From positions 310,001 to 374,000 of the forward strand of contig NZ_SDPU01000035.1 in the NCBI RefSeq assembly GCF_004168035.1: a stretch of 64,000 nt of DNA, written 5' to 3'. This DNA is from Nocardioides iriomotensis. GTDB lineage: Bacteria > Actinomycetota > Actinomycetes > Propionibacteriales > Nocardioidaceae. The notes below the pieces were generated by a model. That model ran no database searches. It saw only the letters and a program-made list of their open reading frames with translations, and was not told the origin of the DNA. The position numbers and the translations under genes were made by a program. Below are positions 1-64,000 of this stretch, one piece after another; within the stretch, counting starts at the first letter, position 1; each line of letters begins with the position of its first letter.

Positions 1-243
1 CTGCCCGAGGCCGAGGTGTCCGGCCTGAACACCCTCGACGACACCCTGGAGCAGGCCGTCGAGGCCGGCGACGACGCGGCGTTCACCGAGGCCCTGGCCG
101 GCCTGCTGACGGCCGTCCGGGGTTCCGGCTCCCTGCTCGCCGACGACTCCCTCGAGGACTCCGACCTGATCCTGCCGCCCGCCGACGCGAGCATCGACGA
201 GGTCCGGGAGATGCTCACCGGCGAGGGCCTGATCCCCGGCTGA
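1..243 (+). CDS. pspAA: PspA-associated protein PspAA, C-terminal part (5' end outside window)
   Basis: The frame is open from base 1 and ends with TGA at 241-243, so the beginning of the gene lies outside the window. A GTG at 16 could be read as a start but has no ribosome binding site, and the upstream codons continue the family sequence. The visible part is acidic, with the typical ending ADASIDEVREMLTGEGLIPG. PspAA is a small cytoplasmic partner of the phage-shock protein PspA in actinobacteria. The order PspAA, HtpX, PspAB seen here is the usual actinobacterial arrangement, so pspA itself is probably just upstream. The biochemical role is not established. Confidence 0.8.
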   Translation: MPEAEVSGLNTLDDTLEQAVEAGDDAAFTEALAGLLTAVRGSGSLLADDSLEDSDLILPPADASIDEVREMLTGEGLIPG

Positions 244-275
244 CGCCCCCCACCGCACCGCACGAAGGACGACAC

Positions 276-1235
276 ATGGCGCACACACGGTTCATCAAGG
301 ACACCGGCCTCACCGCCCGGATGACGCTGGTGATGTTCCTGCTCGGTGCGCTGCTCGTCGGGTTCGTCGCGGTGCTCCTCGCCGCGTTCGGCAACAGCCC
401 CGGGCTGATCCTGCTCATCGGCGGGATCGGCCTCGGCGTGGTCTGGTTCCAGTGGTACAACTCCGACACCTTCGCGATGAAGGCGATGCGGGCCCGCGAG
501 GTGACGCCCGAGCAGGCACCCGAGCTGCACGCCGTCATCGACCGGCTCTGCGCGCTGGCCGACATGCCCAAGCCGCGCGTGGGGATCGCCTACACCGACC
601 TGCCCAACGCGTTCGCGACCGGCCGCTCGCCCAACCGGGCCGTGGTCTGCGTGACGACGGGCCTGCTCGACCGGCTGTCGGCCGAGGAGGTCGAAGCGGT
701 CCTCGCGCACGAGCTGTCGCACGTCGCCCACCGCGACGTGCTCGTCATGACCCTCGCCTCGTCGGCCGGCATCATCGCCGGGATGGCCACGCGCGGCGCG
801 CAGTACGGCGCGATCTTCGGTGGCCGCGGCCGCGACAGCAACAGCGGCGGCGCACCCGTGTGGCTGGTCGTCCTCGTGGTCAGCATGGTCACCTACGCCA
901 TCAGCTTCTTCCTGACCCGGCTGCTGTCGCGCTACCGCGAGCTGTGCGCCGACCGGTCCGGCGCGTTCCTGACCGGCAAGCCCTCGGCCCTGGCCAGCGC
1001 GCTCACCAAGATCACCGGTGACATCGCCAGCATCCCCAACAAGGACCTCCGCTCGGCCCAGTCGATGAACGCCTTCTTCATCACCCCGGCCATCAGCGGC
1101 ATGTCGCTGAAGACACTCACCTCGACCCACCCGTCGCTGGAGCAGCGGCTCGAGCAGCTCGCCAAGATCTCGGCCGAGCTCGGCCGTCCCCTCGACGGCG
1201 GCTTCCCGCAGCCCGGCCAGCCGGGTCAGCTGTGA
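276..1235 (+). CDS. htpX: Zinc metalloprotease HtpX (M48 family)
   Basis: Membrane-embedded zinc peptidase of 319 aa that degrades damaged membrane proteins. Two hydrophobic segments lie near residues 15-38 and 42-60, and another near 194-214. The zinc motif HELSH is at residues 145-149, with the likely third ligand Glu222 in RELCADRSGA. Both motifs and the length are normal for HtpX. The ATG start at 276 follows an AAGGACGA ribosome binding site. It sits 32 bases after pspAA and overlaps pspAB by 4 bases, so the three are probably one envelope-stress operon. Confidence 0.93.
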   Translation: MAHTRFIKDTGLTARMTLVMFLLGALLVGFVAVLLAAFGNSPGLILLIGGIGLGVVWFQWYNSDTFAMKAMRAREVTPEQAPELHAVIDRLCALADMPKPRVGIAYTDLPNAFATGRSPNRAVVCVTTGLLDRLSAEEVEAVLAHELSHVAHRDVLVMTLASSAGIIAGMATRGAQYGAIFGGRGRDSNSGGAPVWLVVLVVSMVTYAISFFLTRLLSRYRELCADRSGAFLTGKPSALASALTKITGDIASIPNKDLRSAQSMNAFFITPAISGMSLKTLTSTHPSLEQRLEQLAKISAELGRPLDGGFPQPGQPGQL

Positions 1236-1801
1236 AGATCGTCGACGCGCTGCTGGGTCGCCGGCCCAAGGTCCGCAACGACCTCGACGACCTGTTCGCC
1301 GTACCCACCGCGGCGATCACCCTGCAGACCGCCGCCTCGTTCGAGCCGACCGGCGTGGGCGCGGTCTGCTTCCGGGCCGCCGAGGGTGCCGCGTTCGCCG
1401 CGGCCGAGGCCGAGATCACCGCGGTGCTCGACAACGACGAGGACCCCGATCTGGAGCGCCAGGTCGACGAGTTCGGCTTCACCTGGCTGATCGCGCGCCA
1501 GGACGACACCTCGGCGCTGGTCACCGACCTGCACGCGATCAACACCGCGCTCGAGGCGCAGGGCTTCGGCCCGCAGCTGCTGTGCTCGCTGGTGTCCTTC
1601 AAGGACGCGACCGGCCGGCCGCTCGCGCTGGTGTACCTCTACAAGCAGGGCACCTTCTACCCGTTCGCGCCGAAGCCGGGCGCCGGGCAGCAGCGCGACA
1701 ACCTGCTCGAGATGCAGGTCCGCGACCTGGTCAAGAACGACCTGCCGGTCGAGCCGGACATGCAGCGCTGGATGGCGGTCTGGGGAGCCCCCGGCGTCTA
1801 G
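1232..1801 (+). CDS. pspAB: PspA-associated protein PspAB
   Basis: Soluble 189-aa protein of the PspAB family. Its GTG start overlaps the htpX stop (GTGA), indicating translational coupling. It begins with MKIVDALLGRRPKV, has no signal peptide or membrane segment, and is typical in length. It is the third gene of the PspAA-HtpX-PspAB set and probably acts with PspA in maintaining the membrane; the molecular function is unknown. Its stop codon lies in a CTAG tetranucleotide shared with the stop of the convergent nadA gene, so there is no intergenic space for a terminator. Confidence 0.85.
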   Translation: MKIVDALLGRRPKVRNDLDDLFAVPTAAITLQTAASFEPTGVGAVCFRAAEGAAFAAAEAEITAVLDNDEDPDLERQVDEFGFTWLIARQDDTSALVTDLHAINTALEAQGFGPQLLCSLVSFKDATGRPLALVYLYKQGTFYPFAPKPGAGQQRDNLLEMQVRDLVKNDLPVEPDMQRWMAVWGAPGV

Positions 1802-2973
1802 TCCTTCGCCGCGGTGCGGGCCGGGAGGTCGAGCATCCGCTGCAGCGCGACCAGCGCCCACTTCTCCGTCTCCGGGTCGACCTGGATCTGGTTGACGACG
1901 GTGCCGGCGACGAGGTTCTCCAAGGCCCACACCAGGTGCGGCAGGTCGATCCGGTTCATCGTCGAGCAGTAGCAGACCGTCCTGTCCAGGAACACGATGT
2001 TCTTGTCCGGGTGGGCGTCCGCGAGGCGCTGGACGAGGTTGAGCTCGGTGCCGATCGCCCACGAGGAGCCGGCCGGGGCGGCCTCGATCGTCTTGATGAT
2101 GAACTCCGTCGAGCCGACCAGGTCGGCCTTGGTCACGACCTCGTGCTTGCACTCGGGGTGGACCAGGACCTGCACGTCGGGGATCTTCGCCCGCAGCTCG
2201 TCGACGACCTCGGCGGAGAACCGGCCGTGCACCGAGCAGTGCCCGCGCCACAGGATCATCTTCGCGTCGCGGAGCTCCTCGGCGGTGAGGCCGCCGTTCT
2301 GCTTGTGCGGGTCCCAGACGACGCAGTCGTCGAGCGAGTAGCCCATCTGCAGGACCGCGGTGTTGCGGCCCAGGTGCTGGTCGGGGAGGAAGAGGACCTT
2401 CGCGTCGGGCTTCTGGGCGAACGCCCACTCCAGCGCGACCTGCGCGTTGGACGAGGTGCAGACGGCGCCGCCGTTGCGGCCGCAGAACGCCTTGATGTCG
2501 GCCGAGGAGTTCATGTAAGTGACGGGTACGACGCTGTCGGCGATGCCGGCCTCGACCATCGCGTCCCAGGCGTCCTCGACCTGCGCGATCCGCGCCATGT
2601 CGGCCATCGAGCAGCCGGCGGCGAGGTCGGGGAGGATCACCTTCTGGTCGGGGCCAGTGAGGATGTCGGCCGACTCGGCCATGAAGTGCACGCCGCAGAA
2701 GACGATGTACTCCGCGTCCGGACGGGCGGCCGCGTCCCGCGCGAGCTTGAACGAGTCGCCGGTGACGTCGGCGAACTGGATGACCTCGTCGCGCTGGTAG
2801 TGGTGGCCGAGCACGAACAGCCGCGACCCCAGCGCCTCCTTCGCGGCCCGCGCGCGGGCGACCAGGTCGGGGTCGGAGGCGGCCGGCAGGCTGCCCGGGC
2901 AGTCGACGCCGCGCTCGGAGGCCGGGTCGGTGCCGCGCCCGAGCACGAGCAGGGGGAGGTCGGTCGTCGTCAC
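1798..2973 (-). CDS. nadA: Quinolinate synthase NadA
   Basis: Condenses iminoaspartate with dihydroxyacetone phosphate to give quinolinate, the [4Fe-4S]-dependent step of de novo NAD synthesis. The 391-aa protein shows the substrate-binding FVLGHHYQRDEV near residue 53, GDSFKLA near 72, and cysteines matching the cluster ligands: Cys121 (GCSMAD), Cys275 (HPECKHEV) and Cys334/Cys336 (RTVCYCSTMN). The start is GTG at 2973. nadB and nadC are not in the window, so this gene is detached from the rest of the pathway. The next gene on the strand starts well upstream, so it may have its own promoter. Confidence 0.95.
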   Translation of the reverse strand: MTTTDLPLLVLGRGTDPASERGVDCPGSLPAASDPDLVARARAAKEALGSRLFVLGHHYQRDEVIQFADVTGDSFKLARDAAARPDAEYIVFCGVHFMAESADILTGPDQKVILPDLAAGCSMADMARIAQVEDAWDAMVEAGIADSVVPVTYMNSSADIKAFCGRNGGAVCTSSNAQVALEWAFAQKPDAKVLFLPDQHLGRNTAVLQMGYSLDDCVVWDPHKQNGGLTAEELRDAKMILWRGHCSVHGRFSAEVVDELRAKIPDVQVLVHPECKHEVVTKADLVGSTEFIIKTIEAAPAGSSWAIGTELNLVQRLADAHPDKNIVFLDRTVCYCSTMNRIDLPHLVWALENLVAGTVVNQIQVDPETEKWALVALQRMLDLPARTAAKD

Positions 2974-3012
2974 GGCGTCATCTTCCCATGCGCCCCCGAA
3001 CCGTCGTGACGG

Positions 3013-3909
3013 TCAGAGGAAGTGACCGCTGGGCAGGTACGGCATCGGTGGCTTCATGCGCCGCATCGCGAGGTAGCCCGCCGTGTGCAGGTCCATCCGC
3101 GCGGCCATCCCGACGTCGACGGCCCACTCGTTCACCGCGGTGACGTGCCCGACCACCACGCTGCGCTCCGGGCTGGACGCGGCGAGCGTCTCCCACAGCA
3201 GGTCGGCCGCGGTACGGCGGTTCGTCGCGGCGAGCAGGTACGGGCCGCCGCCCGGCTCGACGTACGCATAGCCCGACCCGGTCGACCGGTCCACCACGAC
3301 GAGCCGGTACATCGACGTCAGCAGCTCGTGGTCGACGCCGTGCGCCGCCTCCCGGGTCTGCCGGTCGACGGAGTTCATCAGGTCGATGTCGGACGCGCTC
3401 CCGGCGCGCACCCGCTCGACGACCGGCAATGCTTCGCGCGGCACCCGGCCCATCAGGTACATCGCCGGGTGCAGCGTGAACCCGGCCATCCGGTAGCGCC
3501 GCACCGCCGGCGGGTCCTCCGAGGCCGCGATCAGCCCGCGCAGGCAGCCGCGCCCGTGCTGCAGGGAGGCGTCGAGCAGCTGCCTGCCGACACCGCGACC
3601 CTGCAGGCCGGGCTTGACGACGTACGTCGCGAGGATCCACATCAGCTCGCGGCGCAGCGACACGCTGGCGCCGATCAACCCCGACGCGTCCTCGGCGACG
3701 AAGCAGCCGCCCGCGTCGTGCTCGAGCATGTGCCGCACCCGGATCTGCCAGTTCACCGACTTCTCCGGCGACCGCGGCGCCGGCGCGGGCAGGTGCGGGC
3801 GGTGGGTGCGCACGTCGAGGTCGTGGAACGCCTCCGAGGTCAGCCGCTCCACCCCGATCACGTCGTCCTGCGTCATCGGGCGGACGTAGTAGTCGGGGGA
3901 GCCGGGCAC
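3013..3909 (-). CDS. GNAT-family N-acetyltransferase
   Basis: 298-aa protein starting at GTG 3909 with MPGSPDYYVRPMTQDDVIGV, a typical GNAT opening (YYVRPMTQDD). The acetyl-CoA-binding motif A is visible as YVVKPGLQGRGVGRQLLDAS near residues 95-115. The C-terminal half is longer than a minimal GNAT domain and may form a second, GNAT-like fold that completes the protein. It is transcribed toward nadA with a gap of about 40 bases and could share a transcript with it. The substrate cannot be deduced. Confidence 0.8.
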   Translation of the reverse strand: MPGSPDYYVRPMTQDDVIGVERLTSEAFHDLDVRTHRPHLPAPAPRSPEKSVNWQIRVRHMLEHDAGGCFVAEDASGLIGASVSLRRELMWILATYVVKPGLQGRGVGRQLLDASLQHGRGCLRGLIAASEDPPAVRRYRMAGFTLHPAMYLMGRVPREALPVVERVRAGSASDIDLMNSVDRQTREAAHGVDHELLTSMYRLVVVDRSTGSGYAYVEPGGGPYLLAATNRRTAADLLWETLAASSPERSVVVGHVTAVNEWAVDVGMAARMDLHTAGYLAMRRMKPPMPYLPSGHFL

Positions 3910-3952
3910 CCGCCCAACCTAGTGGCGTCGAGGCGACCGGCAGGATGGGCGC

Positions 3953-5053
3953 ATGCGCGTGCTCATCGCCCCCGACAAGTTCGCCGGCACGCTCAGCGCC
4001 GTCGAGGCGGCCGCCGCCATCGCCGAGGGCTGGCGCCGCCGGGCACCGGGTGACGAGCTCGACCTCGCGCCCATGGCCGACGGAGGCCCGGGCTTCGTCG
4101 ACGTGCTGCACGCGACGCTCGGCGGCGACCTGCTCGCGGCCACCGTCCGCGGACCCTACGGCGACCCGGTGCCCGGCACGGTCCTCCGGGTCGGGGACAG
4201 CGCCTACGTGGAGGCCGCCCAGGCGTGCGGCCTGCACCTCACACCCGAGGACGACCGCCGGCCCGAGCACGCCTCGTCGTACGGCGTCGGCGAGTTGGTC
4301 GCCGCGGCGGTGGACGCCGGGGTGGCGAGGGTCGTGGTCGGGCTCGGCGGCACCGGGACCAACGACGCGGGAGCCGGCCTGCTCGCGGCCCTCGGCGCGA
4401 CCAGCACGCCCCCGGACGCGCTGACCGGGGGCCCGGCCGGTCTGGCCGGGCTCGACGCCGTCGACGTGGCCGCGGCGCGCGAGCGGGTGGCCGGCGTCGA
4501 GCTCGTCGCGGCGAGCGACGTCGACAACCCGCTGCTCGGGCTCATCGGCACCACCAACGTCTACGGCCCGCAGAAGGGGGTCGCCGACGACCGGCTGCAG
4601 GCCGTCGACGCCGCGCTCGAGCGGCTCGCCGCCGCGGCGGACAAGAAGCTCGCGCTGGCCAAGGGGGCGGGCGCGGCCGGCGGGCTGGGCTACGCACTGC
4701 TGCTGCTCGGGGCCGCCCGGGAGCCGGGCATCGCCCTGGTCGCCGACGCCGTGGGTCTGCCCACCCGGGCCCGCCGGGCCGACCTGGTCGTCACCGGTGA
4801 GGGCGCCTTCGACTTCTCGTCGCGCTCGGGCAAGGTGCCCTACGGCGTGGCCCAGGTCGCGGCCGAGGCGCTGCGACCCTGCATCGCGCTGGCCGGCCAG
4901 GTGCTGATCGGCTCGCGTGAGATGCGCGCCGTCGGGATCGAGTCGGCGTACTCCGTGGCCGACCTGGTGGGGCAGGAGGCCAGCTTCGCCGACCCCGCGG
5001 GGAGCCTGGCGGCGCTTGCGGAGCGCACCGCCCGCACCTGGTCCACCATGTGA
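3953..5053 (+). CDS. Glycerate kinase (GlxK/GarK family)
   Basis: Phosphorylates D-glycerate, feeding glyoxylate or serine breakdown into glycolysis. The 366-aa protein opens with MRVLIAPDKFAGTLSAVEAA, the classic family start, and carries MADGGPGFVD and LGGTGTNDAGAG, both conserved in the family. Length is normal. The start is ATG at 3953. The gene is followed by erpA, the same pairing as Rv2205c-Rv2204c in mycobacteria, but the functions are unrelated and the intergenic gap of about 100 bases suggests separate transcripts. Confidence 0.92.
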   Translation: MRVLIAPDKFAGTLSAVEAAAAIAEGWRRRAPGDELDLAPMADGGPGFVDVLHATLGGDLLAATVRGPYGDPVPGTVLRVGDSAYVEAAQACGLHLTPEDDRRPEHASSYGVGELVAAAVDAGVARVVVGLGGTGTNDAGAGLLAALGATSTPPDALTGGPAGLAGLDAVDVAAARERVAGVELVAASDVDNPLLGLIGTTNVYGPQKGVADDRLQAVDAALERLAAAADKKLALAKGAGAAGGLGYALLLLGAAREPGIALVADAVGLPTRARRADLVVTGEGAFDFSSRSGKVPYGVAQVAAEALRPCIALAGQVLIGSREMRAVGIESAYSVADLVGQEASFADPAGSLAALAERTARTWSTM

Positions 5054-5155
5054 GCGCATGTGACCCACGACGCACGGTCCGGGCGTGGGAATAGCCGGGG
5101 GTGTGCGACCATTGAAGACGAGCAAGAAGCCTCCGAGACCCATGGGAGCCAGCAG

Positions 5156-5518
5156 ATGACCGAGCAGGTCGAGACCGAGACCGCGGTTCGCACCGACAGC
5201 ATCAACGTGAGCGACGCCGCTGCCGCCAAGGTGAAGGCGCTCCTCGAGCAGGAGGGCCGCGACGACCTCCAGCTGCGCATCGCCGTCCAGCCGGGTGGCT
5301 GCTCCGGGCTGCGCTACCAGCTCTTCTTCGACGAGCGGAACCTCGACGGCGACGTCGTGACCGACTTCGACGGCGTGGCCGTGGTCGTCGACCGGATGAG
5401 CGTCCCGTACCTCAACGGCGCGGTGATCGACTTCGTCGACACGATCGAGAAGCAGGGCTTCACGATCGACAACCCCAACGCCACTGGCTCCTGCGCGTGC
5501 GGTGACTCGTTCCACTGA
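5156..5518 (+). CDS. erpA: Iron-sulfur cluster insertion protein ErpA (HesB/IscA type)
   Basis: A-type Fe-S carrier of 120 aa. The three cluster-binding cysteines are present: Cys49 in PGGCSGLRY, and Cys113 and Cys115 in the C-terminal GSCACGDSF. I chose ATG 5156 (MTEQVETETAVRTD) rather than an upstream in-frame ATG at 5060, because the upstream stretch is not family-like and the 120-aa length is normal. It probably delivers clusters to apo-proteins; candidates here include the Rieske subunit QcrA and quinolinate synthase NadA. A strong terminator follows the gene. Confidence 0.93.
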   Translation: MTEQVETETAVRTDSINVSDAAAAKVKALLEQEGRDDLQLRIAVQPGGCSGLRYQLFFDERNLDGDVVTDFDGVAVVVDRMSVPYLNGAVIDFVDTIEKQGFTIDNPNATGSCACGDSFH

Positions 5519-5541
5519 GCCGCCCCCGCTGAGCCCTTACA

Positions 5542-5570
5542 AGGCCCCCGCGACCTGGTCGCGGGGGCCT
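5542..5570. terminator. Terminator hairpin after erpA
   Basis: Perfect 14-base inverted repeat, arms AGGCCCCCGCGACC (5542-5555) and GGTCGCGGGGGCCT (5557-5570). The centre must open to form the loop. It lies 24 bases after the erpA stop and before the stop of the convergent gene at 5596, so it can serve both strands. There is no clear T-run, as is common in high-GC actinobacteria. Confidence 0.75.
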
Positions 5571-5595
5571 CGTGCTTGCCGGGTACCGCTCGGGT

Positions 5596-6192
5596 TCAGT
5601 ACGCCGGCTCGCCCTCGCTGCCGTCGCTGTACGGTGCGTCGGCGCGAGGAATCCGGGTGTCGTCGCGGGAGCCGTCACGCACCACCCGGTCGCCCAGGGG
5701 CGACTGCAGGGTGACGTCGACGGACCGCATCAGGGCGATGTCGATGCAGACGACCTCGCGGTCGCTCTTGGGCGGGGTCTTGGGCAGCGTCACCGTCACC
5801 GTGCTCGCGGTCTCCGCCACCTGCGGCTCGCCGACCGTGCCGTAGCACTCCGGGATGCCGGTCGCGTAGTTGAGCGCCAGCGTCGTGTCGTCCCGCGCGA
5901 ACCAGCCTTCGATCGCCTGGGTCCCCGCTTGCGGCGGCGGCGCGGCGTCAGGACCGGGCACGGGGGTGAGCCCGCCGTCCGGCCTGTCGGGCTGACCGGG
6001 ATCGGCGGGGTCGCCACCGCCGTCCTGGCCGGGGAAGCCGGGCACGGAGGACGCCGAGGGCGGAGCGGGCGCGGAGCCGAAGCCGGGCCCGGGGTCGCCC
6101 GGCCGCTGCGACCACCACACGGCGGCCATCACCAGCACCACGGCGAGCGCGGCGCCGGCGGGCACCAGCCAGCGGCGAAGTCCTGCGTCCAT
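5596..6192 (-). CDS. Membrane-anchored hypothetical protein with Pro/Gly-rich linker
   Basis: 198-aa protein with a single N-terminal membrane segment (about residues 8-26, LVPAGAALAVVLVMAAVWW). A long Pro/Gly/Asp-rich linker covers roughly residues 30-90, followed by a small extracytoplasmic domain of about 100 aa with two cysteines (PECYG and VVCIDI) that could form a disulfide. I recognise no family. In mycobacteria the equivalent place between erpA and adoK also holds a membrane protein (Rv2203), which may be functionally similar, but I cannot show homology. The ATG start at 6192 is the first codon before the hydrophobic segment. Confidence 0.65.
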   Translation of the reverse strand: MDAGLRRWLVPAGAALAVVLVMAAVWWSQRPGDPGPGFGSAPAPPSASSVPGFPGQDGGGDPADPGQPDRPDGGLTPVPGPDAAPPPQAGTQAIEGWFARDDTTLALNYATGIPECYGTVGEPQVAETASTVTVTLPKTPPKSDREVVCIDIALMRSVDVTLQSPLGDRVVRDGSRDDTRIPRADAPYSDGSEGEPAY

Positions 6193-6224
6193 GTCACTTC
6201 GACGCGGCAGCCGGGCCGGCGGTT

Positions 6225-6275
6225 CCCGGGCAGTTTGCCCGGGTCGTCCCGGATTGCATGGCCCACCTGGGCCAT
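6225..6275. promoter_or_regulatory. Two adjacent perfect inverted repeats in a divergent promoter region
   Basis: The first repeat has arms CCCGGGCA (6225-6232) and TGCCCGGG (6236-6243). The second has arms ATGGCCCA (6258-6265) and TGGGCCAT (6268-6275). Their centres are about 32 bases apart, close to three helical turns. They lie between the divergent genes at 6192 and 6390. They may be regulator-binding sites or leader hairpins; neither is proven. Confidence 0.4.
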
Positions 6276-6389
6276 CCAGGGGGTCCGGTCAGGGCATTCA
6301 CAGGCGCCCGGGGTGCCCAGTTGGCTGGTCCGACGGGCGGGGGGAGGGCCTCCGTCCCCTTGTTCCGACCCAGAGGGGGAGCACCACTC

Positions 6390-7442
6390 ATGACTTCACC
6401 CAGGAAGCGCGCGCTCGTGGTCGCCTGTGCCGGCGCCGTGGCCGCCGCGCTGGCCGCCGTACCCGCGGCCAACGGTGCGGGTTCGGCCCGCGCCGTCGAG
6501 GGACTCAACGGACCGCGCGGTCTCGACATCGGCCACGGCCGGATGATCGTCGCGGACTCCGACGGGGTCATCAGCGAGATCGACCGCAGCGACGACAGCG
6601 CGCACAAGATCGGCAAGGTCGCGAAGGGCTTCGGCTCCGCGGTCGCCGTCGCCGGCAACGGCGACGTGTGGGCGCTCACCGGCGGTGGGCACGGCACGCT
6701 CTACCTCTGGAGCGGCGACCACAAGCGCCGGGAGGTGCTCGACGTCGGCGCCTGGCAGAAGCGGCACAACCCCGACCCGTACGACCTCGAGGACAAGGCG
6801 GCGGAGAGCAACCCCTACGGTCTCGACGCCGTCGCGGACGGAGTCCTCGTCGCCGACGCGGCCAACAACTCGGTCATCCACGTGACCCGCAAGGGCAAGG
6901 TCACCCCGATCGCCCGGGTCAAGACCCGCACGGTCGAGATGCCCGAGGGCTTCGACGACCCGGAGCTGCCCCCCGCCGGCACGCCGATCCCGTCGGAGGC
7001 CGTCATCACGTCCGTGGTGCAGGGCAAGGACGGCGCGATCTACCTGGGCGAGCTCCGCGGCTTCCCGGCCACCCCGGGTACGTCGCAGGTGTGGCGTGTC
7101 GAGCCGGGCGCGCACGGCGCGGTCTGCAAGCCGAACAAGCCGACCAAGGGCGCCTGCACCCGGGTCGCCGACGGCCTCACCTCGATCGTCTCGCTGGCGA
7201 TCGGCGGCAACGGCGCCCTCTACGCGGCCGAGCTGTCCAAGATGGGCTGGCTGGCCGCCGAGATGCAGCTCGAGGGTTCCACCGAGGGCGCGATCATCAA
7301 GATCAGCAAGAACCGCGAGCGCATGCGCGAGCTCAGCCCCGGCAAGGTGCACCTGCCCGGCGGCGTGGCGGTCGGCGCGAACGGCAACGTGTTCACCTCC
7401 GGCCCGGTCTTCGGTCCGGGTGGGGTGATGAAGGTCGGCTGA
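6390..7442 (+). CDS. Secreted ScyD/ScyE-like beta-propeller protein
   Basis: 350-aa exported protein. I chose ATG 6390 (MTSPRKRALVVACAGAVAAA), which gives a proper signal peptide ending near AANGAGS and follows a GAGGGGGAG ribosome binding site; an earlier in-frame ATG at 6258 would bury the signal. The mature part contains repeated blade-like segments (NGPRGLDIGHGRMIVADSDG, ANPYGLDAVADG-type turns, IVSLAIGGNGALYAAELS, GGVAVGANGNVF) matching the ScyD/ScyE family of six-bladed propellers. In cyanobacteria those proteins belong to scytonemin clusters; in actinobacteria they are found alone and their role is unknown. A strong terminator follows. Confidence 0.75.
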   Translation: MTSPRKRALVVACAGAVAAALAAVPAANGAGSARAVEGLNGPRGLDIGHGRMIVADSDGVISEIDRSDDSAHKIGKVAKGFGSAVAVAGNGDVWALTGGGHGTLYLWSGDHKRREVLDVGAWQKRHNPDPYDLEDKAAESNPYGLDAVADGVLVADAANNSVIHVTRKGKVTPIARVKTRTVEMPEGFDDPELPPAGTPIPSEAVITSVVQGKDGAIYLGELRGFPATPGTSQVWRVEPGAHGAVCKPNKPTKGACTRVADGLTSIVSLAIGGNGALYAAELSKMGWLAAEMQLEGSTEGAIIKISKNRERMRELSPGKVHLPGGVAVGANGNVFTSGPVFGPGGVMKVG

Positions 7443-7468
7443 GGCCCTGAACGGCTGACCGACGAGGG

Positions 7469-7500
7469 AAGGCCCGTGCCACCGAGGTGGCACGGGCCTT
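7469..7500 (+). terminator. Terminator hairpin after the ScyD/ScyE-like gene
   Basis: Perfect 15-base inverted repeat with arms AAGGCCCGTGCCACC (7469-7483) and GGTGGCACGGGCCTT (7486-7500), followed by TTCTTCTG. It lies 26 bases after the stop codon and has the form of an intrinsic terminator. Confidence 0.85.
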
Positions 7501-7533
7501 CTTCTGCTCTCGTCCCGGCGACGGGACGTCGCT

Positions 7534-7746
7534 CTAGTCCAGGTGCAGGTGCAGCGCGGCGGCGAGACGAGCCGCGGCCTCGGAGACCTCGATCGTCGGC
7601 TTGGGCACCTCGCGGGGGTAGTCCTCGTAGCGGATGCTCGGCGCCGGCCGCCGCAGCGCCGTCACCACGGCCGCCGCCTTGCGGGCGTCGGAGGTCATCT
7701 GCTCGGCGCTGGCCGCGTCGTCGTACGGGAGCCGCTGGTAGGTCAT
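7534..7746 (-). CDS. Small conserved-looking hypothetical protein
   Basis: 70-aa protein starting at ATG 7746 (MTYQRLPYDDAASAEQMTSD) with no membrane segment or signal. A longer reading from 7782 is possible, but the upstream residues overlap the divergent promoter region and look non-coding. Composition and codon use are typical of coding sequence here. It has an amphipathic C-terminal helix (SEAAARLAAALHLHLD). No family is recognised. It is divergent from adoK with about 100 bases between the starts. Confidence 0.55.
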   Translation of the reverse strand: MTYQRLPYDDAASAEQMTSDARKAAAVVTALRRPAPSIRYEDYPREVPKPTIEVSEAAARLAAALHLHLD

Positions 7747-7850
7747 GGCAGTGACGCTAGGGATTACCGATCGGTACCCCAAGCCGGCCGGCAGGTAGGC
7801 TCCGCGTGTCCAGACCGCCCGGTTCCCCAGACCCCCCGAGGACCCCGCTC

Positions 7851-8837
7851 GTGTCGCTGCTCGTCACCGGATCGATCGCCACCGACCACCTGATGTCGTT
7901 CCCGGGCCGGTTCTCCGACTCGCTCGTCGTCGACCAGCTCGACAAGCTGTCGGTCTCGTTCCTGGTCGAGGACCTCGAGGTACGCCGCGGCGGCTGCGCC
8001 GCCAACATCTGCTTCGGGCTGGGCAACCTCGGCCTGCGTCCGGTGCTCGTGGGCGCGGTGGGCGAGGACTTCGTGGAGTACCGGAGCTGGCTCGAGCGGC
8101 ACCACGTCGACTGCGAGTCCGTGCACGTCTCCGAGACCCGGCACACCGCCCGGTTCGTCTGCACGACCGACAAGGACATGGCGCAGTTCGCGTCGTTCTA
8201 CGCCGGCGCGATGAGCGAGGCCCGCGAGATCGAGCTCAAGCCGATCGCCGACCGGGTCGGCGGCGCGACGTTCGTGCTGGTCGGCCCCAACGACCCCGAC
8301 GCGATGCTGCGGCACACCCAGGAGTGCCGCGAGCGCGGCATCCCGTTCCTCGCCGACCCGAGCCAGCAGCTCGCGTTCGGTGACGGCGAGCTGATCCGCG
8401 AGCTCATCGACGGCGCGCACATCCTGTTCAGCAACGAATACGAGTCCGCGCTGATCGAGAAGAAGACCGGCTGGACCAACGACGAGATCCTCGAGCGCGT
8501 GGGCACCCTCGTGGTCACGCTCGGCGCCGCCGGCGTGCGGGTGGAGCGGGCGGGGGAGGAGCCGATCGTCGTCCCGGCCGTGCCCGAGATCGAGAAGGTC
8601 GAGCCGACCGGCGTCGGCGACGCCTTCCGGGCGGGCTTCCTCGCCGCGCTCGAGTGGGGGCTGTCGCTCGAGCGCGCCGCCCAGCTCGGCTGCCTGCTCG
8701 CGGTGTACGTCGTCGAGCGGGTCGGCACGCAGGAGTACACCCTGCACCAGGCGGCGTTCGTGGAGCGGTTCGCCGAGACGTACGGCGAGGGCGCGGCCGC
8801 CGAGGTCGCGCAGCACGTCCGGACGCCGCGCCCCTGA
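7851..8837 (+). CDS. adoK: PfkB-family sugar/adenosine kinase (AdoK-like)
   Basis: 328-aa carbohydrate kinase starting at GTG 7851 (MSLLVTGSIATDHLMSFPGR); an in-frame upstream ATG at 7806 adds a proline-rich, non-conserved stretch. It has the PfkB signature 1 region RRGGCAANICFGLGNLG and signature 2 GVGDAFRAGF, with Asp257 as catalytic base. Position between erpA and ctaC matches Rv2202c, which was shown in mycobacteria to be an adenosine kinase, so purine salvage is the best guess. A ribokinase-like sugar substrate cannot be excluded. Confidence 0.85.
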   Translation: MSLLVTGSIATDHLMSFPGRFSDSLVVDQLDKLSVSFLVEDLEVRRGGCAANICFGLGNLGLRPVLVGAVGEDFVEYRSWLERHHVDCESVHVSETRHTARFVCTTDKDMAQFASFYAGAMSEAREIELKPIADRVGGATFVLVGPNDPDAMLRHTQECRERGIPFLADPSQQLAFGDGELIRELIDGAHILFSNEYESALIEKKTGWTNDEILERVGTLVVTLGAAGVRVERAGEEPIVVPAVPEIEKVEPTGVGDAFRAGFLAALEWGLSLERAAQLGCLLAVYVVERVGTQEYTLHQAAFVERFAETYGEGAAAEVAQHVRTPRP

Positions 8838-8867
8838 CGTCCTGAGCGAGTCCTGAGTCAGTCTCAG

Positions 8868-9098
8868 TCAGAGGGCGCGCCGCACCGTGTAGCGGGGCAC
8901 CCCGTCGTCGGCGGTGTCCTGCCCGACGAACTCGTGCCCGCGCATGCGGCACCACGCCTGCGTGTCAGGCCCCGTCGCCGGGTCGTCGGCGACCACCGCG
9001 ACGGTCCCACCCACGGGGACGTCGCCGATCGCGTTGGCGAGCCGGATCACCGGCAGCGGGCAGCGCAGCCCGCGGCAGTCGAGCTCGAGGTCGGTCAC
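8868..9098 (-). CDS. TusA/SirA-like sulfur carrier protein
   Basis: 76-aa protein starting at GTG 9098, whose start overlaps the stop of the upstream desulfurase homologue by 4 bases. It contains the family motif CRGLRCPLPVIRLANAI with the CPxP persulfide-carrying cysteine, and GTVAVVADDPATGPDTQAWC in the middle. TusA proteins accept sulfur as a persulfide and pass it to tRNA thiolation, molybdopterin or Fe-S pathways. Translational coupling to the desulfurase homologue suggests the two work together. The second cysteine (AWCRMRG) is common in this family. Confidence 0.88.
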   Translation of the reverse strand: MTDLELDCRGLRCPLPVIRLANAIGDVPVGGTVAVVADDPATGPDTQAWCRMRGHEFVGQDTADDGVPRYTVRRAL

Positions 9099-10234
9099 GG
9101 CCGGAGCCCCGCGACCGCGCTGGGCAGCACGTCGAGGAACGCGTCCACGTCGGCCTCCGTGGTGTCCCGGCCGAGCGAGACCCGGACGTTCCCGTGGGTG
9201 AGCGCGCCCATTGCCGCGAGCACGTGCGAGGGGGTCAACGTCGACGCGCTGCAGGCCGAGCCGCTCGACACCGCGAAGCCGTGCTTGTCCAGCTCGCGCA
9301 CCAGGGCCTCGCCCTCCACGTAGAGGCTGGAGAACGTGACGACGTGAGGGAGCCGGTCGTCGGGGTCGCCCACGATGTCCACGTCGGGCACCTCCGCGGC
9401 GACCCGGCCGCGGATCCGGTCGACCAGGGCTCGTTGCCGGGCGCCGGTCTCCTCGCGCTCGGCCACGACCGCCTGCAGCGCCGCGGCCGCGGCCAGCGCG
9501 CCCGGCACGTTCTCGAATCCCGCCACCCGGTGGTCGATCCGGTCGTCGGTGGGAAACGGTGAGCGCCAGCGCGTGCCGGTGCGCACCAGCAGCACGCCGA
9601 CGCCGGCCGGCCCGCCCCACTGCGCCGCCCCGGCGGACGCGGCCGCCCAGCCGGAGGGGAGTGGTAGCCGGCCCGCGGACGCGGCCGCGTCGACGAACAG
9701 TGGCACGTCCCGCGCCGCCGCGAGCTCGGCGACGGCCGCGATCGGCTGCACGGTGCCGACCTCCCCGTTGGCCGCCTGCACCGCGAGCACGCCGGCCCCC
9801 TGCGCGAGAGCGGCCTCGACCTCGGGGAGCAGCACCCTTCCGTGGGAGTCCACGCCGACCACGTCCGACGTACCACCGGAGGCGGACCACCACTCCGCTG
9901 CCTTGAACACCGCGGAGTGCTCGACGGCGGAGTGCACGAGACGGTCGCTCGCCCGGCGCCGGCCCTGGAGCAGGCCGAGGACGCCGCGGTGCACCGCCGT
10001 GGTGGCCGAGGACGTGAACGTCACCTCGTCCGGCCGGGCGCCCAGCAGGGACGCGGTGACCTCGCGCGCGTTGTCGAGCAGCAGACGTGCGTTGCGCCCC
10101 GCACCGTGCAGCCGCACCGGGTCGGCGTACCCCTGGTCGAGCGCCGCGAGCAGGGTCTCGCGCGCGGCGGGGTGCAGGGGCTCGGCGGAGGCGCTGTCGA
10201 GGTAGCCATGGGCCGCACCGGTCGGATAGGTCAC
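9095..10234 (-). CDS. Cysteine desulfurase-like protein (class V aminotransferase fold) lacking the PLP lysine
   Basis: 379-aa NifS/IscS homologue starting at GTG 10234. The catalytic cysteine loop is intact (SSGSACSAS, Cys328), as are His106 (AVEHSAV), the Asn in AANGEVGTVQ, Asp182 and the Arg in RVSLGRDTTE. However, the lysine that should bind pyridoxal phosphate is Gln205, within SAGAAQWGGPAGVG where SGHKxxGPKG is expected; the preceding His is Ala204, and the Gln that follows the PLP aspartate is Ala185. The codon is a clear CAG (9622-9620 on this strand) in an intact frame. It is therefore unlikely to be a normal PLP enzyme. Coupled to the TusA-like gene, it may be a sulfur-relay scaffold. 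Confidence 0.85.
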   Translation of the reverse strand: MTYPTGAAHGYLDSASAEPLHPAARETLLAALDQGYADPVRLHGAGRNARLLLDNAREVTASLLGARPDEVTFTSSATTAVHRGVLGLLQGRRRASDRLVHSAVEHSAVFKAAEWWSASGGTSDVVGVDSHGRVLLPEVEAALAQGAGVLAVQAANGEVGTVQPIAAVAELAAARDVPLFVDAAASAGRLPLPSGWAAASAGAAQWGGPAGVGVLLVRTGTRWRSPFPTDDRIDHRVAGFENVPGALAAAAALQAVVAEREETGARQRALVDRIRGRVAAEVPDVDIVGDPDDRLPHVVTFSSLYVEGEALVRELDKHGFAVSSGSACSASTLTPSHVLAAMGALTHGNVRVSLGRDTTEADVDAFLDVLPSAVAGLRP

Positions 10235-10325
10235 ACCCGTGAAACTACCGGGCCCTGCACGGCATTCACCCCAGCCTCAGTAGTAGTGTTCGGGCTGACC
10301 GTCGTCGTGAGAGAGAGGCTCGTTC

Positions 10326-11210
10326 GTGGGTCTGGAACTCCCCCCGCGTGCCCGCAGGGTCGGACTGCTGACCGTCGGGTCCGCGGGCCTCCTGCTGCTT
10401 GGCGCCTGCTCAGTCGAAGACCAGGCGCAGATCCGGCGTCTGGCGATGCCGGAGCCGGTCACCGACCGTGCTCCGTTCATCTACGACCTGTGGCACGGCG
10501 CCTGGATCGCCGCCATCATCGTCGGCATCATCGTCTGGGGCCTGATCGGCTGGGCGGCCTGGAAGTACCGCCGTCGCGCCGAGGACGAGATCCCCGTGCA
10601 GACGCGGTACAACCTGCCGATCGAGATCCTCTACACGGTCGCGCCGATCGTGATGGTGCTGGTGTTCTTCTACTACACCGTCACCACGCAGAACGACGTG
10701 CTCGAGGAGGTCAGCGCCGACCAGGCCGACCACAACATCAAGGTCGTGGGCCAGCAGTGGTCGTGGACCTTCAACTACATCGAGGACGACGCGCTGGACG
10801 GCTCGACCTCGGTCTACGAGGGCGGTACGACGGCCGACCGGCCGACGCTCGTGCTCCCGGTCGACGAGTCGGTGCGCGTCGAGCTGCTGTCGCCCGACGT
10901 CATCCACTCGTTCTGGGTGCCGGCGTTCCTGTTCAAGATGGACGTCATCCCCGGCCGCGCCAACAGCTTCTCGTTCACGCCGACCGAGGAGGGCACCTTC
11001 GTGGGCCGCTGCGCCGAGCTGTGCGGCGCGTACCACTCGCGGATGCTCTTCAACGTCGACGTCGTGAGCGCGGACGAGTACGCCCAGCACCTCGCCGATC
11101 TGCAGGAGCAGGGCAACACCGGTGAGGCCCTCGGCGGCTCCGACGCCACGACGCAGCCCGGTCTCGAGGACGAGGTCCAGGACGACGACACGACGGAGGG
11201 GTCGGAGTGA
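10326..11210 (+). CDS. ctaC: Cytochrome c oxidase subunit II CtaC
   Basis: 294-aa subunit II of the aa3 oxidase. It starts at GTG 10326 after a GAGAGAGAG ribosome binding site and has a lipoprotein signal with lipobox LLGAC (Cys28). Two membrane segments follow near residues 55-75 and 100-120. The CuA site is complete: HSFWVPAF and [12 protein letters not shown]. It accepts electrons, in actinobacteria directly from the diheme cytochrome QcrC in the bcc-aa3 supercomplex. It overlaps ctaD by 4 bases. The C-terminal tail after the CuA domain is acidic. Confidence 0.97.
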
Positions 11211-12988
11211 CCGACACAGCCGCATTCCAGGCCGGGCGCACGCGCACCGTGCCGAAGACGCTGGGCCAGCAGGTCGTGCGCGTGCTGACCACCACCGACC
11301 ACAAGCTGATCGGCAAGCTCTACCTGGGCACGTCGTTCGCGTGGTTCCTCGTCGGCGGCGTGATGGCGCTGCTCATCCGCTCCGAGCTGGCGTTCCCGGG
11401 CAACCAGGTGGTCAGCGACGAGGTCTACAACCAGCTGTTCACCATGCACGGCACGATCATGCTGCTGCTGTTCGCGACGCCGCTGTTCTTCGGCTTCTCC
11501 AACGTGATCATGCCGCTGCAGATCGGTTCGCCCGACGTGGCGTTCCCGCGCCTCAACATGTTCAGCTACTGGCTGTTCCTGTTCGGCGGACTGATCGCCG
11601 CCGTCGGCTTCCTGACCCCCGAGGGCGCGGCCGACTTCGGCTGGTTCGCCTACACGCCGCTGTCCAACGAGGTCCGCTCGCCGGGCGTGGGCGGTGACCT
11701 GTGGATCATGGGTCTGTGGATGGCCGGTTTGGGCACCATCCTCGGCGCGGTCAACTTCATCACCACGATCATCTGCATGCGCGCGCCCGGCATGACGATG
11801 TTCCGGCTCCCGATCTTCGTCTGGAACACCCTGGTCACCAGCCTGCTCGTGCTGATCGCGTTCCCGATCCTGGCCGGCGCGCTGCTGTCGCTCGAGGCCG
11901 ACCGGATGCTCGGGGCGCACGTCTTCGACGCCGCCAACGGCGGCCCGATCCTGTGGCAGCACTTGTTCTGGTTCTTCGGGCACCCCGAGGTCTACATCAT
12001 CGCGCTGCCGTTCTTCGGCATCATCACCGAGGTCCTCCCGGTGTTCAGCCGCAAGCCGGTCTTCGGCTACGTCGGCCTGGTCGCCGCGACGATCTCGATC
12101 GCGGTGCTGTCGGTGGCCGTGTGGGCGCACCACATGTTCGTGACCGGCGCCGTCGACCTGCCGTTCTTCTCCGGCATGACGTTCCTGATCGCCGTACCCA
12201 CAGGTGTGAAGTTCTTCAACTGGATCGGCACGATGTGGGGCGGGTCGATCTCGTTCGACACCCCCATGCTCTGGTCGATCGGCTTCCTGACGACGTTCCT
12301 CTTCGGCGGCCTGACCGGCGTCATCCTGGCCAGCCCGCCGCTGGACTTCGCGGTCTCCGACTCCTACTTCGTGGTGGCGCACTTCCACTACGTGGTGTTC
12401 GGCACCGTGGTGTTCGCGATGTTCGCCGGCTTCTACTTCTGGTGGCCGAAGATGACCGGCCGGATGCTCGACGAGCGGCTCGGCAAGGCCCACTTCTGGC
12501 TGCTGTTCATCGGCTTCCACACCACCTTCCTCGTGCAGCACTGGCTGGGCGTCGAGGGCATGCCGCGCCGCTACGCCGACTACCTCCCGAGCGACGGGTT
12601 CACCACGCTCAACCAGGTGTCCACGGTCGGCGCGTTCCTGCTCGGCGCCTCGACGTTGCCGTTCCTGTACAACGTGTACAAGTCGAGCCGCAGCCCGATG
12701 GTCGAGCGCGACGACCCGTGGGGCTGGGGCCGCTCGCTGGAGTGGGCGACGTCCTCGCCCCCGCCGCGGCACAACTTCGTGACCATCCCGCGGATCCGGT
12801 CCGAGTCGCCGGCGTTCGACTTGCACCACCCCGAGGTGGCCGCGCTCGAGATGGAGCAGAACGACAAGCTCGGCGAGAGCGACATCGTCGACGCGCCCAG
12901 CGTCGAGGGCCGCGCGGAGCTGCTGCGCGACAACCTGCAGGACCAGGGCAAGACGATCCCGCACGACCGCGACGGAGGCGACAACTGA
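11207..12988 (+). CDS. ctaD: Cytochrome c oxidase subunit I CtaD
   Basis: 593-aa catalytic subunit holding heme a and the heme a3-CuB centre where oxygen is reduced. Twelve membrane segments are apparent. The metal ligands are visible as [10 protein letters not shown] (heme a His), [13 protein letters not shown] (CuB His and the cross-linked Tyr), AHHMFVTG (CuB His pair) and AHFHYVVFG (heme His pair). The start is GTG at 11207, overlapping the ctaC stop, and the stop overlaps ctaF. In mycobacteria ctaD lies elsewhere, whereas here ctaC-ctaD-ctaF form one operon. Confidence 0.97.
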
Positions 12989-13386
12989 TGAAGGCTGAAG
13001 CCTGGCTGTTCGTCATCTGCTCGGTGTTCTTCGTGCTGGTGGCCCCGGCCTACTGGCTGATCGCCAAGGACCCCACGGGCACCTCCGCGCTGGTGATGAC
13101 CGCGCTGCTCATGCTGCTGGTGACCTTCTACCTCGGCTTCCACGCGTCCCGCATGGAGCCGCGCCCGGAGGACCGCAAGGACGCCGAGATCGCTGAGGGC
13201 GCCGGTGAGCTCGGGTTCTTCCCGCCGTACAGCTGGTGGCCGCTGTGGTGCGCCGCCACGCTCGGCCTGATCGTGTTCGGCACCGCGATGGGCGCCTGGT
13301 GGCTGCTCATCATCGGCGTCGGCCTGGGCTCCATCGCCCTGTGCGGCTGGATCTATGAGTACTACCGCGGAGAGCACGCTCACTGA
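12988..13386 (+). CDS. ctaF: Cytochrome c oxidase subunit IV CtaF
   Basis: 132-aa small integral subunit of the actinobacterial aa3 oxidase. Four hydrophobic segments are apparent (about residues 5-25, 33-52, 82-101 and 104-122), and the FFPPYSWWPLW stretch in the middle is typical of the family. The ATG start shares one base with the ctaD stop (TGATG). It is the last gene of the operon and a strong terminator follows 21 bases later. Confidence 0.93.
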   Translation: MKAEAWLFVICSVFFVLVAPAYWLIAKDPTGTSALVMTALLMLLVTFYLGFHASRMEPRPEDRKDAEIAEGAGELGFFPPYSWWPLWCAATLGLIVFGTAMGAWWLLIIGVGLGSIALCGWIYEYYRGEHAH

Positions 13387-13407
13387 GCGCGCCGTGACCC
13401 GAACGTG

Positions 13408-13444
13408 ACGGGCCCCACCAGCCGCGGAGGCAGGTGGGGCCCGT
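13408..13444 (+). terminator. Terminator hairpin after ctaCDF
   Basis: Inverted repeat with 12-base arms ACGGGCCCCACC (13408-13419) and GGTGGGGCCCGT (13433-13444), a 13-base loop, and TCCCGTTGTT downstream. It ends the cytochrome oxidase operon and lies about 50 bases before the next start. Confidence 0.82.
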
Positions 13445-13493
13445 TCCCGTTGTTACCCTGGATGAGCAGCTGTACGTCGCACGAGGGGATCCC

Positions 13494-14741
13494 ATGTCCA
13501 TCCACGGCACTCATCCGCGCCCGCAGGCGCGTCGACGCCTGCCCGCGCTCGCCGCCGGGCTGTCCCTCGCCATCGCGCTCGCCGGCTGCACCGCCGGCGC
13601 CAACGACGACGACGCGGCCGCCCCGATCGGCGGCGGCGACGGGCCCGGCCAGGCCGAGGAGTCGGCTACTCCCGAACCGGCCGCCACCATCTCCACGAAC
13701 CTCCCCAAAACGGGCACGGTCCCGGTTGACGGGACGCTCGAGCTGACCGCGACCGACGGCACGTTCCGCAAGGTCGCCGTCACCTTCGGCAAGCGCAACC
13801 GGCCGCTTAAGGGCGACCTGAGCAGCGACAAGACGGCGTGGACGTCCGCGCAGCGCCTCGAGCCCGGGCTGCGCTACCGCGTCCGCAGCGTCGCCGTCGA
13901 CGTCGACGGGCTCGAGACGCGCTCGTCCAAGGTGTTCCGGACCGACGCGCTCACGCTCGACCAGCAGACCTTCCCGTCCGTCGCGCCGCTCTCCGGCGAG
14001 GTCGTGGGCGTCGGCATGCCGGTCATCGTGCAGTTCGACGTACCCGTCACCGACAAGGCGTCGATCGAGAAGCACCTGACCGTCACCTCCTCGCCCCAGC
14101 AAGCCGGCGCCTGGCACTGGATCAGCGACAACGAGGTGCACTGGCGGCCGCGGACCTACTGGCAGCCCGGCACCCAGGTCACCGTCGACGCCGACGTCAA
14201 CTCGATCCCGGCGGGCAACGGCGTCTACGGCCAGCTCAGCCGGTCCACCAGCTTCACCGTGGGCGACGCGATGGTCAGCCGGGTCGACATCGCCCGGCAC
14301 ACCATGAAGGTGTTCAAGAACGGCACCCTGCTGCGCACCCTGCCGATCACCACGGGCAAGGCGGGCTTCACCACCCGCTCCGGCACGAAGGTGATCATCG
14401 AGAAGTTCCGCGAGCGCCGGATGAACTCCGAGACCGTCGGCATCAACCGCGACGACCCGGAGTACTACGACATCGACGACGTCGAGTACGCCATGCGGCT
14501 GACCTACTCCGGCGAGTTCATCCACGCCGCCCCGTGGTCGGTCGGCTCCCAGGGCTACGCCAACGTCAGCCACGGCTGCACCGGCATGAGCACCGCCAAC
14601 GCGGCCTGGCTCTACAACATCTCCAAGCGCGGTGACGTCGTGGAGTACACCGGCAGCGACCGCTGGATGACGCTCACCAACGGGTACGGCGACTGGAACG
14701 AGCGGTTCCGCCAGTACCGCGCCGGCTCCGCCCTGAGCTGA
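13494..14741 (+). CDS. L,D-transpeptidase lipoprotein (YkuD domain)
   Basis: 415-aa cell-wall cross-linking enzyme forming 3-3 links in peptidoglycan. The start is ATG 13494, after a CGAGGGGA ribosome binding site. Residues 1-32 form a lipoprotein signal with lipobox LAGC (Cys32). Two Ig-like domains occupy about residues 60-260, then the YkuD catalytic domain. His344 and the SHGC motif (Ser359-Cys362) are intact, with Cys362 as nucleophile; the usual HGCxN asparagine is replaced in SHGCTGMS, as in mycobacterial Ldt proteins. The layout resembles LdtMt2. It stands alone between the two respiratory operons. Confidence 0.93.
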   Translation: MSIHGTHPRPQARRRLPALAAGLSLAIALAGCTAGANDDDAAAPIGGGDGPGQAEESATPEPAATISTNLPKTGTVPVDGTLELTATDGTFRKVAVTFGKRNRPLKGDLSSDKTAWTSAQRLEPGLRYRVRSVAVDVDGLETRSSKVFRTDALTLDQQTFPSVAPLSGEVVGVGMPVIVQFDVPVTDKASIEKHLTVTSSPQQAGAWHWISDNEVHWRPRTYWQPGTQVTVDADVNSIPAGNGVYGQLSRSTSFTVGDAMVSRVDIARHTMKVFKNGTLLRTLPITTGKAGFTTRSGTKVIIEKFRERRMNSETVGINRDDPEYYDIDDVEYAMRLTYSGEFIHAAPWSVGSQGYANVSHGCTGMSTANAAWLYNISKRGDVVEYTGSDRWMTLTNGYGDWNERFRQYRAGSALS

Positions 14742-14865
14742 TCGGACGGCCGGGTCTCGGTCCTACGGCCGACCCGGTGTCCTCCTGAGGGAGGACGTGG
14801 CGGCCCGTCGAGATCGGACTCCAGTACCTGGTGGGCGAGGGGCCCTGATCGGCAGGCTTGTCCTC

Positions 14866-15039
14866 ATGAACACGCCGATCACCACCGCCATCGCCCTCAT
14901 GTCCTTCGACTCCTCGATGACCACGCTGGGCTCCGCCCGTCGTGACCGCCAGGTGCGCCGCACGGTGCGCGCCATGAACCGCGCCGGCCGGCACGAGCAC
15001 GCACGACGACGCTCGCACGCCTCGCCGCCACCGATCTGA
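14866..15039 (+). CDS. Possible small basic protein
   Basis: 57-codon open frame from ATG 14866 (MNTPITTAIALMSFDSSMTT), very rich in Arg and His in its second half. Third codon positions are strongly GC-biased, as in real genes here, but the ribosome binding site is weak and I know no homologue. It is the only candidate in the 377-base gap between the transpeptidase (ends 14741) and qcrB (ends 15119). The rest of that gap holds two weak hairpins (arms 14750-14756/14771-14777 and 14779-14785/14790-14796) and the qcrB terminator. Confidence 0.35.
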   Translation: MNTPITTAIALMSFDSSMTTLGSARRDRQVRRTVRAMNRAGRHEHARRRSHASPPPI

Positions 15040-15063
15040 CCGACGTTCGACCACCCGGATGGA

Positions 15064-15103
15064 CGACGAAGGGCCCCACCGCGAACGGTGGGGCCCTTCG
15101 TCG
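15064..15103. terminator. Terminator hairpin after qcrB
   Basis: Perfect 17-base inverted repeat, arms CGACGAAGGGCCCCACC (15064-15080) and GGTGGGGCCCTTCGTCG (15087-15103), loop GCGAAC. It lies 15 bases beyond the qcrB stop on the minus strand and is the strongest hairpin in the window. Since it is symmetric it can also stop plus-strand transcription from 14866. Confidence 0.88.
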
Positions 15104-15118
15104 TTGCCTGTCAGTGAC

Positions 15119-16903
15119 TCAGTGCTGGCGGAGCTCCTCGCCGGAGACGCCATGACGGCCGTCGAACTGGTGGCCGTCGGCCGCGTGGCCGTCGAGCTCG
15201 TAGTCACCGGTGTAGTCGCCGCTGACGTGCTGGTGCCCGTCGTCGCGCACGGCCAGCTCGTGCTCGGCGTGGTGCCGGGCCTCCTCGAGCTCCGTCGTGG
15301 TCGGCTTCTGCACGTTGTGGGCGAACCACGCACGTGAGAGGCGGGCCCGCAGCCGGTGGAGCCGGACGTGGCGGGCTGCCACGCCGTTCTCGTCGGCGGC
15401 GGTCGGAGCCGGGAGCAGCGGGTCGCGGTCGCGGGCGGTGAGGGTGTAGGCCTCGTCGCCGGAGATCGGCAGGTGCTTCTCGGCGTACGCGCCCTCAGGG
15501 GAGCGCATGATCACGCCGGTCTCGTAGCCGTGCAGCAGCCGGGCCTCGTCCTGACGCTGGAGCGAGATGCACCAGCGCCTGGTGACGATGAACGCGACCA
15601 CCGGGGCGACGAAGACCATGACCCGCATGAAGTACGTGATGTAGTTCAGGTTCAGGTTGAAGATCACGGCCAGGAGGTCGTTGCCGCCGGCCATCCAGAG
15701 CATGCCGTACGCGGTCATGAGCGAGACCAGGAACGCGGTGCGGGTGGGCGCGTTGCGCGGCCGCTGCAGCAGGTGGTGCTCCCGCTTGTCTCCGGTGATC
15801 CAGGCCTCGATGAACGGGTACGCCAACATCGCGGCGAGGAACATCACCGGGATGATCTGGCCGGGAAGCATCACGTTCCAGCTGATCGTGAAGCCGAAGA
15901 TGTGCGTCTCCCAGCCGGGCATGATCCGCAGCAGACCCTCGGCGAACCCCATGTACCAGTCGGGCTGCGAGCCCGCGGTCACCTCGGCCGGGTTGTACGG
16001 GCCGTAGCGCCACACCGGGTTGATGCTGAGCAGGCCGCCCATCAGGGCGGTCACGCCGAAGACGATGAAGAAGAAACCGCCCGCCTTCGCGGCGTACACC
16101 GGCAGCATCGGGTAGCCGACGACGTTGTTGTTCGTGCGGCCGGGGCCGGGCCACTGCGTGTGCTTCTGGTACACGAGCAGCAGCATGTGCAGCCCGATCA
16201 GCGCCAGCAGGATGCCCGGGATCAGCAGCACGTGCACGATGTAGAGCCGCGGGATGATCACATCACCCGGGAACTCCCCGCCGAACATGAAGAACGACAT
16301 GTACGTGCCGAGGACGGGGGTCGCCTTGACGAGGCCGTCGGCGATCCGGAGGCCGGTGCCGGACAGCAGGTCGTCGGGCAGCGAGTAGCCGGCGAAGCCC
16401 TCGATGACACCGAGCAGCAGGAGCAGCAGCCCGATCAGATAGTTGAGCTCGCGCGGCTTGCGGAAGGCGCCGGTGAAGAACACGCGCATCATGTGCACGA
16501 ACATCGCGGCGATGAAGAGCATCGCCGACCAGTGGTGCATCTGGCGCATCAGCAGGCCGCCGCGAATGTCGAACGAGATGTCCAGCGTGGAGGCGTAGGC
16601 CTCCGACATGTGCAGTCCGCGGAGCTGGTCGTAGGAGCCGTCGTAGACGACCTCGGCCATGCTCGGCTTGAACCACAGCGTGAGGAACGTGCCGGTGAGC
16701 AGCAGGACGACGAAGCTCCACAGGGCGATCTCGCCCAGCATGAACGACCAGTGGTCGGGGAAGACCTTGCGGATCTGCTTCTTCGACACCGCGGCCAGAC
16801 CGGTCCGGTCGTCGGCCCAGGTCAGCAGCCCGCCGAGGGGGTTCGCACGCTTGGCCGTCGCGGCCTTGGCGCCGTTGGTGGTTGCATGACTCATCGTTGT
16901 CAC
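15119..16903 (-). CDS. qcrB: Cytochrome bc1 complex subunit b QcrB
   Basis: 594-aa menaquinol-oxidising subunit with the two b hemes. His ligands are visible in RQMHHWSAMLFI/FVHMMRVFF and in YIVHVLLIPG/GLHMLLLV, and the quinol-site PDWYMGF replaces the PEWY of classical cytochrome b as in actinobacteria. The GTG start at 16903 overlaps the qcrA stop; an ATG three codons later is also possible. The last 50 or so residues form an unusual hydrophilic tail rich in His, Asp and Gly. QcrB is the target of inhibitors such as telacebec (Q203) in mycobacteria. Confidence 0.97.
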   Translation of the reverse strand: MTTMSHATTNGAKAATAKRANPLGGLLTWADDRTGLAAVSKKQIRKVFPDHWSFMLGEIALWSFVVLLLTGTFLTLWFKPSMAEVVYDGSYDQLRGLHMSEAYASTLDISFDIRGGLLMRQMHHWSAMLFIAAMFVHMMRVFFTGAFRKPRELNYLIGLLLLLLGVIEGFAGYSLPDDLLSGTGLRIADGLVKATPVLGTYMSFFMFGGEFPGDVIIPRLYIVHVLLIPGILLALIGLHMLLLVYQKHTQWPGPGRTNNNVVGYPMLPVYAAKAGGFFFIVFGVTALMGGLLSINPVWRYGPYNPAEVTAGSQPDWYMGFAEGLLRIMPGWETHIFGFTISWNVMLPGQIIPVMFLAAMLAYPFIEAWITGDKREHHLLQRPRNAPTRTAFLVSLMTAYGMLWMAGGNDLLAVIFNLNLNYITYFMRVMVFVAPVVAFIVTRRWCISLQRQDEARLLHGYETGVIMRSPEGAYAEKHLPISGDEAYTLTARDRDPLLPAPTAADENGVAARHVRLHRLRARLSRAWFAHNVQKPTTTELEEARHHAEHELAVRDDGHQHVSGDYTGDYELDGHAADGHQFDGRHGVSGEELRQH

Positions 16904-17943
16904 CCACGTTCCCAGTAGCTGGGGCCGACCGGCTCAGGGAAGTCGCTCTGAGCCACGAGGTATCCCTCGTCGTCCACCATAAGCGGAAGCTGCGGAAGGG
17001 CGCGTGCGGCCGGACCGAAGATCACCTTGCCGTTGTCGGCGAGGTCGAACGTCGACTGGTGGCACGGGCAGAGCAGATGATGGGTCTGCTGCTCCCACAG
17101 CGAGATGGGGCACCCGACGTGGGTGCAGATCTTGGAGTAGCAGAGCACCCCTTCGACGCCCCAGTTCTCCCGGTTCGGGTACGGCGTGATGTCCTCCGGG
17201 CGCATCTTCACCAGGATCACGGCCGCCTTGGCCTTCTCCTGCTGCAGCTCGACGCCCTCGACGACGGGCTCGCCCTCCTCGTCGACCGCGAAGAAGATGC
17301 CCGGCTCGGCGTTGACCAGCTGGCCGATCTCCATCTGCTCGGCCTTGATCGGGGTGCCGGACACGTCGTTGACGACCCGCATGCCCTTGCGCCACACCGT
17401 CTGCTCGAGCGCCGTACCGGGCAGCGGACCGAGGTCGCGCAGGGCCACGATCGCCGGGAGGCCGAGCGCGCCGAGCGCGCCGAGCAGCGAGTTGCGGATC
17501 AGCGGCCGGCGGCCGATGGCGGAGTCGGCGATGCCCTGGTTGAGCGCGCTCAAGGCGATGTCGCGGTCCTCGTCGGAGGAGCGCGAGGGGTGCCGCGCCT
17601 CGGAGATCTCGACGTCGCTCATCAGCTTGCGGGCCCACTGGATCGCGCCGATGCCGATGAACAGCAGGGCGAGGCCGAGGGTCAGGCCGAGGAAGATGTT
17701 GGACGCGCCGTAGCCGAGGAACAGGTCGGGCTCGTCACCGATGTCGAAGGTGAAGTAGGCGACGCAGAACAGGATCGCCATCACCGACGACAGGCCGAAG
17801 AACGTGGCGACCTGGCGCTCGGCGCGCCGCCCCGCGACGTCGTCGATGTCGGTCGGGCGGGGCTGGTGCTCGTGCATCCCCGGGTTGACGATCGGCTCCT
17901 CGGCGTGGTCGCCATCTCGTCGGGCGATCTCGTCGTGGCTCAC
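16900..17943 (-). CDS. qcrA: Rieske iron-sulfur subunit QcrA
   Basis: 347-aa subunit moving electrons from menaquinol to QcrC. The [2Fe-2S] ligands are clear: CTHVGCPISL and CPCHQSTFD. Three N-terminal membrane segments, as in other actinobacterial QcrA, lie in about the first 190 residues (for example VATFFGLSSVMAILFCVAYF). I chose GTG 17943 (MSHDEIARRDGDHAEEP), whose GTGA overlaps the qcrC stop; a longer frame is open upstream but lies inside qcrC. It overlaps qcrB in the same way, so the three genes are translationally coupled. Confidence 0.95.
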   Translation of the reverse strand: MSHDEIARRDGDHAEEPIVNPGMHEHQPRPTDIDDVAGRRAERQVATFFGLSSVMAILFCVAYFTFDIGDEPDLFLGYGASNIFLGLTLGLALLFIGIGAIQWARKLMSDVEISEARHPSRSSDEDRDIALSALNQGIADSAIGRRPLIRNSLLGALGALGLPAIVALRDLGPLPGTALEQTVWRKGMRVVNDVSGTPIKAEQMEIGQLVNAEPGIFFAVDEEGEPVVEGVELQQEKAKAAVILVKMRPEDITPYPNRENWGVEGVLCYSKICTHVGCPISLWEQQTHHLLCPCHQSTFDLADNGKVIFGPAARALPQLPLMVDDEGYLVAQSDFPEPVGPSYWERG

Positions 17944-18809
17944 GACTGGGTTCCCTTCTTGGAGCGCGTGGAGGAGGAGGCGATCCACACGGCGAAGCCG
18001 ACGCAGGCGCCGATGCCGACCAGCCACGCGAAGAGACCCTCGCTGACCGGGCCGAAGGCGCCCATGTTGCCGCCGCCGTACCGCGGAGCGTCCTCGATGC
18101 TGTTCAGGTACGCGATGATGTCGCGCTTCTCCTCGGACTTGAGGACCTCGTCGGAGAAGACGGGCATCTGCTGCGGACCGGTGAGCATCGCCTCGTAGAT
18201 GTGCTTGTCGGAGACGCCGCGCAGGCTCGGGGCGTACTTGCCGCCCGGAAGCGCGCCGCCGGACGCGGCGAAGTTGTGGCAGGCCGTGCAGTTGGTGCGG
18301 AAGAACTCGCCGCCCCGGACGATGGCCTCCTCGCGGTCCTCCTCGGGGATCGCCAGGGGGTCGTAGGCGTCCGACTCGGGGATGGCCGGGCCGGGGCCGA
18401 GGGAGGCGACGTACGCCGCCAGCGCCGAGATCTCCTCCTCGGAGTACAGGACGTCCTTCTTCGGCGCCTGGACGCCCGGGCGAGCCATCGGCATGCGGCC
18501 GGTGCCGACCTGGAAGTCGACCGCGGCGGCGCCCACGCCGGCGAGCGGCGGACCGTACTGGTTGCCGTTCTGGAGCGTGACGCCCTCGCCGTTCTTGCCG
18601 TGGCAGGACGCGCAGCCCACGAGGAAGAGGGCGCGGCCCTGGTCGACCGTGGACTGGTCGGCCGCCTCGTCGGATGCCTGGGCGGGGGACAGGACGGCGT
18701 ACGCGCCGCCCGTCACCAGCAGCCCCAGCATCAGCACGACGACGCCGGCGTACCGGCCCCGACGGCCACGCGAGAGGCGGGCGGCCAGTCGATCGGTGAG
18801 GAGTCTCAC
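17940..18809 (-). CDS. qcrC: Diheme cytochrome c subunit QcrC
   Basis: 289-aa membrane-anchored diheme cytochrome c that replaces both cytochrome c1 and soluble cytochrome c. Two heme-binding motifs are present, CASCH (residues 66-70) and CTACH (174-178). There is an N-terminal hydrophobic segment (about 21-42) and a C-terminal membrane anchor (GLFAWLVGIGACVGFAVWIA). The start is GTG 18809; the open frame continues upstream but into the ctaE region with no family sequence. Methionine sixth ligands are likely in GRMPMARPG and QQMPVFSDE. Confidence 0.95.
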   Translation of the reverse strand: MRLLTDRLAARLSRGRRGRYAGVVVLMLGLLVTGGAYAVLSPAQASDEAADQSTVDQGRALFLVGCASCHGKNGEGVTLQNGNQYGPPLAGVGAAAVDFQVGTGRMPMARPGVQAPKKDVLYSEEEISALAAYVASLGPGPAIPESDAYDPLAIPEEDREEAIVRGGEFFRTNCTACHNFAASGGALPGGKYAPSLRGVSDKHIYEAMLTGPQQMPVFSDEVLKSEEKRDIIAYLNSIEDAPRYGGGNMGAFGPVSEGLFAWLVGIGACVGFAVWIASSSTRSKKGTQS

Positions 18810-18841
18810 GAGGAAGTTCCTTCTGTGGTTTCGGTCCAGAA

Positions 18842-19492
18842 CTACTTGATCAGGTAGATGGTCGCGAACAGGCCGATCCAGACGACGTCGACGAAGTGCC
18901 AGTAGTAGGACACGACGATCGCGCTGACCGCTTGTTCGTGGGTGAACTTCCGGGCGATGTAGGTGCGGCCGAGCACGAGCAGGAAGGCGATCAGGCCGCC
19001 GGTCACGTGCAGTCCGTGGAAGCCGGTGGTCAGGTAGAAGACCGAGCCGTAGGCGGACGACGGGATCGTCACGCCCTCGTGCATCAGCTCGGTGTACTCG
19101 AGGGCCTGGCCGCCGATGAAGAAGGCACCCATGAGGTAGGTGAGGATGAACCACTCACGCAGGCCCCAGCCCTTGACGTTGAGGACACCGCCCGTGCGGC
19201 CGACCTGACCGCGCTCGGCGGCGAAGACACCCAGCTGGCAGGTCAGCGACGACAGCACCAGCACGGTGGTGTTGAGCGTGGAGAACGGGACGTTCAGCTT
19301 GGCCGTCTCCTGGGCCCACAGCTCGGGCGACACGGCGCGAATCGTGAAGTACGACGCGAACAGGGCCGCGAAGAACATCAGCTCCGAGGAGAGCCACACG
19401 ATCGTCCCGACGCTGACCATGCTCGGCCTGTCGTGGTGCCCGTGCAGGCGGGAGGCAGGGATTGCTGTCGCTGTAGTCGCCACGGGCGACAT
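18842..19492 (-). CDS. ctaE: Cytochrome c oxidase subunit III CtaE
   Basis: 216-aa subunit III of the aa3 oxidase with about five membrane segments; [28 protein letters not shown] and [14 protein letters not shown] are characteristic. I chose ATG 19492 ([20 protein letters not shown]) over an in-frame ATG at 19555 because the shorter form matches actinobacterial CtaE length. It is the first gene of the minus-strand operon ctaE-qcrC-qcrA-qcrB, which completes the supercomplex with ctaC-ctaD-ctaF on the other strand. Confidence 0.95.
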
Positions 19493-19607
19493 TATTGCCG
19501 TACGTACCGACCGGATGCACCCCGACCCCCGGCTTGTCGGCGTCACATGTTTCACATCCGTTGCCGCCGCCGGAGCCGGGGCGTGGACCCGCTCCTAGGC
19601 TGGTCCC

Positions 19608-20522
19608 GTGATCCCCATCCTCGACGGCGCGGCGGAGCTCGCGGGGCTCCCGCCGTTCGACCTCGGCCGGGTGTTCACGGGGTGGGGGATCGACCCGTTC
19701 CTGTTCGTGCTGCTGGTGTGGGTCACGGGCCTGTACCTGCTCGGCGTGTGGACGCTCCGCCGGCGCGGCGACGCGTGGCCGCTGGGTCGGACCGTCTCCT
19801 TCGTCGTGGGCGGGATGTGCCTGTTCGGTTTCGCCACGATGTCCGGTCTGGGCCGGTATGACACGGTTCTACTCTCGGTGCACATGGTCCAGCACATGCT
19901 GCTGGCGATGCTCGTGCCGCTGTTCCTGGCGCTCGGGGCGCCCGTCACCCTGGCGCTGCGCACGCTGCCGGCCCGGCCGCGCGGCTGGCTGCTCGCCCTC
20001 CTGCACTCGCGCCTCGCGATGGTGCTGACGTTCGCGCCGCTCACCCTCGCGCTGTTCGTGGCCAGCCCCTGGGCGCTCTACTTCACCGGCTGGTACGACG
20101 CCTCGCTCCGCTCGGACTACGTGCACGAGATGATGCACGTCCACCTGGTGCTGGTCGGCGCGCTGTTCTTCTGGCCGATGGTCGGGATCGATCCGGTGCC
20201 CGGACGGATCGCGTACCCGTTCCGGCTGCTGATGGTCTTCCTCACGCTGCCGTTCCACGCGTTCCTCGGCGTGACGATCATGGGGCAGACCGAGCTCATC
20301 GCCGGCGACTGGTACCGGGCCCTGCCCGAGACGGCCGGTCTCGCCTGGCTGCCCGACCCGGCCGCCGACCAGCACCTCGCCGGGGGCATCCTCTGGGGGT
20401 CCGGCGACATCATCGGCCTGGTCTTCCTCGCGGTGCTGTTCACGCAGTGGGTGCGCGCCTCGATGAAGGAGGCCGCCCGCGAGGACCGGCGCCTCGACCG
20501 GCTGGAGCGATCCGGCGGCTGA
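19608..20522 (+). CDS. Cytochrome c oxidase assembly protein, CtaG (caa3) family
   Basis: 304-aa polytopic membrane protein with about seven membrane segments and histidines in MVQHMLLAML and HEMMHVHLVLVG, where copper-handling residues are expected in the caa3-type CtaG family. The start is GTG 19608. It is divergent from ctaE with about 115 bases between starts and probably helps insert CuB or assemble the oxidase. The proposed role rests on family and position. The C-terminus (about residues 280-304) is charged and cytoplasmic. Confidence 0.85.
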   Translation: MIPILDGAAELAGLPPFDLGRVFTGWGIDPFLFVLLVWVTGLYLLGVWTLRRRGDAWPLGRTVSFVVGGMCLFGFATMSGLGRYDTVLLSVHMVQHMLLAMLVPLFLALGAPVTLALRTLPARPRGWLLALLHSRLAMVLTFAPLTLALFVASPWALYFTGWYDASLRSDYVHEMMHVHLVLVGALFFWPMVGIDPVPGRIAYPFRLLMVFLTLPFHAFLGVTIMGQTELIAGDWYRALPETAGLAWLPDPAADQHLAGGILWGSGDIIGLVFLAVLFTQWVRASMKEAAREDRRLDRLERSGG

Positions 20523-20564
20523 CCACCGCACGTGGCGCCGATCGCCACCGGTACGATCAGCCGC

Positions 20565-20975
20565 GTGAGCGACGCCACCACCAGCCAGCCGTTGAAGGTC
20601 CTCGTCTACAGCGACGACGCGAACACGCGCAGCCAGGTCATCCTCGCCCTCGGCAAGCGCCCGCACCCGGACTTTCCCGAGCTGGCGTACGTCGAGGTGG
20701 CGACCCAGCCGGTCGTGCTCCAGCAGATGGACTCCGGCGAGATCGACCTCGCGATCCTCGACGGCGAGGCCGTCCCCGCCGGCGGCATGGGCCTCGCCAA
20801 GCAGATGAAGGACGAGATCTTCAACTGCCCCCCGATCCTCGTGCTCACCGGGCGTCCCCAGGACGCCTGGCTCGCCACCTGGTCGCGCGCGGAGGCCGCC
20901 GTACCGCACCCGATCGACCCGGTGCAGCTCGCCGAGGCCGTCATCCGGCTGCTGGCGTCGCGCGTCGCTGCCTGA
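20565..20975 (+). CDS. Stand-alone response-regulator receiver-like protein (degenerate)
   Basis: 136-aa single-domain protein starting at GTG 20565 (MSDATTSQPLKVLVYSDDAN). The CheY-like fold is suggested by the acidic pair in VYSDDANTR, a central aspartate in IDLAILDGEA and the threonine in LVLTGRP. The conserved lysine at the end of strand five is missing (AAVPHPIDP has His at about that place), so normal phosphorylation signalling is doubtful. No output domain. It sits between the oxidase assembly gene and trpD, ending 4 bases before trpD, and is probably in its operon. Confidence 0.7.
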   Translation: MSDATTSQPLKVLVYSDDANTRSQVILALGKRPHPDFPELAYVEVATQPVVLQQMDSGEIDLAILDGEAVPAGGMGLAKQMKDEIFNCPPILVLTGRPQDAWLATWSRAEAAVPHPIDPVQLAEAVIRLLASRVAA

Positions 20976-20979
20976 TCCC

Positions 20980-22017
20980 GTGAGCGCCCACACCTGGCCC
21001 GAGGTGCTCGCGGCCCTGGTGTCGCGCACCGACCTCACCGCCGACCAGACCGCGTGGGCGATGGGGGAGATCCTGCGCGGCGAGGCGACCGAGTCGCAGA
21101 TCGCCGGCTTCGCGATCGCGCTGCGCGCCAAGGGCGAGACCGTCGACGAGGTCGAGGGGCTCATCGACGCGATGTACGCCGTCGCGACGCCGATCGTCGT
21201 CACCGGCCGCGTGCTCGACATCGTCGGCACCGGCGGCGACCGCTCGATGTCGGTCAACATCTCCACGATGGCGGCGATCGTCGCCGCCGGCGCCGGAGCC
21301 CCCGTCGTCAAGCACGGCAACCGCTCGGCCTCGTCCAAGGCCGGCTCCGCCGACGTGCTCGAGGCGCTCGGCGTCCGGCTCGACCTCTCGCCGACCGAGG
21401 TGGCCCGCGTGGGTGAGGAGGTGGGCATCACCTTCTGCTTCGCCGCCGCCTTCCACCCGGCGCTGCGCCACGCCGCCGTCCCGCGGCGGGAGCTGGGCGT
21501 CGCCACGACCTTCAACCTGCTCGGACCGCTGGCCCACCCCGCCAAGCCGGCCGCCCAGGCGATCGGCTGCGCCGACGTCCGGCAGGCGCCGCTGATGGCC
21601 GGCGTGTTCGCCCGGCGCGGCGTCGACGCCTGGGTGTTCCGCGGCGACGACGGCCTCGACGAGCTGACCACCACCACGACGTCCCGGGTCTGGGCCGCGA
21701 GCGGCGGGGAGATCGAGGAGTTCACGATCGACCCCGACGACTACGGCCTCGGCGGCGGCACGCCCGAGGGGCTGCGCGGCAAGGACGCCGCCTACAACGC
21801 CGAGGTCGTCCGGCGCCTCGTGGCGGGGGAGCAGGGCCCGGTGCGCGACGCCGTGCTGCTCAACGCCGGCGCCGCGCTCGCCGTACACGCGGGGGAGGCG
21901 GGCGACCACCGGTCCCGGCTCGAGGCCGGCATCGCCCGGGCGCGGCAGTCCATCGACGCCGGCGCCGCTCAGTCGACGCTCGACCGCTGGGTCGAGGCCT
22001 CCGCCGCGGCCCGCTGA
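20980..22017 (+). CDS. trpD: Anthranilate phosphoribosyltransferase TrpD
   Basis: Transfers phosphoribosyl from PRPP to anthranilate, step two of tryptophan synthesis. The 345-aa protein has the PRPP-binding DIVGTGGDRSMSVNIST, KHGNRSASSKAGSADVLEAL, and FNLLGPLAHP, all diagnostic. The start is GTG 20980, four bases after the receiver-like gene. No other trp gene is nearby, as in mycobacteria (Rv2192c), where trpD also stands next to ctaE. Its stop is separated by only two bases from the stop of the convergent gene. Confidence 0.96.
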   Translation: MSAHTWPEVLAALVSRTDLTADQTAWAMGEILRGEATESQIAGFAIALRAKGETVDEVEGLIDAMYAVATPIVVTGRVLDIVGTGGDRSMSVNISTMAAIVAAGAGAPVVKHGNRSASSKAGSADVLEALGVRLDLSPTEVARVGEEVGITFCFAAAFHPALRHAAVPRRELGVATTFNLLGPLAHPAKPAAQAIGCADVRQAPLMAGVFARRGVDAWVFRGDDGLDELTTTTTSRVWAASGGEIEEFTIDPDDYGLGGGTPEGLRGKDAAYNAEVVRRLVAGEQGPVRDAVLLNAGAALAVHAGEAGDHRSRLEAGIARARQSIDAGAAQSTLDRWVEASAAAR

Positions 22018-22019
22018 GC

Positions 22020-22634
22020 TCAGACCTCCATCACGAAGACGTCGCCCTCGCGGCGAAAGCCGATCTTGTCGTAGTACGGCGCCACCATGGCCGGCGGCGA
22101 CACCACGCGGCGCAGCCCCTGCTCGCGCAGCACGTCGCTGCGCCGCCACACGAACTCCCCGGGCGCGAAGTCCCGGAACCGGGGCGACACCCAGTCGAGC
22201 TCGATCTGCAGGACGCCGTCCGCCTCCTCCCGGGCGAGCACGACGCCGACGGTCTCGTCGCCGTGCAGGACGAGGAAAGCCCGCCGGCCGGGAGCACCGC
22301 CGTCCCACAGCAGGTCCGGCTGGTGCTTGAGCATGTCCGACTGGTGCACCCGCAGCACGTGGCGCAGGTACTCGTCAGCCGGTGACACCTCGAGCACCGC
22401 GAAAGCTCGCTCGTCGTGGCGCTCGGAGAGCAGCTTCCGGAGGAACCACAGGTTGATGGCGGAGAGCACGACGTTCATCGCGACCATCGGCCAGATCCCC
22501 AGGACGGCGTTGAAGACCACGAGGATCAGGCAGGCGACGAGGTTGAGCACACGGAAGCGCAGCACCCGTGCCTGCATGAGCGAGAAGACCAGGAGCGCCG
22601 AGCCGGCCCATCCGAGAGCATCGAGCCATGACAT
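22020..22634 (-). CDS. Membrane protein with YgjV-like helices fused to a GNAT-like C-terminus
   Basis: 204-aa protein starting at ATG 22634 (MSWLDALGWAGSALLVFSLM). The first 75 residues contain three membrane segments with the look of YgjV/ small inner-membrane proteins (LNLVACLILVVFNAVLGIWP, MVAMNVVLSAINLWFL). The remaining part resembles an acetyltransferase fold and ends with APYYDKIGFRREGDVFVMEV, a typical GNAT beta-strand ending. No clear acetyl-CoA loop is visible, so enzymatic activity is doubtful. Its stop nearly abuts the trpD stop. Function unknown. Confidence 0.65.
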   Translation of the reverse strand: MSWLDALGWAGSALLVFSLMQARVLRFRVLNLVACLILVVFNAVLGIWPMVAMNVVLSAINLWFLRKLLSERHDERAFAVLEVSPADEYLRHVLRVHQSDMLKHQPDLLWDGGAPGRRAFLVLHGDETVGVVLAREEADGVLQIELDWVSPRFRDFAPGEFVWRRSDVLREQGLRRVVSPPAMVAPYYDKIGFRREGDVFVMEV

Positions 22635-22676
22635 GCGCGGAGGATACCGGCGACGCTGCGCCCGACAGCCCGGTGG

Positions 22677-22749
22677 TTCGAGCGGGGGAGCCGAACGGGT
22701 ACCGTAGAGCCTTTGCCGGGTGCCTTCTCGCGCCGTCAGGCGGCGAGAA
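22677..22749 (+). promoter_or_regulatory. Possible promoter and leader hairpin before the polysaccharide genes
   Basis: A candidate -35 TTCGAG (22677-22682) and -10 TACCGT (22700-22705) are 17 bases apart. Downstream, TTCTCGC (22725-22731) and GCGAGAA (22743-22749) can pair, extended by GCC/GGC around the loop GTCA with one bulged G. The hairpin would form in the 5' leader of the glycosyltransferase at 22785. Both calls rest on pattern only. Confidence 0.3.
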
Positions 22750-22784
22750 CCGGGAGAAACGTGCTGAATCGACGGGGAGAGACT

Positions 22785-23588
22785 ATGCCCGATAAGACGG
22801 CGGACGTCGTCGTGATCGTGCCCACGCTGGGGGAGCGTGTCGACACCCTTGGCGCGTCCCTTGCGAGCGCGCTCGGGCAGGACGACGTACGGGTCCGAGT
22901 TGTCGTCGTGGTGCCGGAGAGTGCCACGACCGCCCGGGTGATGGCCGGCGACATGGGTGCGACGGTGGTGGACGACCCGGGGCGCGGACTGTCGGCCGCG
23001 GTGAACGCCGGACTCGACAGTGTCGAGGAGGAGCGTTACTACGCCTGGCTCAACGACGACGACTTCCTGGCGCCTGGCGCGCTCGCAGCGCTGCGCGACA
23101 TGCTTGACAACGACCCCGACGCATCCGTTGCGTTCGGAGCCTGCACCTACATCGACCCGGAGGGTCGACCGATCGGAGTGAGTCGCGCTGGCGACGTTGC
23201 GACACGGATCCTGGGCTGGGGCCCCGACCTCGTCCCACAGCCTTCGGCGCTCCACCGTCTGGCTCACGTTCGACGAGCCGGCCGCTATGACGAGACGCTG
23301 CGCTACGCGATGGATCTCGACATGCTGCTGCGCCTCAGACGACTCGGACCGTTCCTGTCCACCAAGCGGGTGGTCTCCAGCTTCCGCTGGCATCCCGAGT
23401 CGCTGACGGTCGCGAATCGCCGTCACTCGCTCGCCGAGTCGGAGATGGTTAAGCATCGCTACCTGTCGAGGCGTACCCGAAGGTTGGCGCCGCTCTGGGA
23501 CCTTCCGGTCCGACTCGCGACTCACGTCGCGGCGCGCCAAGTCAACCGAAAGGCGAGCAAGGTCGCGCTCGCCCACGCCACCTCATGA
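22785..23588 (+). CDS. Family 2 glycosyltransferase
   Basis: 267-aa GT-A fold enzyme. The N-terminal nucleotide-sugar binding part VVVIVPTLGERVDTLGASL and the metal-binding motif WLNDDDFLAPG (about residue 87) are clear, as is a later DLDMLLRLRRLG acceptor-region motif. The start is ATG 22785 after GGGGAGA; a GTG at 22761 is an alternative. It opens an accessory polysaccharide block and overlaps the next glycosyltransferase by 4 bases (ATGA). Sugar donor and acceptor cannot be told. Confidence 0.85.
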   Translation: MPDKTADVVVIVPTLGERVDTLGASLASALGQDDVRVRVVVVVPESATTARVMAGDMGATVVDDPGRGLSAAVNAGLDSVEEERYYAWLNDDDFLAPGALAALRDMLDNDPDASVAFGACTYIDPEGRPIGVSRAGDVATRILGWGPDLVPQPSALHRLAHVRRAGRYDETLRYAMDLDMLLRLRRLGPFLSTKRVVSSFRWHPESLTVANRRHSLAESEMVKHRYLSRRTRRLAPLWDLPVRLATHVAARQVNRKASKVALAHATS

Positions 23589-24445
23589 CCCGCTCACGGT
23601 TCACGCCGAGGCGGCGTACCCGAGGCCATGCGGTCCCCGCGCCGAGACGTCATCCGACCTACGATGCAGGGGTGTTCGATCCACACGCCGACGGCACTCG
23701 TATCCTCGTGGTGCTCCCCGCGCTCAACGAGGCCCGATCCGTCGGCAGCGTCGTCCGCGACGTGCGGGATCGCTGCCCGGACTACGACGTGCTTGTCGTC
23801 GACGACGGGTCCACGGACGAGACGGCCAAGCGTGCCTCGGAAGCCGGCGCGATGGTGTGCAGCCTACCGTTCAACCTCGGCGTCGGCGGGGCCATGCGGG
23901 CGGCCTACAAGTTCGCCCTCCGACACGGGTACGACGTCGTGGTCCAGGTCGATGCGGACGGACAGCACGACCCGGCGTACATCCACAAGCTGGTCGATGG
24001 CCTGGCTGACGTGGACCTCGTGGTCGGGGCGAGGTTCGCGGGGATCGGCGAGTATCGAGCTGCTTTTGCCCGCCGGCTGGCCATGCGACTGCTCGCCTCC
24101 GTTCTCTCGCGCCTGGCCGATGTTCGCCTCACAGACGTGACGAGCGGGTTCCGGGCCGCCGGGCCTCGGTGCATCGAGCTGTTTGCCCTCCACTACCCGG
24201 CCGAGTACCTCGGCGACACAGTCGAGTCGCTCGTGATTGCCTTGCGCACGGGCTGCTCTATCGACCAGATGCCCGTCGAGATGCGCACGCGCTCATACGG
24301 AGCTCCGTCACAGTCCGCGTTCCGAGCGACGTTGTACCTGGCCCGCGCGGTGGCCGCGCTGAGCCTCGCCCTGGTCCGCCAATGGCCCGTGCCAGAGGAG
24401 ATCCGCGATGCCGAGCTCCCCGAGTCGCAAGGACATCACGAATGA
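23585..24445 (+). CDS. Family 2 glycosyltransferase, dolichol-phosphate mannosyltransferase-like
   Basis: 286-aa GT2 enzyme with RILVVLPALNEARSVGSVV, VLVVDDGSTDETAKRA, FNLGVGGAMRAAYKFA and VVQVDADGQHDP, the arrangement of DPM1-like polyprenyl-phosphate glycosyltransferases. No membrane domain follows. ATG 23585 overlaps the preceding stop; GTG 23672 preceded by GCAGGGG is a shorter alternative that removes a basic, non-conserved stretch of 29 residues. It overlaps the DUF2304 gene by 4 bases. Pairing of such a GT2 with DUF2304 is common in polysaccharide clusters. Confidence 0.87.
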   Translation: MTRSRFTPRRRTRGHAVPAPRRHPTYDAGVFDPHADGTRILVVLPALNEARSVGSVVRDVRDRCPDYDVLVVDDGSTDETAKRASEAGAMVCSLPFNLGVGGAMRAAYKFALRHGYDVVVQVDADGQHDPAYIHKLVDGLADVDLVVGARFAGIGEYRAAFARRLAMRLLASVLSRLADVRLTDVTSGFRAAGPRCIELFALHYPAEYLGDTVESLVIALRTGCSIDQMPVEMRTRSYGAPSQSAFRATLYLARAVAALSLALVRQWPVPEEIRDAELPESQGHHE

Positions 24446-24843
24446 GAGCCAATCTGATCCTGGGCCTGATCGGCTCCGTCTTCACGCTCGTGCTGCTGTT
24501 CGAGTTGCTTCGACGTAAGCACCTTCGTGAGAAGTACGCGGTGCTCTGGGTCGCGGTGTCGTTGTTGACCCTGGCTGTGGCAGCCTTCCCGCAGACGATC
24601 TACTTCTTGTCCGACCTGATCGGCGTCGAGGTGCCAGTCAACCTGCTCTTCTTCGTCGCCAGCATGCTGCTCCTCGGGATCAGCGTTCACCACAGCTACG
24701 AGCTGGGGCGGCTGGAGGACCGAACGCGTGCCCTCGCCGAAGAGGTTGCTCTTCTCCGTCTCGGCCTCGAGCACCCGGAGACCAACCGGGAAGCGACACT
24801 TCAGGCCGACGACTGGAGCGTCTCCGACCATCAGGACCGCTGA
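24442..24843 (+). CDS. DUF2304 family membrane protein
   Basis: 133-aa protein with three membrane segments (about residues 3-22, 34-52 and 66-85) and a short coiled cytoplasmic tail (LEDRTRALAEEVALLRL). The motif KHLREKYAVLWVAVSLL is typical of DUF2304. ATG 24442 overlaps the preceding glycosyltransferase stop (ATGA), so the two are coupled. DUF2304 proteins accompany DPM1-like transferases in surface-polysaccharide loci and may serve as their membrane anchor; this is inferred from context. Confidence 0.82.
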   Translation: MRANLILGLIGSVFTLVLLFELLRRKHLREKYAVLWVAVSLLTLAVAAFPQTIYFLSDLIGVEVPVNLLFFVASMLLLGISVHHSYELGRLEDRTRALAEEVALLRLGLEHPETNREATLQADDWSVSDHQDR

Positions 24844-24878
24844 CCCGACCCGGACCATTCTCGGCACGGGCTGACGGG

Positions 24879-26018
24879 TCAGTTCGACGCAACCGCCCTG
24901 TAGACCTCCACGTGCTTGCGTGCGCAACGATCCCAGGTGTAGGTGCGCGCGCGTTCGATGCCACGGGGAGTCAGCGTCCGAGTCTGCATGGCGCTCATGA
25001 TGCTGCTGGCCATCGACGTGATGTCGAAAGGATCGAACATCACCGCGGCGTCCCCGCAGATCTCTGGCAACGAGCCGGCGCAGGATGCCGCAACGGGGCA
25101 GCCGGACGCCATGGCCTCCAGCGGGGGGAGACCAAAGCCTTCGTAGAGGCTGGGGAATGCGAGACAGGCGGCCTCTCGATAAAGGTTAAGGAGCTCCGTT
25201 CGTGACACCAAGCCACGCACCTCGACCCAATCAGGCACAAGACCGAGTGTGTCGAGCGCGCCTCCTGTCAGCACGAGGCGTGTCTCCGGGTGGTGCTCTC
25301 TCACCAGTCGCATGGCTTCGATGAGCCGTGCATGATTCTTGTGGGGCCACCCGCGCGCCGGGTACAGGACGAAGTCCTGCCGTCTGCCGGTATTGGGTTC
25401 GAAAGCACGCGCGTCGACGCCCAGGTGAGCAACGTGGATGCGGTCGAGAGGAATGCCGAGGTGACTGTTTATGCGTTCCTTGCAGAACTCGCTGATGGTG
25501 ACCACGGCGTCAGCGCGCTGTGAGGGGCGGTCGTAGCGGAACTTGCGGTACCAGAGCTCTGCGGAACTGAAGTGATCGGGGAAATCGTGGTGTTGCGTGT
25601 CGAGGAGCGTGACCACCGCGGGCTTGCCTCGGGGCGGGCGTGGGCTAGGGACAGTGAGGGGGTAGTGGACGACGTCACTGTCGCGGATCAGTTGCCGCAT
25701 CGGTGACGAGACCTCGGCAGTCAGCTGACTGCCAAGTCGCCTCGAAGCCGAACTCCCGCCCCGTACGCTGCCCGCCAGCACGCTCCGAAAGGGGAGGTCC
25801 GGCTGCGCGGCTGTGGCCGGGAGTCCGACGGTGATGGCGACGTCCTCCATCGCGGCCAAAGCCTTGGCAAGCTCCACGGCGTAGGTCTCGCTGCCGCCCA
25901 TCCCCCCGGGGACGAGGTTCATCATCGGCAGGGACACGCGAAGGACGCGTGTCGCGTGATTCGGCATTGGCACTTCGCTCATCTCTCCACGCGTATCGAT
26001 CTCGCCTGATGCTTTCAT
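24879..26018 (-). CDS. Family 4 glycosyltransferase (GT-B fold)
   Basis: 379-aa enzyme with an N-terminal acceptor domain (PGGMGGSETYAVELAKALAA) and a C-terminal donor domain carrying LYPARGWPHKNHARLIEAM, PSLYEGFGLPPLEAMASGCP and a conserved Glu pair region typical of GT4 retaining mannosyl/rhamnosyl-type transferases. The start is ATG 26018; later ATGs at codons 13 and 18 are possible. It is on the opposite strand to its neighbours and divergent from the dehydratase gene with 93 bases between. Codon use is visibly less GC-biased than in flanking conserved genes. Confidence 0.86.
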   Translation of the reverse strand: MKASGEIDTRGEMSEVPMPNHATRVLRVSLPMMNLVPGGMGGSETYAVELAKALAAMEDVAITVGLPATAAQPDLPFRSVLAGSVRGGSSASRRLGSQLTAEVSSPMRQLIRDSDVVHYPLTVPSPRPPRGKPAVVTLLDTQHHDFPDHFSSAELWYRKFRYDRPSQRADAVVTISEFCKERINSHLGIPLDRIHVAHLGVDARAFEPNTGRRQDFVLYPARGWPHKNHARLIEAMRLVREHHPETRLVLTGGALDTLGLVPDWVEVRGLVSRTELLNLYREAACLAFPSLYEGFGLPPLEAMASGCPVAASCAGSLPEICGDAAVMFDPFDITSMASSIMSAMQTRTLTPRGIERARTYTWDRCARKHVEVYRAVASN

Positions 26019-26111
26019 GGCAGGTCGATGCTCTCGTCGTCACCCGCCCACCGCGCGCCCGCAAATGGACCACTAGGCTGGCTGAACAGTTGCCGGTCGA
26101 GAAGGGTCGTT

Positions 26112-27083
26112 GTGACGTCAGGTCGCCATCGCGCGCTCATCACAGGTGTTCTTGGTCAGGATGGTTGGTACCTGGCGCGCCGGCTGGCGGATGCTGGCCA
26201 CGAAGTGCATGGAACTGACCGGCACGCGGAGCGCGTGAACACCCGGCATGACGACCTGCCCGGTGTCCAACTGCACCACGCCGACCTCGTGGACGAGCGC
26301 GCCATGGGGCACCTGGTCCAGGAGCTCGAGCCGACCCACATCTTCAACCTGGCGGGCTCCACATCTGTCGCTCGCTCGTGGTCCCACCCTGCTGAGTCTG
26401 CAGAGGTGTTGGGTGTCGGGGCGGTCCGACTGTTGGCGGCAGCGTGGGACCTGCACGCGCACGGGCACCCGGTGCGCTTCCTTCAGGCGTCCAGTGCGGA
26501 GATCTTCGGTGATCCTCCGGTCAGCCCTCAGAACGAGGACACGCCCATCGCGCCGGTGACACCGTATGGAGCCGCAAAGGCGTTCGCCCACTCGATGGTC
26601 GGGGTGTATCGGCGACGCGGCCTCTTCGCTTCGACCGCCATCCTCTACAACCACGAGTCCCCTCGACGCCCAGAGTCGTTTGTTGCTGCCAAGATCGCTC
26701 GTGGCGTGGCTGAGATCGCGGCAGGCCAGCGCGAGAAGTTGACCCTAGGCAACATCGACGCGGCCAGGGACTGGGGGTTCGCACCGGACTACGTCGATGC
26801 GATGTGCCGGATCATCGACGCGCCGGCGGCAGGCGACCACGTCGTGGCGACAGGCGAGGCACGCAGTGTGCGCGACTTCGTCGCTGCAGCGTTTCGGATG
26901 GTCGGGATCGAAGACTGGGAGAGGCGCGTCGAGATCGACAGGAGTCTCTTTCGACCTGCGGACCCTCTCTCATTGGTGGGAGACGCGACGAAGCTTCGAA
27001 GTCTCGGCTGGAGGCCGACCGTTACTTTTGAGGGAGTGGTCGAGGCGCTGATGACCGCTCAGATCCAGCACCTGAGCGTCTGA
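26112..27083 (+). CDS. NAD-dependent sugar epimerase/dehydratase, GDP-mannose 4,6-dehydratase-like
   Basis: 323-aa extended short-chain dehydrogenase. The nucleotide-binding start RALITGVLGQDGWYLARRLA, the active-site SSAEIFGDPP and YGAAKAFAH (Tyr-x3-Lys), and YNHESPRRPESFVAAKI/NIDAARDWGFAPDYV are close to Gmd, which makes the GDP-deoxyhexose precursor from GDP-mannose. The start is GTG 26112 after GAAGGGT; an ATG at 26028 is in frame but lacks a good site. The partner that would complete GDP-fucose or GDP-rhamnose synthesis is not in the window, so the exact product is open. Confidence 0.8.
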   Translation: MTSGRHRALITGVLGQDGWYLARRLADAGHEVHGTDRHAERVNTRHDDLPGVQLHHADLVDERAMGHLVQELEPTHIFNLAGSTSVARSWSHPAESAEVLGVGAVRLLAAAWDLHAHGHPVRFLQASSAEIFGDPPVSPQNEDTPIAPVTPYGAAKAFAHSMVGVYRRRGLFASTAILYNHESPRRPESFVAAKIARGVAEIAAGQREKLTLGNIDAARDWGFAPDYVDAMCRIIDAPAAGDHVVATGEARSVRDFVAAAFRMVGIEDWERRVEIDRSLFRPADPLSLVGDATKLRSLGWRPTVTFEGVVEALMTAQIQHLSV

Positions 27084-27201
27084 CGTGACGAGGTCGGGAC
27101 ACTGACCTAAGCGTTGGTCGCATCAGGAGCAGTTGGCAGTCCAGTTTCTCGTGCCATCGCGTTTCACGGTGGCGCTGCGGGAGGCGTCGCGTGTCGGCGG
27201 T

Positions 27202-28743
27202 TCATGAGCCGCCCCGATCGGCGTGATGCTCAGCCACCGAGTGCCCGGGAGGCGGCGGTTTCCGATCGCCGAGTCGCGTCGTGTCGGCGAGAACGGCTGC
27301 CGTCAGCCAAAGAATCACGCCGAGAACCGTCACCAGGACAATCCAAGAGATCTTCGGCTGGAGCCACTCGTCACTGCCCGCAAGTGGACTGGTGAGTGCT
27401 TCCCGCGTAAGCACCTCTGCGACGCTGGCAACGTGTGCGAGCGCGAGCACGACGAAGGGCGCAAAGATGACGATCCTCGGGAGGCGTCGTCCTTCGAGTG
27501 CTTTGTCGAGCGCCAAGCCTCCGACCAACACGACGCCGAACGTGAGTGGCAGCGTGTACCGACCCTGCCACGCGAAGCCGATCAGCTGGTAGGTGCGGAG
27601 CGTGGCGAGGACTGGGAGGGCGATTCCGGCAACGCCGACCAGCGTAGTCATGACCCGCATGCGCCGCGAGCCCAGGATCATCACGGCCGCAAGCCAGCCA
27701 ATCAGCAACAACAACTCCAAGATGTAGACATACAAGGGCGCGTACTCGTTGCGTGTCGGAAAGGCGGCGATGCTCTGTAGGACCCACAGCATGCTGTGGG
27801 CGACGAACAGGGTTGGCGAGTTGAGCTCAGTGGCGTCGAGCGGGGTGAGAGTGGCCGACTGACCGACCGCGTTCGGCGTTCTCAGCAGCGACCACGCCAA
27901 GGCACCTGCACCAGCAATGACTCCCACAGATAGGAAGAGCATCGTCGGTCCACGAGCTTGACTCCAGATGGTTCGAACGCGCTTTCTTGACAGGCACAGA
28001 CAGCTCAAGCCGGTGATCGCCAGCCACCACAGCGGTCCCAGAAGCCGAGGAACAACGAGGGGCACCGTTGCAGCCGTGGCGAGGAGCAGCATCAGTCTCA
28101 ACTGGCCGACGTCCTCGGTTCGGCCGAGGCCCAAGAGGGCAGCCCACAGGGCAATCGCGGCAGCCATTTCGACGCCGTTGGGGGACGGCAGGCTGAGGGA
28201 GTAGAGGGCCATCGGCGTCAGGGCAATGCACAAGGCAATCAGAGGAGCAGTTGTCCTCGCCCACGTCGAGATGGCGAAGGCGGCAACGGCGACGAGGGCA
28301 AGACAGATCATCGAGGAGACGATTCGCATCAGGTAGAGGGCCTGAGCCCCGTGCAGCAAGAGCGCTGGCCAGCCAACGACAGCGTAATAGGCAGGGTTGT
28401 AGTTGGCGGCTGCACTTGCCACAAGGACTAGCCCGCCTGGGGAGGTCCGGACCGCGTGGCAATTGGCCTCGGTGACATAGTCATAGGTACGGCAGACAGG
28501 CGATGCTGCTCTGACAATGCTGGGGTCGGTAGCGATGAGTTGGCCCCAGGCAATGAGGCCATCCGCAGGGAAGGATTCAGACACCCAGTGGCCATTCACT
28601 ACTGAGGCGGCACGGTAAGCGTGGTCGAACTCGTCGATTCCGCGGAATGGTGGAACCACAAGTACCCAAGCCGCTTGGACCAACAAGGTGCCGACAGACA
28701 CGAGCAGGGCTGTCCGCGCTCGGTTGCTGAGGCTTCGGGTCAC
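27202..28743 (-). CDS. DUF2142-type polytopic membrane protein
   Basis: About 513 aa with roughly 12 membrane segments. The start of the extracellular loop has PPFRGIDEFDHAYRA, a DEFDH motif where DUF2142 proteins and related GT-C glycosyltransferases carry acidic catalytic-looking residues. It probably belongs to the surface-polysaccharide set as a GT-C-like transferase or translocation factor. I chose GTG 28743 (MTRSLSNRARTALLVS), just after the AsnC-like stop; ATG 28812 would overlap that gene. Codon use is relaxed, like the neighbouring accessory genes. Confidence 0.72.
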   Translation of the reverse strand: MTRSLSNRARTALLVSVGTLLVQAAWVLVVPPFRGIDEFDHAYRAASVVNGHWVSESFPADGLIAWGQLIATDPSIVRAASPVCRTYDYVTEANCHAVRTSPGGLVLVASAAANYNPAYYAVVGWPALLLHGAQALYLMRIVSSMICLALVAVAAFAISTWARTTAPLIALCIALTPMALYSLSLPSPNGVEMAAAIALWAALLGLGRTEDVGQLRLMLLLATAATVPLVVPRLLGPLWWLAITGLSCLCLSRKRVRTIWSQARGPTMLFLSVGVIAGAGALAWSLLRTPNAVGQSATLTPLDATELNSPTLFVAHSMLWVLQSIAAFPTRNEYAPLYVYILELLLLIGWLAAVMILGSRRMRVMTTLVGVAGIALPVLATLRTYQLIGFAWQGRYTLPLTFGVVLVGGLALDKALEGRRLPRIVIFAPFVVLALAHVASVAEVLTREALTSPLAGSDEWLQPKISWIVLVTVLGVILWLTAAVLADTTRLGDRKPPPPGHSVAEHHADRGGS

Positions 28744-28750
28744 GCGATGC

Positions 28751-29029
28751 TCAATCCAGACCCAACGAGAACGCCGACTCGAGATCGTGTCGCGAGTACG
28801 TGCGGAACGCAATATGCGTCTCGGTCGCAGTCACGCCGGGCACCTTGTTCAGCCGGTCCGCGACCACGGTGGCCACGTCGTCGTGGTCGCGGACACGGAC
28901 GAGCGCGATCAGGTCGATCTGGCCGGTCACGGAGTAGACCTCGCTGACGCCGTCGAGAGACGCGATCTGCTCGGCCACCTCGGGGATGCGGGCGACGTCG
29001 GCTTTGACGAACACGATGGCTGTGATCAC
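28751..29029 (-). CDS. Stand-alone Lrp/AsnC ligand-binding (RAM) domain protein
   Basis: 92-aa protein starting at GTG 29029 (MITAIVFVKADVARIPEVAE). It matches the ligand-binding and oligomerisation domain of Lrp/AsnC regulators, including VSEVYSVTGQIDLIALVRVRD, but has no helix-turn-helix. Stand-alone RAM proteins may form mixed oligomers with full regulators or bind small effectors. It marks the return to the conserved gene order after the polysaccharide block. The target regulator is not in the window. Confidence 0.85.
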   Translation of the reverse strand: MITAIVFVKADVARIPEVAEQIASLDGVSEVYSVTGQIDLIALVRVRDHDDVATVVADRLNKVPGVTATETHIAFRTYSRHDLESAFSLGLD

Positions 29030-29066
29030 CGGACCACCGTAAGGCAACCGGCACGGCCTACACGGC

Positions 29067-30860
29067 CTAACGCGCGGGCTGGTGCTCGGGCCGCAGGCCG
29101 CGGTGGTCCTCGAACGGCACGAGGCGCTCCCGCGACTGCTGTACGGCGTCGTGCACGCGGAGGTGCTTGGTCGCGCCCCCGAGCGGACACGTCCACTCGC
29201 CGTCGACGTGGACGAGCCGCACGCCGTCGGACTCCAGCCAGCGGAGCAGCTTCTCGCTCTCCTCGGCGCTGGCGGCGGGGGTCGGGCCGGGGCCGGCGGT
29301 GACCGTCTCGGCAGAGGCGCGGAGCTCGTCGACGTACTGGCCGGCGTGCGCGCCGGGCGGGATGACGCCCGCGGCCGCGAGCCGTCCGTGACGAACGACG
29401 TGGACCGCCCATCCGCTCGCCTCGCGTCGGGCGGCGACCATCTCGGCGCACCTCGTGAGGGCGCGGAGCCGCTGGGTGCGGGCCGCGGCCCGCAGGAACG
29501 AAGTCAGCCGATCCCGCCAGGAGCCGGCGTCCTCGTAGCGCTCGAGGTCGGCGAGCGCCTGCATGCGCGCGGACAGCGACGTCACGACGGCGTCGGGGCG
29601 GCTCAACAGGGACGTGCGCAGGTCGGAGACGACCTGCGCATAGTCGTCGGCCGTGACCGAGCCGTTGCACGGGGAGAGGCACTTGCCCATCTCCGCGAGC
29701 GCACAGGCGCTGAGCGCGGGGCGCTTGGGCATGCGGCCGCTGCACTGTCGGATCGGGAAGGCCTCGTGCAGTGCCGCCAGGGAGCGATCGGCGTTGCGCT
29801 TGGAGCCGAACGGTCCTATGTAGTCGGCGCCGTCGTCGAGGACCTGGCGCACGAGCGACAGCCGGGGCCAGGGCTCGACCGTCAGCTTGATCCAGTGCAC
29901 CCGCTCGGGGAACCGTGACCGCCGGTTGTAGCGCGGCTTGTGCTCGGCGATCAGGCGCAGCTCCCGCACCTCGGCCTCCAGCGCGGTGGCGCACTCGATG
30001 CCTTCGACGCGAGAGGCCAGCCCGACCATCTCGCCCATGCGGGAGCGCGTCTCGGAGGCGGTGAAGTAGGTGCGCACCCTGGTCCGGAGGTCCTTCGAGG
30101 TCCCGACGTACAGGACCCGGTCGCGGTCGTCGCGGAACAGATAGACGCCCGGAGCGTGGGGGAGTGCCTCGGCGAGATGACGTTTGCGCCGCTGCGCGGA
30201 CGAGACCCGTGAGGAGAACGTCTGCAGCTCCTCGAGGGTGTGCACCCCGAGGTTGCCCAGCCGCGCCATCAGGCCGTGGAGGACGTCGACGGTGGCGCGG
30301 GCGTCGGACAGCGCCCGGTGGTTGGGGGTGGTGCCCGACCGGAACAACACGGCCAGTGAGCTGAGCTTGCAGTTGGGGGCGTCGTCACGGGTGATGACGC
30401 GCCGCGCGAGCTTGGCGGTGTCGAGAACCTCGAAACCGGGCCACGCCCGGCCCTGCTGCTCGGCGAAGTAACGCAGGAACCCGACGTCGAACGGCGCATT
30501 GTGGGCCACGAGCACGCAGCCACGCGCGAACTCGAGGAACTGAGGGAGCGCCTGCTCGACCGGCGGGGCGACAGCGACCATCGAGTCGGTGATGCCGGTG
30601 AGCACCGCGATGAACGGTGGGATCGCCATGTGCGGGTTGACCAGGGTCTGGAACTCGCCGAGCACCTCGCCGCCGCGGACCTTGACGGCGCCGATCTCCG
30701 TGATCATCGAGCCGTCGGCGGCCGAGCCGCCGGTGGTCTCGAGGTCCACGACGCAGAACGTCACGTCGCGCAGCGATCGGCCGAGCTCGTCGAAGCTGCG
30801 CTGCTCCTCCCATCGCGACCGACCCGATGCGTCGGGGGTCGTGGTGGGGGAGAGGCTCAT
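29067..30860 (-). CDS. DEDDh 3'-5' exonuclease fused to a UvrC-like GIY-YIG domain
   Basis: 597-aa protein starting at ATG 30860 (MSLSPTTTPDASGRSRWEEQ) after a gap in conserved sequence. The N-terminal exonuclease domain (about 25-195) has DLETTGG, HNAPFDVGFL and HRALSDARATVD, the DEDDh set. From about residue 225 a GIY-YIG nuclease domain follows (GVYLFRDDRDRVLYVGTSKD), then a UvrC-like middle region with SACALAEMGKCLSPCNG. The UvrC C-terminal RNase H and HhH domains are absent. This corresponds to Rv2191 and its relatives; a DNA repair role is likely but the pathway is not settled. Confidence 0.88.
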   Translation of the reverse strand: MSLSPTTTPDASGRSRWEEQRSFDELGRSLRDVTFCVVDLETTGGSAADGSMITEIGAVKVRGGEVLGEFQTLVNPHMAIPPFIAVLTGITDSMVAVAPPVEQALPQFLEFARGCVLVAHNAPFDVGFLRYFAEQQGRAWPGFEVLDTAKLARRVITRDDAPNCKLSSLAVLFRSGTTPNHRALSDARATVDVLHGLMARLGNLGVHTLEELQTFSSRVSSAQRRKRHLAEALPHAPGVYLFRDDRDRVLYVGTSKDLRTRVRTYFTASETRSRMGEMVGLASRVEGIECATALEAEVRELRLIAEHKPRYNRRSRFPERVHWIKLTVEPWPRLSLVRQVLDDGADYIGPFGSKRNADRSLAALHEAFPIRQCSGRMPKRPALSACALAEMGKCLSPCNGSVTADDYAQVVSDLRTSLLSRPDAVVTSLSARMQALADLERYEDAGSWRDRLTSFLRAAARTQRLRALTRCAEMVAARREASGWAVHVVRHGRLAAAGVIPPGAHAGQYVDELRASAETVTAGPGPTPAASAEESEKLLRWLESDGVRLVHVDGEWTCPLGGATKHLRVHDAVQQSRERLVPFEDHRGLRPEHQPAR

Positions 30861-30957
30861 GTGAAGGACGCTAGATGTGGCCACCGACCAAATCGGGTCG
30901 CCACGCGGCATACCCTTTGAGCACGACGTACGACGAGACGATGCACGAGGAGCTTTC

Positions 30958-31203
30958 ATGGTTGCCCTGCCCGATGCCCGCACCCGTTGGCGCTGCAGCG
31001 GGTGCGGCAACCTCACGCGGTTCGACGTCGTGCGGACATCGCGCACCACGGAGTTCTGGCACTTCGACCTCGCCGGCGACCACACCGTCGAGGAGTCCAG
31101 CACCGACCACGAAGTCGTCGCCAGCGTGACCTGTCGGTGGTGCGGCCGGTCCGACGCGATCGAACTGACCGAGCGCACGGAAGCAGACGTCAGCACGCCG
31201 TGA
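30958..31203 (+). CDS. Small zinc-ribbon protein
   Basis: 81-aa protein starting at ATG 30958, preceded by GAGGAG. It has two Cys pairs, CSGCG (about residues 13-17) and CRWCG (about residues 60-64), expected to bind one zinc ion. The stop overlaps the start of the NYN gene by 4 bases (GTGA), so the two proteins are probably made together. Many zinc ribbons of this size bind nucleic acid or partner proteins; the function of this one is unknown. It is divergent from the exonuclease fusion with about 97 bases between. Confidence 0.7.
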   Translation: MVALPDARTRWRCSGCGNLTRFDVVRTSRTTEFWHFDLAGDHTVEESSTDHEVVASVTCRWCGRSDAIELTERTEADVSTP

Positions 31204-32534
31204 CGGCCGCCGTGGAGGACTCCGGCGACCGGCTCGCGGGCCCGTTGCCCGAGCCGGTGCGGCAGCGTGTCGTCGCCCTGGCGGCCGAGGCCCTCGGCCG
31301 CATGCCGCAGGAGAACCTCCCGGCGACGCTCAAGCGCGTCGCCACGTTTGCGCCGGGTCGCCGCGCCAAGCTCGCCGGCAGCCAGATCGCCGGGGTCATC
31401 GAGAGCGACGCCACGTTCCGTGAGCACCTCGCCCGTCAGGTGCGCACCGCGGTCGCCGCCGTCGCCGACGCGCTCGAGGCCGGCGCACCCCCGGCCGCTG
31501 CCGATCCCGTGGAAGTGGCCGCCATCGCCTACCTGTTGCGTCCCGACGGCTGGCTCGACCTCGTCGCTGCCTCGGCCGACGCGGCCGCGGCCGAGCGCGA
31601 GGTGGAGGTGTCGCGCCAGAGCGCCGGGCAGGTCGACCGGCTGAGGCGACAGCTCGAGGCCGCTGCGGACGAGCTGCGGGACGTCCGCGCCCGCAACCGG
31701 GAGGAGGTCGCCCGGCTCAAGGCCGAGAACGCCGAGCTGCGCCACAAGCTCGGAGACGTGCGGACGCGGCTACGCAGTGCCGAGGTGGCGTCGACCGCCG
31801 CCGAGGAGGCGGCGACGGAAGCCGGGCGCAACGTCCAGGCCGCCGTGACGGCGGCCGAGGCCGAGACGCGGCGGTTGCGAGTCCGGATCGAGGAGCTCGA
31901 GTCAGACCTCGCGGCGGTACGGCGCACCGAGCGCACCGGGCGCGGCGCGGAGACCCTGCGCGCTCGCCTGCTGCTGGACACGCTGCTCGACACCGCGCAG
32001 GGCTTGCGGCGGGAGCTGGCACTGCCCGCGGTCGAAGGGGCGCCCGCCGACCAGGTCGAGGCGCACGTCGCGGAGCAGGGCAGCCGCACCAGCACCGGGC
32101 ACGGTTCGATGGCTGTCGACGACCCCGCGCTGCTCGAGCAGCTGCTGGCCCTCCCGCGGGTGCACATGGTCGTCGACGGCTACAACGTCACGAAGACGGC
32201 GTGGCCCGAGCTGTCGCTGGAGAAGCAGCGCGATCGGCTGCTGGGTGCACTCGCTCCGCTGGTCGCGCGCAGCGGTGCCGAGGTGACGGTCGTCTTCGAC
32301 GCCGCAGACAAGAAGGAACGCCCCCTGGTCAACCGGCCTCGGGGCGTGCGGGTCCTGTTCAGCCCGGTGGGCGTCATTGCCGACGACGTGATCCGCGAGC
32401 TCGTCGCCGCGGAGCCGCAGGGCCGGCCCGTCGTGGTGGTGACGACGGACCAGGCGGTGGTCCGTGACGTGGTCAAGGCGGGAGCGCGTCCGGTCGCGTC
32501 GGCTGCCCTGTCGCGACTACTCGCTCGCAGCTGA
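31200..32534 (+). CDS. Coiled-coil protein with C-terminal NYN (YacP-like) RNase domain
   Basis: 444-aa protein starting at GTG 31200. Residues 1-120 form a helical domain, about 135-260 a long coiled coil rich in Ala, Glu and Arg, and about 310-444 a NYN/PIN-like nuclease with VVDGYNVTK, VVFDAADKKE and VVTTDQAVVRDVV carrying the acidic metal-binding residues. YacP-type NYN proteins cut RNA; a role in RNA turnover is likely here. The last 18 bases overlap the convergent LtaS-like gene. It is coupled to the zinc-ribbon protein upstream. Confidence 0.83.
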   Translation: MTAAVEDSGDRLAGPLPEPVRQRVVALAAEALGRMPQENLPATLKRVATFAPGRRAKLAGSQIAGVIESDATFREHLARQVRTAVAAVADALEAGAPPAAADPVEVAAIAYLLRPDGWLDLVAASADAAAAEREVEVSRQSAGQVDRLRRQLEAAADELRDVRARNREEVARLKAENAELRHKLGDVRTRLRSAEVASTAAEEAATEAGRNVQAAVTAAEAETRRLRVRIEELESDLAAVRRTERTGRGAETLRARLLLDTLLDTAQGLRRELALPAVEGAPADQVEAHVAEQGSRTSTGHGSMAVDDPALLEQLLALPRVHMVVDGYNVTKTAWPELSLEKQRDRLLGALAPLVARSGAEVTVVFDAADKKERPLVNRPRGVRVLFSPVGVIADDVIRELVAAEPQGRPVVVVTTDQAVVRDVVKAGARPVASAALSRLLARS

Positions 32535-34433
32535 CGCCGGCTGATCCTCCGTCGACCGCGGGTAGAGCATCGCGTCCTGGCTCCACCGCTGACCGACCGA
32601 CAGGTCGTACTGCACGAGCCGGTAGTCGTGCAGCAGCTGCTGGGCCTCCGGCGCGAGCTCGTCGGGGTCGAGGCGGCTGCCCTCGCCGTCGTACAGCTGC
32701 CCGGCGCGCATGGCGGGGATCTGGGCGTGCAGCTGCAGGAGCAGCTGGTAGTACGGCGGCAGCGGCGCACCGAGCTGGTCCATCAGCAGCGGCAGCAGGA
32801 ACACCGGGCTGGTCACCGGTTGGGGATTGTTGAACGTGAGGAAGTTCGACCACATCAGGAACGGCGTCTCGCGCATCCCGACCGGCCCGTTCTCCTCGGC
32901 GACGTGGTCCGGCCACACGGGGGGCAGGTGGTCACCGAAGAAGAGAACCGCCGTCTTCTCGTCGCTCTCGGACAGGGTTGTCAGGAACTTCCTCAGGGCG
33001 CGGTCGCTGAAGCTCAGGCCGCGCAGGTAGGCCTCCGCGTCGTCCTCGGTGGACCCGTCGGCGCCGCGCACCGTCATCGGCGCGTCGTAGCTGTCAGCCA
33101 TCGGGAAGTGGTTCTGCATGGTGACCAGGTGCGTGAGCAGCGGCTTGTCGTGCGTGTCGATCTGGTGCTGCACCTCGGTGAACGCCGAGTTGTCGGAGAT
33201 GAACGGGCTGCCCTGGATGCGCTTGCGCACCGTCATCTCGCGCCGGTCGACGAAGTCCTGGAAGCCGAGGATCGGGTACACAGACTCGCGCCGGTACATG
33301 TAGGTGTCGTAGGGGTGCACCGCGACCCGGTCGTACCCCCACGCGCGGGTCAGCCCCACGAACGACGGGAACTGGTCGTAGCGCGGCACCAGCATCTGGT
33401 ACGGCGTCATCAGCCGCGGGTCGAACTGGGACGTCGACATGCCGGTGAGCGTCTCGAACTCCATGTTGGCGGTGCCGCTGCCGTAGCGCTGCGCCAGCAT
33501 TTGGCCCGACGTCGTCTGCTCCATCAGGCTGCGCGTGTAGGGGATCGGGTCCTCGTCCAGCTCGATCCCGTCCAGCATCGTCGGGTCGCTGAAGCTCTCG
33601 CTCAGCACCACGACGATGTTGACGCCGTCGAGGGCGGTAGGGGAGCGGGTGGCGTTCGTCGTCTGCGCGGCGGCCACGTAGCGAGCCGCGATCTGCTCCA
33701 TCGTGGCGCGGCTGTAGTCGTCCGGCTTCTTCATGACCGGCACGTCGAGGTTGTAGAGCATGCCGCCGACGAACCCGTTGTAGGTGTAGTTCTTCTCCTG
33801 CGACCACGACGCCCACTCCGCGTCGCCGAGCCGGTAGGCGGCTCGGACGGCGTTGCCGGGCTGGTTGAAGCCGGCGGCGTACACGAGGGTGCCGACGGCC
33901 AGCGTTGCCACGACGAGGCGGACGACCAAGGCCCGGACGAGGGTGCGGCGACCTTCGCGCGGCGGCCGCGGGTGCCGCTTGCGCCACCGCCACCCGACCA
34001 CCAGGGCGAGGGCGGCGAGCAGCACGGTGACGGCGGCGACGGCGGCGACCGTGCCGCCACCCACCATCTCCTCGAGGAACCCGGCGTGCGGGGCGATGGC
34101 GAAGTCGTCGGGGTAGAGGGGCTCCCGCCGCAGGACCATCTTCACGTGGTTGGCGTAGCCGATCAGCACGGTCACCACGACCAGCGCTGCCGCGGCGACC
34201 CGGAGACGGCCGGTGAGGGCCCAGACCGCCACCATCGCGACCCACAGGAGCAGGCTGCCCAACAGGAACAGCGCGGGCTTGAGCGCGAACGTGAACCCGC
34301 CGCTCGACTGCAGCAGCTCGATCGCCAGGTTGCAGAGCGCCGCCCAGGCGAAGGCCAGCAGCGCCTCGACACCCGTCCGCCGCGTGGTACGGCGGATGCG
34401 GGCACGGTCGAAGCGTCGAGGCACGACGTGCAC
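32517..34433 (-). CDS. LTA synthase-type phosphoglycerol transferase family protein
   Basis: 638-aa membrane enzyme. Five membrane segments occupy about residues 23-190 and the rest is an extracellular sulfatase-like domain. VVVLSESFSDPT (Glu279), GSGTANMEFETLTG (Thr321 at the position of the LtaS nucleophile), and FFGDHLPP are the metal and active-site motifs. The GTG start at 34433 has an AGGAGGTGA ribosome binding site, a near-perfect match to the 16S end. In Firmicutes these enzymes polymerise or add glycerol phosphate; the acceptor here is unknown. Confidence 0.85.
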   Translation of the reverse strand: MHVVPRRFDRARIRRTTRRTGVEALLAFAWAALCNLAIELLQSSGGFTFALKPALFLLGSLLLWVAMVAVWALTGRLRVAAAALVVVTVLIGYANHVKMVLRREPLYPDDFAIAPHAGFLEEMVGGGTVAAVAAVTVLLAALALVVGWRWRKRHPRPPREGRRTLVRALVVRLVVATLAVGTLVYAAGFNQPGNAVRAAYRLGDAEWASWSQEKNYTYNGFVGGMLYNLDVPVMKKPDDYSRATMEQIAARYVAAAQTTNATRSPTALDGVNIVVVLSESFSDPTMLDGIELDEDPIPYTRSLMEQTTSGQMLAQRYGSGTANMEFETLTGMSTSQFDPRLMTPYQMLVPRYDQFPSFVGLTRAWGYDRVAVHPYDTYMYRRESVYPILGFQDFVDRREMTVRKRIQGSPFISDNSAFTEVQHQIDTHDKPLLTHLVTMQNHFPMADSYDAPMTVRGADGSTEDDAEAYLRGLSFSDRALRKFLTTLSESDEKTAVLFFGDHLPPVWPDHVAEENGPVGMRETPFLMWSNFLTFNNPQPVTSPVFLLPLLMDQLGAPLPPYYQLLLQLHAQIPAMRAGQLYDGEGSRLDPDELAPEAQQLLHDYRLVQYDLSVGQRWSQDAMLYPRSTEDQPASAASE

Positions 34434-34599
34434 GCTTCACCTCCTGGCCATCGCAGCGACACCGGAACACCGACGGGATGTCAACGGTAGACGTACCCAC
34501 CCCGGCGTGGCGCGCGACCGGTTCTGTCGGTGGTCGATGTCACGGTCTCCGCAACGAACGACGGCCGACGAGAGCCGACAGACTTCCCCTGGAGGCGCG

Positions 34600-34806
34600 A
34601 TGAGCGTGCACATCGACTGCGACACCTGCGTGGTGCGTGGTCTCGCCTGCCACGACTGCGTGGTCACCGTCTTGCTCGGGCCACCACCCGAGGTCGGGTT
34701 CGACGAGGAGGAGGCCCGTGCGCTCGACGTGCTCGCCGGCTCCGGTCTCGTGCCGCCGCTGCGGATGGTCGCGCCGCTCGACGGGCCGGACGTGGCCAGT
34801 GCCTGA
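34600..34806 (+). CDS. Small cysteine-rich conserved protein
   Basis: 68-aa protein starting at ATG 34600, eight bases after GGAGG. It has CDTC and CHDC (about residues 7-20), so two Cys pairs that may bind zinc, followed by an acidic amphipathic helix (GFDEEEARALDVLAGSGL). I know no function. It immediately precedes the riboswitch-controlled NlpC/P60 gene, but the promoter and riboswitch between suggest separate transcription. Confidence 0.6.
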   Translation: MSVHIDCDTCVVRGLACHDCVVTVLLGPPPEVGFDEEEARALDVLAGSGLVPPLRMVAPLDGPDVASA

Positions 34807-34899
34807 GACGACGGGTGTGGCTCGTGTGACCTGTGTGACATCTGAGGCGTAACGGCGAGACATGATCCACAGATCGCCGGAGACGCGCCGTACGACCGT

Positions 34900-34929
34900 T
34901 TGCTCCCGGTGCCGTCGCCCCCTTACCCT
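34900..34929 (+). promoter_or_regulatory. Candidate promoter for the riboswitch transcript
   Basis: TTGCTC (34900-34905) and TACCCT (34924-34929) are 18 bases apart and match a housekeeping-type promoter moderately well. They lie about 75 bases before the first recognisable riboswitch element. The rest of the 358-base gap 34807-35164 holds the riboswitch and the ribosome binding site. Confidence 0.4.
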
Positions 34930-35007
34930 CAATGGCTCAAGCGCCTGTACAAGTCGGCCAGACCGGGTCGGCTCAGGCGCTGCGTCGAGTCCGGACCAGA
35001 CCGGGGG

Positions 35008-35145
35008 TAGTCGAAATCCGGAGCCGGGGAACCAATCTTCCCTGGGGTGAATCGCGCAAACCGGATCTACCTACCTGTGGACCCGTGCGCGCGTAGGGCT
35101 CTTTGCCGCCCGAACCCGTCAGCTAACCCGGTAGGCGTCACGACA
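35008..35145 (+). ncRNA. ydaO-yuaA type cyclic di-AMP riboswitch
   Basis: All hallmark segments of the ydaO class occur in order: GGGGAACCA (35026-35034), GGGGTGAAT (35044-35052), and CCGAACCCGTCAGCTAACC (35110-35128) followed by GTAGGCGT. This class binds c-di-AMP and in actinobacteria is usually found before peptidoglycan hydrolase genes such as NlpC/P60 and rpf. It ends just before the AAAGAGGAGA ribosome binding site (35145-35154) of the NlpC/P60 gene. Binding normally lowers expression. Exact boundaries are approximate; the assignment is strong. Confidence 0.93.
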
Positions 35146-35164
35146 AAGAGGAGACCGACCGCTC

Positions 35165-36142
35165 GTGCTGAACGGCCGGAAGCGCACCGCCAGCGTCCTG
35201 GCGACCCTGTGCATCACCGCTCTGAGCGGTTCGGTGCTGGTCGCTGCCCCCACCTTCGCGGAGCCCGACATCGACGACGTCCAGTCTCGTGTCGACTCCC
35301 TGTACAAGAAGGCCGAGCAGGCCTCGGAGCGCTACAACGACGCGCGGCTCAACCTCCAGCGCGCTCAGAAGCGGCTCACGGCGCTTCGCGCCGACCTCGA
35401 TCGTCAGCGGGACAAGTTCGAGTCCGTCCGGCAGGACATGGCCGCCTCGGTCGTGTCGCAGTACCAGGGACAGGCGCTCTCGACGACCACCCAGGTCCTG
35501 CTTGCCAAGGACCCGGATGCGTTCCTCGACCAGGTCGCGACGGTCAGCGGCTACAACGACCAGCAGTCCGAGATGATGGCCGACTTCGCCGTCCAGGCCC
35601 AGCAGCTCGAGATGCGCGAGGCCGCCGCGAAGCGCGAGCTCGACCGGATCGCCGCCACCAAGAAGACGCTGGCCGACGAGAAGGCCGAGATCGACGACAA
35701 GGCCGCGGAGGCCAAGGACCTGCTCGACCGCCTCGAGGCGCGCGCCGCCCCGGTCAGCCGGAGCGCCGAGCGCCTGCCGGACGTGCCGGTGTCGGGTCGC
35801 GCTGGCGCGGCGGTGTCCTACGCGCTGGGCCAGGTCGGTGACTCCTACGTCTACGGTGCCGCCGGACCGAGCGCCTTCGACTGCTCCGGTCTCACGATGA
35901 TGGCGTGGGCCCAGGCCGGCGTCGGCCTGCCGCACTCGTCCGGCGCCCAGATGGGTTCCGGCAGCCCGGTCTCCCAGGACCAGCTCCAGCCCGGCGACCT
36001 CGTCTTCTACTACTCGCCGGTGAGCCACGTGGGCATCTACATCGGCAACGGCCAGATCGTGCACGCAGCGAACCCCAGCACTGGGGTCCAGGTCAGCCCT
36101 GTGTTCTCGATGCCGTACTCCGGTGCAGTCCGACCTGGCTGA
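35165..36142 (+). CDS. Secreted NlpC/P60 peptidoglycan endopeptidase with coiled coil
   Basis: 325-aa exported cell-wall hydrolase, starting at GTG 35165 behind AAAGAGGAGA. Signal peptide residues 1-32 (cleavage after TFA), a long helical coiled-coil region of about 38-195, then the NlpC/P60 domain. Cys240 (FDCSGL), His288 (SHVGIY) and His300 (IVHAA) form the catalytic triad. The helical part is similar to RipA/RipC-type autoinhibitory regions. It cuts D-Glu-mDAP bonds in peptidoglycan. Control by the c-di-AMP riboswitch upstream links wall turnover to nucleotide signalling. Position corresponds to Rv2190c. Confidence 0.94.
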   Translation: MLNGRKRTASVLATLCITALSGSVLVAAPTFAEPDIDDVQSRVDSLYKKAEQASERYNDARLNLQRAQKRLTALRADLDRQRDKFESVRQDMAASVVSQYQGQALSTTTQVLLAKDPDAFLDQVATVSGYNDQQSEMMADFAVQAQQLEMREAAAKRELDRIAATKKTLADEKAEIDDKAAEAKDLLDRLEARAAPVSRSAERLPDVPVSGRAGAAVSYALGQVGDSYVYGAAGPSAFDCSGLTMMAWAQAGVGLPHSSGAQMGSGSPVSQDQLQPGDLVFYYSPVSHVGIYIGNGQIVHAANPSTGVQVSPVFSMPYSGAVRPG

Positions 36143-37460
36143 GCCCACCAGCACCCCGGCACCTCGTCGTCGCCGCAAGGCCGGTCGCTCACGTCGCTGG
36201 GCGACCGGCCTCGTGCTGTGCGTTCTCGCGGCCGCGGTGTCCTACTGGGTGCTGAGCCGGCCCGAGACGGCGGTTCTGCCGCGTCCTGGCGACTCGGCGG
36301 CGCCGCGCACCCGTGAGGACGCGGCGGCCGGGTTGCTGGCCGATCTCACGACCGCCCTCGAGACCGGCAGCCGGGCCGACGTCGAGGCGCTGGCCGCGCC
36401 GGGTGATCGCGACGCCGTCCGCGAGCTCGCCGCGCTGCAGGGCAACGTCCAGCGGCTCGGCGTACGCGACCTCGAGATGCGGTACGTCGACGAGAACGCC
36501 GGCCGGACGGTCGCGGGTGTCGCGCCGCCCTTGCGGAAGCGTGCCTGGGTGGGGGACGTGGCGCTGTCCTGGGGCCTCGACGGCTTCGACGGCGGCGACA
36601 GTCGGATGGAGGTCACGATGACCTTCGCGGGGACCGAGGACGGCGCCGCGTTCGTCACGGCCCGCGGAGACTACGGGCGTGCCGCACCGCTGTGGATGCT
36701 AGAGCGGCTGGCGGTGCGGCGCAGCTCCCAGGCTCTGGTGATGGTCGCCGCGGGTGCGACGGGGGCGGGGCCGGGAGGACGCGGCGTCGCGTCGTACCAC
36801 GCGCTCGCGGACCGGGCGGTCGTGGACGTCCGCAAGGTCTTTCCCCGGTGGCAGGGCCCGCTCGTCGTGGAGGTGCCCAGCAGCCAGGACGAGCTCGCGC
36901 GGGCGCTCGGGTCCGAGCAGACCGCGTACAGCTCGATCGCGGCCGTGACGACCCCCGTCGACGGGTCGAGCGGGGCGGACAGCCCGATCCACATCTTCGT
37001 CAACCCGCCGGTCTTCGGTCCGCTGGGCGAGCAGGGCGCGCAGATCGTGATGAGCCACGAGGCCGCCCACGTGGCGACCAAGGCCGCGGCGTCCTCGATG
37101 CCGACCTGGCTGCTCGAGGGCTTCGCCGACTACGTCGCGCTCGCCCACGTCGACCTGCCCGTCGAGGTCACGGCGAGCCAGATCATCGCGCAGGTGCAGG
37201 ACCAGGGCGCCCCGCCTACCCTGCCCGGCGCTTCCGAGTTCGAGACCGAGAACACCACGCTGGGTGCGTCGTACGAGTCCGCCTGGCTGGCCTGCCGGCT
37301 GTTGGCCGAGCAGTACGGCGAGAAGAAGCTGCTCGCCTTCTACGAGCGCGCCGACCAGGACGGCTCCACGAAGGCAGCGTTCCGGGACGTCCTCGGCACC
37401 GATGAGCGAGCCTTCACGGAAAGCTGGCGCGACTATCTCGAGGGGCTCGCCGGCGTCTGA
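36123..37460 (+). CDS. Membrane-anchored MA-like gluzincin metallopeptidase
   Basis: 445-aa protein starting at GTG 36123, overlapping the NlpC/P60 gene by 20 bases. One N-terminal membrane segment (about 25-44) anchors an extracellular domain. The zinc motif HEAAH is at residues 312-316 and the gluzincin Glu332 in LLEGFADYVA follows, so the catalytic site looks complete. The middle region (60-230) is of unknown fold. Tight linkage to the wall hydrolase suggests a role in envelope protein processing. The substrate is unknown. Confidence 0.75.
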   Translation: MQSDLAEPTSTPAPRRRRKAGRSRRWATGLVLCVLAAAVSYWVLSRPETAVLPRPGDSAAPRTREDAAAGLLADLTTALETGSRADVEALAAPGDRDAVRELAALQGNVQRLGVRDLEMRYVDENAGRTVAGVAPPLRKRAWVGDVALSWGLDGFDGGDSRMEVTMTFAGTEDGAAFVTARGDYGRAAPLWMLERLAVRRSSQALVMVAAGATGAGPGGRGVASYHALADRAVVDVRKVFPRWQGPLVVEVPSSQDELARALGSEQTAYSSIAAVTTPVDGSSGADSPIHIFVNPPVFGPLGEQGAQIVMSHEAAHVATKAAASSMPTWLLEGFADYVALAHVDLPVEVTASQIIAQVQDQGAPPTLPGASEFETENTTLGASYESAWLACRLLAEQYGEKKLLAFYERADQDGSTKAAFRDVLGTDERAFTESWRDYLEGLAGV

Positions 37461-37506
37461 GGCGCCGTCCAGGATCCCTTCAGGTCGACATGGCAGGCTG
37501 TGCCGC

Positions 37507-38772
37507 GTGACCTCGACGCCGCGCCTGAACCGACGTGGTGCGGTTGCGATGCTCGTCCTCGCCGTGGTGGGGCTTGTCCTCGCCGCCTCGTTGCTCGTCC
37601 CGTGGGAGTGGGTGCCCGGAGGGCACCTGGTCCCGATGTCGGCAGGGAAGCTGTTCACGGCCGAACAGCTCCTTCGTGGCGAGGAGTACGCCCGCGTGGC
37701 CCGGCTGCTCAGCTGGTCCTCGCTGGCCGTGTCGCTCGCGGTGGTCGGGGCTCTCGGGTTCACGCGACTCGGGTCGCGCCTGGTGTCAAGGCTGACCAGT
37801 TGCAGGCGCTGGTTCCTGGCCGTGCCGGTCGCCACCCTGGCGGTGCTGCTGGTGGGTCGGGTGGTCACGCTGCCGTTCGGCCTGGCACTCCGGCAGCGCA
37901 ACCTGGACTACGGGCTCACGCGGCAGTCGCTCGCCGGCTGGTTCAGCGACTGGGGACGCGGCCTGCTGGTGGACGCGGTCGTGACCTCCCTTCTCCTGCT
38001 CATCCTGGTGGCGCTGATGCGGCGCCGGCCGCGGGACTGGTACGTCGCGGGTGCCGGGGTAGTCGTGGTGCTGACATTCGTCGGGTCGCTGCTCTACCCG
38101 GTGGTGATCGAGCCGCTGTTCAACAAGTTCACCCCGATGGCGGACGGCGCGTTCAAGTCGGCCGTCCTGCGGCTCGCCGACAAGGAGGGCGTGCACGTCG
38201 ATGACGTCCTGGTTGCGGATGCGTCCCGACGGACGACGACGTACAACGCCTACGTCTCCGGCTTCGGCGGCACCCGCCGGATCGTAGTGTTCGACACCCT
38301 CATGGAGGGTCTGCCGCGAAAGGAGGCGCTCGTCGTCGTGGCACACGAGCTCGCGCACGCCAAGAACAATGACGTTCTCGTCGGCACCATCCTCGGTGCG
38401 CTCGGCGGTGTCGCGGGGGTCGCCGCGCTGGCCCTGGTGCTGGACATTCGGGCGGTTCGCGAGCGCGCCGGTATCGACGACCCGGCCGACGCGCGGCTGG
38501 TGCCGCTCGTGCTCGCCCTCGTCGCGATCGGGAGCCTGCTCGCCAGCCCGGCCGTCAACTCCGTGAGCCGCGCGCTCGAGGCGAGGGCCGACCGGGTGTC
38601 GCTGCAGACGACCGGCGCGGACGGGGCGTTCATCGCGATGCAGCACCGTCTGGCGGTTCAGGCGGTCCGCGACCCCACCCCGCCGGCGTGGAGCCAATTC
38701 TGGTTCGGAACCCATCCCACGGTCCTGCAACGTGCCGGACTTCCGTCGAGTCTCGAGGCAGCGCGCTCGTGA
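37507..38772 (+). CDS. M48 family membrane metallopeptidase (Ste24/CAAX-protease-like)
   Basis: 421-aa polytopic protease starting at GTG 37507. Five or more membrane segments surround an M48 catalytic core: HELAH at 280-284 and EARADRVSL with the likely third ligand near residue 358. LFNKFTPMADG and NAYVSGFGGTRRIVVFDTL are hallmarks of the Ste24-like subgroup. It is coupled by 4 bases to pimB' and follows another zinc peptidase. Bacterial members of this group probably handle membrane-protein turnover, not prenyl processing. Confidence 0.87.
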   Translation: MTSTPRLNRRGAVAMLVLAVVGLVLAASLLVPWEWVPGGHLVPMSAGKLFTAEQLLRGEEYARVARLLSWSSLAVSLAVVGALGFTRLGSRLVSRLTSCRRWFLAVPVATLAVLLVGRVVTLPFGLALRQRNLDYGLTRQSLAGWFSDWGRGLLVDAVVTSLLLLILVALMRRRPRDWYVAGAGVVVVLTFVGSLLYPVVIEPLFNKFTPMADGAFKSAVLRLADKEGVHVDDVLVADASRRTTTYNAYVSGFGGTRRIVVFDTLMEGLPRKEALVVVAHELAHAKNNDVLVGTILGALGGVAGVAALALVLDIRAVRERAGIDDPADARLVPLVLALVAIGSLLASPAVNSVSRALEARADRVSLQTTGADGAFIAMQHRLAVQAVRDPTPPAWSQFWFGTHPTVLQRAGLPSSLEAARS

Positions 38773-39878
38773 GCCGGGTCTTGGTTGTCACCAACGACTT
38801 CCCGACCCGTCGTGGCGGAATCGAGTCGTTCGTGCTGGCGCTCTGCGAACGGATGCCGGCCAACGAGGTCGTCGTGTACACGGCGTCGATGCCGGGGGAC
38901 CAGGACTACGACCGGACCCTGGCCTTTCCCGTGCACCGCGACCCGTCGCGCATCCTGCTCCCGACACCGGCCGTTGCACGGCGCGTGTCGAAGGTGTTCC
39001 GCGACGAGGGTTGTGACCGGGTGGTCTACGGCGCCTCCGCCCCGCTTGGCCTCCTGGCACCGAGGCTGCGCCGCGCCGGCGCCGTACGACAGGTGGCGCT
39101 GACACACGGGCACGAGGTGTGGTGGGCGCGGGTGCCGATCGCCCGGTCCCTGCTGCGGCGGATCGGCGACAGCGTCGACGTGATGACCTACGTCAGCGAG
39201 TGGTGCCGCGACCACATCGCCCCCGCGCTGTCGGACGAGGCTGCCTCGAGGATGCAGCGGCTTTCACCCGGCGTCGACACGTCACGCTTCTTCCCGGGTT
39301 GCGGCGGGGCTGAGGTGCGCCGACGCCTGGGAATCGCCCCCGGCGCGCCCGTCGTCGTCTGCACGGCCCGGATGGTCCGCCGGAAGGGTCAGGACACGTT
39401 GGTGCGGGCGTGGCCGGCGGTGCTCAGTCACTTCCCGGACGCGCGACTGCTGCTGGTCGGCGACGGAGCCGATCGCCGCCGGATCCAGCGCCTCGTCGAT
39501 GACCGCGGCGTGTCGGGCTCGGTCGTTCTGACCGGGAGCGTCCCCTGGGATGCGGTGCCCGCCTTCACGGATGCGGGCGACGTGTTCGCCATGCCGTGCC
39601 GTACGAGGCGCTGGGGCTTCGAACCGGAGGCGTTCGGCATCGTGTTCTTGGAGGCCCAAGCCTGCGGCCTGCCGGTCGTGATCGGAGACTCCGGCGGGGC
39701 TCCGGAAACGACTCGTCTTACGCGTTCTCGTGTGGTCTCGGGGGGCAACGAGAGCGAATTGGCAGCTGAGTTGTGCGGCCTGCTGCAGGAACGGCGAAAG
39801 CCCCAGTCAGTCTCCGAACTCTCCGGAGATGACTGGGGCAGTGTCGTGCGCACTTGGCGCCACCTGCTGTCGGACTGA
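38769..39878 (+). CDS. pimB: GDP-mannose-dependent phosphatidylinositol mannosyltransferase PimB'
   Basis: 369-aa GT4 enzyme adding the second mannose to phosphatidylinositol mannoside on the cytoplasmic face. The start is GTG 38769, overlapping the protease stop. It opens with SRVLVVTNDFPTRRGGIESF, and has LTHGHEVWWARVP, VCTARMVRRKGQD and GFEPEAFGIVFLEAQACGLP, which are typical of PimB' (the EAFGIVFLEAQ segment binds GDP-mannose). It corresponds to Rv2188c. The last 25 residues are less conserved and contain a hairpin-forming DNA stretch at 39800-39839. Confidence 0.88.
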   Translation: MSRVLVVTNDFPTRRGGIESFVLALCERMPANEVVVYTASMPGDQDYDRTLAFPVHRDPSRILLPTPAVARRVSKVFRDEGCDRVVYGASAPLGLLAPRLRRAGAVRQVALTHGHEVWWARVPIARSLLRRIGDSVDVMTYVSEWCRDHIAPALSDEAASRMQRLSPGVDTSRFFPGCGGAEVRRRLGIAPGAPVVVCTARMVRRKGQDTLVRAWPAVLSHFPDARLLLVGDGADRRRIQRLVDDRGVSGSVVLTGSVPWDAVPAFTDAGDVFAMPCRTRRWGFEPEAFGIVFLEAQACGLPVVIGDSGGAPETTRLTRSRVVSGGNESELAAELCGLLQERRKPQSVSELSGDDWGSVVRTWRHLLSD

Positions 39879-39884
39879 CCTGTG

Positions 39885-40064
39885 TTAGCAGGCGCCCGGC
39901 GAGGCCTTGCTCGCCAGGGTGCTGCACGAGTCCGAGTAAGTCTCGCTGACCACGTTGCCGAGTGCAAAGACCACCAGTGCGATCACGGCTGCGATCGCGA
40001 ACACAAGGAGGCCGTACTCGACAGCGGAGGCACCCCGCTCATCCTTCCGATGCGAGATTTCCAT
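39885..40064 (-). CDS. Flp/Fap-type pilin, 59 aa
   Basis: 59-codon gene, ATG 40064 to TAA. It begins MEISHRKDERGASAVEYGLL and continues with a hydrophobic segment (about residues 19-38), the Flp pilin pattern with the processing site at Gly11 before ASAVEYGLL. The short tail has two cysteines, Cys47 and the C-terminal Cys59, which could form a disulfide. It is the distal gene of the tad locus and near-identical in layout to the pilin at 40149. Both have hydrophilic leaders of about 10-16 residues. Confidence 0.88.
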   Translation of the reverse strand: MEISHRKDERGASAVEYGLLVFAIAAVIALVVFALGNVVSETYSDSCSTLASKASPGAC

Positions 40065-40101
40065 GACAGTCTCGTTTCTCCGTGACGCGGCGATATGACA
40101 A

Positions 40102-40134
40102 ATGGGGTGGACGCTACTTCAGCGTCCACCCCAT
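40102..40134 (-). terminator. Terminator hairpin between the two pilin genes
   Basis: Perfect 14-base arms ATGGGGTGGACGCT (40102-40115) and AGCGTCCACCCCAT (40121-40134), loop of 5. On the minus strand it is followed by TTGTCATAT. It lies 15 bases after the pilin stop at 40149 and would limit read-through into the distal pilin gene. Confidence 0.78.
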
Positions 40135-40148
40135 GCTGTCTGCTGCGA

Positions 40149-40346
40149 TCAGCAGGTGGCCGTGGTGCCGGCGCTGCCCTGGATCGTGCTGCAGGTGTCG
40201 GTGAAGACCTCCTTCACGACGCCACCCAGGGCGAAGACGATCAGGACGATCAGGGCCGCGATCGCGGCAACGAGGAGGCCGTACTCGACGGCCGAAGCGC
40301 CGTCCTCGTCCTTGCGGTTGAAAAGGCGCTCGATGAGCTGCTGCAT
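40149..40346 (-). CDS. Flp/Fap-type pilin, 65 aa
   Basis: 65-aa pilin starting at ATG 40346 after GGGAG. The leader MQQLIERLFNRKDEDG is followed by ASAVEYGLLVAAIAALIVLI, the classical Flp processing site and hydrophobic helix. The tail ends in CSTIQGSAGTTATC, with two cysteines 13 residues apart, so a C-terminal disulfide loop is likely. It is preceded by two N6-spaced inverted repeats and followed by a terminator, so it probably is its own transcript and the major pilin. Confidence 0.92.
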   Translation of the reverse strand: MQQLIERLFNRKDEDGASAVEYGLLVAAIAALIVLIVFALGGVVKEVFTDTCSTIQGSAGTTATC

Positions 40347-40409
40347 GTTGGTACTCCCAAGGTTTGCGAATGAGGAGGCCACCGCGGACTCCTGACATCA
40401 ACAAGCATC

Positions 40410-40442
40410 GGCGCTTTCACGCCGGTTCTCCATCGGGAGAAC
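40410..40442 (-). promoter_or_regulatory. Two adjacent N6-spaced inverted repeats upstream of the pilin gene
   Basis: GGCG-N6-CGCC (40410-40423) and GTTCTC-N6-GAGAAC (40425-40442) stand side by side 64-96 bases before the pilin start at 40346. Such spacing fits dimeric helix-turn-helix regulators, for example the LuxR-type regulator encoded just upstream. No binding is shown. Confidence 0.4.
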
Positions 40443-40522
40443 GGTCCCGTTGTGGCGTCCAGTTGGAGGATCGCTCGCGGCAGGGAGATGGCCCGAGTGG
40501 ACCATTTTTTCCCGTTTCGGAA

Positions 40523-41167
40523 TCAAACAGGCGAATCGTCTGACAGGAGACCTGCTCGTATGGCATTCATGATCGCCTGGGCCCGGTTGGCCGCTCCGAG
40601 CTTCTCGTAGATCTTCGAGATGTGCGTCTTCGCGGTCGACTCACTCACGAAGAGCTGACGCGCGATGGCGGCAACACCCAGGCCCTCGGCCAGCAGCCGC
40701 AGGACCTCCGCCTCGCGCGGCGAGAGCTGCGGTCCGGAGGGGGTCATGCGCCGGCGCATCGCGTCTGCAAGATTGGCGGCAGTGAAGGACCGAGGAGACA
40801 CCGTGGCGTGCCGCGCCGCCGCGACGACGTCGTCGGAGGGGGCATCCTTGGCGACGAACGCCGAGGCGCCGGCCTCAAGGGCCTCGAAGAGCTGTTCGTC
40901 GCCCGCATACATGGTGAGGACGACGATTCCCACCTCATCGTCGGTCTTGCGCAACTCGCGGACGAGGTCGAGGCCGGTCCCGTCAGGGAGACGGACATCC
41001 GTCACGACGACCGTGGGCTTGAGGTCGTTGACCAACCGGTGTCCTTCAGAAACGGACCCGGCCTCGCCGACGACGGCGAAGTCATCATGACGGTCGAAGG
41101 CATGGGCCAGACCCTGGCGGATCAACTCGTGGTCGTCGACCAACACCACCGTGTGCGGGGTCGTCAT
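40523..41167 (-). CDS. NarL/LuxR-family response regulator of the tad locus
   Basis: 214-aa two-component regulator starting at ATG 41167. The receiver domain has the full set of phosphorylation residues: Asp11/Asp12, Asp57, Thr85 and Lys107. A LuxR-type helix-turn-helix follows (LSPREAEVLRLLAEGLGVAA, about residues 148-210). It lies 27 bases after its partner kinase. Its position between the tad assembly genes and the pilin genes suggests it controls pilus expression. The repeats at 40410-40442 are candidate sites. Confidence 0.93.
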   Translation of the reverse strand: MTTPHTVVLVDDHELIRQGLAHAFDRHDDFAVVGEAGSVSEGHRLVNDLKPTVVVTDVRLPDGTGLDLVRELRKTDDEVGIVVLTMYAGDEQLFEALEAGASAFVAKDAPSDDVVAAARHATVSPRSFTAANLADAMRRRMTPSGPQLSPREAEVLRLLAEGLGVAAIARQLFVSESTAKTHISKIYEKLGAANRAQAIMNAIRAGLLSDDSPV

Positions 41168-41194
41168 GAAGTCGTTCTCCTCCCGGGGCCCGGC

Positions 41195-42763
41195 TCAGGC
41201 GAGAGCCGGTTCCTCGGCGCCTACTGTAACGGTGACGCTGGTGCCAGGCGCGATACCGACGAACGCGTTCTCGGAGATGTCGAGCCGCGCACCGATCCGG
41301 TCTGCCCGCTCGCGCATGATCTTGATGCCATAGGAGTCTTCGCGGCCCACTCCGAGGCCTGATCCATCGTCGCGCACACTGATCTGCGCCATCGGCGGCT
41401 GGATGCGGCAGTCAACCCAGAGGTTGGTGGCGGAGGAGTGCTTGCGCGCGTTGGTGATCGCCTCCTGGGCGATACGGAACAGCTCCGTCTCGACCTCGCC
41501 CCGTAGTCGGACTGGGGCGACGTCGAGGGTCAAGTGGACCGTCAGCCCGGACCGGGCCCCGACCTCGCGCACGTAGTCGGACAGCGCCGACCCGAGCCCG
41601 GCGGACACTTCGGTCCGCAGGTCGAAGATCGAGAGCCGGAGCTCGCTCACCACGCGCGTGAGTTCGCCTCGTAGGGCGTTCAGCTTCTTCCGCTGCGTGT
41701 CACTCGTCGCGTTCGCGGTCAGGTCGTCGACGACGTAGCCGAGCGACGCGATCTCCTGAGCCACACCGTCATGAATCTCTCGCGCGAGACGATGCCGCTC
41801 CTCCATCGTGGCGATCGACCGGATCTCATCGAAGGCCAGCGCGGCGTCGAGCCGCAATGCGTGCTCGTCAACCTCCCGCATGAGGTCATGGACCGCCTTG
41901 GGGACGGGAGCTGACGGACGATCCAGCACGACAACGCCGATCATCCGAGATCCAACCCGGAGTGGTAGCACGATGCGGTGGCGCCGGTTGGCGAGCCCGG
42001 AAGCCTGGATGTCGTACGCCGGCTCCATCTCCGTCCAGCACTTGTCGATCAGATAACCCTCAGGCTTCAAGGCCTCGCGAGCCGACGTGCCGCGGAAGCC
42101 GAGAGGAGCCAGGATGCCACCATCAGTTCGGACGAACACGGCCGCGTGCGTGTCGTCGAGGTGCTGATGCACGCTGGCCAGCAGGTGGCTCGACATGGTG
42201 ACGGTGTCCAGGCCGGAGGACAGGCGCCTGGCCACGGTGCGCAGCTGCGACAGCAGCCGACGGGCCGCCTCGTAGCTCTCATCGGATTCCGTGGGGGCGC
42301 CGCCCCGCAGCACGCGCAGTCGAGCGCTCACCAACCCGACGCCCAGGGCCGTCAGCAGCCACGGACCCACGATCTCGGCCAGATCGGCCGACTCCTCGAG
42401 CATGCCTGCCACGAGTAGGACGGCTAGAAGCGCCAACACCTCGACGCTCATGACGACAAACACGCGGAACGCGCCGCTCAGATGCCCCGCGAGTAGCGCC
42501 GGGACCACCAAGTAGGGCAGTAGCACGACTCCCTGCGGCAAGACGAGCCCGATCACGAGGGACGTGAGTGCCGCTTCCACCACGACGACCCACCAGTCGG
42601 GCAGGCGTGAGGAGATATCAGCGGCGATCGCGGTGGCCGCGACGGCCGCCAACATCAGGGTGCCTTGTAGCGCGACCTTGTCGAGGAACGCCAATGCCAT
42701 CCCGAGGATGGCCGCAACGCCGAAGGCGCGTGCCGCGGTCCCGAAGCGCGCGGTACGGATCAC
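41195..42763 (-). CDS. Sensor histidine kinase of the tad locus (HisKA_3 type)
   Basis: 522-aa kinase starting at GTG 42763, overlapping the tadC stop by 4 bases. About five membrane segments lie in residues 10-150, then a GAF-like sensor domain (about 180-320, including DTHAAVFVRTDGGI). The dimerisation/phosphoacceptor motif RLAREIHDGVAQEI follows, and the ATP-binding part has ITNARKHSSA and DDGSGLGV. Domain order is of the NarX/DesK type. It probably phosphorylates the regulator at 40523. The signal it reads is unknown. Confidence 0.92.
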   Translation of the reverse strand: MIRTARFGTAARAFGVAAILGMALAFLDKVALQGTLMLAAVAATAIAADISSRLPDWWVVVVEAALTSLVIGLVLPQGVVLLPYLVVPALLAGHLSGAFRVFVVMSVEVLALLAVLLVAGMLEESADLAEIVGPWLLTALGVGLVSARLRVLRGGAPTESDESYEAARRLLSQLRTVARRLSSGLDTVTMSSHLLASVHQHLDDTHAAVFVRTDGGILAPLGFRGTSAREALKPEGYLIDKCWTEMEPAYDIQASGLANRRHRIVLPLRVGSRMIGVVVLDRPSAPVPKAVHDLMREVDEHALRLDAALAFDEIRSIATMEERHRLAREIHDGVAQEIASLGYVVDDLTANATSDTQRKKLNALRGELTRVVSELRLSIFDLRTEVSAGLGSALSDYVREVGARSGLTVHLTLDVAPVRLRGEVETELFRIAQEAITNARKHSSATNLWVDCRIQPPMAQISVRDDGSGLGVGREDSYGIKIMRERADRIGARLDISENAFVGIAPGTSVTVTVGAEEPALA

Positions 42764-43704
42764 AGCCTGCCCGAGAACGCCTCGAAGATGCCGATGGCCG
42801 CGGGCCCGAGCACGGCGATGAACAGACACGGGAGGATGCAGAAGATGAGGGGAACGAGGATCTTGACCGCGACCTTCTGGGCCTGCTCCTCAGCTCGCTG
42901 CCGCCGTTTCGTGCGAATCTCACGAGCCTGGACGCGTAGCACTTGAGCGATGGGGATGCCGAGGGCATCCGCCTGCACCATCGCCGAGACGAATCCCTTC
43001 AGCTCGGGAACGTGAGTCCGGTCGCCGAGGGCGCGAAGGGCGGCGCCGCGGCCGAGGCCGATCTGCATCTCCTGCAGAACTCGGGCGAACTCCCCGGCGA
43101 GAGGACCTTCGGTGTTGCGCGCCACGTGGGACAAGGCAGCGTCGAAGCCGAGACCTGACTCGACCGAGATGGTGAGCAGGTCCAGGGCGTCCGGCATCGC
43201 CTTCTGGATTGCCTTCGTGCGGTCGTAGCCCTTCTGGTAGAGGTACAAGTTGGGCGCCGTGTAGCCGATGAGCGCGGCAATGACACAGATCGCGAGCATT
43301 GGCGCGATCCCGAGCCCGAATACCATCGCGAAGAGAAGACTCAGGACGAGGGCGGCCGCGAACCCGATGAACTTGAGGGAGATCACCCGGTCAACCGTCC
43401 AACCGGGCGGATTACCCGCGACTTCGAGCTTCAAGCGGATGCGTTCGTAGTGATCTGCCGGCGTCAACTTCTTGCCGATGGTCAACGCTCGATCCAACAG
43501 TGGTGTCAGGACCCGATCGTTGAAGGACGGGTCCAGCTCCTTGCGCAACTCCGGCGGAGCGGCCGAGTACGCCTCCATCACTGACAGGGACTTGCTGACC
43601 CCGCGTGCCTCGTTGTCGAAGACGCCGACGGCCGTGAGAGAGATCATGATGGAAAGGAAGATCCCGGCGATGCCGCCGACCATCAAAATGGTTGCGAGCT
43701 CCAC
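42760..43704 (-). CDS. tadC: Tad pilus inner-membrane protein TadC (T2SSF domain)
   Basis: 314-aa platform protein starting at GTG 43704. It has membrane segments near residues 5-25, 105-125, 130-150 and 280-305, with the type II secretion F domain between (ALDLLTISVESGLGFDAALS, PLAGEFARVLQEMQIGLGRG). With TadB it forms the platform for the TadA motor. It is 2 bases after tadB and overlaps the kinase gene, so the kinase is part of the assembly operon. Confidence 0.92.
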   Translation of the reverse strand: MELATILMVGGIAGIFLSIMISLTAVGVFDNEARGVSKSLSVMEAYSAAPPELRKELDPSFNDRVLTPLLDRALTIGKKLTPADHYERIRLKLEVAGNPPGWTVDRVISLKFIGFAAALVLSLLFAMVFGLGIAPMLAICVIAALIGYTAPNLYLYQKGYDRTKAIQKAMPDALDLLTISVESGLGFDAALSHVARNTEGPLAGEFARVLQEMQIGLGRGAALRALGDRTHVPELKGFVSAMVQADALGIPIAQVLRVQAREIRTKRRQRAEEQAQKVAVKILVPLIFCILPCLFIAVLGPAAIGIFEAFSGRL

Positions 43705-43706
43705 GT

Positions 43707-45656
43707 CTAAACCTCCACCTTGACGAGCTTCTTCATCCAGAAGACTCCAGCAACAAGGAGTACTGCCATGCCACCCAGCATGATGTAGCCGATTGGTGTG
43801 CTGATCAACGGATGCAGGTACTCGGGGTTGGCGACCAGCAGGTACAGCATGAAACCCGGTGGAAGTCCACCCAGGATCCAGACCGACAGACGGCCCTCTG
43901 CGGACAGCGCCAAAACCTGTCGCTCGAGGTACTCGCGCTCGCGGATGGTTTCGGCCACGCTCGTGAGAAGCTCAGCCAGGTTGCCACCGACTTCGCGTTG
44001 GATGCGGATCGCCATGACGACCCATCTGAAGTCGACGCTTTCCATCCGTTCGCCAACCCCCTCGAGCGCGTCTTCGATCTCGACACCGAGACGAGCCTCG
44101 ACGAGTGCGCGACGGAACTCTGTGCCCATGGGATCGCTGCCTTCGCGCACCACGGTATCGACTGATTGGGCGAGCGAGAGACCGGCCGAAAGGCTTCCAG
44201 CCATCAGTTGAAGAGTGTCTGCCAGCTGTGCTTTGAACGCCTTGACCCGACGACTCCTCTTGAACGAGAGGAACAGCCAGGGCAACGCGCTCCCGAAGGC
44301 CAGACCGATCACGGCGATAAGGAAGTTGCCACTGCTGAGAAGAAGACCGAGCAGTCCCACTGCGAAGGCGATGCCGGCGTGGGTGAGCAGCCATTCCGCG
44401 GGCTTGATGGACATACCGGCGGCCTCGAGTCGTTGACCGAGGGCGGACTCCAGGTTCGCATTCCTCTCCACGACCTTCGTGGCCACGCCGACGGCCTGCG
44501 CGGCGACGCTCTGGGACTCGGGAGCGGGCGCGGACAACTTGCGCGAACCCTTGCGCGTGTAGGCCGCGATCCGGTCCTGAACAGTGTCCTTGCCGCTGCC
44601 GAGCCCTCCGACAGCGCCCACGATGAGGATGATCACGCCGAGAGCCGCGGCCACGAGCCCGCCGTACATCCAGACTCGCGGGATCTCGAAACCGGACGGC
44701 TCGACGGCCTTGAGCTGAGTGGGGTCCGGACCTGGCGGCGTAGCGGCTGCGCTGGCAACCGTCACGAACGCGGAGTCGGTGTAGGCCTCGCCCCCCGCAT
44801 CGACCGCGACGGCGAGCGTGCCCTCGCTGGCGGCGAAGTCCTCGGGCGGGGTCACGGTCACCAGGATCTGGCTCGCGATGGCCGCGGCCTCGTCGGCGAA
44901 CACCTGGGTCAGTGCCTCGGGGTCGTCCGCGGTGATGACCGAGCCGCTGCCGGCGTCGGCGAGCTGGGTCAGGAGCGCGGTGTCCTCGGGGGACTGGGCA
45001 AGTGCGACGACGTCGACCTTGACCTGAGCGAGTTCCACGGCCGACGTGACCCGCTCGATCGGGGTGTCAGAGGTGTCGCGACCGTCGGAGAGGACCAGCA
45101 GGCTGCGCGAGCCTTCCGTACCCGAGGCGGTCACCGACTCGAGCACGCCGTCGTAGAGGCGCGTCTGGTTCGACAGGGTGAGCCCGTCGATGACGGCGGC
45201 GGAGGACTCGCGGTCGAGCGTCGGCTCCTGGGCCACCTCGACGTCGCCGGCGAACGTGACGATGCCGACGCGCAGGTCGTCCGGCGCCGCGGCGAGGAAC
45301 GCCTTTGCCGCGGTCTGCGCCTCGCCGAACCGGTTGTCCTTCCGCATGCTGGAGCTGACGTCCATCGCCAGGATCGTGGTGCGCTCGACGGCCTCGGCCT
45401 CGTCGGCGGGCTCGGCGGTCGCAGGCAGCACTTCCCCGTCCAGGGACACGGACACCGAGTCCAGGTCGGGCTCGACCGCGCCGGCACCCGGCAACGAGAA
45501 GAGCACCTGGAACGAGCCGTCGCCCGGCTCGACGTGGTCGATGCTGCCGTCGGCTGCGTGCGCTGCCGGTCCGGTCAGGAGCAGCGGCGTCGCCAGCAGC
45601 AGCGCCACGCTCGCGCGCGTCCGCCAGCGCCGAGCCGGCTGGGGAGGTGTGGTCAC
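43707..45656 (-). CDS. tadB: VWA domain fused to TadB (T2SSF) platform protein
   Basis: 649-aa fusion. Residues 1-33 form a signal peptide, and about 85-265 a von Willebrand factor A domain with an intact MIDAS site (AMDVSSSM, NQTRLYDG and LSDGRDTSD). A membrane segment follows near residue 330, then a TadB-type region with a T2SSF domain (LADTLQLMAGSLSAGLSLAQ) and membrane segments at about 430-465 and 595-645. Normal TadB has no VWA domain and is about half this length. The extracellular VWA could bind a pilus component or adhesive ligand through a metal ion. It follows tadA directly. Confidence 0.9.
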   Translation of the reverse strand: MTTPPQPARRWRTRASVALLLATPLLLTGPAAHAADGSIDHVEPGDGSFQVLFSLPGAGAVEPDLDSVSVSLDGEVLPATAEPADEAEAVERTTILAMDVSSSMRKDNRFGEAQTAAKAFLAAAPDDLRVGIVTFAGDVEVAQEPTLDRESSAAVIDGLTLSNQTRLYDGVLESVTASGTEGSRSLLVLSDGRDTSDTPIERVTSAVELAQVKVDVVALAQSPEDTALLTQLADAGSGSVITADDPEALTQVFADEAAAIASQILVTVTPPEDFAASEGTLAVAVDAGGEAYTDSAFVTVASAAATPPGPDPTQLKAVEPSGFEIPRVWMYGGLVAAALGVIILIVGAVGGLGSGKDTVQDRIAAYTRKGSRKLSAPAPESQSVAAQAVGVATKVVERNANLESALGQRLEAAGMSIKPAEWLLTHAGIAFAVGLLGLLLSSGNFLIAVIGLAFGSALPWLFLSFKRSRRVKAFKAQLADTLQLMAGSLSAGLSLAQSVDTVVREGSDPMGTEFRRALVEARLGVEIEDALEGVGERMESVDFRWVVMAIRIQREVGGNLAELLTSVAETIREREYLERQVLALSAEGRLSVWILGGLPPGFMLYLLVANPEYLHPLISTPIGYIMLGGMAVLLVAGVFWMKKLVKVEV

Positions 45657-45658
45657 GG

Positions 45659-47056
<1,398 letters not shown>

Positions 47057-47061
47057 GTCTA

Positions 47062-48252
47062 CTACCTACTGTTCCGTCGGAGCAGCCCACGCTTGGGAGC
47101 TGCCGCACGAGACTTGGGGGCGCTGGCGGGGGTCTCTTCGGCCTTCTGCTCGAAGGACTGAGCCAGCCGGGTCACGGCCTGGCTGACCGGGTGCTTGGGC
47201 AGCGCCGAGGTGATCGGCTCCCCCGAGTTGGTCGCGTTGGCCACCTGCGAAGAGGTCGGGATCGCGACCTCGATCTTCATGGCGAGGGTGCTCTCGACCT
47301 CCTCGGCCGAGAGGCCGACCTTGTCGTCCGCCCGGTTGAGCACAAGATGGCGCCGGCTCTTCGGGAAGTTGAGCAGGTCGAGGGTCTCGACGGCGATCTT
47401 GACGTTCTTCAGCGTCGGTACGTCGAGCGTGGTGACCAGCAGCAGCTCGTCGGTCTCGTCGAACGCGCTGAGCACGAACTCGTCGAACGTCGGCGCGGTG
47501 TCGACCACGACGAAGTCGAAGTTGGCCTTGAGCATGCTGAGGATCCGGCCGACCAGCACAGCCGGGATCGAGTCCTTGGCGTCCGGCTGGACCGGGGCGA
47601 CGAGCGCCGAGATCCCACTGCCGTGCGGCGTCAGCAGCGGCTCGAGCACGCTGAAGTCCAGGCCGCTCTCGAAGTGCACGGCATCGGCCATCGTGCGCGC
47701 CGGGATCAGCTGCAGGGTGATGGCGATGTCGCCGAACCCGAGGTCGAGGTCGACGACACAGACGCTCTTGCTGCCCTTGTCGGCGAGTGCGATGCCGAGG
47801 TTCACGGCCAGCGTCGTCTTGCCCACCCCTCCCTTGGGGGAGAACACGGTGATCAGCTGACCGACCGGGCCGTTGGACTCCGTCTGGCCCGGTCCGTTGA
47901 GCGCGGTCCAGACCTGCTTGGCGCGGCCGACGGCGGCACCCAGGCCGGTGAGATCGCGCTCCTCGACCACCTCGCGCATGCCGGAGCGCAGCGCCTCGGC
48001 CAGCACGCTGGTGTCCACGCGACGCCGGATCAGGATGACGCTCGTCGAGGGACGGGTCACGCGCAGCATGTCGGCGAGCGACGCAGCGGCCTCGAGGTCC
48101 ACGCCGGGACCCAGCACGATGGCGAACTCGTCCGGGGTCGCGCTCAGGGTCTTCTTCAGCTCGTCGAGGTTGTCGACGACGCGTGAGGAGCTGCCGGTGA
48201 CGGAGGTGAACAGCTCCGCACTGCCGGAGTTGCTCTCAACGATGATCGGCAT
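47062..48252 (-). CDS. cpaE: CpaE/TadZ-type pilus-localising ATPase
   Basis: 396-aa MinD/ParA-family protein starting at ATG 48252. Residues 1-110 resemble a receiver domain without a clear phosphorylation site. The ATPase domain carries the deviant Walker A KGGVGKT (140-146), VVDLDLGFGDIA and VVVDTAPTF. CpaE/TadZ marks the pole or site where Tad pili are built. It ends 6 bases before tadA starts and the C-terminal 40 residues are basic and disordered. Confidence 0.92.
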   Translation of the reverse strand: MPIIVESNSGSAELFTSVTGSSSRVVDNLDELKKTLSATPDEFAIVLGPGVDLEAAASLADMLRVTRPSTSVILIRRRVDTSVLAEALRSGMREVVEERDLTGLGAAVGRAKQVWTALNGPGQTESNGPVGQLITVFSPKGGVGKTTLAVNLGIALADKGSKSVCVVDLDLGFGDIAITLQLIPARTMADAVHFESGLDFSVLEPLLTPHGSGISALVAPVQPDAKDSIPAVLVGRILSMLKANFDFVVVDTAPTFDEFVLSAFDETDELLLVTTLDVPTLKNVKIAVETLDLLNFPKSRRHLVLNRADDKVGLSAEEVESTLAMKIEVAIPTSSQVANATNSGEPITSALPKHPVSQAVTRLAQSFEQKAEETPASAPKSRAAAPKRGLLRRNSR

Positions 48253-48258
48253 CGGCGA

Positions 48259-48987
48259 TCACCGGAAGAGGTTGGCGGAGGTCGTACCCGGGCCGGCCTG
48301 GACCTCGGACTTGTCGTTGAGGTAGCCGAAGGAGAGCTCGCCGGTGGTGCTGGCGAGCATGATCTGCTCGGCCTGGTCCTGGTCGACGGCGAGCGTGAAC
48401 AGCGTCTTGGGGAGCTGCTCGGTCGTCTGCGCACCCTCGGTGTTGGTGGTCGTCGTCGAGACCACCGTGGTCGCACCGACGGCGACGACCTCGATCTCGG
48501 GCTGGAGCAGGCGCACGCCCGTCTGGCCGCTGCCGATGTCGCCGTTCATGAAGATGGCGACCTTGTCGCCGGGCACCACGAAGCCGGCCACACGCCCGGT
48601 GTCGGACAGGGTGACCGAGATCGCGATCTTGCCGTCGGGCAGCGTCAGGGTGTCCTGGTCGCCGGGGGATCCGAACTTCGCCGTGATGATCTGCTCGTTG
48701 GGGTAGACCGGCGACAGCGCCACCTGGGCGCCGAGGGTCTCGATGCTGTTCACAGCCCCCGGGAGGACCTGCTCGCGGGGCACCTCGCCCAGCTCGAGCT
48801 TGCCGGCGGCCTGGGCGGCGTCGAGCGTCTCGCCCGGGTTGATCTGGGCGATCGCCTTCAGCACCTGGACCGGCGCCTGGGCCTCCTTGGCGCGGTTGTC
48901 CGCGCCCCGGACGTACAGAAACACCATCGTGCTTCCGAGAGCGGCGATGAGCGCCGCCACGATCAGGAGTACTGTCCTGCGTCCCAT
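48259..48987 (-). CDS. cpaB: Flp pilus assembly protein CpaB/RcpC
   Basis: 242-aa protein starting at ATG 48987. One N-terminal membrane segment (about residues 5-26), a SAF domain (about 38-105) and the RcpC/CpaB region (GRVAGFVVPGDKVAIFMNGD) follow. In diderms it is periplasmic; here it must be on the outer face of the membrane. First gene of the tad operon. A hairpin-forming repeat lies in the leader at 49043-49065. Confidence 0.92.
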   Translation of the reverse strand: MGRRTVLLIVAALIAALGSTMVFLYVRGADNRAKEAQAPVQVLKAIAQINPGETLDAAQAAGKLELGEVPREQVLPGAVNSIETLGAQVALSPVYPNEQIITAKFGSPGDQDTLTLPDGKIAISVTLSDTGRVAGFVVPGDKVAIFMNGDIGSGQTGVRLLQPEIEVVAVGATTVVSTTTTNTEGAQTTEQLPKTLFTLAVDQDQAEQIMLASTTGELSFGYLNDKSEVQAGPGTTSANLFR

Positions 48988-49042
48988 GCTTCGACCTGTC
49001 TACTCGAGCTGCGGCCGCTCCAGGTGGCTCCGGAGCGTGCGA

Positions 49043-49065
49043 TGAGGCTGCTCCCAACAGCCTCA
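49043..49065 (-). promoter_or_regulatory. Inverted repeat in the tad operon promoter/leader
   Basis: Perfect 8-base arms TGAGGCTG (49043-49050) and CAGCCTCA (49058-49065) with a 7-base spacer, 56-78 bases before the cpaB start. A weak -10-like TAGAAC occurs just upstream on the minus strand (49080-49075). It could be an operator or an RNA hairpin. Confidence 0.4.
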
Positions 49066-49150
49066 CGGTTAAGGGTTCTACAAACCCCGGCCGTCGTCCT
49101 GGAAATCGCCTAAATCACCCCCAGACTGTCCGTTCGGCTGACGCGCGTGG

Positions 49151-50950
49151 TCACGCCGGGTACAAGCGGTCGATCTCGTCGCGCACGAGCCGGCTCACAT
49201 GGGTCCGCCGGAGTTTCAGACTGGGCGTCAGGTGGCCCTCCTCCTCGGTCCAGTCGGTGGCCAGCACCCGGAACTTCCGGATCGACTCGGCCTGAGAGAC
49301 CAGCTCGTTGGCCTCGTCGACGGCCTGCTGTACCTCGGCCAGCAGGTCCGGGTCGTCGACCAGCGCTGCGGGCGACGTGGGCTTGCCTCGGTGGCCGGCC
49401 CAGGTCCGAACGGCGTCCGGGTCGAGGGTCACCAGCGCGGCGATGAAGGGCCGCCCGTCGCCCACGACCATGCACTGGCTGACCAGGTGGTGCGCGCGGA
49501 CGCGGTCCTCGAGCGGGGCCGGGGCGACGTTCTTTCCGCCCGCGGTCACCAGGATCTCCTTCTTCCGACCGGTCACCCGGACGAATCCTTCGTCGTCGAT
49601 CTCGCCCAGGTCGCCGGTGCGCAGCCATCCCTCGGCGGTGGTGACCTCGCGGGTGGCGTCCTCGTCGTGCCAGTAGCGGCTCATCACCTGGCCGCCGCGG
49701 ACGAGCAGCTCGCCGTCGTCGGCCACGCGGATCGTCGTACCCCCGAGGGGCTGGCCGACGGTGCCGATCCGCTGGGCTGCGGGACGGTTGACGGAGATCG
49801 CCGCTGTCGTCTCGGTGAGCCCATAGCCCTCCAGGACGGTGATGCCGACGCCTCGGAAGAAGTGTCCGAGCCGCTCGCCCAGTGGGGCACCGCCCGACAC
49901 TGCGAACCGACACCGCCCTCCCAACGCGGCCCGGAGCCGTGCGTAGACCAGCCGGTCGAAGAGCAGGTGTCGCGCGCGCAGGACCGGGCTGGTGCGGCCG
50001 CGGTCGAGCGACTGGCTGTAGGCGATGGCGGTGCGTGCGGCCCGGTCGAAGACCCCTCCACGACCGTCGACCACGGCTCGCTGCGAGGCGGTGTTGAACA
50101 CCTTCTCGAAGACGCGGGGGACTGCGAGGACGAAGGTCGGCTGGAAGGCGCCGAGGTCGTCGACCAGCGACGTGATGCCTGCGGTGTGTCCCAGCCGGAC
50201 GCCCGCCCTGACGCAGCCGACCTGGATGACGCGGGCGAACACGTGTGCCAGCGGGAGGAACAGGAGGGTGGCGGCGTCGTCGCCCTCGAAGAGCTCGGGC
50301 AACCCGTCGAGGGCCACGCCGAGCTCGAACTGGAAGTTTCCGTGGGACAAAACGCAGCCCTTGGGGCGTCCGGTCGTGCCCGAGGTGTAGATCAACGTGG
50401 CGGCGTCACCGGGACCGGCCGTCGTACGGCGGGACTCCAGGTCTGCGTCGGGGACGGACTCGCCCCGGCGCACGAGCGCGTCGACCGCGCCCTTGTCGAG
50501 GGTCCACAGGTCGTGAACCTGCTCGGACCAGCCGGCACCGTCGCGTGCCTGGTCGACCCGGTCGGCGTGCGCGGCGGTCTCGGTGACGACCGCGACGGCG
50601 CCCGAGTCCTCGAGGATCCAGGCGACCTGCTCCACCGAGGACGTCTCGTAGACGGGCACCGTCACCGCACCTGCGAACCAGATGGCGTAGTCGAGAAGGG
50701 TCCACTCGTAGCGGGTGCGTGAGATCAGCGCGACTCGCTCGCCGGCCTCGACGCCGGCGGCCATCAGCCCCTTCGCGACGCCGCGCACCTGGTCCAGGAA
50801 CTGGGCGGCGGTCACGTCCTGCCAGCCGCCGTCCCGGGCGACGCTGAAGGCGACAGACTCGGGTGCCGCGTGGGCCCGGCCGACCACGTCGTCCGTGAGG
50901 TTGCCCGTGGAAGGGAGCTCTGTGGTGAGCGGGGTGGAGTACTCGCGCAC
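49151..50950 (-). CDS. fadD15: Long-chain acyl-CoA ligase (FadD15-like)
   Basis: 599-aa AMP-forming ligase starting at GTG 50950, behind CGGAGG. The AMP-binding signature YTSGTTGRPKGCVLSHGN, the ATP-site YGLTETTAA and the hinge GDLGEIDDEGFVRVTGRKKE are intact. It activates long-chain fatty acids to acyl-CoA for lipid synthesis or breakdown. In M. tuberculosis fadD15 lies next to pimB', but here the whole tad locus is between them. It is divergent from the SRPBCC gene with about 115 bases between starts. Confidence 0.92.
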   Translation of the reverse strand: MREYSTPLTTELPSTGNLTDDVVGRAHAAPESVAFSVARDGGWQDVTAAQFLDQVRGVAKGLMAAGVEAGERVALISRTRYEWTLLDYAIWFAGAVTVPVYETSSVEQVAWILEDSGAVAVVTETAAHADRVDQARDGAGWSEQVHDLWTLDKGAVDALVRRGESVPDADLESRRTTAGPGDAATLIYTSGTTGRPKGCVLSHGNFQFELGVALDGLPELFEGDDAATLLFLPLAHVFARVIQVGCVRAGVRLGHTAGITSLVDDLGAFQPTFVLAVPRVFEKVFNTASQRAVVDGRGGVFDRAARTAIAYSQSLDRGRTSPVLRARHLLFDRLVYARLRAALGGRCRFAVSGGAPLGERLGHFFRGVGITVLEGYGLTETTAAISVNRPAAQRIGTVGQPLGGTTIRVADDGELLVRGGQVMSRYWHDEDATREVTTAEGWLRTGDLGEIDDEGFVRVTGRKKEILVTAGGKNVAPAPLEDRVRAHHLVSQCMVVGDGRPFIAALVTLDPDAVRTWAGHRGKPTSPAALVDDPDLLAEVQQAVDEANELVSQAESIRKFRVLATDWTEEEGHLTPSLKLRRTHVSRLVRDEIDRLYPA

Positions 50951-51066
50951 GCCTGTCCTCCGGGTGACGTCGGTCTGCGAGGGCGACGCTACCGGCTGGC
51001 CTGCCGTCGGCACGCCATCGGCTACGCTCCGCATGTTCCGACGCCCACGAAATCGAGGTCGACCTG

Positions 51067-51504
51067 ATGGCCGAGCAGACCACCTCCAGCATCGTGATCG
51101 ACGCCGAGCCGAGCGCGGTCATGGCGGTGATCAGCGACTTCGACGCCTACCCCGTGTGGGCACAGGGAGTGAAGAAGGCCGAGGTGGTCGAGGACGGCAC
51201 GGACGGTCGGGCCGAGCAGGTGTACTTCGAGCTCGACGCCAGCCCGATCAAGGACGCCTACACGCTGGAGTACGACTGGACGGGTGACGAGGCGGTCCGC
51301 TGGACGCTGGTCGAGGGCAAGATGCTCAAGGCGATGGACGGCGCCTATGAGCTCGCTGATCGGGGCGGCAGCACCGAGGTGACCTACCGCCTCGCCGTCG
51401 ACATCTCCATCCCCATGATCGGGATGCTCAAGCGCAAGGCCGAGAAGGTCATCATCGACACGGCTCTGAAGGGGCTGAAGAAGCGGGTCGAGTCGCTCGG
51501 GTGA
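51067..51504 (+). CDS. SRPBCC (polyketide cyclase/START-like) family protein
   Basis: 145-aa single-domain protein starting at ATG 51067. MAEQTTSSIVIDAEPSAVMA and FDAYPVWAQGVKKAEVVED are typical of the family that corresponds to Rv2185c. The fold has a deep hydrophobic cavity for lipid-like ligands. It overlaps the ArsA-like gene by 4 bases, so the two are probably functionally linked. Ligand unknown. Confidence 0.88.
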   Translation: MAEQTTSSIVIDAEPSAVMAVISDFDAYPVWAQGVKKAEVVEDGTDGRAEQVYFELDASPIKDAYTLEYDWTGDEAVRWTLVEGKMLKAMDGAYELADRGGSTEVTYRLAVDISIPMIGMLKRKAEKVIIDTALKGLKKRVESLG

Positions 51505-52691
51505 GGGTCGTCCTCTTCACAGGCAAGGGCGGCGTCGGCAAGACCACGGCAGCGGCCGGCACCGCGGCCCTCGCCGCGCGGAGCGGCGCACGCACCTTGG
51601 TGCTGTCGACCGATGCCGCGCACTCGCTGGCCGACGCGCTCGGGGCACCTGTCGGAGCGGAGCCGACTCGAGTGGAGAAGCGGCTTTTCGTCCAGCAGGT
51701 CGACGCGCAGCGGCGGTTCGAGCGCTCGTGGGCCGAGATCCAGGGCTACCTGCTGAGCGTGCTGGACGCGGCGGGCGTGGACCCGATCACCGCGGAAGAG
51801 CTCACCGTCATCCCCGGCGCCGAGGAGGTGCTGGCGCTCCTGGAGCTCCGGGCGCAGGTGCTGTCGGGGGAGTGGGACGTGGTTGTCGTCGACTGTGCGC
51901 CGACGGCCGAGACGCTCCGGCTGCTCGCCCTGCCGGAGGCGCTGGGCTGGTACATGGACCGCGTCTTCCCCACGGAGAGACGCATCGTCAAGGCGCTGCG
52001 ACCGGTGCTGGCCAAGGCTGCCGGGGTGCCCATGCCGCAGGACGACGTCTTCGACGCGATCGAGCGTCTGCACCGCGACCTCGAGGAGGTGCAGCAGCTG
52101 CTCTCGGGCGCCGATGCCAGCGTCCGACTGGTCCTCACGCCTGAGACCGTCGTCGTCGCCGAGGCGCGGCGGTCGCTGACGTCTCTGTCGTTGTTCGGCT
52201 ATCGCGTCGACGGCGTCGTCGCCAACCGGGTCTTCCCGTCCGACGGGGCAGACCCGTGGCGCGAGCAGTGGGTGCAGGCGCAAGCGGGCGTGCTGGACGA
52301 GATCCGCCAGTCGTTCGGCGGGCTCCCCATCTGGTCGTCCGACTACCTGTCGGGAGAGCCCGTCGGCGTCGACGCGCTCGCCGAGTTCGCAACGCGGGCG
52401 TACGGCGACGACGACCCGCTCGCCGTACCGGCGGGCGAGGGGCCGATGTCTGTGCGGCGGACCCCCAGCGGTGCCACCCTGCGGATCGCACTACCGTTTG
52501 CCGATAAGTCTGACATCGACCTGGCCCGACACGGAGACGAGCTGGTGGTGACCGTGGGTTCGTACCGACGCCTGCTGTCGCTGCCTGCTGCGCTGGCGCG
52601 GCACAGCGTGGCCGGAGCGCGCGTGGAGGACGGAAGCCTCCAGGTCCGGTTCCGTCCCGTCGAGGAGACGGCCCAGGAGGGAACGGCATGA
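51501..52691 (+). CDS. ArsA/GET3-like ATPase
   Basis: 396-aa ATPase starting at GTG 51501. The P-loop GKGGVGKTT (residues 8-16), VLSTDAAHSLADALG and VVVDCAPTAETLRLL give a typical ArsA core; the last 80 residues form the HSP20-like domain seen in bacterial ArsA-family proteins (PFADKSDIDLARHGDELVVT). No arsenic genes are nearby, so arsenite transport is unlikely. Like Rv2184c it may handle membrane proteins or lipids along with the SRPBCC partner; this is inferred. It overlaps the next gene by 4 bases. Confidence 0.88.
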   Translation: MRVVLFTGKGGVGKTTAAAGTAALAARSGARTLVLSTDAAHSLADALGAPVGAEPTRVEKRLFVQQVDAQRRFERSWAEIQGYLLSVLDAAGVDPITAEELTVIPGAEEVLALLELRAQVLSGEWDVVVVDCAPTAETLRLLALPEALGWYMDRVFPTERRIVKALRPVLAKAAGVPMPQDDVFDAIERLHRDLEEVQQLLSGADASVRLVLTPETVVVAEARRSLTSLSLFGYRVDGVVANRVFPSDGADPWREQWVQAQAGVLDEIRQSFGGLPIWSSDYLSGEPVGVDALAEFATRAYGDDDPLAVPAGEGPMSVRRTPSGATLRIALPFADKSDIDLARHGDELVVTVGSYRRLLSLPAALARHSVAGARVEDGSLQVRFRPVEETAQEGTA

Positions 52692-53077
52692 CGGACGAGG
52701 AGCGGCCGCCCGCGGATGCGGTCGGGAGCCTCGCCGAGGAGGCGGCGAAGCTGCTCGGTGCGCTCGGCGGCTGGGCCTCCGACGGAGCCGGTGATGCCGC
52801 GTCCGGTGCCGCGGGGCTGCTGCACGACCTCAACGAGCACGTCGCGACTGGCGGGGCGGAGTGCCGCTACTGCCCGCTGTGCCAGGTGATCTCGGCCGTC
52901 CGTGACACCTCCCCCGAGGTGAAGCAGCACCTGGCCACGGCGACGACGTCGCTGCTGCACGCCGCCACCGGGGTGCTCCAGTCCCGGGCCGGGAAGGGCG
53001 GGGACGCCGCGGCACCAGAGCCCGTGCGGAAGATCGACCTCGAAGACGCCGATGACGACACGGAGTGGGAGGACTGA
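52688..53077 (+). CDS. Conserved actinobacterial protein (DUF5304/Rv2183c-like)
   Basis: 129-aa protein starting at ATG 52688, overlapping the ArsA-like stop. The centre holds CRYCPLCQVISAVRDTSPEV, a CxxCxxC cysteine pattern, and is followed by a helical stretch and acidic tail (EDADDDTEWED). No signal or membrane segment. Position after the ArsA-like ATPase matches Rv2183c. A metal-binding or redox role for the cysteines is possible but unproven. Confidence 0.75.
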   Translation: MTDEERPPADAVGSLAEEAAKLLGALGGWASDGAGDAASGAAGLLHDLNEHVATGGAECRYCPLCQVISAVRDTSPEVKQHLATATTSLLHAATGVLQSRAGKGGDAAAPEPVRKIDLEDADDDTEWED

Positions 53078-53080
53078 GAG

Positions 53081-54025
53081 ATGGGTCTGACGGTCGGAGT
53101 CGACGTCGGCGGGACCAAGATCGCGGCCGGTGTGGTCGACGAAAAGGGTCAGATTGTGGCGACCTCGCGGCGCGAGTCACCGGCCATGGACAGCGAGGCC
53201 GTCGAGGCGACCATCGCCGAGCTCGTCCGCGAGCTCAAGAAGGAGCACGCGATCGAGGCGGTCGGCGTCGGCGCCGCCGGCTTCGTCGATGTCCGACGGT
53301 CGACAGTCCTCTTTGCTCCCAACATCGCGTGGCGCGACGAGCCGCTCAAGGCCGAGCTCGAGCGCCTCACGGACCTCCCTGTCGTCGTCGAGAACGACGC
53401 TAACGCGGCCGCCTGGGGTGAGTTCGCCTTCGGCGGCGGCAAGGACTTCGACGACTTCCTCCTGGTCACGGTCGGCACCGGGGTCGGTGGCGGCATCGTG
53501 CTCGACGGGCAGCTGCACCGGGGTGCCTTCGGCGTCGCCGCGGAGATCGGACACCTGCGCGTGGTCCCGCAGGGCCGACCGTGCGGGTGCGGGAACCTCG
53601 GTTGCTGGGAGCAGTACGCCAGCGGATCGGCCCTCGTCCGGGACGCGCGCGAACGGGTCGCTGCGGGTAGTGACGACGTCGCGAACCTGCTGAGGCGGGC
53701 CGGCGGGCGGGCGGAGGACCTGACGGGTCCGATCATCACCGAGGCCGCGCAGGATGGCGACGCCGTGGCGGTCGAGCTGCTGTCCGAGGTGGGGCGCTGG
53801 CTCGGCGAGGGCATCGCGTCGCTGACTGCGGTGCTCGACCCCGCGGTCGTCGTGATCGGGGGAGGCGTCTCCGAGGCCGGCGATCTCTTACTGGAGCCAA
53901 TCCGTCAGCACTTCCGAGCGAACCTCACGGCCCGCGCCTACCGGCCCGAGCTTGAGATCCGGCCAGCGGAGCTGGGCAACAAGGCGGGTCTGATCGGAGC
54001 TGCCGATCTTGCGCGACAAGACTGA
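53081..54025 (+). CDS. glkA: ROK-family glucokinase (first copy)
   Basis: 314-aa glucose kinase starting at ATG 53081, 3 bases after the preceding gene. ATP-binding GVDVGGTKIAAG (near residue 8), catalytic Asp in VVENDANAAAWGE, glucose-binding GEIGH-equivalent AEIGHLRVVPQG and the zinc motif CGCGNLGCWEQYASG are complete. Position matches glkA (SCO2126) of Streptomyces coelicolor, where the enzyme also mediates glucose repression. A second ROK gene follows directly. Confidence 0.92.
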   Translation: MGLTVGVDVGGTKIAAGVVDEKGQIVATSRRESPAMDSEAVEATIAELVRELKKEHAIEAVGVGAAGFVDVRRSTVLFAPNIAWRDEPLKAELERLTDLPVVVENDANAAAWGEFAFGGGKDFDDFLLVTVGTGVGGGIVLDGQLHRGAFGVAAEIGHLRVVPQGRPCGCGNLGCWEQYASGSALVRDARERVAAGSDDVANLLRRAGGRAEDLTGPIITEAAQDGDAVAVELLSEVGRWLGEGIASLTAVLDPAVVVIGGGVSEAGDLLLEPIRQHFRANLTARAYRPELEIRPAELGNKAGLIGAADLARQD

Positions 54026-54076
54026 GCGGGGTCATCGCGCAGCACGACGGGCTACTCAAGGAAGGCGCGCGTTCCT

Positions 54077-55090
54077 GTGGAAAGCCAGTCGAAGCACGGT
54101 CGCCCGGCAAGGCAAGGAAGCGTTGTCCAGGTTGCCGCTGGCAAATCTGGAGACCAGCGATTCATCGGAGTCGACGTCGGCGGGACGAAGATTCTCGCCG
54201 GCGTCGTGGCGGAGGACGGGACAGTCGTCGACGTCCTTCGCGCGAGCACCCCGGGCCGGTCCGACGCGCCCGAGGTCGTCGAGCGCGCGCTCGTCGAGGG
54301 GGTGACCACGCTGCGTCAGGAACATGACGTGACTGCCATCGGGGTGGGCGCTGCCGGGTTCGTGGGCCTCGACGGAAGGGTCAGGTTCGCGCCGCATGTG
54401 TCGTGGCGTGACGAGCCCTTTGCTGCGAAGCTCACTGACAGACTGGGAATCTCGGTGGTCGTCGACAACGACGCGAACGTCACCGCCCTCGCCGAGCTCC
54501 GGTATGGCGCCGCGGCGGGACGGCGCGAGGTGCTCGTGCTGACGCTCGGCACCGGCATCGGGGGAGCGGTCGTGATGGGCGGCGCCGTACGACGAGGGGC
54601 TCAGGGTCTCGCCGGGGAGTTCGGGCACCTGCAGGTCGTGCCGCAGGGCCGCCTGTGCCCGTGCGGCCACCGAGGCTGCTGGGAGCAGTACGCCAGCGGC
54701 ACCGCCCTCGTCCGCGCGGCGCGGGAGGCCGGCGCTCCGGAGGACGTCACCGGCCCAGAGGTCACGGCGGCCGCCGGCACGGGGACGAGCTGGGCCGAGG
54801 CCGCGTTCGCCGAGGTCGGCAGGTGGCTCGGGGTCGGGCTCGCCGGCCTGGTGGCGGGGCTCGACCCGGAGCTGGTCGTGATCGGCGGCGGCCTGTCGGC
54901 GGCCGGCGACCTGTTGCTCGACCCGACGCGGGCCGCGCTGGCGGACCGGTTGCCCGGTCGCCGCTACCGGACCGTGCCGCCCGTGGTCGTGGCCGCCTGC
55001 GGCCCGGAGGCGGGAATGATCGGTGCCGCTACGCTCGCCCGCGAGTCCATGGGACAGGTCGGAGGCACAGTGGGAGGATCGTCCGCGTGA
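54077..55090 (+). CDS. ROK-family sugar kinase (second copy)
   Basis: 337-aa ROK kinase starting at GTG 54077. It has a 27-residue N-terminal extension compared with its neighbour, then FIGVDVGGTKILAGV, the Asp motif VVDNDANVTALAE and the zinc motif CPCGHRGCWEQYASG. It is clearly related to the gene at 53081, so the pair arose by tandem duplication, but the sequences have diverged well beyond recent copying. It may prefer glucose or another hexose. The stop overlaps the EEP gene by 4 bases. Confidence 0.9.
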   Translation: MESQSKHGRPARQGSVVQVAAGKSGDQRFIGVDVGGTKILAGVVAEDGTVVDVLRASTPGRSDAPEVVERALVEGVTTLRQEHDVTAIGVGAAGFVGLDGRVRFAPHVSWRDEPFAAKLTDRLGISVVVDNDANVTALAELRYGAAAGRREVLVLTLGTGIGGAVVMGGAVRRGAQGLAGEFGHLQVVPQGRLCPCGHRGCWEQYASGTALVRAAREAGAPEDVTGPEVTAAAGTGTSWAEAAFAEVGRWLGVGLAGLVAGLDPELVVIGGGLSAAGDLLLDPTRAALADRLPGRRYRTVPPVVVAACGPEAGMIGAATLARESMGQVGGTVGGSSA

Positions 55091-55770
55091 CGCGCATCCG
55101 GGTGGCGACGTACAACATCTTCATGGGCGGCCGACGAGGCGCCGCCCTGCACGACGTCGTGCGTCGCATGCGGCCCGACGTGCTGCTGGTCAACGAGAGT
55201 CCCAAGCGACCACTCGTCTGGAAGCGACAGTGCAGCCGGCTCGCCGACCGCTGGGTGCTGCGCTGCGTCGCGGGCGGTCGACCTGCCGGTTCCAACCTCG
55301 TCGCGGTCGGCCCGAGGGTGGTCGTCAAGCGCGCCGGCGCCGAGCGTCTTCGGCAACCGCTGTTCCAGCCCCGCCGCGGCATCGCGTGGGCCCAGCTGCG
55401 CGTCGAGGGTCGCCTCCTGGGCGTCGTCAGCTGCCACCTCAGCCTGGACCGCGACCGCCGGCTGGTCGAGGTTCGGCGGATCCTCGAGGTCGCGGCGACG
55501 CTTCGCGGCCCGGTCGTCCTCGCCGGCGACCTCAACGAGCCGCCCGGCGGCCCGTCGTGGCGGAGGCTGCGCGACGCCGGCTTCCGCGACCACGGCGACG
55601 GCGGCTGGCTCACCTTCCCGAGCGAGGACCCCACGTCGCGGATCGATGCTCTGCTCGTCCGCGGTACGACGGGGCGGGTGCTGTACAACGGCGACCCCGG
55701 TTTACCGGAGACGCTGCTAAGCGCGGCCAGCGACCACCGGCCGATCCTCGCCGAGATCGAGCTCGACTGA
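55087..55770 (+). CDS. Endonuclease/exonuclease/phosphatase (EEP) family protein
   Basis: 227-aa protein starting at GTG 55087 (MTRIRVATYNIFMGGRRGAA). The EEP motifs are present: TYNIFMGG, VNESPKRP (the metal-binding Glu), GDLNEPPGG (catalytic Asp/Asn) and SDHRPILAEIE. Length fits a minimal EEP domain. It could act on nucleic acids, lipids or inositol phosphates; nothing narrows it. It is coupled to the second ROK kinase by a GTGA overlap. Confidence 0.88.
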   Translation: MTRIRVATYNIFMGGRRGAALHDVVRRMRPDVLLVNESPKRPLVWKRQCSRLADRWVLRCVAGGRPAGSNLVAVGPRVVVKRAGAERLRQPLFQPRRGIAWAQLRVEGRLLGVVSCHLSLDRDRRLVEVRRILEVAATLRGPVVLAGDLNEPPGGPSWRRLRDAGFRDHGDGGWLTFPSEDPTSRIDALLVRGTTGRVLYNGDPGLPETLLSAASDHRPILAEIELD

Positions 55771-55782
55771 GCGAGCGAAGCG

Positions 55783-57021
55783 TCAGGGCCGGCGGTACTC
55801 CGGCACCAGCTCCTGCGCCAGCTGCTCGAGGAACAGACCGACGTCGGTGACGATGCCGCGCGCCTGGGAGGAGCCGCGGTCGGCGAGCTTGGTAACCGTC
55901 GCCGGGTTGATGTCGACGCAGACCAGCGGGATGGACGCCGGCAGGATGTTGCCGGTCGCCACGGAGTGCAGCATGGTCGCCACCATCAGGCAGAAACCGA
56001 CGTCTGCCAGCTTCGCGCGCATCGCGCGCTGCCCGTCGATCACGTCGGTGTAGACGTCCGGCAGCGGGCCGTCGTCGCGGACCGAGCCGACGAGCACGAA
56101 CTCCTTGTCGTGGGTGACCAGCGCGTGCATGATGCCGCCGCTCAGCACGCCGCTGTCGACGGCGGCCTTGATCGAGCCGGCCTTGCGGATCGTGTTGAGC
56201 GCACGGATGTGGTGCTCGTGGCCGTGCTCGACGCCGCGGCCATGCGCGAGGTCGACGCCCAGCGACGTGCCGTAGAGCGCGGACTCGATGTCGTGGGTGG
56301 CCAGCGCGTTGCCGGCGAACAGCACGTCGACGAAGCCGGCGTTCACCAGCGCGACCATCGCCGGCGAGGCGCCGGTGTGGACGACGCCCGGGCCGCCGAC
56401 CCAGAGCACCTTCTTGCCGTTGTCCTTGGCGTCGCGCATCCCGTCGGCGACCTGGCGGACCAGGACGGCCTGCGGCTTCTCCGAGGACACGTCGGACTCC
56501 ATGAACCCGAACGACTCCGAGCTCTTCGCCACCTCGGGCACCGTGACCTTGATGCCGGCGGCGCCGCAGACCACGCGCATGCCGGCCTTCACGTCGGACA
56601 TCGGGAGCGTGTAGACCCGAGTTCGGTCGCCCTCGCCTTCGACCACCAGACCGCAGTCCATCTCGGGGTTGTCGACGGCGACCCAGCGGCCGTCGACCCG
56701 CACCCGGGTCTCGAGGTTGGTGGTGGAGTAGAACTCGTCGGGGAACACCCCGTCGGTGTCGGCGACGGTCACGCTGGCCTCGCCGGGGTCGACCATGTTC
56801 ACGCCGTGGGTCTGCAGCCGCATCAGCAGCCGCTGCAGGTCGTCGTCGTCGTCGGTCCAGATCTTGATCGTGGCCGTCGACATGTCGCTGGCCTCGTGAC
56901 CGACGTCGATCCGCTCGATGACCCAGTCGCCGCCGTACTGGCGGATGTCGTCGAGGACCCGGGACAGGATGCCCGAGTCCATCAGGTGACCGGTGATCTC
57001 GACGTGCTCGGTGGACGTCAC
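55783..57021 (-). CDS. TIGR00300-family protein, archaeal-type ornithine cyclodeaminase-like
   Basis: 412-aa protein starting at GTG 57021. Residues 1-110 match the LOR/SDH conserved domain (TEHVEITGHLMDSGILSRVL) and about 190-400 hold a nucleotide-binding domain with LWVGGPGVVHTGASPAMVAL and FAGNALATHDIESALYGTSL. The TIGR00300 family includes an archaeal ornithine cyclodeaminase and the C-terminal domain of cyanobacterial ArgZ/AgrE, so conversion of ornithine to proline with NAD is the best hypothesis. No arginine or proline genes are nearby. Confidence 0.8.
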   Translation of the reverse strand: MTSTEHVEITGHLMDSGILSRVLDDIRQYGGDWVIERIDVGHEASDMSTATIKIWTDDDDDLQRLLMRLQTHGVNMVDPGEASVTVADTDGVFPDEFYSTTNLETRVRVDGRWVAVDNPEMDCGLVVEGEGDRTRVYTLPMSDVKAGMRVVCGAAGIKVTVPEVAKSSESFGFMESDVSSEKPQAVLVRQVADGMRDAKDNGKKVLWVGGPGVVHTGASPAMVALVNAGFVDVLFAGNALATHDIESALYGTSLGVDLAHGRGVEHGHEHHIRALNTIRKAGSIKAAVDSGVLSGGIMHALVTHDKEFVLVGSVRDDGPLPDVYTDVIDGQRAMRAKLADVGFCLMVATMLHSVATGNILPASIPLVCVDINPATVTKLADRGSSQARGIVTDVGLFLEQLAQELVPEYRRP

Positions 57022-57063
57022 GAAGGCTCCTCGCGTGTGGCAGGGGTACGGCGAGGACGATCG

Positions 57064-57606
57064 TTACACAACGGCCCCGTCGTCGCCCGACCAGTCGTCG
57101 CGGCGGCCGCGCGGCATCGTCGCGACGAGGTAGCCGAAGCCGCCCACGAATGCCACGACGAGCAGGAACGACACCCAGGCGGGGTAGGTCCAGCCGAACA
57201 CGATCCCGAGGAGCATGGCGAGCGGGCTGCCGAACAGCCCGATCCACGCGGCCTTGCGACGCGGCTCCAGGACCGGCAGCGGCGGGGGCGGGGGCGGCAC
57301 GTAGTGCCCCTCGTCGTCCCACGGCACCGGTCCGTCGCCGACGTCGTCGCGGTCCTCCTCGGCCCGCTGCAGCTGAGCGTCGAGGTAGGTCCGGTCGAAC
57401 AGCGAGGGGGAGGGCGCGGCCGGCTCGGACGGCGCGGGCTTCCCGGACGCTTCGGCGTCGAGAGCGACGTCGGGACCCATCTCCGGACGCTCGCCGTAGT
57501 TGGCCACGATCTCGAGCCAGGCGGCCTCCTCGTCGAGGGGACGCTTGGCGTCGTCGGTGCCGCCGGAGCGCTCTTCCGGCGTGCGGTCGTCGGGCTGGTG
57601 GGTCAT
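57064..57606 (-). CDS. Hypothetical protein with two C-terminal membrane helices
   Basis: 180-aa protein starting at ATG 57606 (MTHQPDDRTPEERSGGTDDA), whose ATGA overlaps the hydrolase stop. Residues 1-110 are acidic and disordered with a proline run (HYVPPPPPPLP). Two adjacent membrane segments follow (about 118-138 and 140-162), then a charged tail. This looks like a small envelope or membrane-anchoring protein. No family recognised. It is co-transcribed with the hydrolase upstream. Confidence 0.65.
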   Translation of the reverse strand: MTHQPDDRTPEERSGGTDDAKRPLDEEAAWLEIVANYGERPEMGPDVALDAEASGKPAPSEPAAPSPSLFDRTYLDAQLQRAEEDRDDVGDGPVPWDDEGHYVPPPPPPLPVLEPRRKAAWIGLFGSPLAMLLGIVFGWTYPAWVSFLLVVAFVGGFGYLVATMPRGRRDDWSGDDGAVV

Positions 57607-58385
57607 GTTCCCGTCACTCGTCGTACGAAATCGGCGGACTCCTCCAGGATGACGGAGGCGTCGTTGTCGAGCGTAGCCACGTGGTACGAGTGCTCGAGGA
57701 TCCGCTCGGTCAGGTCGCGCGAGGAGACCGAGGCCAGGATGATCCGGCCCGACGACGGGTCGACGACGTGGTCCTCGGCCGAGCGGAACATCAGCAGCGG
57801 CGACGTCACCTTCGGCAGGTCGGCGCGGACCTGCTTCCAGCCCAGCATCATCGAGCGGGCGGCCTTGAGCGGCGTGCGGGTGTAGCCGTGCTCCTCGACG
57901 TCCGGCTTCTTGATGTCGTTGGCGATCCCGGGGAACGAGCCGACGACGTGCTGCAGCACGGGCAGGGCCAGGACGTCCTTGCGCTGGGTGTGGACGGCCG
58001 GGTTCACCACGACGATGCCGGCGACGTCGCGGCCGCGGTCGGCGGCGAGCTGCAGCACGAGCCCGGCCCCCATCGACAGGCCGCCGACGACGACCTGGTC
58101 GCAGTTGGCCCCGAGCTTGTCGAACGCCCGCTGGACTTCGCCGTACCAGTCGGCCCAGCGGCACTTGTTCAGCTCCTGCCAGGTGGTGCCGTGCCCGGGC
58201 AGCCGGGGTACGGCGACGCCGTAGCCGAGCCCGGCGAGGTGCTTCCCCCACGGCACCATCGAGGCCGGCGAGCCGGTGAACCCGTGGCTCAGCAGCACGC
58301 CGATGCGCTGCCCGTCCGCGCCGGTCGGGGTGGCGTCGGCGTAGAACGGCTCGGCGTAGGGCGAGATCGGCAACGGTCGCTCCAT
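57603..58385 (-). CDS. Alpha/beta hydrolase (carboxylesterase/monoacylglycerol lipase-like)
   Basis: 260-aa hydrolase starting at ATG 58385. The oxyanion-region LLSHGFTGSPASM, nucleophile Ser104 in GGLSMGAG, Asp205 in RSAEDHVVDP and His235 in EHSYHVATLD form a complete catalytic triad. The family includes carboxylesterase Est30 and bacterial monoacylglycerol lipases. It is divergent from the acyltransferase PlsC by about 110 bases and may work in the same lipid pathway, but the substrate is not defined. Confidence 0.88.
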   Translation of the reverse strand: MERPLPISPYAEPFYADATPTGADGQRIGVLLSHGFTGSPASMVPWGKHLAGLGYGVAVPRLPGHGTTWQELNKCRWADWYGEVQRAFDKLGANCDQVVVGGLSMGAGLVLQLAADRGRDVAGIVVVNPAVHTQRKDVLALPVLQHVVGSFPGIANDIKKPDVEEHGYTRTPLKAARSMMLGWKQVRADLPKVTSPLLMFRSAEDHVVDPSSGRIILASVSSRDLTERILEHSYHVATLDNDASVILEESADFVRRVTGT

Positions 58386-58497
58386 GAGACGGCGGGCTGG
58401 TCCGGACCTGAATGGTCGCACGCCACCGACGATGGGGATAGGGTTTCGGCGGCGGTCCGGGACGGGCGGTCGCCGAGTCGCTCGCTGGAGGTGTCGG

Positions 58498-59274
58498 ATG
58501 TTCTACTGGCTGCTCAAGTGGGTGCTCGTCGGACCGGTTCTCAAGCTGGTCTTCCGGCCGCACACCGAGGGCGCCGAGAACGTCCCCGACGAGGGCGCCG
58601 CGATCCTCGCCAGCAACCACCTCTCGTACGCCGACTGGCTGTTCATGCCGCTGACGCTGGCCCGACGGGTCACCTTCGTGGCCAAGGCGGAGTACTTCAC
58701 GACGCCGGGCCTCAAGGGCTGGTTCCAGAAGCAGTTCTTCTCCGGCTCCGGTCAGGTCCCGATCGACCGCTCGGGGGCGAGCGCGGCCGAGGGTGCGCTG
58801 CAGTCCGCCAAGAAGGTCCTCGGCGCGGGCGAGCTGTTCGGCATCTACCCCGAGGGCACCCGCTCCCACGACGGCAAGCTCTACCGCGGCAAGACCGGCG
58901 TCGCCCGCCTCGCGCTGGAGATGAAGGTCCCCGTCGTCCCGGTCGCCGTCGTCGGCACCGACGTGGTCGCGCCGCCCGGCAAGAAGTTCGGCTCGTTCAC
59001 CCGTCCGGTCGTGCGCTTCGGCACCCCGCTGGACTTCTCCCGCTACGAGGGCCTGGAGAACGACCGGTTCATCTTGCGGTCGATCACCGACGAGATCATG
59101 TACGAGATCATGCGGCTCTCCGGCCAGGAGTACGTCGACATGTACGCCACCCAGGCCAAGGCCCTCGACAAGGAGGCCGCGGCCGCCCAGAAGGCGGGCG
59201 ACAAGGGCGACAAGGGCGACAAGGGCGACAAGGGCGACAAGGTCGGCCAGGGCGCCGGCCGGCCGGCCGCCTGA
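58498..59274 (+). CDS. plsC: 1-acyl-sn-glycerol-3-phosphate acyltransferase (PlsC family)
   Basis: 258-aa membrane-associated acyltransferase starting at ATG 58498 behind TGGAGG. The active-site NHLSYADWL (His41 and Asp46, the HX4D motif), the VPIDRSG block and YPEGTRSHDGKLYRGKTG near residue 118 are complete. It adds the second acyl chain to form phosphatidic acid. It corresponds to Rv2182c. The C-terminal tail ends with five tandem Lys-Gly-Asp-like repeats encoded by 9-base units. Confidence 0.92.
   Translation: MFYWLLKWVLVGPVLKLVFRPHTEGAENVPDEGAAILASNHLSYADWLFMPLTLARRVTFVAKAEYFTTPGLKGWFQKQFFSGSGQVPIDRSGASAAEGALQSAKKVLGAGELFGIYPEGTRSHDGKLYRGKTGVARLALEMKVPVVPVAVVGTDVVAPPGKKFGSFTRPVVRFGTPLDFSRYEGLENDRFILRSITDEIMYEIMRLSGQEYVDMYATQAKALDKEAAAAQKAGDKGDKGDKGDKGDKVGQGAGRPAA
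59195..59243 (+). repeat. Tandem 9-base repeat at the 3' end of plsC
   Basis: About five copies of GGCGACAAG in frame, giving a tail of KGD repeats. The number of copies is likely to vary by slippage without shifting the frame. Confidence 0.9.
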
Positions 59275-59284
59275 TCGCCGACCG

Positions 59285-60499
59285 GTGAGCTCCCTCGAGC
59301 CCCGCCGCGCCGGCGGCGCCGTCGGCCTGCCCGGGCGCGTGCCGGCGACCGGCTGGGGCTGGGGCCCGGGTGGTTCGCCGTCCGACCAGGTCGGGACGTC
59401 GCTGTTCCGCGCCCTCGCGATCCTGCGGGTGGTCGTCCTGGTCTACAGCCTCGCGGTGACCCTGTCGCGGTGGGACGACCTGGCCCGGCCGGGCCTCGGG
59501 GCGTTCGTGCTCGGCGGGATGGTGCTGTGGACCGGCTTCGTCACGTGGGCGTACGACGAGCCGCGGCGCCGGACGACGGCGCTGCTCGTCGCGGACGTCG
59601 TCGTCTCGTGCCTGGCGCTGCTGTCGACGCCGCTCGTGCAGGGCGCCGAGATGATGCAGGGACCCAACGCCTCGACGGTGCCGTCGTTCTGGGTGATGGC
59701 GTGCGTGCTGGCCTGGGCCGCGCAGCGCGGCTGGCTCGCCGGCGTGCTCGCGGCGGCGGTGGTGTCGGCATGCGACTTGTCCATCCGCACGACGATGACC
59801 GCGGCCAACTGGGGCAACATCTTCCTGCTGCTGCTCGGCGCCGGCATGGTCGGCTACTCCGCGACGCTGGTGCGCGAGGCGACCGAGGCGCGGGCGCGGG
59901 CCGAGCGGCTGGCCGCGACGATGGAGGAGCGCGCCCGGCTCGCCCGGGTGGTGCACGACGGCGTGCTCCAGGTGCTGTCCCTGGTGCAGCGGCGTGGCTC
60001 CGAGCTCGGCGGCGAGGCGGCGGACCTCGGCCGGTTGGCGGGGGAGCAGGAGGTCGCGCTGCGCGCGCTGGTCCAGGGCACGGCCGCCCGCGCCGCCCAC
60101 GACGAGCCGGTCGCGACGGATCTCATGGAGGCGCTGGCGCCGTACGCCACCCGCGCGGTCACGGTCTCCGGCCCGGGCGGGCCGGTCGAGCTCCCGGGAG
60201 GCATGGTGGCCGAGCTGGTCTCGGTCGTCCGGGCCTGCCTGGACAACGTGGCCAACCACGTCGGTCCCGACGCGCCCGCGTGGGTGCTCGTCGAGGACCT
60301 CGGGGGCTCGGTCGTGGTGACTGTGCGCGACGAGGGTCCCGGTATCCCGGCCGGTCGGCTCGAGACCGCGCAGCAGGAGGGCCGGCTCGGCGTCTCCGAG
60401 TCGGTGAAGGGGCGGGTCGCCGACCTGGGCGGCACCGCCGTCCTGGTCACCGGCCCCGGCCAGGGCACCGAGTGGGAGCTGACCGTCCCGCGCCCGTGA
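59285..60499 (+). CDS. macS: MacS-like sensor histidine kinase
   Basis: 404-aa kinase starting at GTG 59285, 11 bases after plsC. Residues 1-35 are Gly/Pro-rich, then about five membrane segments (40-195). The phosphoacceptor is His224 (RLARVVHDGVLQVLSLVQ), followed by a short ATPase domain (DNVANHVGPDAP; DEGPGIP). Family and place match MacS, the kinase of the MacRS system that controls membrane and morphogenesis genes in Streptomyces. The regulator gene lies 660 bases downstream with a flavin-reductase-like gene between. Confidence 0.86.
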   Translation: MSSLEPRRAGGAVGLPGRVPATGWGWGPGGSPSDQVGTSLFRALAILRVVVLVYSLAVTLSRWDDLARPGLGAFVLGGMVLWTGFVTWAYDEPRRRTTALLVADVVVSCLALLSTPLVQGAEMMQGPNASTVPSFWVMACVLAWAAQRGWLAGVLAAAVVSACDLSIRTTMTAANWGNIFLLLLGAGMVGYSATLVREATEARARAERLAATMEERARLARVVHDGVLQVLSLVQRRGSELGGEAADLGRLAGEQEVALRALVQGTAARAAHDEPVATDLMEALAPYATRAVTVSGPGGPVELPGGMVAELVSVVRACLDNVANHVGPDAPAWVLVEDLGGSVVVTVRDEGPGIPAGRLETAQQEGRLGVSESVKGRVADLGGTAVLVTGPGQGTEWELTVPRP

Positions 60500-60528
60500 G
60501 GTCCTCGGCGCTGGCTAGGCTCGCGGCC

Positions 60529-61062
60529 GTGACGATCCACTCCGAGCACCCGTTCGCGGACCCTGAGGGCGGCCGCGACCCGGCCCGGCGGCTGCGCGGC
60601 CGGCTCGGCGCGACGGTGTGCCTGGTCACCACCGGCAGCGGTACGGCGCGCGCCGGGCTCACGGTGTCGTCGGCGATGGTCGCGCACGGCGACCCGGCGC
60701 ACGCGCTGCTGCTGCTGGACCCCGACTCCGACCTGGCCGACGCCCTGGCCGGCGGCGTGGGCGAGCAGGGGCGCGGCGTGCTGCACCTGCTGTCGTGGGA
60801 GCACCGCGACCTGGCCGACGCGTTCGCCGGGGTCGCGCCGGCGCCGGGCGGCGTGTTCCGGCTCGGCAGCTGGACCGACACCGCCTGGGGGCCGCTGCTC
60901 GACGGGGTGAGCGCGTGGGCCGGCTTCACCGTCGACGACGCGCGCGAGGTCGGCTGGTCGCTGCTCGTGGACGCCGTTCTCGACGAGATCCACCTCGCCG
61001 AGGAGGGCGAGCCCTTGGTGCACCGGCGTGGGCGGTACCAGCGCCCGGCCGGCACGTCGTAG
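60529..61062 (+). CDS. Flavin reductase-like / FMN-binding split-barrel protein
   Basis: 177-aa protein starting at GTG 60529. RLRGRLGATVCLVTTGSGTA, RAGLTVSSAMVAHGDP and AWAGFTVDDAREVGWSLLVD match the flavin reductase-like split-barrel domain; one FMN-binding protein per dimer is usual. It is inserted between the kinase and its regulator, 29 bases after the kinase stop, so it is probably on the same transcript. The electron acceptor is unknown. No second domain. Confidence 0.82.
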   Translation: MTIHSEHPFADPEGGRDPARRLRGRLGATVCLVTTGSGTARAGLTVSSAMVAHGDPAHALLLLDPDSDLADALAGGVGEQGRGVLHLLSWEHRDLADAFAGVAPAPGGVFRLGSWTDTAWGPLLDGVSAWAGFTVDDAREVGWSLLVDAVLDEIHLAEEGEPLVHRRGRYQRPAGTS

Positions 61063-61076
61063 CCTTCGGGCACCCG

Positions 61077-61140
61077 ACTACCGATATCGGTAGTCGAGGA
61101 GTGACCCAGGGGTCACGGTAGGACTACCGATATCGGTAGT
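61077..61140. promoter_or_regulatory. Symmetric array of three palindromes before the MacR-like gene
   Basis: Two identical 18-base palindromes ACTACCGATATCGGTAGT (61077-61094 and 61123-61140) flank GTGACCC-AG-GGGTCAC (61101-61116). Their centres are exactly 23 bases apart on each side, with 6-base spacers. The arrangement strongly suggests a regulator operator, probably for autoregulation of the downstream gene. Confidence 0.8.
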
Positions 61141-61161
61141 GGTCCGGGGGAGGAGCGCGAG

Positions 61162-61830
61162 ATGAGCTTGACGGTGATGGTGGTCGACGACCACCCGATG
61201 TGGCGCGACGGGGTGGCGCGCGACCTCACCGAGGCCGGGCTGGAGATCGTCGCGACGGCGTCGACCGGCACCGAGGCGATCACCCGGGCGAAGGCGACGC
61301 GGCCGCAGGTCGTGGTCCTCGACCTGCAGATCCCCGAGCCCAACGGTGTCGCGGTCACCTCCGCGCTCGTCGCGGACGACCCGGGCGTGCGGGTGCTGAT
61401 CCTGTCGGCCTCCGGCGAGCAGGACGACGTGCTGGAGGCGGTCAAGGCCGGGGCGACCGGCTACCTCGTGAAGTCCGCCTCCCGCGACGAGCTGCTCGAC
61501 GCGGTACGGCGGGTGGCGGCGGGCGACACGGTGTTCACGCCGGGGCTGGCGGGGCTGGTGCTGGGGGAGTACCGCCGGCTGTCCGACACCCCCGCCGCCA
61601 AGACCGACGACCCCGACGCCCCGCGTCTCACCGAGCGCGAGACCGAGGTGCTGCGCCTCGTCGCCAAGGGGCTGTCCTACAAGCAGATCGCCGAGCGGCT
61701 CTTCCTCTCGCACCGCACCGTGCAGAACCACGTGCAGAACACGCTCCGCAAGCTGCAGCTGCACAACCGCGTCCAGCTAGTGCGGTACGCCATCGAGCAG
61801 GGGCTCGACGAGGACCTCAAGCAGTCCTGA
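61162..61830 (+). CDS. macR: MacR-like LuxR-family response regulator
   Basis: 222-aa regulator starting at ATG 61162, behind GGGGAGGAG. The receiver has Asp9/Asp10, Asp54 (VVLDLQIPEP), a Ser at position 82 and Lys104, so it can be phosphorylated. The LuxR-type DNA-binding domain (LTERETEVLRLVAKGLSYKQ, about 152-215) is complete. It is the likely partner of the kinase at 59285. The palindromic array just upstream is the natural candidate for its binding site. Confidence 0.9.
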   Translation: MSLTVMVVDDHPMWRDGVARDLTEAGLEIVATASTGTEAITRAKATRPQVVVLDLQIPEPNGVAVTSALVADDPGVRVLILSASGEQDDVLEAVKAGATGYLVKSASRDELLDAVRRVAAGDTVFTPGLAGLVLGEYRRLSDTPAAKTDDPDAPRLTERETEVLRLVAKGLSYKQIAERLFLSHRTVQNHVQNTLRKLQLHNRVQLVRYAIEQGLDEDLKQS

Positions 61831-61838
61831 GCACCAGC

Positions 61839-61897
61839 GTTCAGAGCTTTGAACGCCGCCCCTGAGCGTGAACCCGCCGCCGTTCAGGGTGTTGAAC
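61839..61897 (+). promoter_or_regulatory. Two GTTCA-N6-TGAAC inverted repeats
   Basis: GTTCA-GAGCTT-TGAAC (61839-61854) and GTTCA-GGGTGT-TGAAC (61882-61897), centres 43 bases apart, about four helical turns. A lone half-site TGAAC lies between at 61869. They stand 108-166 bases before the Ig-like gene at 62005 and so are candidate operators for it. No -35/-10 can be named with confidence. Confidence 0.6.
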
Positions 61898-62004
61898 GCG
61901 ATTCCGGTCATGCGCGCCCCCGGCGGTGCTTAGCGTCGTTCTCGTGTCGCCGGGGGGCGACGCATCTCGGGATCTGTCGCTAGAGCCCACGAGGGGGCCT
62001 CTTC

Positions 62005-64000
62005 ATGTCATCTCGCACCTCCAACGTGCCGCGCTACCGCGGCCTGCCACGCACCACGCGCAGGCGCGCCCTGGCCGCGGCGGCCTCCGCCCTGCTTGCG
62101 CTCGGCGCACTTCCGTCGGGCTCTGCCTTTGGTCTGGCGATCACGAACGCTGTCTTCAGCGGCGGAACCGGGACGGCGTCTTTCGCCGGAACGTTGTACG
62201 CCACGCCGGGCGCCTCCGTGACGTTGACCGTGCAGACCGACAGCGACGCCAGGTGCGTCAAGCTGGGCGGCGCGTTCGACGCCGTGCAGGTCTCCGATGT
62301 CGCCAAGACGACGTGGAGTTTTCCCCTCACCGCCCAGTCCACCAATGGAGTGGCCACGACGACGGTCGCGGTGTCCGACAAGTTCAACAACAACCAGGGC
62401 AACGGCAACAACTGCACCGGCAATGGCAACCTCACCACGACCGCGTCCTACGTCGTCGACGGCACTGGCCCGGTTGTGACCGCCGGCCTCAGCCCCGCTG
62501 CCAACGCGGCCGGCTGGTACAAGACCGACGTGACAGTCCGCTGGACCGCGACCGACACCGGCTCCGGCGTGGCTGGGGCCCAGCCCTTCAGGACCGACAC
62601 CGTGTCGGCCGAAGGCATTTCGACGATTACGGCGCCTGGGCAGACCGACCGGCTGGGCAACACCGGCGCGGCAGGATCCGTGACGGTGCGCGTCGACAAG
62701 ACGAACCCGACGATCACAGCGGCACAGACCAAGCACGCCGACGGCACGACGACCGTCACGTTCACCTGCTCGGACCCTGACCCGGCTGGCGGAGTGGCGT
62801 CGGGGATCGTGTCCTGCTTGGCGGCGGGCTCGACCACCAACTCGAAGACGGTGGGTCCGAGCGTCACGGTGAACGGCACGGCGACCGACCGAGCCGGCAA
62901 CACCGTCACCACGAGTTCGACGACTCCGGTCGGCGACACGACGCCGCCGAGCCTCTCGGGCACTCCCACCACTTCGCCCAACGGAAACGGCTGGTACCGG
63001 GGCGACGTCACGATCGACTGGACCGCGGCTGACCCGGAGTCAGGTGTCGTGACCGCACCGGCGAACACCATGATCAGCAGTGAGGGCACGGGCCTGACCA
63101 GCAGCCAGACGGTCACGAACGGGGTCGGGCTCAGCACGACCGCCTCGAGCAGCCCGTCTGTGAACATCGACCGCACCGCGCCGACGACCGGCCTGACCGG
63201 CACCTCGAACGACTGGGTCGACGACGAGGTCACCGTCGGCTTCGACGCGACGGACATCCTGTCCGGTGTCGACACGACGACGTACACCGTCGACGGTGGC
63301 TCACCCCAGACGGGGAACAGCGTGACGCTGTCGACCGACGGGACCCACACCCTCACCTACTTCAGCACCGACAAGGCCGGCAACGCCGAGGCCGTGAAGA
63401 CCGCCGAGGTCAAGATCGACCGGGCCGCTCCCACGATCGGGCACACCTTCAGCCCGTCGACGTACACCGACGGTGCCTGGACCAACGGCAACGTGACCGT
63501 GACGTTCAGCTGCGAGGACCAGGGCGACTCGGGGCTGAAGAGCTGCACAGCGCCGGTGACGGTCTCCGAAGAGGGTGCCGGGCAGCAGGTGCACGGCGCT
63601 GCCGAGGACAACGCCGGCAACACCGCCACCGACCTGGCGACGGTCAGCATCGACAAGACCGACCCGACGATCACGGCCCAGGCCGACCGCGTGGCCAACG
63701 ACGCCGGCTGGTACGACGACGACGTCACCGTCAGCTACACCGCCTCCGACAGCCTGTCGGGCATCTCCGGCACGCCGGGCAACGATGTGCTCGGTGAGGG
63801 TCAGGGCCAGTCGGCCGGCGCGTCCGTGGCGGACGCGGCGGGGAACTCCGCCTCGGCCGGCGTCACCGGCATCAACGTCGACAAGACCGACCCGGAGCTG
63901 ACCGCGTCGTACAGCACCGACTGGCACACCGGCGACGTCACTGTCGACTGGAGCTGCTCGGACGCACTGTCGGGCGTCGCCACCGGTCCCGTGGACGACA
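62005..64000 (+). CDS. Large secreted Ig-like repeat protein (3' end beyond window)
   Basis: Open frame of 665 codons from ATG 62005, with GAGGGGG before it, running off the window without a stop. Residues 1-42 form a signal peptide (RRALAAAASALLALGALPSG, ending near SAFG). The mature protein contains at least six repeats of about 75-95 aa of Ig-like/HYR-type, each with a pattern like GWYKTDVTVRWTATDTGSG and VDKTNPTIT. Similar blocks are GWYRGDVTIDWTAADPESG, NDWVDDEVTVGFDATD and DWHTGDVTVDWSCSD. It is probably a cell-surface adhesin or surface-layer-like protein; the anchoring end is not visible. Confidence 0.88.
   Translation, partial: MSSRTSNVPRYRGLPRTTRRRALAAAASALLALGALPSGSAFGLAITNAVFSGGTGTASFAGTLYATPGASVTLTVQTDSDARCVKLGGAFDAVQVSDVAKTTWSFPLTAQSTNGVATTTVAVSDKFNNNQGNGNNCTGNGNLTTTASYVVDGTGPVVTAGLSPAANAAGWYKTDVTVRWTATDTGSGVAGAQPFRTDTVSAEGISTITAPGQTDRLGNTGAAGSVTVRVDKTNPTITAAQTKHADGTTTVTFTCSDPDPAGGVASGIVSCLAAGSTTNSKTVGPSVTVNGTATDRAGNTVTTSSTTPVGDTTPPSLSGTPTTSPNGNGWYRGDVTIDWTAADPESGVVTAPANTMISSEGTGLTSSQTVTNGVGLSTTASSSPSVNIDRTAPTTGLTGTSNDWVDDEVTVGFDATDILSGVDTTTYTVDGGSPQTGNSVTLSTDGTHTLTYFSTDKAGNAEAVKTAEVKIDRAAPTIGHTFSPSTYTDGAWTNGNVTVTFSCEDQGDSGLKSCTAPVTVSEEGAGQQVHGAAEDNAGNTATDLATVSIDKTDPTITAQADRVANDAGWYDDDVTVSYTASDSLSGISGTPGNDVLGEGQGQSAGASVADAAGNSASAGVTGINVDKTDPELTASYSTDWHTGDVTVDWSCSDALSGVATGPVDD

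Follow-up and report, generated by a model that had tools for sequence, protein, structure and literature searches.

The locus and its genes

The window is the whole stretch of DNA that we analysed, 64,000 nucleotides from Nocardioides iriomotensis. It contains two overlapping genes on the minus strand, one for an IscS/NifS-like protein and one for a TusA-like sulfur carrier. On one side they are flanked by ctaC, on the other by a kinase gene. The features are:

9095..10234, minus strand: lysine-less IscS/NifS-like protein (379 aa, P0001) with a class V aminotransferase fold (Pfam, AlphaFold, structure match)
9620..9622, minus strand: codon 205, CAG (Gln), in the place of the PLP lysine, K206 of E. 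coli IscS (alignment)
9623..9631, minus strand: codons 202-204, Gly-Ala-Ala; Ser-Ala-His in the nearest relative (IscS S203, G204, H205; alignment)
9680..9682, minus strand: codon 185, Ala against Gln183 of IscS; common in the family and not specific to this gene (alignment)
9251..9253, minus strand: codon of Cys328, within the motif SGSAC; all 292 orthologues covering the site have Cys there (orthologue alignment)
8868..9098, minus strand: TusA-like sulfur carrier, 76 aa, with CPLP and a second Cys in AWCRMR (Pfam)
9095..9098, minus strand: GTGA, overlap of the stop of the desulfurase-like gene and the start of the TusA-like gene (sequence)
10326..11210, plus strand: ctaC, subunit II of aa3 cytochrome oxidase, divergent neighbour in a conserved arrangement (NF050117, 318 bits, cut-off 250)
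7806..8837, plus strand: gene for a PfkB-type kinase, convergent with the pair and retained in most loci (Pfam PfkB, 3e-47)

The desulfurase-like reading frame runs from 10234 to 9095, starts with GTG, encodes 379 amino acids and has no internal stop. The GC content at its three codon positions is 79/55/94%, hence it is a coding frame. The initial annotation, which gave no strand, described an intact frame with CAG at codon 205 and a stop that overlaps the start of a TusA-like gene. Both descriptions are correct: the TGA stop and the GTG start share GTGA, and the downstream protein scores 65.1 bits against a Pfam TusA cut-off of 28.6, with CPLP kept. It is the sole TusA match in the genome at E 0.001. 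The same genome encodes an IscS with the lysine beside mnmA, and a SufS beside sufC. The wider neighbourhood (3953-5518 and 7806-16903) holds genes for a glycerate kinase, an ErpA-like protein, the PfkB kinase, ctaC, ctaD, an L,D-transpeptidase with an Ig domain and QcrB. The reading frames at 5596-6192 (minus strand) and 6258-7442 (plus strand) have no Pfam match at E 0.001.

The window protein has the fold of a cysteine desulfurase. It matches Pfam Aminotran_5 with 139.7 bits (E 1.6e-40). AlphaFold, given an alignment of the window protein and 37 proteins from named loci, returns a model with pLDDT 91 and pTM 0.91, in which residues 329-333, after Cys328, fall below pLDDT 50. We superposed this model on Foldseek-ranked PDB chains with VIA-align. 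Among the 1000 best-ranked chains the best match is M. tuberculosis IscS (4isy; Z 50.2, rmsd 1.4, 362 residues), followed by human NFS1 and E. coli IscS, the latter also in complex with TusA (Z 49.0). The protein lies under all listed NCBIfam cut-offs (NifS, IscS, DndA, SufS; for NifS 255.3 against 530.75). The ordinary IscS of the same genome misses the cut-offs as well, so this miss says little.

Aligned with E. coli IscS, the protein keeps His106 (H104), Asp182 (D180), Cys328 (C328) and Arg351 (R354), as the initial annotation had recognised. It was also right that the PLP lysine K206 is replaced by Gln205 and H205 by Ala204; the change from S203 to Gly202 was absent from it. Thr78 and Asn156 (IscS Asn154) are kept too, Gly stands in the place of IscS Asn155, and Cys328 lies in the loop SSGSACSAS. 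In IscS the PLP phosphate is bound by Thr76, Ser203 and His205. The only lysines of the window protein are 111 and 317.

Ala185 had been listed as a further loss. It does align with Gln183 of IscS, but it cannot serve as a mark of this protein: 176 of the 243 lysine-bearing orthologues described below have Ala there. In the same 243 proteins Asn155 is replaced by His in 210 and Thr243 by Phe in 203. With such unusual pockets, even the activity of the lysine-bearing members is not to be assumed.

A sequencing error or frameshift at the lysine site was considered and rejected. Codons 202 (GGG), 204 (GCG) and 205 (CAG) all differ in meaning from those of the nearest relative, which excludes a single sequencing error, and the same kind of loss is found in other assemblies.

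Recurrent loss of the lysine

In 149 genomes of the family we found 70 orthologues, 69 of which cover the lysine site. The lysine is present in 61 and absent from 8 (Q, Q, L, L, A, A, R, S). The nearest relative, L004, belongs to the same genus, is 80% identical and reads Ser-Ala-His-Lys. The initial annotation proposed to see whether Gln and Ala at 205/204 are conserved among homologues, and named a Lys at position 205 in close relatives as a refuting result. L004 shows that the two residues are not conserved, and it carries that Lys. Since the outgroups and L004 have the lysine, the simplest reading is that the window's lineage lost it recently, after parting from L004.

Searches of the order, the class and named contigs brought the survey to 343 readings, 293 of them distinct once duplicates had been removed; IscS and SufS paralogues are excluded from these. 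The genome searches were made within the window's class. The named-contig search used a pattern containing the Cys, and the best 80 of 371 confirmed places were taken. In the 293 rows the lysine column reads K in 247, A in 17, S in 11, D in 5, Q, L, R, M and G in 2 each, and H and T in 1 each, while one row does not cover it. Thus 45 of the 292 covering orthologues are lysine-less. This ratio is not a frequency, because 30 class genomes were chosen for a low score, 40 stretches were chosen for spread and a subset of the 192 class genomes with a match was read; the fair figure near the window is the 8 of 69 of the family sample. Ten different residues occur at the site, and a specific replacement can therefore be discarded.

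Several other residues hardly vary. Cys328 is found in 292 of 292 rows, Arg351 in 293 of 293, Asp182 in 290 of 292, Asn156 in 288 of 292 and His106 in 279 of 289. When rows found only by the Cys-containing pattern are left out, the lysine is lost in 45 of 254 and Cys328 is present in all 254. Three of the best 80 named loci are without the lysine. Named lysine-less members come from uncultured Nocardioidaceae AVDCRST_MAG72 (L073) and AVDCRST_MAG34 (L097) and from Nocardioides sp. AX2bis (L129). In one genus of a sister family, all 12 matches have Ala at the site and open frames.

As a control we sought the canonical IscS in 30 genomes. In 28 of these the TusA-paired gene is lysine-less, while in G278 and G640 it has the lysine. 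No IscS matched in G010 at E 1e-90. In the 29 remaining genomes, which include 27 with a lysine-less TusA-paired gene, IscS has both Lys and Cys without exception. Hence the loss of the lysine in the TusA-paired gene exceeds chance.

To count the losses, we built a FastTree phylogeny of 288 orthologues and an IscS outgroup, with the trait columns excluded and five partial rows dropped. Parsimony requires at least 17 changes between Lys and non-Lys, with 19 maximal lysine-less clades. Supported branches alone give 12 independent pairs. An IQ-TREE phylogeny of 58 rows, centred on the family of the window, has 12 changes, and its starred branches carry 7 pairs. Among the deep lysine-less rows the count is less certain, since some of them branch off with poor support. 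Overall, parsimony puts the number of changes at about 17, and supported branches alone require at least 12. One loss is very young: it separates L164 (Met205, Arg184) from L160 (Lys205, Cys184), two proteins that are 96% identical.

The lysine-less genes are under purifying selection. For 12 lysine-less pairs dN/dS (NG86) is 0.12-0.36 in 11, and one pair is saturated; for 12 lysine-bearing pairs it is 0.10-0.37 (ratios computed by hand). The window gene and L004 give 0.30. Relative-rate tests are non-significant in 9 of 12 lysine-less tips, among them the window gene (34 against 21 changes, chi2 3.07). The other three tips (L069, L228 and L070) evolve faster than their nearest lysine-bearing relatives. 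One lysine-bearing member, L208 in genome G402, has an internal TAG and is possibly a pseudogene.

What changes and what stays with the lysine

The gene order around the protein is conserved. We counted neighbours in the 276 distinct loci for which 900 bases were available to either side. In 270 of them ctaC lies upstream in divergent orientation, as it does in 43 of 43 lysine-less loci, which identifies the loci as orthologous. The PfkB-type kinase is convergent in 238 of the 276 distinct loci (duplicate L073 removed). TusA lies directly downstream in 39 of the 45 lysine-less rows and is fused in 2. For the 247 lysine-bearing rows it is downstream in 236, fused in 4, convergent in 1 and absent in 6. 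The convergent case is L004, in which tusA is reversed. Fusions to the C-terminus occur in two settings: two lysine-less rows of one genus (L294, L299) and four lysine-bearing rows of another genus, which has large genomes and is probably Streptomyces (L309, L329, L341, L344). The TusA partners have CPxP in 41 of 41 lysine-less cases and in 236 of 237 lysine-bearing rows of the tree, and a second Cys, by pattern, in 35 of 41 and 229 of 237. We conclude that many actinobacteria have a conserved pair, an IscS/NifS-derived protein with TusA, divergent from ctaC, and that the window gene is its lysine-less form.

The partnership may not be strict. In four of the 45 lysine-less loci (L250, L293, L296 and L300) there is no TusA within the stretch read, which weakens the idea of TusA as an obligatory partner. 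Since Cys328 is kept at these four loci, the presence of TusA may not be the whole reason for the Cys. In three of the four genomes a single TusA match lies elsewhere (L375, L376 and L377), beside reading frames that look by eye like DsrE, rhodanese and 4Fe-4S ferredoxin. Weak TusA matches in G337 and G044 lie inside long reading frames; they look spurious and were set aside.

Which residues change together with the lysine? We compared 45 lysine-less with 243 lysine-bearing rows, giving the lysine-less count first. Changes at Thr78 occur in 31 against 6 rows, at Ser202 in 32 against 1 and at His204 in 36 against 13. His106 is changed in 10 against 0 and Asp182 in 2 against 0. Cys328, Arg351 and Glu158 are changed in none of either group. 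In clade-weighted tests, the six PLP positions have a mean conservation drop of 0.39, against 0.07 in other conserved columns (reached by 0 of 100,000 column shuffles), and the 18 conserved columns in 319-351 have a mean drop of 0.017, which is below average (p 7e-5); both sets of columns had already been inspected before the test.

Counted over independent pairs, Ser202 is lost with the lysine in about 7 of 12 and goes the opposite way in about 0 (median p 0.016). For Thr78 (3.5 of 12) and His204 (5.3 of 12) the association is not significant. Residue 184 is Arg in five lysine-less rows (L018, L051, L129, L164 and L209) and in 0 of 243 lysine-bearing rows, with about 4 changes along the tree. 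That Arg184 compensates for the lost lysine is not proven: it goes with the loss in 3-4 of 12 independent pairs (p 0.125), a number with which the pair test cannot reach 0.05.

Another lysine could in principle take over. In 20 of the 45 lysine-less members the domain as aligned contains no lysine at all, so in those members it cannot. The window protein still has Lys111 and Lys317. Six lysine-less members (L018, L025, L051, L129, L164 and L209) keep Thr78, Ser202 and His204, and might bind PLP non-covalently.

Possible functions and known systems

The lysine is lost, the Cys and TusA are kept, and selection is purifying. Hence a function without the internal aldimine is likely. Very probably the window protein is not a normal PLP cysteine desulfurase, yet it is a maintained protein. 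As to what it does, we lean slightly towards a desulfurase-derived partner of TusA that works without PLP catalysis, probably as a persulfide relay through Cys328. For the relay chemistry itself we see the chances as even. The interpretation in the initial annotation, a PLP-free protein that would pass sulfur to TusA, is thus supported in part (lysine lost, Cys and TusA kept, purifying selection) and loses the conservation of Gln205/Ala204 and the special role of Ala185.

On this relay reading, Cys328 together with TusA would carry the function that the family needs, and PLP catalysis would have no part in it. Cys328 would take sulfane sulfur from another source, either IscS or SufS, both encoded in the window's genome, or a small persulfide held by Arg351 in the old substrate pocket. 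It would then hand the sulfur to a Cys of TusA. In E. coli, according to excerpts of PMC11302665, persulfide transfer from IscS goes through Cys19 of TusA; in the complex this residue is 4 A away from Cys328. In an intermediate of H. pylori NifS the substrate carboxylate is bound by Arg354, and E. coli IscS R354K is fully active (both from parts of PMC9978102); a constant Arg351 therefore need not mean substrate binding. A bolder proposal, which we make tentatively, is a PLP-free transpersulfidase. The former desulfurase pocket, still with Arg351 and Glu158 but without the PLP cup, would bind a small persulfide, for instance cysteine persulfide, and pass the sulfane sulfur to Cys328 and on to TusA. 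Desulfurases would then have turned many times from making to collecting sulfane sulfur, and Arg184 would mark one route by filling the emptied site.

Alternatively, Cys328 could be conserved for a structural or regulatory role, or because it binds a metal. If sulfur handling is gone altogether, the protein would be an inactive scaffold or regulator that binds TusA, perhaps also IscS, and governs how much TusA is available or how stable it is, with the Cys loop as the dock. This would account for a lost catalytic site next to a kept TusA neighbour and C-terminal half, and for a lysine loss tolerated at least 12 times. We nevertheless regard it as unlikely. Beyond the loop, the Cys itself is invariant (292 of 292 orthologues), and TusA Cys mutants of E. 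coli bind IscS with similar affinity (PMC11302665, in part), so docking alone seems not to need the thiols. In the ligand role, Cys328 would help to bind a metal or an Fe-S cluster on a partner, without donating sulfur. There is a precedent: the IscS of Archaeoglobus fulgidus has Asp for Lys, is reported in excerpts of PMC7585200 to be without desulfurase activity, and ligates a cluster on IscU through its Cys. The same excerpts also name a natural lysine-less IscS in Methanosarcina (M. acetivorans IscS1), and the statement in the initial annotation that no such function had been described was too strong. The window protein matches the A. fulgidus fold (4eb5) with Z 48.1. Its linked partner, however, is TusA, a sulfur carrier with CPxP and not IscU, and next to the gene we identified no partner that binds a cluster, which makes a ligand role improbable here.

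Could the protein still be a PLP enzyme, holding PLP without the internal aldimine and desulfurating cysteine slowly or with another base? E. coli IscS K206A retains some PLP, and the authors speculate that His104 partly replaces the Lys at a very low rate (parts of PMC9978102). The window protein keeps His106, Asp182 and Thr78, six lysine-less members keep the phosphate-site residues, and a 2013 paper calls A. fulgidus IscS, in its title, an "unusual L-cysteine desulfurase". Yet K206A is reported there as inactive, as are H104Q and Q183E (PMC9978102), the window protein also lacks the equivalents of S203 and H205, and ten different residues at the lysine site mean that none was selected as a substitute base. 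We give continued PLP catalysis very little credence. A decaying gene, in which drift has begun because the desulfurase is no longer needed, is scarcely credible. The closest relative still has the lysine and L208, albeit lysine-bearing, carries a TAG, as decay would have it. Against this stand the dN/dS values of 0.12-0.36 in 11 lysine-less pairs and of 0.30 between the window gene and L004, the non-significant relative rates in 9 of 12 tips (window included), the 12 open lysine-less frames of a single genus and the invariant Cys328 and Arg351.

Most sulfur trafficking is considered to begin with cysteine desulfurases and to depend on PLP at this step. If a family can repeatedly do without the catalytic lysine, but not without the persulfide Cys and mostly not without TusA, this would separate making sulfane sulfur from passing it on. 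L164 and L160, 96% identical with Met against Lys at the site, are a matched pair for a test. One can now also test which client TusA serves in actinobacteria and what the constant presence of ctaC next door means. For annotators there is a warning: on the strength of fold and Cys loop, such proteins will probably be given the label cysteine desulfurase.

How does the window protein compare with known systems? Among the titles listed by our searches of open-licence PMC papers we found no report of a recurrent lysine loss or of the ctaC-linked pair, no characterised member among the lysine-bearing orthologues, and nothing relevant on another PLP enzyme with His for Lys. The lysine-bearing ctaC-linked orthologues occupy the same position with TusA beside or fused, and they keep the PLP lysine and mostly Ser202, Thr78 and His204. 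Class I IscS/NifS proteins (E. coli; M. tuberculosis 4isy) share the fold (Z about 49-50), the His, the Asp, the Cys loop and the Arg, whereas the window protein is without the PLP lysine and the equivalents of Ser203, His205 and Gln183.

The E. coli IscS-TusA complex (3lvj) resembles the window pair in combining a desulfurase fold with TusA, and the window TusA keeps both Cys. IscS D52 and R223 (roles from parts of PMC2854127 and PMC11302665) are kept as Asp54 and Arg222, while the equivalent of E49 is Leu and that of R220 is Thr. E. coli IscS is active and has many partners, and its gene lies in the isc cluster with no tusA within the 6.5 kb read. The A. fulgidus IscS (4eb5, 4hvk; D199K mutant 4r5f) shares the IscS fold, a replaced PLP lysine and a kept Cys loop. 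It and M. acetivorans IscS1 are archaeal, and the partner of the former is IscU, whereas the window protein is linked to TusA at a ctaC locus. In contrast to archaeal IscS, the actinobacterial family shows many independent losses of the lysine with many different replacements.
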